Assembly (NCBI GenBank): GCA_030616165.1
Contig: JAUWXV010000069.1
Span: 1-14,985 of the forward strand
Reading direction: 5' to 3'
Length of the DNA stretch: 14,985 bases
Origin: a bacterium
GTDB lineage: Bacteria > SM23-31 > JAUVVT01
In this document: positions 1 through 14,985 of the stretch, in pieces
Numbering within the stretch: the stretch's first letter is position 1
Layout of the letters: every line of letters starts with the position of its first letter
Position numbers and translations under genes: made by a program
Notes under the pieces: generated by a model
Databases searched by the model: none
What the model saw: only the letters and a program-made list of their open reading frames with translations
Told to the model about the DNA's origin: nothing

Positions 1-2
1 GT

Positions 3-47
3 TCAAGTACTACCGAATTTAGGCAAGTTTGGGATTTAGAAGAATAA
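3..47 (+). CDS. Possible C-terminal tail of a gene entering from the left
   Basis: Frame 3 is open from the window edge to a TAA at 45-47 and would encode 14 residues ending FRQVWDLEE. The other two plus frames also close within about 40 bases, so this is only weak support for a gene end. There is no terminator-like hairpin after it. It may equally be non-coding. Confidence 0.15.
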   Translation, partial: SSTTEFRQVWDLEE

Positions 48-203
48 ACAAAGCCATGTCGCTGCCTCCTGAAAATGCTATTGTAATAAATTCTTTTACA
101 CTCATTATACTCGTTAAGGATTATTTTTTGCATTTTAGATATTCAGGGTATAATGGAATTTTGGATTAATTAAACAATTTTATATTAAAGGAATAGAAAT
201 ATA

Positions 204-401
204 ATAAAGAAAACTTATACTACTCAAGAAGCAGCAAACCATTGATTTGAGAATGTTAAAAAATGAACATGACTGATGAAAAAGCAGGATGGTTTTAAAA
301 TGGAAAATGATAATTTAAAAGGTATAAAAACTACTGAATACTCAAAGGGAACAAAAATAATTATTTTAAATGATATTGATAAGGAAGAAAAAAATGAATA
401 A
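204..401 (+). pseudogene. Decayed excisionase/MerR-type helix-turn-helix, possibly once the partner of the response regulator
   Basis: One plus frame (codons in phase with position 300) reads KKTYTTQEAAN, then stops at 243, 264 and 270. It resumes as KGIKTTEYSKGTKIIILNDID and ends at TAA 399-401. The first phrase resembles the start of excisionase-family HTH domains (YTTQEAA). The second resembles their wing (KxxKTPGGHRRI..EDI). An AAAGGAA motif at 187-193 lies upstream, but the expected ATG reads ATA (201 or 204). The downstream piece could still be translated as 33 residues from ATG 300, which has AGGATGG at 287-293 before it and overlaps the response regulator start by 8 bases. HTH-plus-receiver pairings are common in bacteria. 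Domain identity is inferred by eye from short matches; the intervening residues are not recognisable. Confidence 0.4.
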
Positions 402-771
402 TAAAAATGTATTAGTAGTGGATGACAAAGAGTCAATAAGTCTGATGATGCAGGAAATGATTACAAGAAAATTCAGTAATATTACTGTCGAATGTGCTTT
501 AAATAGTAAAGAAGCAGTCGGAAAGATTATATCTGGCAATTATGATTTAGTTTTTTTGGATATTAAATTAGGTGAGATGATCATGAATGGGATTGAGATT
601 TTGGAATTTATAAAAGGAATCAAATCAGAGCAGAAAGTGTGTATGATTACTGGTTATGAGGTTGGTGAGGAAAAAAGAAAAATAGTGGAAGATAAAGCTG
701 TTGGTCTTTTGCATAAACCATTTAAATCAGATGAACTTTTTAAGATAATTGAGGATTATGTTTTAATTTGA
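394..771 (+). CDS. Single-domain response regulator (receiver only)
   Basis: This 125-aa protein is a complete CheY-like receiver domain with no output domain. The acidic pair is D10-D11 (VLVVDD), the phospho-acceptor is D56 in LVFLDIKLG, the switch Thr is T86 (MITGY), and the conserved Lys is K108 in HKPF. I chose ATG 394 because AGGAAG at 382-387 lies six bases upstream; an upstream ATG at 370 would only add MILIRKKK and has no ribosome binding site. The start overlaps the end of a short open frame (300-401), so translation may be coupled. It would accept phosphate from a histidine kinase that is not in the window. Lacking an effector domain, it probably acts by protein contact or as a phosphorelay intermediate. 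No terminator-like hairpin follows directly. Confidence 0.9.
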   Translation: MNNKNVLVVDDKESISLMMQEMITRKFSNITVECALNSKEAVGKIISGNYDLVFLDIKLGEMIMNGIEILEFIKGIKSEQKVCMITGYEVGEEKRKIVEDKAVGLLHKPFKSDELFKIIEDYVLI

Positions 772-873
772 TATTTTAAAGAGAAATTGGTGTCCGCCCT
801 GAAATAATTGTATTATTAAAATGTATGATAAAAAATTGGAAAATTTACTTCATTTTTTGTGGGAAAAAAGTGT

Positions 874-918
874 CAAAATTCCCATTCTTCCCATATATGC
901 GAGTTTTTGGGAATTTTG
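874..918. other. Long-loop inverted repeat in spacer
   Basis: CAAAATTCCCA (874-884) is perfectly complementary to TGGGAATTTTG (908-918), giving an 11-bp stem with a 23-base loop. It lies about 100 bases after the response regulator. No U-tract follows, so it is not a standard terminator. It could be an interspersed hairpin repeat or a structured RNA. Confidence 0.45.
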
Positions 919-1031
919 TGCCAGGGGTTAATTTATTTATATTCAAGGGTTAAAGGTAATATTTATTCGAAAAAAAGGGCATTTTTCATTTAAAAATTAT
1001 TAGCGTTGGTGTATATTATAATATTTTCAAT

Positions 1032-1057
1032 TTTTGTTATATAATAATATAACAAAT
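1032..1057. other. AT-rich perfect hairpin
   Basis: TTTTGTTATAT (1032-1042) pairs with ATATAACAAAA-type sequence at 1047-1057 around a 4-base loop. The composition is almost pure AT, so chance formation is plausible in such a background. No gene end lies immediately beside it. Confidence 0.3.
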
Positions 1058-1082
1058 TAATGATGAAAAGTCAAGGAAAATT

Positions 1083-1161
1083 TTAAGATTTACGATTTAC
1101 GAATGACGATTTACGAATTTATAAGATTAACCGCAGATTCGAAGGGCAAGGACGCAGAGGG
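1083..1161. repeat. Interspersed repeat: TTTACGA phrases followed by CCGCAG...GAAGGGCAAG...CGCAGAGGG
   Basis: The segment begins with GATTTACGATTTACGAATGAC-type direct phrases (1087-1119) and continues with a CCGCAG/CGCAGAGGG repeat. That repeat is interrupted at 1137-1150 by the cassette ATTCGAAGGGCAAG. Related TTTACGAATGACGATTTA text recurs at 14402-14420 and the CACAG repeat recurs many times in the right arm. It is non-coding and intergenic. Confidence 0.7.
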
Positions 1162-1210
1162 ACTTAGAGAAAATCGAGATATTTATTAATACATTTTAGA
1201 TTTACTGTAG

Positions 1211-1231
1211 GGGCAGAACATTGTTCTGCCC
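1211..1231. repeat. GGGGCAGAAC hairpin repeat beyond the operon end
   Basis: GGGCAGAAC (1211-1219) and GTTCTGCCC (1223-1231) form a perfect 9-bp stem with a 3-base loop, preceded by TGTAG. It matches in style the GTAGGGGCG hairpins at 12851-12870 and 12906-12946. It lies 30 bases downstream of the minus-strand radical SAM stop codon and could slow or end operon transcription. The U-rich flank is on the plus-strand side, so a repeat is the better call than an intrinsic terminator for the operon. Confidence 0.6.
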
Positions 1232-1260
1232 TTGTTTATTTTTCCTGATGGATTTATCAT

Positions 1261-2523
1261 TTAAAAAAAATCTTTCTCCATTATTGGATATCTTATTTTT
1301 GATGGAAACCAATAAGAAATATTATTGTTTTTCAAATATCTTTCTTTTTCATATTTTGTCTCTAGAAATTTTGTTTTTCTCATTATTCTATCTTTAAATA
1401 TTTTATGTTCAAAATCTTTAGAATAAAATGGAAAACCATGTCTAACACATATATTTTGCTCTCTAATGTTTTTTCTATATTGTTTAACAAGAGCATCAGT
1501 CCATTTTTTATGAATGTAATAATCATCTGATGTTTGACCAATTATTCGAGGATCATAATTATCAAATAGATGGTCTAGGGATCTAAATCTACAATCAGCA
1601 ATTTGCACTTTCCATTTCCAGCATTTTATTCTCTTTTCTTCCATTTCGTCAAATGGTATATTACAATTATAGAGTACAAAAATATAAATTTCTTTTGATG
1701 AATAGCCTGCCTTTTTAAGAATATCAATCTGATTTTTAATTTTTGGATATTTATCATATATCCCATCCCAAGCAATGCGAGGATATCTAAAACCAGCTTT
1801 TTTTAACATAATTGCTAAATGTGGTTTTCTCATAAGAATTCTACCATCGAAACCTGATTGACTTTCACACCAAAATATTTTTCGATCTTTTTTCAGATTA
1901 ATAAGCTCTTCTATAACGTTTTCAATGTAAGGATTCATAAGGAAATTATTATCATAAAAAACTAATTTCTTATATGTAATTTTATCTTTGATACTCTTTT
2001 CGTATAAAAATTCAGGTTCAATTTTCCAAGTTCCACAAAATGAACATTTTCGTTTACAGCCTCTGGAAGTATGGATTATTTGATAATCTATTGGATGAGG
2101 ATTTGAATTTTTTAATAAATCATATGCAGGTTTAAGATTCTCCGCTTCTGGAATTACACCTTGATAAACTTCATCACATCCAGTAAATTGTTTGACTTTC
2201 TTTTTTGGTAATAAAGAAGCGAAAATACCCCCAACTATTATTTTTGCTTTTGGAAATATGTTTTTATAGTACTTAACTGTATCTCTTACATGTTCTGCCC
2301 AATAAGTAAATAAAGATGTTATCCAAACTTCGTTTGGATTAAATCTTTTTATATTTCGTAATTCCCTCGGATTATTTGGCAATCCCCTAATAAGTTTTAT
2401 TTTCTCTCCTTTTTCTCTTAAATAAGAAGCTATTTTTAGTAGCCCGATTGGAAGAAAATTTTTATGGTTTTTACTTTTTTGAGGAATTGGAAAATCAGGT
2501 TCAATTAATAGGATGTTTTTCAT
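1261..2523 (-). CDS. B12-binding-type radical SAM protein, last gene of the operon
   Basis: This 420-aa protein has a cobalamin-binding-like N-terminal half (about 1-135: LPIGLLKIASYLREKG near 24-39, KIIVGGIFASLLP near 94-106). The radical SAM core follows, with C156, C160 and C163 in RGCKRKCSFC holding the [4Fe-4S] cluster that cleaves S-adenosylmethionine. The acidic and aromatic C-terminal region (about 300-420) is not recognised. The architecture is that of class B radical SAM enzymes, which do methylations, ring rearrangements or sulfur insertions; the substrate here is unknown. ATG 2521-2523 follows the previous stop by five bases and has no clear ribosome binding site, suggesting translational coupling. 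It is too long, and has an N-terminal domain, to be a viperin. Whether it belongs functionally to the defence-like operon or is a passenger is open. Confidence 0.85.
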   Translation of the reverse strand: MKNILLIEPDFPIPQKSKNHKNFLPIGLLKIASYLREKGEKIKLIRGLPNNPRELRNIKRFNPNEVWITSLFTYWAEHVRDTVKYYKNIFPKAKIIVGGIFASLLPKKKVKQFTGCDEVYQGVIPEAENLKPAYDLLKNSNPHPIDYQIIHTSRGCKRKCSFCGTWKIEPEFLYEKSIKDKITYKKLVFYDNNFLMNPYIENVIEELINLKKDRKIFWCESQSGFDGRILMRKPHLAIMLKKAGFRYPRIAWDGIYDKYPKIKNQIDILKKAGYSSKEIYIFVLYNCNIPFDEMEEKRIKCWKWKVQIADCRFRSLDHLFDNYDPRIIGQTSDDYYIHKKWTDALVKQYRKNIREQNICVRHGFPFYSKDFEHKIFKDRIMRKTKFLETKYEKERYLKNNNISYWFPSKIRYPIMEKDFF

Positions 2524-2528
2524 TATTT

Positions 2529-2954
2529 TTACTTAAAACTTATTTTATTATATATTTCATGTAATTCTTTTTCTAATTGCTTATCAAATGAACCAAGCGG
2601 AGCCGATTCTATTTTATCAAATAGTAATCTAATTCCTGCATGAGCATATTCCTCTGCTATTTTGAATACTTCAGATTTATCAGTTAAAATATCTACCGAA
2701 TTAGTTTTATTTATTGCTATACTGTTTAGTAAAGCTTCATCTTCAGGTTGTAAATTTTTTATTAGAACAAATCCATCTTTATTTTTTAATGGTTGGTCAA
2801 TATTATTTTTGAATCCAATTGCCATTGAAAAAAGAAATTGTTCTTTTCTTGTTCTATTTCCACCTTTGAATCTGAGAATTTCTTCATGGTCAAGTTTATC
2901 ATATAGTATTCTATCTTTTTTATCTATATATATTCTATCTGGTATTTCTAACAT
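2529..2954 (-). CDS. Protein resembling dnd system-associated protein 4
   Basis: This 141-aa soluble protein starts DRIYIDKKD. It has a conserved-looking TRKEQFLFSMAIGFKNN segment (residues 35-51), an acidic PEDEALLNSIAI segment (70-81) and an IAEEYAHAGIRLL segment (99-111). From memory this pattern matches the small family named dnd system-associated protein 4, found beside DNA phosphorothioation-type genes; a profile search is needed to confirm. Its biochemical role is unknown. AGAGGT at 2963-2968 lies eight bases before the ATG, and the gene starts one base after the ATPase stop, so the two are surely co-transcribed. The protein has no signal peptide or membrane segment and probably works as a partner of the ATPase. 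Confidence 0.75.
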   Translation of the reverse strand: MLEIPDRIYIDKKDRILYDKLDHEEILRFKGGNRTRKEQFLFSMAIGFKNNIDQPLKNKDGFVLIKNLQPEDEALLNSIAINKTNSVDILTDKSEVFKIAEEYAHAGIRLLFDKIESAPLGSFDKQLEKELHEIYNKISFK

Positions 2955-2955
2955 T

Positions 2956-4923
2956 TTATATTACCTCTAATTTTACTTCATTTTCATCAGATGATAATTT
3001 AAAAAGATATTTGCTATTTCCTCTTATATCTAAAGATTTACGTATTTCTTTGGAATATTCTGCTGGAGTGAATAATAAGATTATTTGTTTATTGTTACTA
3101 ACTTCAGAAAAAATATTTCCTAAATTTTCTCTACTTTCATCAGAAACTCTTGCAACAGGAGTATCTATTAAAATAGGTGCATCAAAACCAGAAATTTTAT
3201 GAAGTGCTATTGTAAAAGATAAAGCTAAAAGTTCTCTTTCAGCTGCGCTTATTGAACCTAAACAGGAATATCCCATTGAATGAATTAGATCAATATCGTA
3301 ATCATCAGAAATGTTAATATCGTGAAAAGTCTCTTTTTTCCATATAAGTTGGAAAAATAGCTTCTTTGTCTCTGATTCTATTTTTTCTTTGGTTTTTTTC
3401 ATTATGAATTCTTTTGTTTTTCTAACAACATACAGTGATCTCTCACAAAAACTAATTTTTTTTATCAACTCTTTTGATCTTTTTTCTCTAGTAATTTCAT
3501 CAGTGAATCTCTTATGTAGAGCATCAATATCCTTCTGCAGATTCTTTTTCTTCTCTTCTAATACTCCTAAACTTCGATGATTTTTTCCAGATTGTTCTTC
3601 AAAACTTTTCTTTTGATTATACAACTCTTTTATTTTTTCAGGTGCGTAACCAATTTGATTTTTCTCTATTAGACCTTTCCTCTTTTCCATTTTTTCTAAC
3701 TCTTTTTCATAGTATGTAATATCGTCATTGAGAGTTTTCATTTTTTCTTTAAATTGCTTAATTTTATCCCTGTAAATAAGTAGTGGGTTTTCCATATTAG
3801 TGAGCTGAAGAGAAATATCTGACGATAATTTAATCTCTTGTAACAATTCTTTTACTCGACTTTCTGATTTAGTGTTCAAAGGGGTTCCACAGATATTACA
3901 AACTTTGTCTTTCAGAATATTTTCTAATAAAATAGGATGAGCTATAGGAGGGATCTCTTTATTTTTCTTTTTTTTCCTAATTATTTCTATAGATTTTTCA
4001 ATGACTGGCCAAAGCCTTAAAATTATTGCAAATTCAAATAGTAAGTTCTGCTTATCTTTAATCTTTCTCTTTCTTAGTTCTTTGTTGTGGTTTATGCTTG
4101 TTTTTAATTTTAATATTTCTTTATTACCTTCTTCTAAATCTGGAGTTCCCTTTAATTTACTATCAATCTTTCTTAATCCTTCATTTGCTGTTTTAATTTG
4201 AATTCTGCAATTTTCTATTTGTTTATCAACATTTTCAAGTTGTTCATTAGCACTCTCTAACTTATATCTAGTTTCTTCTATTTCAGGATTTAACTTCCCT
4301 GCTTCTCTTCTAAACTCCTTTAAAATATCTTCTAACCTTGGTTCTATTTTATTCTCTATTAATTCAATCTGAGATATCACAATAATTGCATGTCGTATAT
4401 TCTGTGCAGTGGCTTCTCTGAAATAATTGTCTAGTCTTTCACCATCAAAAAAGAAGAATTCCCTTATCCCCCTTGGAACAATGCGCTCTACATAAGAAAT
4501 AGCATCATCCGCATTTAACAATTCTGTATTACCTTTGTCATCAGTAACTTTAGCTTCAAATTCAGTAAGTTGGTGCGAAGGCTCTTTTTCACTTTTGTGA
4601 ATTGTATAAACAGCTCTTCTAGAAAATATAATATATTTTTTATTTTCCGCGCTAAATTGGACTTCAATCATTAGTTCTATATCATCTCCATCTTCTGCTT
4701 TTTTAATAGAGTTAAGATTTAAAATGGGCAATTGTTTTGAAGTTTTAGATAAATGTGGTTCTTCATTATAAAGGCACCAATTAATAGCATTTAAGAGATT
4801 CGTTTTGCCAGTACCATTTCTACCTATAGCAAAATGTAAATCATTATCGTACTTTCTATTGAATGTAATTTCTAATTCTTTAAATTGACGATAATTTTGT
4901 AATTTTATATTTTCAATTCTCAT
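2956..4923 (-). CDS. DndD-like SMC/Rad50-type ATPase with zinc hook
   Basis: This is a 655-aa protein when started at ATG 4921-4923 (MRIENIKLQNYRQF), which has GGAG eight bases upstream; GTG 4932 and ATG 4929 are alternatives. It has an N-terminal ATPase half with Walker A GRNGTGKT (34-41) and the diagnostic FFFFDGERLD (156-165) seen in DndD-like proteins. A charged coiled coil follows, interrupted by a CNIC zinc-hook motif (342-345), then a second coiled coil. The C-terminal half carries a signature-like SAAERELLALS (559-569) and Walker B ILIDTP (584-589). Such ATPases bind DNA ends or load partner enzymes. DndD proper helps DndC/DndE insert sulfur, but neither partner is present here. The start overlaps the upstream 65-aa gene by 11 bases. 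Confidence 0.85.
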   Translation of the reverse strand: MRIENIKLQNYRQFKELEITFNRKYDNDLHFAIGRNGTGKTNLLNAINWCLYNEEPHLSKTSKQLPILNLNSIKKAEDGDDIELMIEVQFSAENKKYIIFSRRAVYTIHKSEKEPSHQLTEFEAKVTDDKGNTELLNADDAISYVERIVPRGIREFFFFDGERLDNYFREATAQNIRHAIIVISQIELIENKIEPRLEDILKEFRREAGKLNPEIEETRYKLESANEQLENVDKQIENCRIQIKTANEGLRKIDSKLKGTPDLEEGNKEILKLKTSINHNKELRKRKIKDKQNLLFEFAIILRLWPVIEKSIEIIRKKKKNKEIPPIAHPILLENILKDKVCNICGTPLNTKSESRVKELLQEIKLSSDISLQLTNMENPLLIYRDKIKQFKEKMKTLNDDITYYEKELEKMEKRKGLIEKNQIGYAPEKIKELYNQKKSFEEQSGKNHRSLGVLEEKKKNLQKDIDALHKRFTDEITREKRSKELIKKISFCERSLYVVRKTKEFIMKKTKEKIESETKKLFFQLIWKKETFHDINISDDYDIDLIHSMGYSCLGSISAAERELLALSFTIALHKISGFDAPILIDTPVARVSDESRENLGNIFSEVSNNKQIILLFTPAEYSKEIRKSLDIRGNSKYLFKLSSDENEVKLEVI

Positions 4924-5110
4924 CGTCATCACTCCATTTCTCTAAATATTCTTTTATTTTTTGTTTATAAGTTTCCTTCCAATGCCAATGACCTGAATAT
5001 TCAGCTTCCTTATAAATGATGTCAATTAAAAAATTTTCTATCTTCTTATCATTTTTACAGATTTCTTTTATACATTTTAATATTTGCTCATTTATTCCTC
5101 CTTTACTCAT
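4913..5110 (-). CDS. Small acidic operon protein with GHWHWKETY motif, unknown function
   Basis: This 65-aa protein (MSKGGINEQ... ending WSDDDEN) consists of predicted helices with the aromatic motif SGHWHWKETYKQKI at 38-51 and an acidic tail. I place the start at ATG 5108-5110 because GGAGGG at 5116-5121 sits five bases upstream; an in-frame longer start at 5143 would lie inside the helicase gene without better support. The gene overlaps the helicase stop (ATGAGTAA, 8 bases) and the ATPase start (11 bases), the arrangement expected of subunits made in fixed ratio. I do not recognise a named family. The conserved-looking aromatic and His residues suggest a binding or adaptor role, which is inference. 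Confidence 0.8.
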   Translation of the reverse strand: MSKGGINEQILKCIKEICKNDKKIENFLIDIIYKEAEYSGHWHWKETYKQKIKEYLEKWSDDDEN

Positions 5111-7232
5111 TTTTTCCCTCCAAGTATTTATTTTTAATTTCAAAAATTAATTTTAAAGCTTCAGCACCATTGTTGGCTATTTTGGCGATTTCCATGTATC
5201 TTTCTACTTCTCTATTGAATATTCTCCATTCTATATTTATGAATTCAGGTGGTAATTTATTGAATGATGGAACTATAATAATATCATAAATAATTGCTTC
5301 CTTTTTATCTTTATATATTCTAATAACCCGTCCAATGCGCTGTATATATTCTCTGGGGTTACCACTGCTTGCCATTAGTATTGTATTCCTTGCTGGGGGA
5401 ATATCTACTCCTTCATCTAAACATTTCATTGCAACTAAAATTTGGTACTTTCTTTCTGCAAATTTTTGCAAAATAAAATCTCTTTGTGAAAGACCATTAT
5501 ACTTTTTGTGTGGTTTTATACCTTCTTTCATAGTAAAACGATGAGCAATTAGTCTCCGTTTATTAATGATATACATTATTTCATCGATTTGCTGATGGCT
5601 ACAATAAATTAATGTAAAATTAATAGGTGATTCCATTTCATTCAATATTTCTTCTAATATTTCATATTTTTTCGCGGCATTCTTTATAATATCTGCTCTT
5701 TTAAAAAGCAAATTTTCCAAGAATTTGTCTTTTTCTTCATCATTTCTTATGTTATTAAATTTCACAGCAATTGCTCTTGTTTTATTAACATATTCTTCTA
5801 ATTCTTCAGAAGTTAAAGACACAAATTTTGGCAAATAACGATAAGGAGTAAGGTAGCTTTCACCAGTATCAGGATTTTCTGCATTAAGTGCTTTTTCTAA
5901 TCCAAACTCATAGACAGTATTCCCAAAATAATTATAAATCTTATGAGTTCCAACATCATCAAACCATCGTTTTGGAGTAGCACTTAGCCCTAATCTAAGA
6001 TTATAATCATCTATAAGTCCCATTTTTCTTTTCTCTGCACCCAATCCGTGAACTTCGTCAGCAATTAAAAAAATGTCAGAATTACTTTTATTGTTTTGGA
6101 TGATTTTTTTAAAATCTTTTGAGAAAAACGTATCATGGGTTGTTAATATCAAAATTTTATTTTTATATCCCATAGAATTGTCTATCAATGAATCTGTCAA
6201 ATTGTTTTTCCAATAAGGATTAGAACTATCAGCTATAATTAAGCTTTCATAATTAATACCAAATTTATTAATCTCTCTTTTCCATTGTTGCACTAAATGA
6301 CTCTTTGGACAAGTAATAATGACTAAGAACTTTTGAGTAAATTTATTTATTTCATTTATACATCCTAAAGCTGCATAAGTCTTTCCTGTGCCTGTAGCCA
6401 TTTCAAAGAATACTTTCATACCATTTTTTAGCCAAAATTTAATAGCATCTTTTTGGTGTTGCCAAAGTTTTAATTCTTTTCTTCTTTTAATTTTATTATA
6501 CAATTTTTGTATGTTAATTTCTCCAATATCTAATGGTGCAATTTCAATAAATTTCCTTTCAACTGCTTTTGGAATTTCGATAACTTTTACTCGTAAGGAT
6601 TGATTATTCCAAAATCTATTAAATTTTGAAGTATCTGCAAGTACATAATCTTCCTCTGAGTTTTCCCAACTTCGAAATACTTTAAATTCCTCTATATTAC
6701 CTAACCATCCTGCTGCGGTTTCGTTTACTGAACCACTAAAAGTGAGGATATTGTTATTTTCATCTCTTAGTATTCCCACTTTTTGATGAAACAATCCTGA
6801 TTTATCTATATCATCAATACTTAGAATTTTATCTTCAATGCTAAATGCTATCGCAACCTTAATTTCTAATTTCTTATTTGCAATCATCCATCCTAAGGCA
6901 TATACATGGTCTCTAATAATTTCATTTTCAAATTTTTCCAATTCATCTAGCATATTTTTTTCAATATATTTTTCAGGTTCTTCATTTGAATTAATTATGA
7001 TTTCAATATCTCTTTTTGACAATTTAGGCGAAACAATTAATTTCATTGTTCCATTATTTTTAATAAGACCATAAATTCCTTTTGCAGCTACTGCCAAACT
7101 TGTTGATGAAAAAAACCCAGCTAATCTTTTATATTCAATAGAAGTTTCTAATGTAGGAATATAGAAGTCGTTTAAAATGTCATCTTCATCAGAAGAATAA
7201 GATTTTTTTAAAGAAATATCTTTAAAGCTCAT
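5103..7232 (-). CDS. PLD-like nuclease / SF2 helicase fusion, first gene of the operon
   Basis: This 709-aa protein has an N-terminal phospholipase-D-like domain (about 20-215) with one HKD-type motif: H149-x-K151 (FHQKVGIL) followed by SGSVNET (166-172). The superfamily 2 helicase core follows: Walker A MATGTGKT (278-285), DEVH box (392-395), SAT (417-419), LDEGVDIPPA (605-614) and QRIGRVIR (631-638). One HKD motif implies that two chains pair to make a nuclease site. The family reads as DNA translocation plus phosphodiester cleavage, typical of restriction or defence effectors. ATG 7230-7232 has no ribosome binding site, but a TATAAT lies only nine bases upstream, so a leaderless message is possible. 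The stop overlaps the next gene by 8 bases. Confidence 0.88.
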   Translation of the reverse strand: MSFKDISLKKSYSSDEDDILNDFYIPTLETSIEYKRLAGFFSSTSLAVAAKGIYGLIKNNGTMKLIVSPKLSKRDIEIIINSNEEPEKYIEKNMLDELEKFENEIIRDHVYALGWMIANKKLEIKVAIAFSIEDKILSIDDIDKSGLFHQKVGILRDENNNILTFSGSVNETAAGWLGNIEEFKVFRSWENSEEDYVLADTSKFNRFWNNQSLRVKVIEIPKAVERKFIEIAPLDIGEINIQKLYNKIKRRKELKLWQHQKDAIKFWLKNGMKVFFEMATGTGKTYAALGCINEINKFTQKFLVIITCPKSHLVQQWKREINKFGINYESLIIADSSNPYWKNNLTDSLIDNSMGYKNKILILTTHDTFFSKDFKKIIQNNKSNSDIFLIADEVHGLGAEKRKMGLIDDYNLRLGLSATPKRWFDDVGTHKIYNYFGNTVYEFGLEKALNAENPDTGESYLTPYRYLPKFVSLTSEELEEYVNKTRAIAVKFNNIRNDEEKDKFLENLLFKRADIIKNAAKKYEILEEILNEMESPINFTLIYCSHQQIDEIMYIINKRRLIAHRFTMKEGIKPHKKYNGLSQRDFILQKFAERKYQILVAMKCLDEGVDIPPARNTILMASSGNPREYIQRIGRVIRIYKDKKEAIIYDIIIVPSFNKLPPEFINIEWRIFNREVERYMEIAKIANNGAEALKLIFEIKNKYLEGKNE

Positions 7233-7241
7233 TTAAAAAAT

Positions 7242-7247
7242 ATTATA
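7242..7247 (-). promoter_or_regulatory. Putative -10 box of the five-gene operon
   Basis: A perfect TATAAT on the minus strand ends nine bases before the helicase ATG. No good TTGACA-like -35 is seen; AAATTA at a 17-base spacing is the best. If used, transcription would begin within a few bases of the start codon, which would explain the missing ribosome binding site. Chance matches to TATAAT are common in this AT-rich spacer. Confidence 0.3.
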
Positions 7248-7305
7248 ATAGTTCATATTATTGATAATTTTATTTAATATAAATAACATATTTACTAGAT
7301 TTTTA

Positions 7306-7317
7306 GGTTTTAAAACC
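7306..7317. other. Perfect 12-bp palindrome upstream of the operon
   Basis: GGTTTTAAAACC lies about 75 bases upstream of the helicase start codon. It could be an operator for a dimeric regulator, or chance. No second copy is seen nearby. Confidence 0.2.
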
Positions 7318-7522
7318 GTTTTTAATTTTACAGTATATTCAAAGATTTGCAATTAACGAAATGATTAAAAAAATATTCAGTTCCAGATGAGCAAGAACTA
7401 TTTAATGCAGGATAGATGCAAGATTTATAAAAATTTCATTTTCATTCTAAAAGAATTATTAAATCAAATTCGGTTTAATGAAAGACATTAATATTATCTA
7501 AAATCTCATCACTTATAAGCAA

Positions 7523-7628
7523 AATGTCAAAAGAATTATTATTTTTTTTAAAAAAGTAAATAAGAAGTACGATGTAAGAATGAAAAATGGAACCACAGAC
7601 CCACAGGGCAAGGGGCACAGAGGGCAAG
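7523..7628. repeat. Composite repeat, copy 1 (AATGTCAAAAGAATT + CACAG module)
   Basis: It starts AATGTCAAAAGAATT, then a T-run and A-run, and ends with ACCACAG ACCCACAGGGCAAG GGGCACAG AGGGCAAG. The same order of modules recurs at 14150-14240 with moderate divergence, so the two modules travel or duplicate together. Confidence 0.65.
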
Positions 7629-7647
7629 AAGCAGGAATATTAAGCCC

Positions 7648-7698
7648 AAATGTCAAAGCTCAAATGACAAATCAAATCCAAATGACTAAATGACAAAT
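7648..7698. repeat. AAATGACAAAT-type direct phrases
   Basis: Four imperfect repetitions of AAATG(A/T)C(A/T)AA occur within 51 bases. Short intergenic phrases of this kind are common in the same genomes that carry CACAGAGG repeats. No coding function. Confidence 0.55.
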
Positions 7699-7776
7699 AA
7701 GAGAAATTTGGGAATGGGGATTGAACCGCGGAGGCGAAGGGCAGGTATTCAGGGATGAGACGGATTATGTAAATTT

Positions 7777-7799
7777 GGGGATACAATACTTATTTATTT
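7777..7799 (+). mobile_element. Solitary end of the RAYT-like element
   Basis: GGGGATACAATACTTATTT followed by ATTTTTATTT matches the outer end and subterminal T-rich stretch of the element at 12691 (TCAGGGACAGAATACTTATT). No matching second end or inner transposase codons are found before the serine hydrolase gene, so this is a single diverged terminus. Confidence 0.5.
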
Positions 7800-7866
7800 T
7801 TATTTAAATTTTTTAAATATATAAATAAAATGATTTATTTTAAAACAATTTACTTAATTATTCATT

Positions 7867-9765
7867 CTATTCAACCCTCTTTGCAGTGAAGATATAGTCA
7901 AGTTCATGTACGATCATTTCAATCGCTCTTTCTTTTTCTACCGTAAATTTTGCGCTTAAGCCATGGATTCCCTTACAATTGAATTCATTCTCTTTATAGG
8001 GTTCAAGTTCAATTATTGGCTTACCTGTCAGTTTAGCGATTAAAACACCATCATTTCTTAATTCGACCTTTATAATCATTTCCCCAATTTTATATTCTCC
8101 TGTGAACTGCTCAAGGTACATTGGGTCCGATAACTTTTCAGATGGCTTCCTGGAAAATACTATATCATCGACCATCGGCTCGAGTTGAATAGCGAACTTT
8201 TCAATATCCCCATTCTTGTTAGAAGAAAATGATATCTCGTAATCGCCAAATCCAAATACTTTAGTATTTTTGAATACATCGTAATGCCAGTGTTCCAGAG
8301 TAAAATCAAACGATTTGAACTTTCCTGATAATGAATCCCCACTGAATTCTATAGCAATAATTCCATATGCTGGATGCTCGTATTGACCAACATATTCCTT
8401 CAATTGATGAGATGGTTTTGTGCCTTCCACACGCTCTTCTTTTTTCTTCTTCTCCTCTGTTTCTTTGGCTTTCTCCTGAGCCTCTTTCATTTTGGCATAT
8501 CTGTCGATTGGTTCCAAATCCAACAGCAGGTCAATGGCATAGGTTGAAGCAAATGATGATATTGAACTTCTTCCATTATTGACTACAAATACTCCTATAC
8601 TATCAAACGGCATAAATGAAGTGGAAGTGGTAAATCCGTCAATTCCTCCTCCATGTCTGACTAACTTATGACCTCTGTACATCAAAATCATCCATCCAAG
8701 ACCATAGTTATTGTGAGACTGTTCATTCAATTCCATGGGTGATGAGATATGCATATAAGGAGTGTGCATACTCTGGATTTCAGATTCGGAAATTAACCGC
8801 GTCTCTCCTGCTTTTCCTTTATTAAAATGAAACTGTATCCATTTCAACATGTCATCAACACAGGAATTTATTGACCCTGCGGGACCAATTTCATCAAGGT
8901 TTCTAAATGGAATTCTCTTGACCTCTTCGTCTTTTATTAAATATGGAAGTGCAAAGTCATCTGATTTTTTGGAAACTTCAACGGAAAAATTACTGTTTGT
9001 CATAAACAGTGGTTTGAAAATCCGCTCTTTGACAAACTCCTCCCAGGTGCTTTTTGTCACCTGACCTACAAGATAACCTGCAGTCATAAACATTAAATTA
9101 TTATACTGATATCTCTCCCGAAAACCTGCGCTTAAATCAAGATATCGCAGACGGTCAAACATCTCTTTTCGTGTAAAATATGAGCCGTACCATAAACCAT
9201 CATGTCGGGGAAGTCCGGAACGATGAGTAACAAGGTCACGGACGGTTATATTCCTTGTAATATACTCATCTTTCAATTGAAATGATGGTAAATATGTGCG
9301 GACAGGCTTATTCCATCCTACTTTGCCTTCATCAACCAGCATACCAATTGCCGCGGTCGTAAATGCTTTGGTGCATGAAGCGATTACAAAAAGCGTTTTC
9401 GTGGTAACAGGAAGTTTTTCTTCTAAATTCCGATACCCGAATCCTTCTGCGAAGATTACTTCACCATTTTTAATAATTCCCATGGCAAGACCAGGGACTT
9501 TCGCATCTTTCATGATTGAATCGACGTATTCGCGCAATTTGTTCAGCTTTTCTTCAAGATTTTCGTCTGGCGCAGGAGATTCTAATAAATTATTAGTGGT
9601 TTCAAGACTTGATGTTTTAAGATATGCTGTTTGCGGTGGATACGCATCTTGTGAAATTGATTTGTTAAACATTGTCTGTGCAACCGCTAAAGGCATGATT
9701 CCAATTACCAACAGTAAAAGAATCATGAATACTCGAAAAATGGAACCTGATATTTTACTTCTCAT
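7867..9765 (-). CDS. Secreted serine hydrolase, beta-lactamase/PBP class C family with C-terminal DUF3471-like region
   Basis: This 632-aa protein starts at ATG 9763-9765, just after GGGAGGG (9769-9775). A signal peptide (about 1-29: basic start, then FMILLLLVIGIMPLAVA) exports it. The hydrolase domain (about 75-420) carries the catalytic SCTK (130-133, SxxK motif), YNN (221-223, YxN) and HGG (371-373, the third motif). It therefore should acylate through Ser130 as class C beta-lactamases, esterases and D-aminopeptidases do. A Lys/Glu-rich linker (about 423-448) leads to a beta-rich C-terminal region of the DUF3471 kind. Such proteins are more often peptidases or esterases than antibiotic-resistance enzymes, so no resistance is claimed. 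It reads alone; the next gene upstream on the same strand ends 215 bases away across a transposon relic. Confidence 0.88.
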   Translation of the reverse strand: MRSKISGSIFRVFMILLLLVIGIMPLAVAQTMFNKSISQDAYPPQTAYLKTSSLETTNNLLESPAPDENLEEKLNKLREYVDSIMKDAKVPGLAMGIIKNGEVIFAEGFGYRNLEEKLPVTTKTLFVIASCTKAFTTAAIGMLVDEGKVGWNKPVRTYLPSFQLKDEYITRNITVRDLVTHRSGLPRHDGLWYGSYFTRKEMFDRLRYLDLSAGFRERYQYNNLMFMTAGYLVGQVTKSTWEEFVKERIFKPLFMTNSNFSVEVSKKSDDFALPYLIKDEEVKRIPFRNLDEIGPAGSINSCVDDMLKWIQFHFNKGKAGETRLISESEIQSMHTPYMHISSPMELNEQSHNNYGLGWMILMYRGHKLVRHGGGIDGFTTSTSFMPFDSIGVFVVNNGRSSISSFASTYAIDLLLDLEPIDRYAKMKEAQEKAKETEEKKKKEERVEGTKPSHQLKEYVGQYEHPAYGIIAIEFSGDSLSGKFKSFDFTLEHWHYDVFKNTKVFGFGDYEISFSSNKNGDIEKFAIQLEPMVDDIVFSRKPSEKLSDPMYLEQFTGEYKIGEMIIKVELRNDGVLIAKLTGKPIIELEPYKENEFNCKGIHGLSAKFTVEKERAIEMIVHELDYIFTAKRVE

Positions 9766-9807
9766 AATCCCTCCCAAAATTTTAAGATTAACAGACTATA
9801 TAAATTT

Positions 9808-9948
9808 AATATTTATTTTTTTTTATTTTCTAATTTTCTTCCCCGTTTTTTTGGTGAAAGCATGCGTCAAATACTCTTGCCAATCCTGCCATGCGAAAAT
9901 GTATGATTATCTAACTATATTGTAAATAAATAAGTATTGTGTCCCTGA
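9808..9948 (-). mobile_element. Element A: internally deleted RAYT/IS200-like transposon relic
   Basis: One end is AAATAAGTATTGTGTCCCTGA (9928-9948); the other end has lost its last bases but keeps AATATTTATTT (9808-9818), aligned without gaps to element B over 37 bases. On the minus strand it reads ATG-MAGLARV (9892-9872), the usual opening of REP-associated tyrosine transposases. Almost at once, in another frame, RMLSPKKRGRKLENKKK and a TAA (9866-9813) follow, resembling the basic C-terminus of such transposases. About the first seven and last eighteen codons remain, so it is non-autonomous. Family assignment is from memory of these termini. It sits 43 bases upstream of the serine hydrolase start and could influence its promoter. 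Confidence 0.6.
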
Positions 9949-9980
9949 GATACAGTTACTCAAATTCCTATTTCCTACTA

Positions 9981-12188
9981 TCAAATCCGAAATAAATAGC
10001 TTGCTTTGAAGAAAAAGCTGCGTTTTGTATTGAACATATAACCTTGTTTATACTGCCATTGGTTGTTTAACCATCTTCTATTTTCATAGAGAGCGCCGTA
10101 TCCTACGTGAAGTACGGTGCCAGGTATGAACGTGAACGAAGATAGAAAGTCTGTGAGCATCCTTTTCTGGTAGCTGTTATACTGAATAATACTCCTGATG
10201 AAGAAATATTTGTTAAATTGATATGTAGTTCGGGAGTTTATTATGTTAATATCATAGATTTTTTCATTATCTTTGTAGAAATCAATGTAAGAAAATCGAA
10301 AAGATTGGTTAAGTTTTGTATTAGGCTGAAGTGTGAATGAAAATCCGCCTCCATGACTATTCCCTTTGTAGGGCGGATCAGCATCGTAGTTTATACTTCC
10401 ACCTTTGCGGAGTGCTATACCCAATCTCAGCCACTTGGTTATCTGAACTCCACTTTGAAAAAAAAGTTCAGTCATATCGAAGGTTTGATTTTTCCAGCTC
10501 TCACTGCTTCTAATATATTCAATATTTACATAACCCTGTTTTGTAAAATTGAACTTTAGTTCAAAAACTAAACCTCTGTCATCCATATTGGTATTGAGGT
10601 CATGAACATATTGATATGCAACACGAGGAGTGATTCGCTTAAGCCACGGGACTTTTTGGGGGCTGGGGTAGAAATTTGTATTAATACCTCCAGTTATATC
10701 ATTAATGCCTGTGCGTCTCATAAAGGCAGAATCCATTCTGAAATCTTTACCGATGTGGTCAAAAAGAAAAACGATAAATAAGGGTTTTGTATCATATATA
10801 TACCCAAAGTTTAAGTAATAACTGCTTGTGGAGGATTCTTCTTCGGATTCCCTGGAAACAGACTGTATAAATGATGTTGAAATCCGTTGATTTTTAAGAA
10901 ATCTGTAACCGAAATCTGCTCCTGCAGTTCGGTTGTATCCGCCGGCAAATTCCCGCCCGCTGTAAAGTCCTCCTATAAAATTTTCCTGACCGAGACTGTG
11001 TTTTCCTCTTGCTACTGTGAAGTACGCATTTTTCCCTTCATTGGGATTGGTGTCTTCTTCCCATACTCGGCCTGGCGATTTATCTCCAGCGGAAAGGACG
11101 CCAAAGGAAGTTTTACCTGCTGTTCCTGTCAATTTTAATCCCCAGAGAGGGTTAACAATCCTTCGTGTATGGACGGCAGTGCTGAAATAGTCAGACATAG
11201 TGGAAAAATTAAAAATATCTGTACCTTCCATAAAGAAGGGACGTTTTTCGCTGTAAAATACAGGGTATCGCTGGTTAACTTCAACTTGAAAGGCATCGCT
11301 TTCCACTTGGCTAAAATCAGGATTTACAGACAATTCTGATGTTATAGCAGAGGTAATTCCGCACTTTAATCCAATTCCAATATCTTTAAATGAATCTCCT
11401 TTGTCCCATTTTTGGGGCTCGATTCTTTCAGAGTTGCTGCCAAAGGTCAAACTTGGAAGCATCTCCAGTTTGAGAGGTGAATCGAGGTTTTTATAGATTA
11501 CGTCTGTATGGATATTAAATATACCAATTCCCGGTTTTAATTCGGGCCAAGAGCCTTTCAAACTCAGTCGGTTGATTTTTCTCCAGAAGAGTATGCCCAT
11601 TTTAACTTCATTACCGCTTTTAAAACTGATGCTTTTCAGAGGGATTTTTATTTCAGCATCGTATCCTTCGTTAGTTATTCTGTCGGCGCTTTCCCAGATA
11701 AAGTCTGGTGATATATTCTCACCGCCGACAGCAGAATTTAAAATGTCTCCTTGAATACCATTCGGATTAACAAAAAAATCATAAGCACTCTGTTTGTTTC
11801 CTAATGCATCGAGAGAAAATCCAATCCAATCATCATTAAAGATATTATCTCTTTTTGTGATAGATGTTTTGATTTTATTCGGCTCTGTATCTAAGCATTT
11901 GAAGGCAAAATAGAGATTTTTGCTGTCGTAAGCCATCCAGATTAAAGTCTTTTGCGGAAGAATATCACCATAAGTTGGATTATAGGTTATAAAATCTTTT
12001 TCCATAGCTGCGTTTTTCCAGATTGCATCATCCAGGATGCCATCGATTTCAGGAGGTGAAGAAGCCATCGGGGGATGCAAAATTTCGCCTTTTTCCTTTA
12101 TGGTCTTTGCGGAAATAATGGTCGGCACTGAAACCATAAATATAATGAATTCAATTATTACAGTTAGGGCAAATAATTTTTTCACCAT
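9981..12188 (-). CDS. CBM9-like / DUF5916 outer-membrane beta-barrel protein
   Basis: This 735-aa protein has a signal peptide (about 1-27, MVKKLFALTVIIEFIIF...ISA). A CBM9-like beta-sandwich domain follows (about 40-235), with EIDGILDDAIW near 47-57 and NDDWIGFSLDA near 118-128. The long C-terminal part (about 240-735) alternates short polar and aromatic strands, contains the YPVFYSEKRPFFMEGTDIF segment near 310-328 typical of DUF5916 proteins, and ends in SYLFRI, close to the aromatic C-terminal signal of outer-membrane barrels. It is likely an outer-membrane protein; the ligand or substrate is unknown. ATG 12186-12188 was chosen because the signal peptide follows directly; only a weak AAAGAA precedes it. 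It is probably a single-gene unit. Confidence 0.87.
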   Translation of the reverse strand: MVKKLFALTVIIEFIIFMVSVPTIISAKTIKEKGEILHPPMASSPPEIDGILDDAIWKNAAMEKDFITYNPTYGDILPQKTLIWMAYDSKNLYFAFKCLDTEPNKIKTSITKRDNIFNDDWIGFSLDALGNKQSAYDFFVNPNGIQGDILNSAVGGENISPDFIWESADRITNEGYDAEIKIPLKSISFKSGNEVKMGILFWRKINRLSLKGSWPELKPGIGIFNIHTDVIYKNLDSPLKLEMLPSLTFGSNSERIEPQKWDKGDSFKDIGIGLKCGITSAITSELSVNPDFSQVESDAFQVEVNQRYPVFYSEKRPFFMEGTDIFNFSTMSDYFSTAVHTRRIVNPLWGLKLTGTAGKTSFGVLSAGDKSPGRVWEEDTNPNEGKNAYFTVARGKHSLGQENFIGGLYSGREFAGGYNRTAGADFGYRFLKNQRISTSFIQSVSRESEEESSTSSYYLNFGYIYDTKPLFIVFLFDHIGKDFRMDSAFMRRTGINDITGGINTNFYPSPQKVPWLKRITPRVAYQYVHDLNTNMDDRGLVFELKFNFTKQGYVNIEYIRSSESWKNQTFDMTELFFQSGVQITKWLRLGIALRKGGSINYDADPPYKGNSHGGGFSFTLQPNTKLNQSFRFSYIDFYKDNEKIYDINIINSRTTYQFNKYFFIRSIIQYNSYQKRMLTDFLSSFTFIPGTVLHVGYGALYENRRWLNNQWQYKQGYMFNTKRSFFFKASYLFRI

Positions 12189-12395
12189 CTCTATTCTTTC
12201 TATTTTTAATAATTTTATTTCATTTTCGTTTAATAAGACATATCAAACTAAAAAAATCTTTCAAAAAACATAAAATTTATATAATTTATTTGTTAAAAAG
12301 TAATTTGATAAAAATCAGTATAAACTATGTTAGATTTGTGACATTTTGGGTGGCGGTTGCTGGTGATTTCTGTTGAATAGTTATTGATACGATAA

Positions 12396-12433
12396 AAAAG
12401 ATTCCTTTTTTATAAGTGCAAAAGAAATCTTTT
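12396..12433 (+). promoter_or_regulatory. 5'-leader hairpin directly before a strong ribosome binding site
   Basis: AAAAGATTCCTTTT (12396-12409) pairs with AAAAGAAATCTTTT (12420-12433) at 13 of 14 positions around a 10-base loop. Two bases later comes GGAGG (12436-12440), nine bases before ATG 12450. The stem does not hide the ribosome binding site but abuts it, so it could protect the message 5' end, bind a protein, or be a weak terminator. There is no intrinsic U-tract after the stem beyond its own TTTT. Confidence 0.45.
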
Positions 12434-12449
12434 ACGGAGGTGAAAAAAA

Positions 12450-12656
12450 ATGGAAAAATTAAAATTAATTCCGCAAACAAAATTTGAGAATAATAAAGAA
12501 CCGGTGATGATACAGTATTTAGATGCAGAATGTATTGGGAAAACTTTGAATGATTTAATAAAAAGTATAGAAAAATTAAAAGATAAGATAAATGAAATTG
12601 AGGATAGAATAGAAAGACACATTCATACTTACGATGACTTAGCGCATAAGATATAG
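12450..12656 (+). CDS. 68-aa helical protein of unknown function
   Basis: The gene has an excellent ribosome binding site (GGAGGTG at 12436-12442) and starts MEKLKLIPQTKF. Residues about 29-62 form a strongly amphipathic, charged coiled coil (LNDLIKSIEKLKDKINEIED...), ending HIHTYDDLAHKI. It has no signal peptide, no Cys and no DNA-binding motif that I recognise. It is the only plus-strand gene in the right half, flanked by the divergent DUF5916 gene and the transposon relic at 12691, which begins 34 bases after its stop. It could be a small structural or regulatory oligomer. I make no functional claim beyond coiled-coil self-association. Confidence 0.7.
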   Translation: MEKLKLIPQTKFENNKEPVMIQYLDAECIGKTLNDLIKSIEKLKDKINEIEDRIERHIHTYDDLAHKI

Positions 12657-12850
12657 ACTTTTTCAAAAAATTTAAATAGTAAAGTGAAATTCAGGGACAG
12701 AATACTTATTTGTTTTTATTTTTTGGTTTTCTTCCCCGTTTTTTTGGTGAGGGCATGCGTGAAAAGAAAGAATTAGGAGTTAGGAATTAAGAGTTACGTT
12801 AGCTTAGCGAGGAAGAACAGTTTCGACAGTGTGATTTTGCTCTAAATGGA

Positions 12851-12870
12851 GGGCGATTCGTGAATCGCCC
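12851..12870. repeat. GGGCGATTC hairpin nested in element B
   Basis: GGGCGATTC (12851-12859) and GAATCGCCC (12862-12870) form a perfect 9-bp stem with a 2-base loop, followed by CTACAA. It is the same style as the hairpin at 1211-1231 and in inverted orientation relative to its TGTAG flank. Confidence 0.65.
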
Positions 12871-12905
12871 CTACAACATAAAATGAAAAACTATTATTTT
12901 AAAGA

Positions 12906-12946
12906 GGGCGAACCCTCCATAGGCGGGCAAGCACAGGGGTTCGCCC
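12906..12946. repeat. GGGCGAACCC hairpin with an inserted GGGCAAG cassette in its loop
   Basis: GGGCGAACCC (12906-12915) pairs perfectly with GGGTTCGCCC (12937-12946), followed by CTACAA. The 21-base loop holds CCATAGGCGGGCAAG, which resembles the cassette that interrupts the CACAG repeats elsewhere in the window. Confidence 0.6.
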
Positions 12947-13017
12947 CTACAATCGTGCTATGCGAAAGTGTATAATTTTATATACATATTATCAAGAAAT
13001 AGGTATTGTGTTCCTGA

Positions 13018-13189
13018 ATTCCGCATAACATTTCCACAGGACTTTTAAAGCATTTAGAACGGCTTTCTGCTGAAAATCCCAGAGGATTTTATTACTTGAA
13101 AAGTAATCCAGATCAAATGAATTCCAATTAGACGGCAAATCCTCAAATCTTAAATCTTTAATTATATCCTGCAAAAATACCCTAATCAT
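13018..13189 (-). pseudogene. 5' fragment of a helicase (type III restriction Res-like) gene, cut off by element B
   Basis: ATG 13187-13189 opens a frame reading MIRVFLQDIIKDL, then FSSNKILWDFQQKAVLNALKVLW at about residues 30-52. That second phrase resembles the Q-motif-like region just before Walker A in DEAD/DEAH restriction helicases (xxLWDFQQKAxxNAxxxL). After codon 57 the frame runs into the inverted end of element B and stops at 12992. No Walker A or later motif survives. The ATG overlaps the hepT stop (ATGA), so it was the last gene of the mod-mntA-hepT-res row. Assignment to Res rests on this short stretch plus context. Confidence 0.6.
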
Positions 13190-13536
13190 TGTTTTTTAGT
13201 TTCCTCATCTATTATTTCTTTAATTTTTGAGATAACATTTGGAAGCTCATTTTTAACTTGCCACACAATATCGTAATTAATCCCGAAGTAATGATGTATG
13301 ACCTTATCTCTTAATCCTGCAAATTTTCTCCATGGGATTTGTGGATATTTCTTCTTTACATAAGCTGATATATTTTTTGCTGCTTCTCAAATAATTTCAA
13401 GATTACGAATAACAGCATCTTGAGTTTTTCTGTCTTGGGAAAAGTCATCAAAGCTTAATCCTTGAGTGTATAGAGTTATTAACTCTATAGCCTCAACAAT
13501 ATCACCAAGATAATCAACATTTCTTCTTTTAGGCAT
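13186..13536 (-). pseudogene. hepT: hepT toxin gene (HEPN/DUF86 RNase) with one nonsense codon
   Basis: From ATG 13534-13536 the frame reads MPKRRNVDYLGDIVEAIELI and continues to a stop at 13186-13188, 116 codon positions, the usual HepT length. Codon 50 is TGA (13387-13389) in NLEII-stop-EAAKNIS, where the family has Gly (IIGEAA); one G-to-T change explains it. The HEPN catalytic RDKVIHHY (Rx4HxY, about 76-83) lies after the stop, so a truncated product would lack it. The ATG overlaps the end of mntA by 8 bases, the usual arrangement in this toxin-antitoxin family. Loss of the RNase toxin is harmless to the cell. A sequencing or assembly error at this base is the alternative. Confidence 0.85.
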
Positions 13537-13837
13537 ATATCAAACTCTTTTCAATATTTTCAGCGATATGTTTATACCTTGGATTTTTAAAACAATCAAA
13601 AGTAGCAATATCAACTTTTTTACCCAATAAATCCTCAAGATGGTATGCAAGTTCCATAAAATCGAGACCTAATGGCTTTTTAAGTTCAACTAAAATATCT
13701 ACATCGCTTCTTTTTCTCTGCAAGCCTTTGGTGAAAGAGCCAAAAATGGCAATTTTTTCCACCCCGTATTTTTCACTTAAATAAGGATGTTCTTTCTTAA
13801 GAATCTCAATGATTTTTTTCTTTGTAAGAATCTTCAT
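13529..13837 (-). CDS. mntA: MntA-type nucleotidyltransferase antitoxin
   Basis: This 102-aa minimal nucleotidyltransferase has the nucleotide-binding GSF (33-35) followed by SDVDILVEL with metal ligands D45 and D47, and a likely third Asp in KKVDIAT (D76). Known MntA proteins neutralise the partner HepT RNase by attaching AMP to the Tyr of its Rx4HxY motif. Here that partner is interrupted by a stop codon, so MntA may now be an orphan. It starts nine bases after the remnant methyltransferase gene and overlaps hepT by 8 bases, so all were co-transcribed. The protein looks complete and has no missing motif. Confidence 0.88.
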   Translation of the reverse strand: MKILTKKKIIEILKKEHPYLSEKYGVEKIAIFGSFTKGLQRKRSDVDILVELKKPLGLDFMELAYHLEDLLGKKVDIATFDCFKNPRYKHIAENIEKSLIYA

Positions 13838-13846
13838 TTCTTACCA

Positions 13847-14081
13847 CTATATTAAATCTTTTATAAGTTTATAATCTAAATCTTTCAAGTTGATTTTCTC
13901 TCCATCATCTAACTCGACATAATCAGGAGTAATGCGTTTTATCCATTTTCCAAGAAGATTAGAGAGGGTTTCAGGAATATCTATTTTCGTATAAAGTTTT
14001 GATAAATCCAGATTCTTCTTCTACTTTTGCCCCTACAAAAATGTCTTTGAGAGCATTGTAGAACTTTTGTTCTTTAGTCAT
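13847..14081 (-). pseudogene. Methyltransferase (type III/Mod-like) gene reduced to its two ends
   Basis: ATG 14079-14081, with AGGT five bases upstream, opens MTKEQKFYNALKDIFVGAKV...ESGF. I recognise this as the N-terminal opening of large DNA methyltransferases associated with DEAD-helicase restriction genes. The reading then shifts frame near 14000 and continues as DLSKLYTKIDIP, ELDDGEKINLKDLDYKLIKDLI to TAG at 13847-13849. That second piece has the look of a protein C-terminus, plausibly of the same gene. None of the catalytic motifs (FxGxG, DPPY/NPPY) remain, so a central deletion of most of the gene is inferred. The following mntA starts nine bases later. The exact parent family needs a search. 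Confidence 0.55.
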
Positions 14082-14149
14082 TTCTTACCTATTCTATAAA
14101 AAATAGTTTACAAATTTCATATTTTTTAAATTTAATTACTTATTAAGGC

Positions 14150-14240
14150 AATGTCAAAAGAATTTTAATTTTTTTTTAAAAAGTGAACAAGTTGAATAAA
14201 ATTAACCGCAGACCCACAGGGCAGGGGTGCGGAGGGCAAG
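14150..14240. repeat. Composite repeat, copy 2 (AATGTCAAAAGAATT + CCGCAG module)
   Basis: AATGTCAAAAGAATT, a T-run and A-run, then CCGCAG ACCCACAGGGCAG GGGTGCGGAG GGCAAG. The module order is the same as at 7523-7628, with a shorter linker. Confidence 0.65.
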
Positions 14241-14261
14241 ATCCTGAAACAAGTTCAGGAT
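14241..14261. repeat. ATCCTGAA...TTCAGGAT hairpin repeat
   Basis: ATCCTGAA (14241-14248) and TTCAGGAT (14254-14261) form a perfect 8-bp stem around ACAAG, followed by GACAA. This phrase is a widespread interspersed intergenic hairpin in many bacterial genomes. Confidence 0.7.
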
Positions 14262-14295
14262 GACAATTTTGTTTTTAATGATGATTATTTTATTT

Positions 14296-14397
14296 TAACC
14301 GCAGACTCGATAGGCAAGGGGCATAGACCCGAAGGGCAGGGAGGAAATATTTTGTATGGATTCCCCCGAGTACTCGGGGGAATGACAAGGGGGATTT
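14296..14397. repeat. Composite repeat: CCGCAG + two cassettes + TTTTGTATGGATTCCC palindrome
   Basis: It carries ACTCGATAGGCAAG (14305-14318) and ACCCGAAGGGCAG (14327-14339), then TATTTTGTATGG, the 24-bp palindrome at 14360-14383 and GACAAGGGGGAT. The same order recurs at 14749-14876. Confidence 0.7.
14360..14383. repeat. Perfect 24-bp palindrome (ATTCCCCCGAG / CTCGGGGGAAT)
   Basis: Each 12-base half is the exact reverse complement of the other with no loop. It belongs to the GGATTCCC...GGGAATGAC interspersed hairpin type. A frame read through these repeats gives the spurious SFPR-type peptide, so no gene is called here. Confidence 0.75.
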
Positions 14398-14464
14398 AGG
14401 ATTTACGAATGACGATTTAAGAATGAAGAATGGAACCACAGAGAACACAGACCCAAAGGGCAAG
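14397..14464. repeat. TTTACGAATGACGATTTA phrase followed by CACAG module and cassette
   Basis: The first part repeats text seen at 1087-1119. ACCACAGAGAACACAG is followed by the cassette ACCCAAAGGGCAAG (14451-14464). Confidence 0.6.
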
Positions 14465-14524
14465 GGGGGATTATATGGATGAAAACCGTTGAACTGGTTT
14501 GAATTTTCAAGGTTATGGTTTTTG

Positions 14525-14567
14525 CCCCTCACTGAAGTGAGGGGTTAATAAGCCTGAGGCTTATTAA
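14525..14567. repeat. Two back-to-back perfect hairpins
   Basis: CCCCTCACT (14525-14533) pairs with AGTGAGGGG (14536-14544) around GA. Directly after it TTAATAAGCC (14545-14554) pairs with GGCTTATTAA (14558-14567) around TGA. Both stems are perfect (9 and 10 bp) with no base between them. They are not next to a gene end, so a tandem interspersed repeat is likelier than a terminator. Confidence 0.65.
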
Positions 14568-14591
14568 TGAAATTTAGAGAATTAACCGCTG

Positions 14592-14605
14592 ATTTGAAGG
14601 GCAAG
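14592..14605. repeat. GGGCAAG cassette inside a CCGCTGATTTTCACGGATTA repeat
   Basis: ATTTGAAGGGCAAG sits between CCGCTG and TTTTCACGGATTACACAG. Removing it restores a familiar ATTTTCACGGATTA repeat phrase, as expected of an insertion. Confidence 0.5.
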
Positions 14606-14708
14606 TTTTCACGGATTACACAGTCATACAAAGATAATTAAATTGTGACAGACAAGAATGTCTATCCCACCATTTTTATTAAAAGGATGGGAAAAAAGGA
14701 AATGAGGA

Positions 14709-14780
14709 AAATGGAAAATGGAAAATGGAAAATTAAAAATGGAAAATGAAACCACAGAGAGCACAGATCCAAAGGGCAAG
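14709..14780. repeat. 72-bp direct repeat, copy 1
   Basis: It consists of GGAAAAT units, AATTAAAAATGGAAAATG, then ACCACAGAGAGCACAG and a cassette ATCCAAAGGGCAAG. It matches 14891-14962 with two differences, at a period of 182 bases. Confidence 0.85.
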
Positions 14781-14822
14781 GATACAGACCCGAAGGGCAA
14801 AGAAGGGATATATTTTGTATGG

Positions 14823-14842
14823 ATTCCCGCGTGCGCGGGAAT
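14823..14842. repeat. ATTCCCGCG / CGCGGGAAT hairpin
   Basis: Nine-base arms (14823-14831 and 14834-14842) flank TG. It is preceded by TATTTTGTATGG and followed by GACAA, like the palindrome at 14360-14383. Confidence 0.75.
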
Positions 14843-14890
14843 GACAAAAGAGGGGGTGGGAATGACAAGGGGGATAAGGAATGGATGATT

Positions 14891-14962
14891 AAATGGAAAA
14901 TGGAAAATGGAAAATTAAAAATGGAAAATGAAACCACAGAGAGCACAGACCCGAAGGGCAAG
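14891..14962. repeat. 72-bp direct repeat, copy 2
   Basis: Same as 14709-14780 except for two bases in the cassette (ACCCGAAGGGCAAG here). The text after it (CCCGAAGGGAAAAGAGGAAAATG) suggests that a further unit begins at the window edge. Confidence 0.85.
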
Positions 14963-14985
14963 CCCGAAGGGAAAAGAGGAAAATG

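What the first reader, a model, noticed from the sequence alone, without database searches (positions are those of the whole stretch)
1261..7232. Five-gene operon: Dnd-accessory-like parts without sulfur-transfer genes, plus a radical SAM enzyme
Five minus-strand genes are fused by overlaps (8 and 11 bases) or gaps of 1 and 5 bases. They encode a PLD-helicase, a 65-aa acidic protein, a DndD-like zinc-hook ATPase (FFFFDGERLD), a protein resembling dnd system-associated protein 4, and a B12-type radical SAM enzyme. DNA phosphorothioation loci normally need a cysteine desulfurase, DndC and DndE, and none is seen here. I know of no named defence system with this composition. It may be a nuclease-helicase defence module that borrowed the Dnd ATPase, or a system that makes or reads a different DNA modification.
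Basis: partly seen in the sequence, partly recalled or inferred. Interest (0 to 1): 0.78.

Follow-up and report, generated by a model that had tools for sequence, protein, structure and literature searches.

The report
PbeABCD defence operon with radical-SAM partner
Four of the five genes are a known virus-defence cassette (PbeABCD), and the fifth, a vitamin-B12-type radical enzyme, is a conserved partner that turns up where other defence systems keep their DNA-marking enzyme, so it is a strong candidate for a new kind of DNA-modifying enzyme.

Summary
In detail: five co-directional genes with the stated overlaps and gaps. Four are PbeABCD, a named system (Xiong 2019; the 'CxC ABC-ATPase/DndE' system of the Aravind group). 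PbeA and PbeC match PADLOC Pbe models at 758 and 613 bits, and PbeD folds like DndE. So 'no named system' is wrong for the core. What is new is the fifth gene. The B12-type radical SAM (rSAM) is a conserved partner: in 22 loci from archaea and bacteria found with the rSAM, plus one Pbe locus found independently, it sits beside pbe genes, mostly directly after pbeD. No complete DndC was found in the window genome or 21 other rSAM-Pbe genomes; Pbe loci sampled without the rSAM mostly have Dnd or a methyltransferase. The same rSAM family ends DISARM operons (no methyltransferase found), pairs with a ParB-DpnII-type nuclease, and lies beside DndB-like, GHKL or HerA-NurA genes and in phages. On the rSAM tree it moved between Pbe and DISARM repeatedly. 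Best reading: the rSAM writes an unknown DNA mark for self/non-self discrimination, replacing phosphorothioation or methylation. DNA substrate and chemistry are inferred, not shown. No mention was found in the papers searched.

The parts
5103..7232 (-). pbeA: N-terminal HKD/phospholipase-D-like nuclease domain (HQK...SGSVNET) fused to an SF2 helicase, 709 aa
   Evidence: PADLOC PbeA PDLC02707 758 bits, 2.2e-228; TIGR04095 dnd_restrict_1 3.8e-123, below cut-off; HxK and S-G-S-x-N-E-T invariant in the alignment with two Dnd-linked PbeA
4913..5110 (-). pbeB: small acidic protein, 65 aa
   Evidence: ORF; clusters with the small gene at the same place in L060, L101 and L111 (C16)
2956..4923 (-). 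pbeC: DndD-like ABC ATPase with coiled coil and zinc hook (ATG start; GTG at 4932 possible)
   Evidence: PADLOC PbeC PDLC02712 613 bits, 1.2e-184; DndD TIGR03185 9.2e-36
3889..3900 (-). zinc hook CNIC (CxxC) of PbeC
   Evidence: alignment A1; hook list over 34 PbeC: CxxC in the window's PbeC clade, CxC in most Dnd- and MTase-linked PbeC
2529..2954 (-). pbeD: DndE-like protein with two ribbon-helix-helix units, 141 aa
   Evidence: TIGR04062 3.1e-7; model pLDDT 88.8; best structural matches are all DndE, Z 9.6, rmsd 2.8 over 96 residues for 5wtu
1261..2523 (-). cobalamin-type radical SAM enzyme, 420 aa, conserved fifth gene and proposed DNA-modifying partner
   Evidence: B12-binding 1.5e-11 and Radical_SAM 3.1e-6; model pLDDT 94.5; full-length match to B12-type and MTTase-type rSAM enzymes, Z 14-22; next to pbe genes in 22 further loci
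2035..2058 (-). CxxxCxxC motif (C156, C160, C163) for the radical-SAM 4Fe-4S cluster
   Evidence: invariant in 73 family members

Best explanation
The cluster is a PbeABCD (CxC/CxxC ABC-ATPase-DndE) anti-virus system whose self-marking function is supplied by a cobalamin-type radical SAM enzyme instead of DndCDEA phosphorothioation or a methyltransferase. Proposed steps. (1) The rSAM, using a 4Fe-4S cluster, SAM and probably cobalamin, puts a so far unknown mark (C-methyl, methylthio or another radical-type change) on host DNA at chosen sites. (2) The PbeC ATPase and the DndE-like PbeD scan DNA for those sites; PbeB is a small regulator or adaptor. (3) Where the mark is missing, the PbeA helicase-nuclease translocates and blocks or cuts the foreign DNA. 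Shown here: the identity of PbeA, C and D, the rSAM fold and its cluster motif, the conserved linkage, absence of an intact dndC, and the swapping of the rSAM among several defence systems. From the literature: PbeABCD blocks virus replication and needs phosphorothioation in its Dnd-linked form (PMC6459918). Inferred: that the rSAM substrate is DNA, the chemistry, and the self-protection role.
For: PbeA and PbeC matches to PADLOC Pbe models; PbeD = DndE fold. A genome scan with the rSAM returned 80 loci; 22 carry pbe genes nearby, with the rSAM directly after the PbeCD genes on the same strand in most. Pbe is rare: 9 of 386 diverse genomes have a PbeA-like match, so such adjacency is not chance. 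G383, found through Pbe alone, again shows PbeA-C-D-rSAM. DndC over the family cut-off: 0 of 22 rSAM-Pbe genomes, 4 of 4 Dnd-Pbe genomes; Pbe loci on plasmids, none chosen by rSAM, have dnd genes or a methyltransferase close by in seven of nine. One genome (G390) holds two Pbe copies, one with rSAM and one followed by a truncated dndC; L083 holds one copy with a D12 methyltransferase and one with the rSAM. The rSAM family also ends DISARM operons (DrmA/B/C, DrmE) with no methyltransferase among the 23 neighbour proteins scanned, and directly follows a ParB_N-DpnII/MboI-type nuclease in 6 of 8 such loci. 61 of 79 rSAM loci have a gene of such a module within 5 kb. On the rSAM tree the Pbe label needs at least 10 changes even on strong branches, with Pbe/DISARM sister pairs L067-L069, L070-L074 and L130-L131 at 97-100 support. 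Plasmid members lie beside DGQHR (DndB-type) genes. The rSAM is basic: pI 9.6, family median 9.2.
Against: No DNA modification has been measured. 18 of 79 rSAM loci show no such partner within 5 kb, though about half of these are cut by a contig end close by. Some family members stand alone in phages or beside GHKL ATPases of unknown function. A few rSAM-Pbe loci (L083, L085, L099) also carry a methyltransferase. The structural matches include enzymes acting on small molecules and peptides, so they do not single out nucleic acid. Three of the 22 loci have the rSAM on the opposite strand.
Confidence: 0.66

Rival explanations
1. The rSAM modifies a protein or tRNA component of the defence (for example PbeB, PbeC or a tRNA) and so switches the effector on or off, rather than marking DNA.
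For: The fold is shared with enzymes acting on protein (MgmA, RimO) and tRNA (MiaB); many Pbe loci have a small PbeB-type protein beside the rSAM operon.
Against: The same rSAM family pairs with effectors that share no protein: Pbe, DISARM DrmABC, ParB-DpnII nuclease, HerA-NurA. One shared protein or tRNA substrate for all is harder to see than one shared DNA mark.
Confidence: 0.15
2. The rSAM makes an antiviral small molecule, such as a modified nucleotide like the products of viperin, and is an extra effector beside Pbe.
For: Prokaryotic viperins are radical SAM defence enzymes (review PMC12926258); viperin appears in the structure list, Z about 11.
Against: Viperin matches only the radical SAM core; B12-type and MTTase-type enzymes match over the whole length at Z 14-22. 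Phages carry the gene too, and it takes the place of modification genes.
Confidence: 0.08
3. Solitary PbeABCD without phosphorothioation; the rSAM is a metabolic neighbour carried along, with no part in defence.
For: Solitary Pbe loci are common (320 of 553, PMC6459918). The operon is AT-rich (26-28% GC against 35-38% further on), as expected of an acquired island.
Against: 22 other rSAM-Pbe loci in distant archaea and bacteria, plus one found independently, and use of the same family in other defence systems.
Confidence: 0.05
4. The system still uses phosphorothioation, with sulfur genes elsewhere or missing from the assembly, and the rSAM adds a further step (for example alkylation of the thioate).
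For: One rSAM (L109) is fused to a PAPS-reductase/PP-loop domain, the superfamily of DndC. Several genomes are incomplete assemblies.
Against: No DndC over cut-off in 22 rSAM-Pbe genomes, against 4 of 4 in Dnd-Pbe genomes; the fusion is a single case.
Confidence: 0.06

Closest known systems
DndCDEA-PbeABCD (Xiong et al. 2019, PMC6459918)
   Same: Four genes pbeA-B-C-D in the same order and families
   Different: No dndCDEA; a cobalamin-type radical SAM gene takes the modification slot; zinc hook CxxC in the window's PbeC clade
CxC ABC-ATPase/DndE-centred systems with cytosine methylases (PMC10853773)
   Same: Same ATPase-DndE core, HKD nuclease-helicase and small protein; modification not by phosphorothioation
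   Different: An rSAM instead of a methylase; in that paper 'radical SAM' is mentioned only in connection with DndC
DISARM (DrmA, DrmB, DrmC, DrmE with DrmMI or DrmMII)
   Same: The same rSAM family is the terminal gene of DISARM-like operons that show no methyltransferase
   Different: The window has no Drm genes
Cobalamin-type (class B) and MTTase-type radical SAM enzymes: AprD4, MgmA, CysS, TsrM, OxsB, TokK, MiaB, RimO
   Same: Whole-length fold, CxxxCxxC motif, B12-binding-like N-terminal domain
   Different: Identity only 7-14%; a different genetic neighbourhood; substrate unknown

Membership tests
PbeABCD | PbeA: HKD/PLD nuclease domain fused to SF2 helicase | tested here: met
   PADLOC 758 bits; motif conserved
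PbeABCD | PbeC: DndD-related ABC ATPase with zinc hook | tested here: met
   PADLOC 613 bits; hook is CxxC rather than CxC
PbeABCD | PbeD: DndE-like protein | tested here: met
   Fold match to DndE, Z 9.6
PbeABCD | PbeB small protein between A and C | tested here: met
   65-aa ORF, clusters with those of L060, L101, L111
PbeABCD | Partner dndCDEA making phosphorothioate (as in the type example) | tested here: not met
   No DndC in the window genome nor over cut-off in the other rSAM-Pbe genomes
PbeABCD | Blocks virus replication when the invader lacks the mark | not testable with these tools
   needs a phage or virus assay
Dnd phosphorothioation system | DndC sulfurtransferase | tested here: not met
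Cobalamin-type radical SAM enzymes | CxxxCxxC cluster motif in a radical SAM barrel | tested here: met
   invariant in 73 members; model
Cobalamin-type radical SAM enzymes | N-terminal B12-binding-like Rossmann domain | tested here: met
   PF02310 1.5e-11 above cut-off; fold
Cobalamin-type radical SAM enzymes | Bound cobalamin and its use in catalysis | not testable with these tools
   MiaB- and RimO-type enzymes share the domain without cobalamin (general knowledge)

The most novel reading that the evidence does not exclude
A B12-type radical SAM enzyme family is a portable DNA-modification module, the 'M' of restriction-like systems built on PbeABCD, DISARM DrmABC(E) and ParB-DpnII nucleases, and is also carried by phages. 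It would make a DNA mark not yet known.
Probability: 0.6. Interest if true: 0.92.

Novelty: new variant of a known kind. Interest (0 to 1): 0.78.

Why it matters
It offers a concrete answer to the open question of how Pbe systems without dnd genes tell self from non-self. It also points to one enzyme family, found across archaea, bacteria, plasmids and phages, that may write an undescribed DNA mark. Some carriers are named isolates or deposited strains (Methanobrevibacter curvatus DSM 11111, M. filiformis DSM 11501, Methanoculleus sediminis S3Fa, Novosphingobium aromaticivorans with pNL1), so mass spectrometry of their DNA would test it directly.

Tried and rejected
(1) A wholly unnamed system: rejected for the core, since PbeABCD is named. 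(2) dnd genes elsewhere in the genome: not found. (3) rSAM as a chance neighbour: rejected by synteny in other genomes. (4) A fixed Pbe-rSAM lineage: rejected, the rSAM tree needs many changes of context. (5) Sulfur chemistry shared by the family, suggested by the L109 PP-loop fusion: only one fusion, so kept as a lead. (6) Pbe in viral contigs: five distant hits only, not followed. (7) Literature: ten searches found no paper on this rSAM as a defence or DNA-modification gene; the 2020 ABC-ATPase classification itself was not found in the library, so an earlier mention there cannot be excluded.
Full report
Observation. The five minus-strand genes are present as described, with an 8-base and an 11-base overlap and 1-base and 5-base gaps. 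The window is one whole contig of a 3.74-Mb, 343-contig, 90%-complete genome; in the held set its phylum has six genomes. The operon is 26-28% GC, while 7.5-12 kb is 35-38%, which fits an acquired island.

The core is known. PbeA and PbeC match PADLOC models at 758 and 613 bits, far above the DndD model. The 65-aa gene is in the place of PbeB and clusters with small proteins at that place in L060, L101 and L111. The fourth protein matches dnd_assoc_4 only weakly, but its AlphaFold model (pLDDT 88.8) has DndE structures as its best matches (Z 9.6, rmsd 2.8 over 96 residues for 5wtu; the next family is a protein of the F plasmid relaxosome at 6.8). Foldseek alone gave no E-value under 0.001. This agrees with the published view that PbeD is the DndE cognate and PbeC a DndD-sister ATPase (PMC10853773). 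PbeABCD with dndCDEA blocks virus replication in haloarchaea; 320 of 553 PbeAC pairs were reported without dnd genes, and pairing with other modifications was proposed (PMC6459918).

The fifth gene is a conserved partner. A scan of about 85,000 species genomes with an alignment of the rSAM gave 494 relatives, of which the best 80 were returned. Home-made profiles found pbe genes near the rSAM in 22 of them: Candidatus Stahlbacteria, Chloroflexota, Phycisphaerae, Dojkabacteria, Methanobrevibacter, Methanosphaera, Lokiarchaeota, Nanoarchaeota and others. In most the rSAM follows pbeD on the same strand, often overlapping or within about 100 bases; in L083 and L099 it precedes pbeA; in L077, L088 and L130 it is on the other strand. 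Two of the loci (L074, L075) come from one genome. In an independent sample of 386 genomes searched with PbeA only, the six long PbeA matches include the window and G383 with rSAM, G006, G044 and G380 with DndC, and G180 with what reads as a D12-type methyltransferase (sequence reading).

The rSAM replaces dnd. No DndC was found by profile in the rSAM-Pbe loci (the one weak hit, L109, is not a Pbe locus). Genome-wide, DndC over the cut-off was absent in the window genome and 21 other rSAM-Pbe genomes and present in 4 of 4 Dnd-Pbe genomes. G390 has a weak partial hit that turned out to be a truncated dndC behind a second Pbe copy. Pbe loci on plasmids, found with PbeA, had dnd genes or methyltransferases near in seven of nine inspected, and no annotated rSAM (L191 and L196 had neither a dndC nor a methyltransferase annotated within 8 kb). 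For the PbeC tree L196 was labelled as methyltransferase-linked, which its annotation does not bear out; the tree is used only for the hook comparison and the grouping of the window's PbeC with rSAM-linked ones.

The rSAM family serves several systems. Clustering of neighbours and profile scans show the rSAM beside DISARM genes DrmA, DrmB, DrmC and DrmE-like proteins (eight loci plus one viral contig, and two with only the DrmE-like gene), with no methyltransferase family among all 19 families matched in 23 neighbours; beside a ParB_N-DpnII/MboI-type nuclease (eight loci); beside GHKL ATPases with either of two unknown proteins; beside HerA-NurA, including Marinitoga camini virus 1; in ParB-VRR-SNF2-ParB-rSAM-GHKL clusters of phage-like contigs and Rhizobium plasmids (the name VRR is a reading, no Pfam match); beside DGQHR/DndB-like genes; and in a phage contig just before a 604-aa protein that reads as a large terminase (no Pfam match). 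In all, 61 of 79 loci carry one of these modules within 5 kb. For the Pbe neighbours, 44 Pfam families were matched and only 25 listed, so a methyltransferase family with one member could be hidden; those listed come from two D12 and two N6_N4 members.

Family tree. With 73 rSAM proteins (IQ-TREE quick search, SH-aLRT support only), the Pbe label needs 13 changes, at least 10 on strong branches, and Pbe- and DISARM-linked rSAMs are sisters in L067-L069, L070-L074 and L130-L131. The rSAM thus moved between unrelated effector sets, as methyltransferases do among restriction systems.

Enzyme. The model of the window rSAM (pLDDT 94.5) matches whole-length AprD4 (Z 22.5), MgmA, MiaB, RimO, CysS, TsrM and OxsB. 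The cluster cysteines are invariant. The protein is basic. A single relative is fused to a PAPS-reductase/PP-loop domain.

Mechanism. The best reading is that the rSAM marks host DNA, PbeC-PbeD read the sites, and PbeA acts on unmarked DNA. The DNA substrate, the mark and its protective role are inferences from context. Rivals (protein or tRNA modification, an antiviral small molecule, a bystander gene, phosphorothioation with hidden sulfur genes) are less consistent with the use of the same rSAM beside unrelated effectors.

Novelty. The core is known, the rSAM partnership was not found in the papers that could be searched, and no PADLOC or NCBIfam model covers this rSAM specifically. It is therefore a new variant of a known kind, with the possibility of a new DNA modification enzyme behind it.

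Noticed in passing
L109:5126-7219: An rSAM of this family fused to a PAPS-reductase/PP-loop domain (PF01507, 1.8e-24), beside a ParB_N-DpnII-type nuclease gene; may hint at sulfur chemistry.
   Followed up: partly
L201 (genome G390): A second Pbe copy followed by a dndC cut by the contig end, in the same genome as the rSAM-Pbe locus L069.
   Followed up: partly
L064, L067, L070, L087, L121, L125, L128, L131, L149: DISARM-like DrmA/B/C (some with DrmE) operons with this rSAM and no methyltransferase detected.
   Followed up: partly
L084, L093, L102, L105, L107, L108, L109, L118: ParB_N fused to a DpnII/MboI-type nuclease domain, followed by the rSAM: a possible minimal restriction pair.
   Followed up: partly
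L085:926-3558 and L101:2436-5248: A GHKL ATPase plus an unknown protein of about 330 aa (cluster C15) directly before pbeA; elsewhere the same pair stands with the rSAM alone.
   Followed up: no
L056:1064-1363 (genome G005): A remnant about 64% identical to the window rSAM C-terminal part in a genome of the same class, apparently a decayed copy.
   Followed up: no
window 14202-14976: A patch of short direct repeats at the contig end (for example AGACCCGAAGGGCAAG and AAAATGGAAAATGG units).
   Followed up: no
window 13529-13837: A small MNT-type nucleotidyltransferase gene (NTP_transf_2, 3e-15).
   Followed up: no

Follow-up and report, generated by a model that had tools for sequence, protein, structure and literature searches.

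What are the short repeated elements carried by this contig, and from what did they arise? The stretch of DNA analysed here (hereafter the window) is 14,985 nucleotides long and is contig C81 of a 3.74 Mb draft genome that is ~90% complete and in which repeats often lie at contig ends. It holds two short elements with inverted ends, A and B, and a solo end (Table 1), which an initial annotation proposed to be internal-deletion derivatives of a RAYT-like transposase. From the data presented below, they are very probably decayed, non-autonomous, MITE-like copies of a TIRYT/TIRtron, in which the middle of the transposase gene was deleted, the ends were kept, and one deletion product spread.

That A, B and the solo end share repeated ends is evident from the 21-mer TCAGGGACANAATACTTATTT, for which the genome contains 51 matches with three or fewer mismatches, versus none for the reversed pattern, and from the identities of 88% and 79% between A and B at their two ends. 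An exact match to this 21-mer forms the left end of A and another the right end of B. A DNA search of the genome with an A-like query recovers 45 stretches at E<1e-6. An Rfam search of the window yields no match. The terminal inverted repeats (TIRs) of A and B carry an AGGGACA variant of the core, and copies elsewhere in the genome that contain GGGGACAC (C306:1166, C8:1579, C259:795 and C24:950) conform to the motif GGGGWSAS.

Table 1. Features of elements A and B and of the solo end, in window coordinates.
Feature	Position	Strand	Remark
Solo right-end remnant (AAATTTGGGGATACAATACTTATTTATTTTTATTT)	7771..7805	+	86% identical over 35 nt to the matching end of B
Element A, miniature TIRYT derivative, ~147 bp	9802..9948	-	junction common to eight other genomic copies
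A, C-terminal codons	~9820-9863	-	
A, transposase start codons	~9872-9892	-	
A, left-end TIR	9928..9948	-	0 mismatches
Element B, longer derivative, both TIRs	12687..13021	-	whole-element ssDNA fold z = -2.98
B, right-end TIR (C-terminal side), includes the parent's TAA stop	12691..12711	+	
B, C-terminal codons and stop	~12705-12760	-	
B, interior: GTAG-tagged palindromic repeats of another family (GTAGGGGCGA..TCGCCCCTAC) and other filler	12771..12950	.	read from sequence
B, N-terminal remnant, ATA replacing ATG	~12945-12965	-	
B, left-end TIR	12997..13017	-	2 mismatches

The right repeat of A is shortened by 8 bp that read GTGTCCCC in element orientation; AAATTT is left outside. Therefore, A has a single complete end, and its outer boundary lies near position 9802 rather than at 9808. 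Both elements keep the last transposase codons (RM-x-SPKKRGRK...), and the TAA stop indeed falls inside the AAATAAGTATTGTG repeat. The companion claim that both also retain the first codons holds for A, which preserves the start ATG-GCA-GGA-TTG-GCA-AGA-GT, but not for B, where the region reads ATA GCA CGA TTG TAG and thus lacks a start codon. The N- and C-terminal codons of A are in different frames, and no fused peptide is therefore encoded. Because palindromic repeats of another family occupy its interior, B is not simply a longer A; four other copies carry a similar block in place of the deletion junction described below. The GTAGGGGCGA..TCGCCCCTAC palindromes constitute an unrelated repeat family, with similar blocks present in sister copies on other contigs. 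The solo end is of the right-end type (C-terminal side).

Two other regions of the window are of separate interest. Positions 2956-7232 (minus strand), together with 1261-2954, give PADLOC matches to PbeC (E 1.2e-184) and PbeA (E 2.2e-228), and these genes form a candidate anti-phage defence cluster that adjoins a B12-binding/radical SAM gene. Positions 13200-13837 (minus strand) encode a small MNT-type nucleotidyltransferase (NTP_transf_2, PADLOC PDC-S09), just downstream of which a putative interrupted HEPN-type partner frame was recognised by eye.

The arrangement of copies in the genome indicates how A was produced and dispersed. Nine copies of ~150 bp (A and those on C103, C135, C275, C8, C306, C217, C259 and C86) have one junction in common, GGCAAGAG/TATTGGACGCATGC, and their flanks are unrelated, with no similarity outside the element. 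A single junction common to nine copies at unrelated sites points to one deletion followed by spread. In three composite copies (C204:13878, C204:15938 and C60:2588), a complete element of the first subfamily is preceded by the left end and opening codons of a second subfamily; the two in C204 and the one in C60 have their inner junction in common and differ in their flanks. An independent deletion of the same kind is present in a second genome, where G036:C207:20443-20779 consists of nt 1-154 joined to nt 580-766 of the full-length element of G036:C67. Genomes G045, G038 and G092 yielded, besides the query locus, mainly end-length matches and a few internal stretches, with no coding-end deletion like that of G036.

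It is conceivable, though we consider it clearly the lesser prospect, that the main present role of the repeats is that of transcribed hairpins (terminators or mRNA stabilisers), in an old fossil family without recent movement. Consistent with this view, the genomic copies are 72-96% identical to the query, so many must be old, and no intact parent with matching ends was found in this draft genome, an absence that we also count against the main explanation. However, a fossil family leaves the origin of the repeats unexplained, and the unrelated flanks and the composites require past mobility. Since this alternative concerns present function, it is also compatible with descent from a TIRYT. Far less credible is spread by segmental duplication or repeat recombination instead of transposition. 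Copies are clustered at several loci (C204, C339, C60 and C317), as such processes would produce, but the nine same-junction copies are dissimilar outside the element, and the presence/absence difference between genomes G071 and G098 discussed below is bounded close to the TIRs.

Descent from a TIRYT/TIRtron is supported by larger decayed copies of the same genome, which carry Y1 transposase sequence between such ends. At C24:950-1388, the TIR TCGGGGACACAATACTAATTATT accompanies ~95 N-terminal Y1 transposase codons (MARLARVIAPGYPHHVIQRGNRRQ...) with one internal stop and a basic tail, PRKRGPK; this protein starts MARLARVIAPGYPHHVIQRGNRR... and has a related TIR. At C339:~1069-1380, the N-terminal half of a Y1 protein is joined to MLSPKKRGRKLKNKNK, which corresponds to the SPKKRGRK tail. 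Intact relatives in genomes G045 and G036 are ~220 residues long, are 68-69% identical to the C24 fragment, and have inverted GGGGACA ends with the stop codon usually in or near the right repeat. Their C-terminal tails read LIPKKRGRKFKKQ or SRKTGPKPKKGN before the stop. The catalytic part of the transposase is absent from A and B.

The predicted type of parent (a MARLARV start, a PKKRGRK-like tail and a stop in the end repeat) therefore exists, as evident from C24 and the intact relatives, and these together with C339 bear out the proposed derivation of the short elements from a Y1/RAYT-like transposase by internal deletion. Contrary to the initial suggestion, A and B by themselves do not show how the copies arose, since the intermediates C24, C339 and G036 are needed. 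The search for a full-length copy with these ends returned decayed Y1 copies here and intact relatives elsewhere, with no intact copy in this genome. Reconstruction of the parent is accordingly partial, with the inner part of the SPKKRGRK subfamily coming only from the fragment at C339. The intact Y1 genes on C283, C302, C51, C268 and C182 were rejected as parents because none has these ends.

These larger copies also speak to whether the elements might be MITEs of a classical DDE insertion sequence in which the transposase-like codons are coincidental. Inverted terminal repeats and a high copy number would suit that origin. However, Y1 sequence is recognisable, correctly placed and oriented, in copies whose ends are related, and the genes framed by GGGGACA TIRs in the intact relatives encode Y1 transposases, such that a DDE parent, already largely refuted by C24 and C339, is very improbable. 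Least plausible of all is that selection maintains the ends as small genes or peptides. The opening and closing codons can indeed be discerned in many copies, but the N- and C-terminal parts do not lie in one frame, the start codon has frequently disappeared, stops and indels are found, and third positions show no concentration of substitutions. Divergence at the first, second and third codon positions is.104/.071/.084 for the C-terminal segment (25 copies, 7 with gaps) and.143/.088/.064 for the N-terminal segment (13 copies). Without a third-position excess, the retained codons are not under coding selection.

The decayed copies can be assigned to a known kind of element through the intact relatives of their parent. 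All eight aligned relatives match Pfam Y1_Tnp and NCBIfam REP_Tyr_transpos, six of the eight match profile NF033573 (IS200 TnpA), and the closest solved structure is TnpAREP 4er8 (E 1.4e-8). Residues N59, H60 and H62 and Y119, E121, N123 and P124 are invariant in the alignment. The HUH and Y motifs of subclass 2.1 (NHVH and YIELNP-like) are present in the relatives and partially in C24 and C339. According to Di Nocera et al. 2013 (PMC3733652), TIRYTs are Y1 genes flanked by GGGGWSAS TIRs, the unit being termed a TIRtron, and dispersed TIR families, dimers and some self-complementary TIRs are described. Quentin et al. 2018 (PMC6006769) place most TIRYTs in TnpAY1 subclass 2.1 and report no REP-like structures beside them.

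The relatives examined here likewise encode a RAYT-related Y1 HUH transposase framed by GGGGWSAS inverted repeats, with TIRs rather than GTAG REPs flanking the gene. The parent is therefore a TIRYT/TIRtron of TnpAY1 subclass 2.1, a sister kind to the GTAG-REP RAYTs, and the elements in the window are non-autonomous members of this known kind. The initial assignment to RAYTs must be amended in this respect, because TIR flanks with GGGGWSAS mark TIRYTs/TIRtrons (PMC3733652, PMC6006769). By inspection, the ends of the aligned copies and relatives carry no GT[AG]G tetranucleotide at the foot of a palindrome, which rules out a RAYT/REPtron in the strict sense. The TnpA of IS200/IS605 also belongs to the Y1 HUH family, and this group is ruled out by the motif YxExNP in place of Y---Q and by the presence of inverted terminal repeats. 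As short, multicopy TIR elements with no working gene and with an autonomous relative, the window elements resemble bacterial MITEs of autonomous origin (ERIC, NEMIS, Nezha), but their parent is a transposase of the Y1 single-strand type.

To gauge how general such ends are, we collected 89 loci with a gene for a relative, 80 of them named contigs spanning many phyla and 9 from other genomes. A TIR pair with a recognisable core frames 62 of the 89 genes; in the remaining 27, some of them cut by contig ends, no such TIR was detected. In 42 of the 62, no more than 25 nt separate the stop codon from the outermost core base. The sequence TTGAC[AT] occurs after the left core in 15 of the 62 elements, compared to 1 of 62 at the right core and 0.57 expected, and the best -10 match, in those elements that have a good one, is located 5-6 nt upstream of the ATG. 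Thus, a promoter at the TIR is limited to a minority of elements. Among the loci inspected, L197 (Pseudomonas aeruginosa plasmid NZ_CP116719) carries two near-identical TIRYT genes (3001-3693 and 5300-5992) with AAAGGGGACAGATTTATTTTCCCTACT TIRs, located between small cassettes of a toxin/immunity-type array. At L001 (G000:C182, ~1200-2290), a Y1 gene lies within a long array of CCCGAGCCTGGGGACAGGCTCGGCTACGG palindromes, which contain GGGGACAG, the core also present in the TIRs studied here.

In many elements, the sequence outside GGGGACA pairs with the adjoining inner sequence, as in AATATGG[GGACAGAGA]CCATATT (L064, G029), GAAATAGG...CCTATTTC (L151 right end, Aminicenantes) and CAGTTT...AAACTG (L120 right end, Accumulibacter). 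When arms were swapped among elements, the mean longest stem fell from 4.24 to 3.67 (sd 0.12) for left ends and from 4.15 to 3.65 for right ends, with 0 of 2000 shuffles as high in either case. When the set was restricted to a single protein per 60%-identity cluster (n=25), the observed value was reached in 1 of 2000 shuffles for left ends and 4 of 2000 for right ends, although shuffling leaves some relatedness and few sequences remain below 55% identity. The terminal repeats thus behave statistically as short hairpins. This claim derives from the arm-swap test and not from folding energy, which taken by itself is weak. Counting against it, single TIR hairpins are weak, often with 4-6 A/T pairs, and a reversed-arm control scores nearly as high on left ends. 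In whole-element folds, B (Table 1) and the C103 copy (z -2.94) stand out, whereas A (z -0.27) is no better than shuffles and the C135 and C275 copies do not stand out.

Another genome, G071, contains one intact TIRtron (TIR ATAATTTGGGGACACGTACCTAATTAT) along with many bare inverted TIR doublets. The 13 doublet loci that were retrieved are 72-117 bp long, and in some of them a further TIR is nested. AATT is located 1-2 nt outside all 27 retrieved cores, preceded by G in 21. One doublet (C151:18070-18150) is missing at the orthologous place in the congener G098, where the gene end and the downstream sequence are collinear and the intergenic sequence is too diverged for an exact boundary. An AATT-like tetranucleotide occurs at both outer edges, and this sole empty site is too diverged to distinguish a target duplication from TIR sequence. 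No empty site was found for A or B. Searches in the genus of G047 returned only G047, those with the P. aeruginosa plasmid TIRYT copies gave just two other plasmid records, each with part of the element, and a phage collection gave one weak match. At L062 (G038:C1), both ends of an intact TIRtron are inverted TIR pairs of ~50-70 bp, and REPIN-like doublets thus lie directly beside a full-length gene.

As with REPIN/RAYT systems, short inverted doublets of a terminal motif are dispersed alongside a transposase gene. Unlike REPINs, which have GTAG at their ends, these elements have GGGGACA and an AATT-like outer arm, and the intermediates contain coding remnants. The G071 doublets and B are therefore analogues of REPINs in architecture without being GTAG-tagged doublets, and A is not such an analogue.

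These observations suggest a course of events for the TIRYT-derived copies. The parent was a ~220-codon Y1 HUH transposase gene between inverted repeats of ~20-25 bp built on GGGGACA, the right repeat carrying or adjoining the stop codon and the left repeat, in a minority of relatives, abutting a sigma-70-like promoter. Deletion of the gene middle left both repeats with the adjoining first and last codons, and because the repeats can be served in trans by a transposase, one such product (~150 bp) spread. Insertion of other repeats and joining of ends from two subfamilies gave further derivatives. By analogy with the known chemistry of TnpAREP and IS200/IS605 (PMC8266576, PMC6006769), the copies were probably moved as single-stranded DNA by a TIRYT protein that reads each TIR as a hairpin. 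This protein would come from an intact element, not found here and possibly lost or unassembled, and may nick near the AATT-like outer arm and move anything between two inverted TIRs. The outer arm, to which the inner arm is matched, may represent the cleavage or target site.

In the proposal of Bertels & Rainey 2011 (PMC3116915), REPINs originate from the REPs on either side of an autonomous ancestor. An origin of REPIN-like repeats from a transposase gene and its flanks has therefore been put forward, and the stepwise view was not found in the available portions of the literature examined. Internal deletions that keep both coding ends are not described in the available text of PMC3733652 and PMC6006769, and coding-end intermediates and TIR arm covariation are not described in the accessible parts of the literature examined, which did not include Bertels 2017 (five RAYT groups). 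According to Quentin et al., subclass 2.1 has no nearby REP-like structure, whereas the TIR arms studied here co-vary as short hairpins. We speculate that REPIN-type systems can evolve from a transposon-like form and that TIRtrons are this form, although we regard this as doubtful at present. The TIRs would then be REP-equivalent hairpins, with a conserved GGGGACA loop and co-varying arms, the inner half reading an outer half that serves as cleavage or target sequence, and internal deletion in steps would lead first to coding-end MITEs and finally to bare TIR doublets.

Decayed near-complete copies and coding-end deletions, plus the intact elements and bare TIR doublets of related genomes, can now be lined up as a series. 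With full-length, shortened and ends-only forms present in related genomes, the origin of miniature repeats becomes testable, and the hairpin result hints at a similar mode of end recognition by TIRYT and RAYT proteins.
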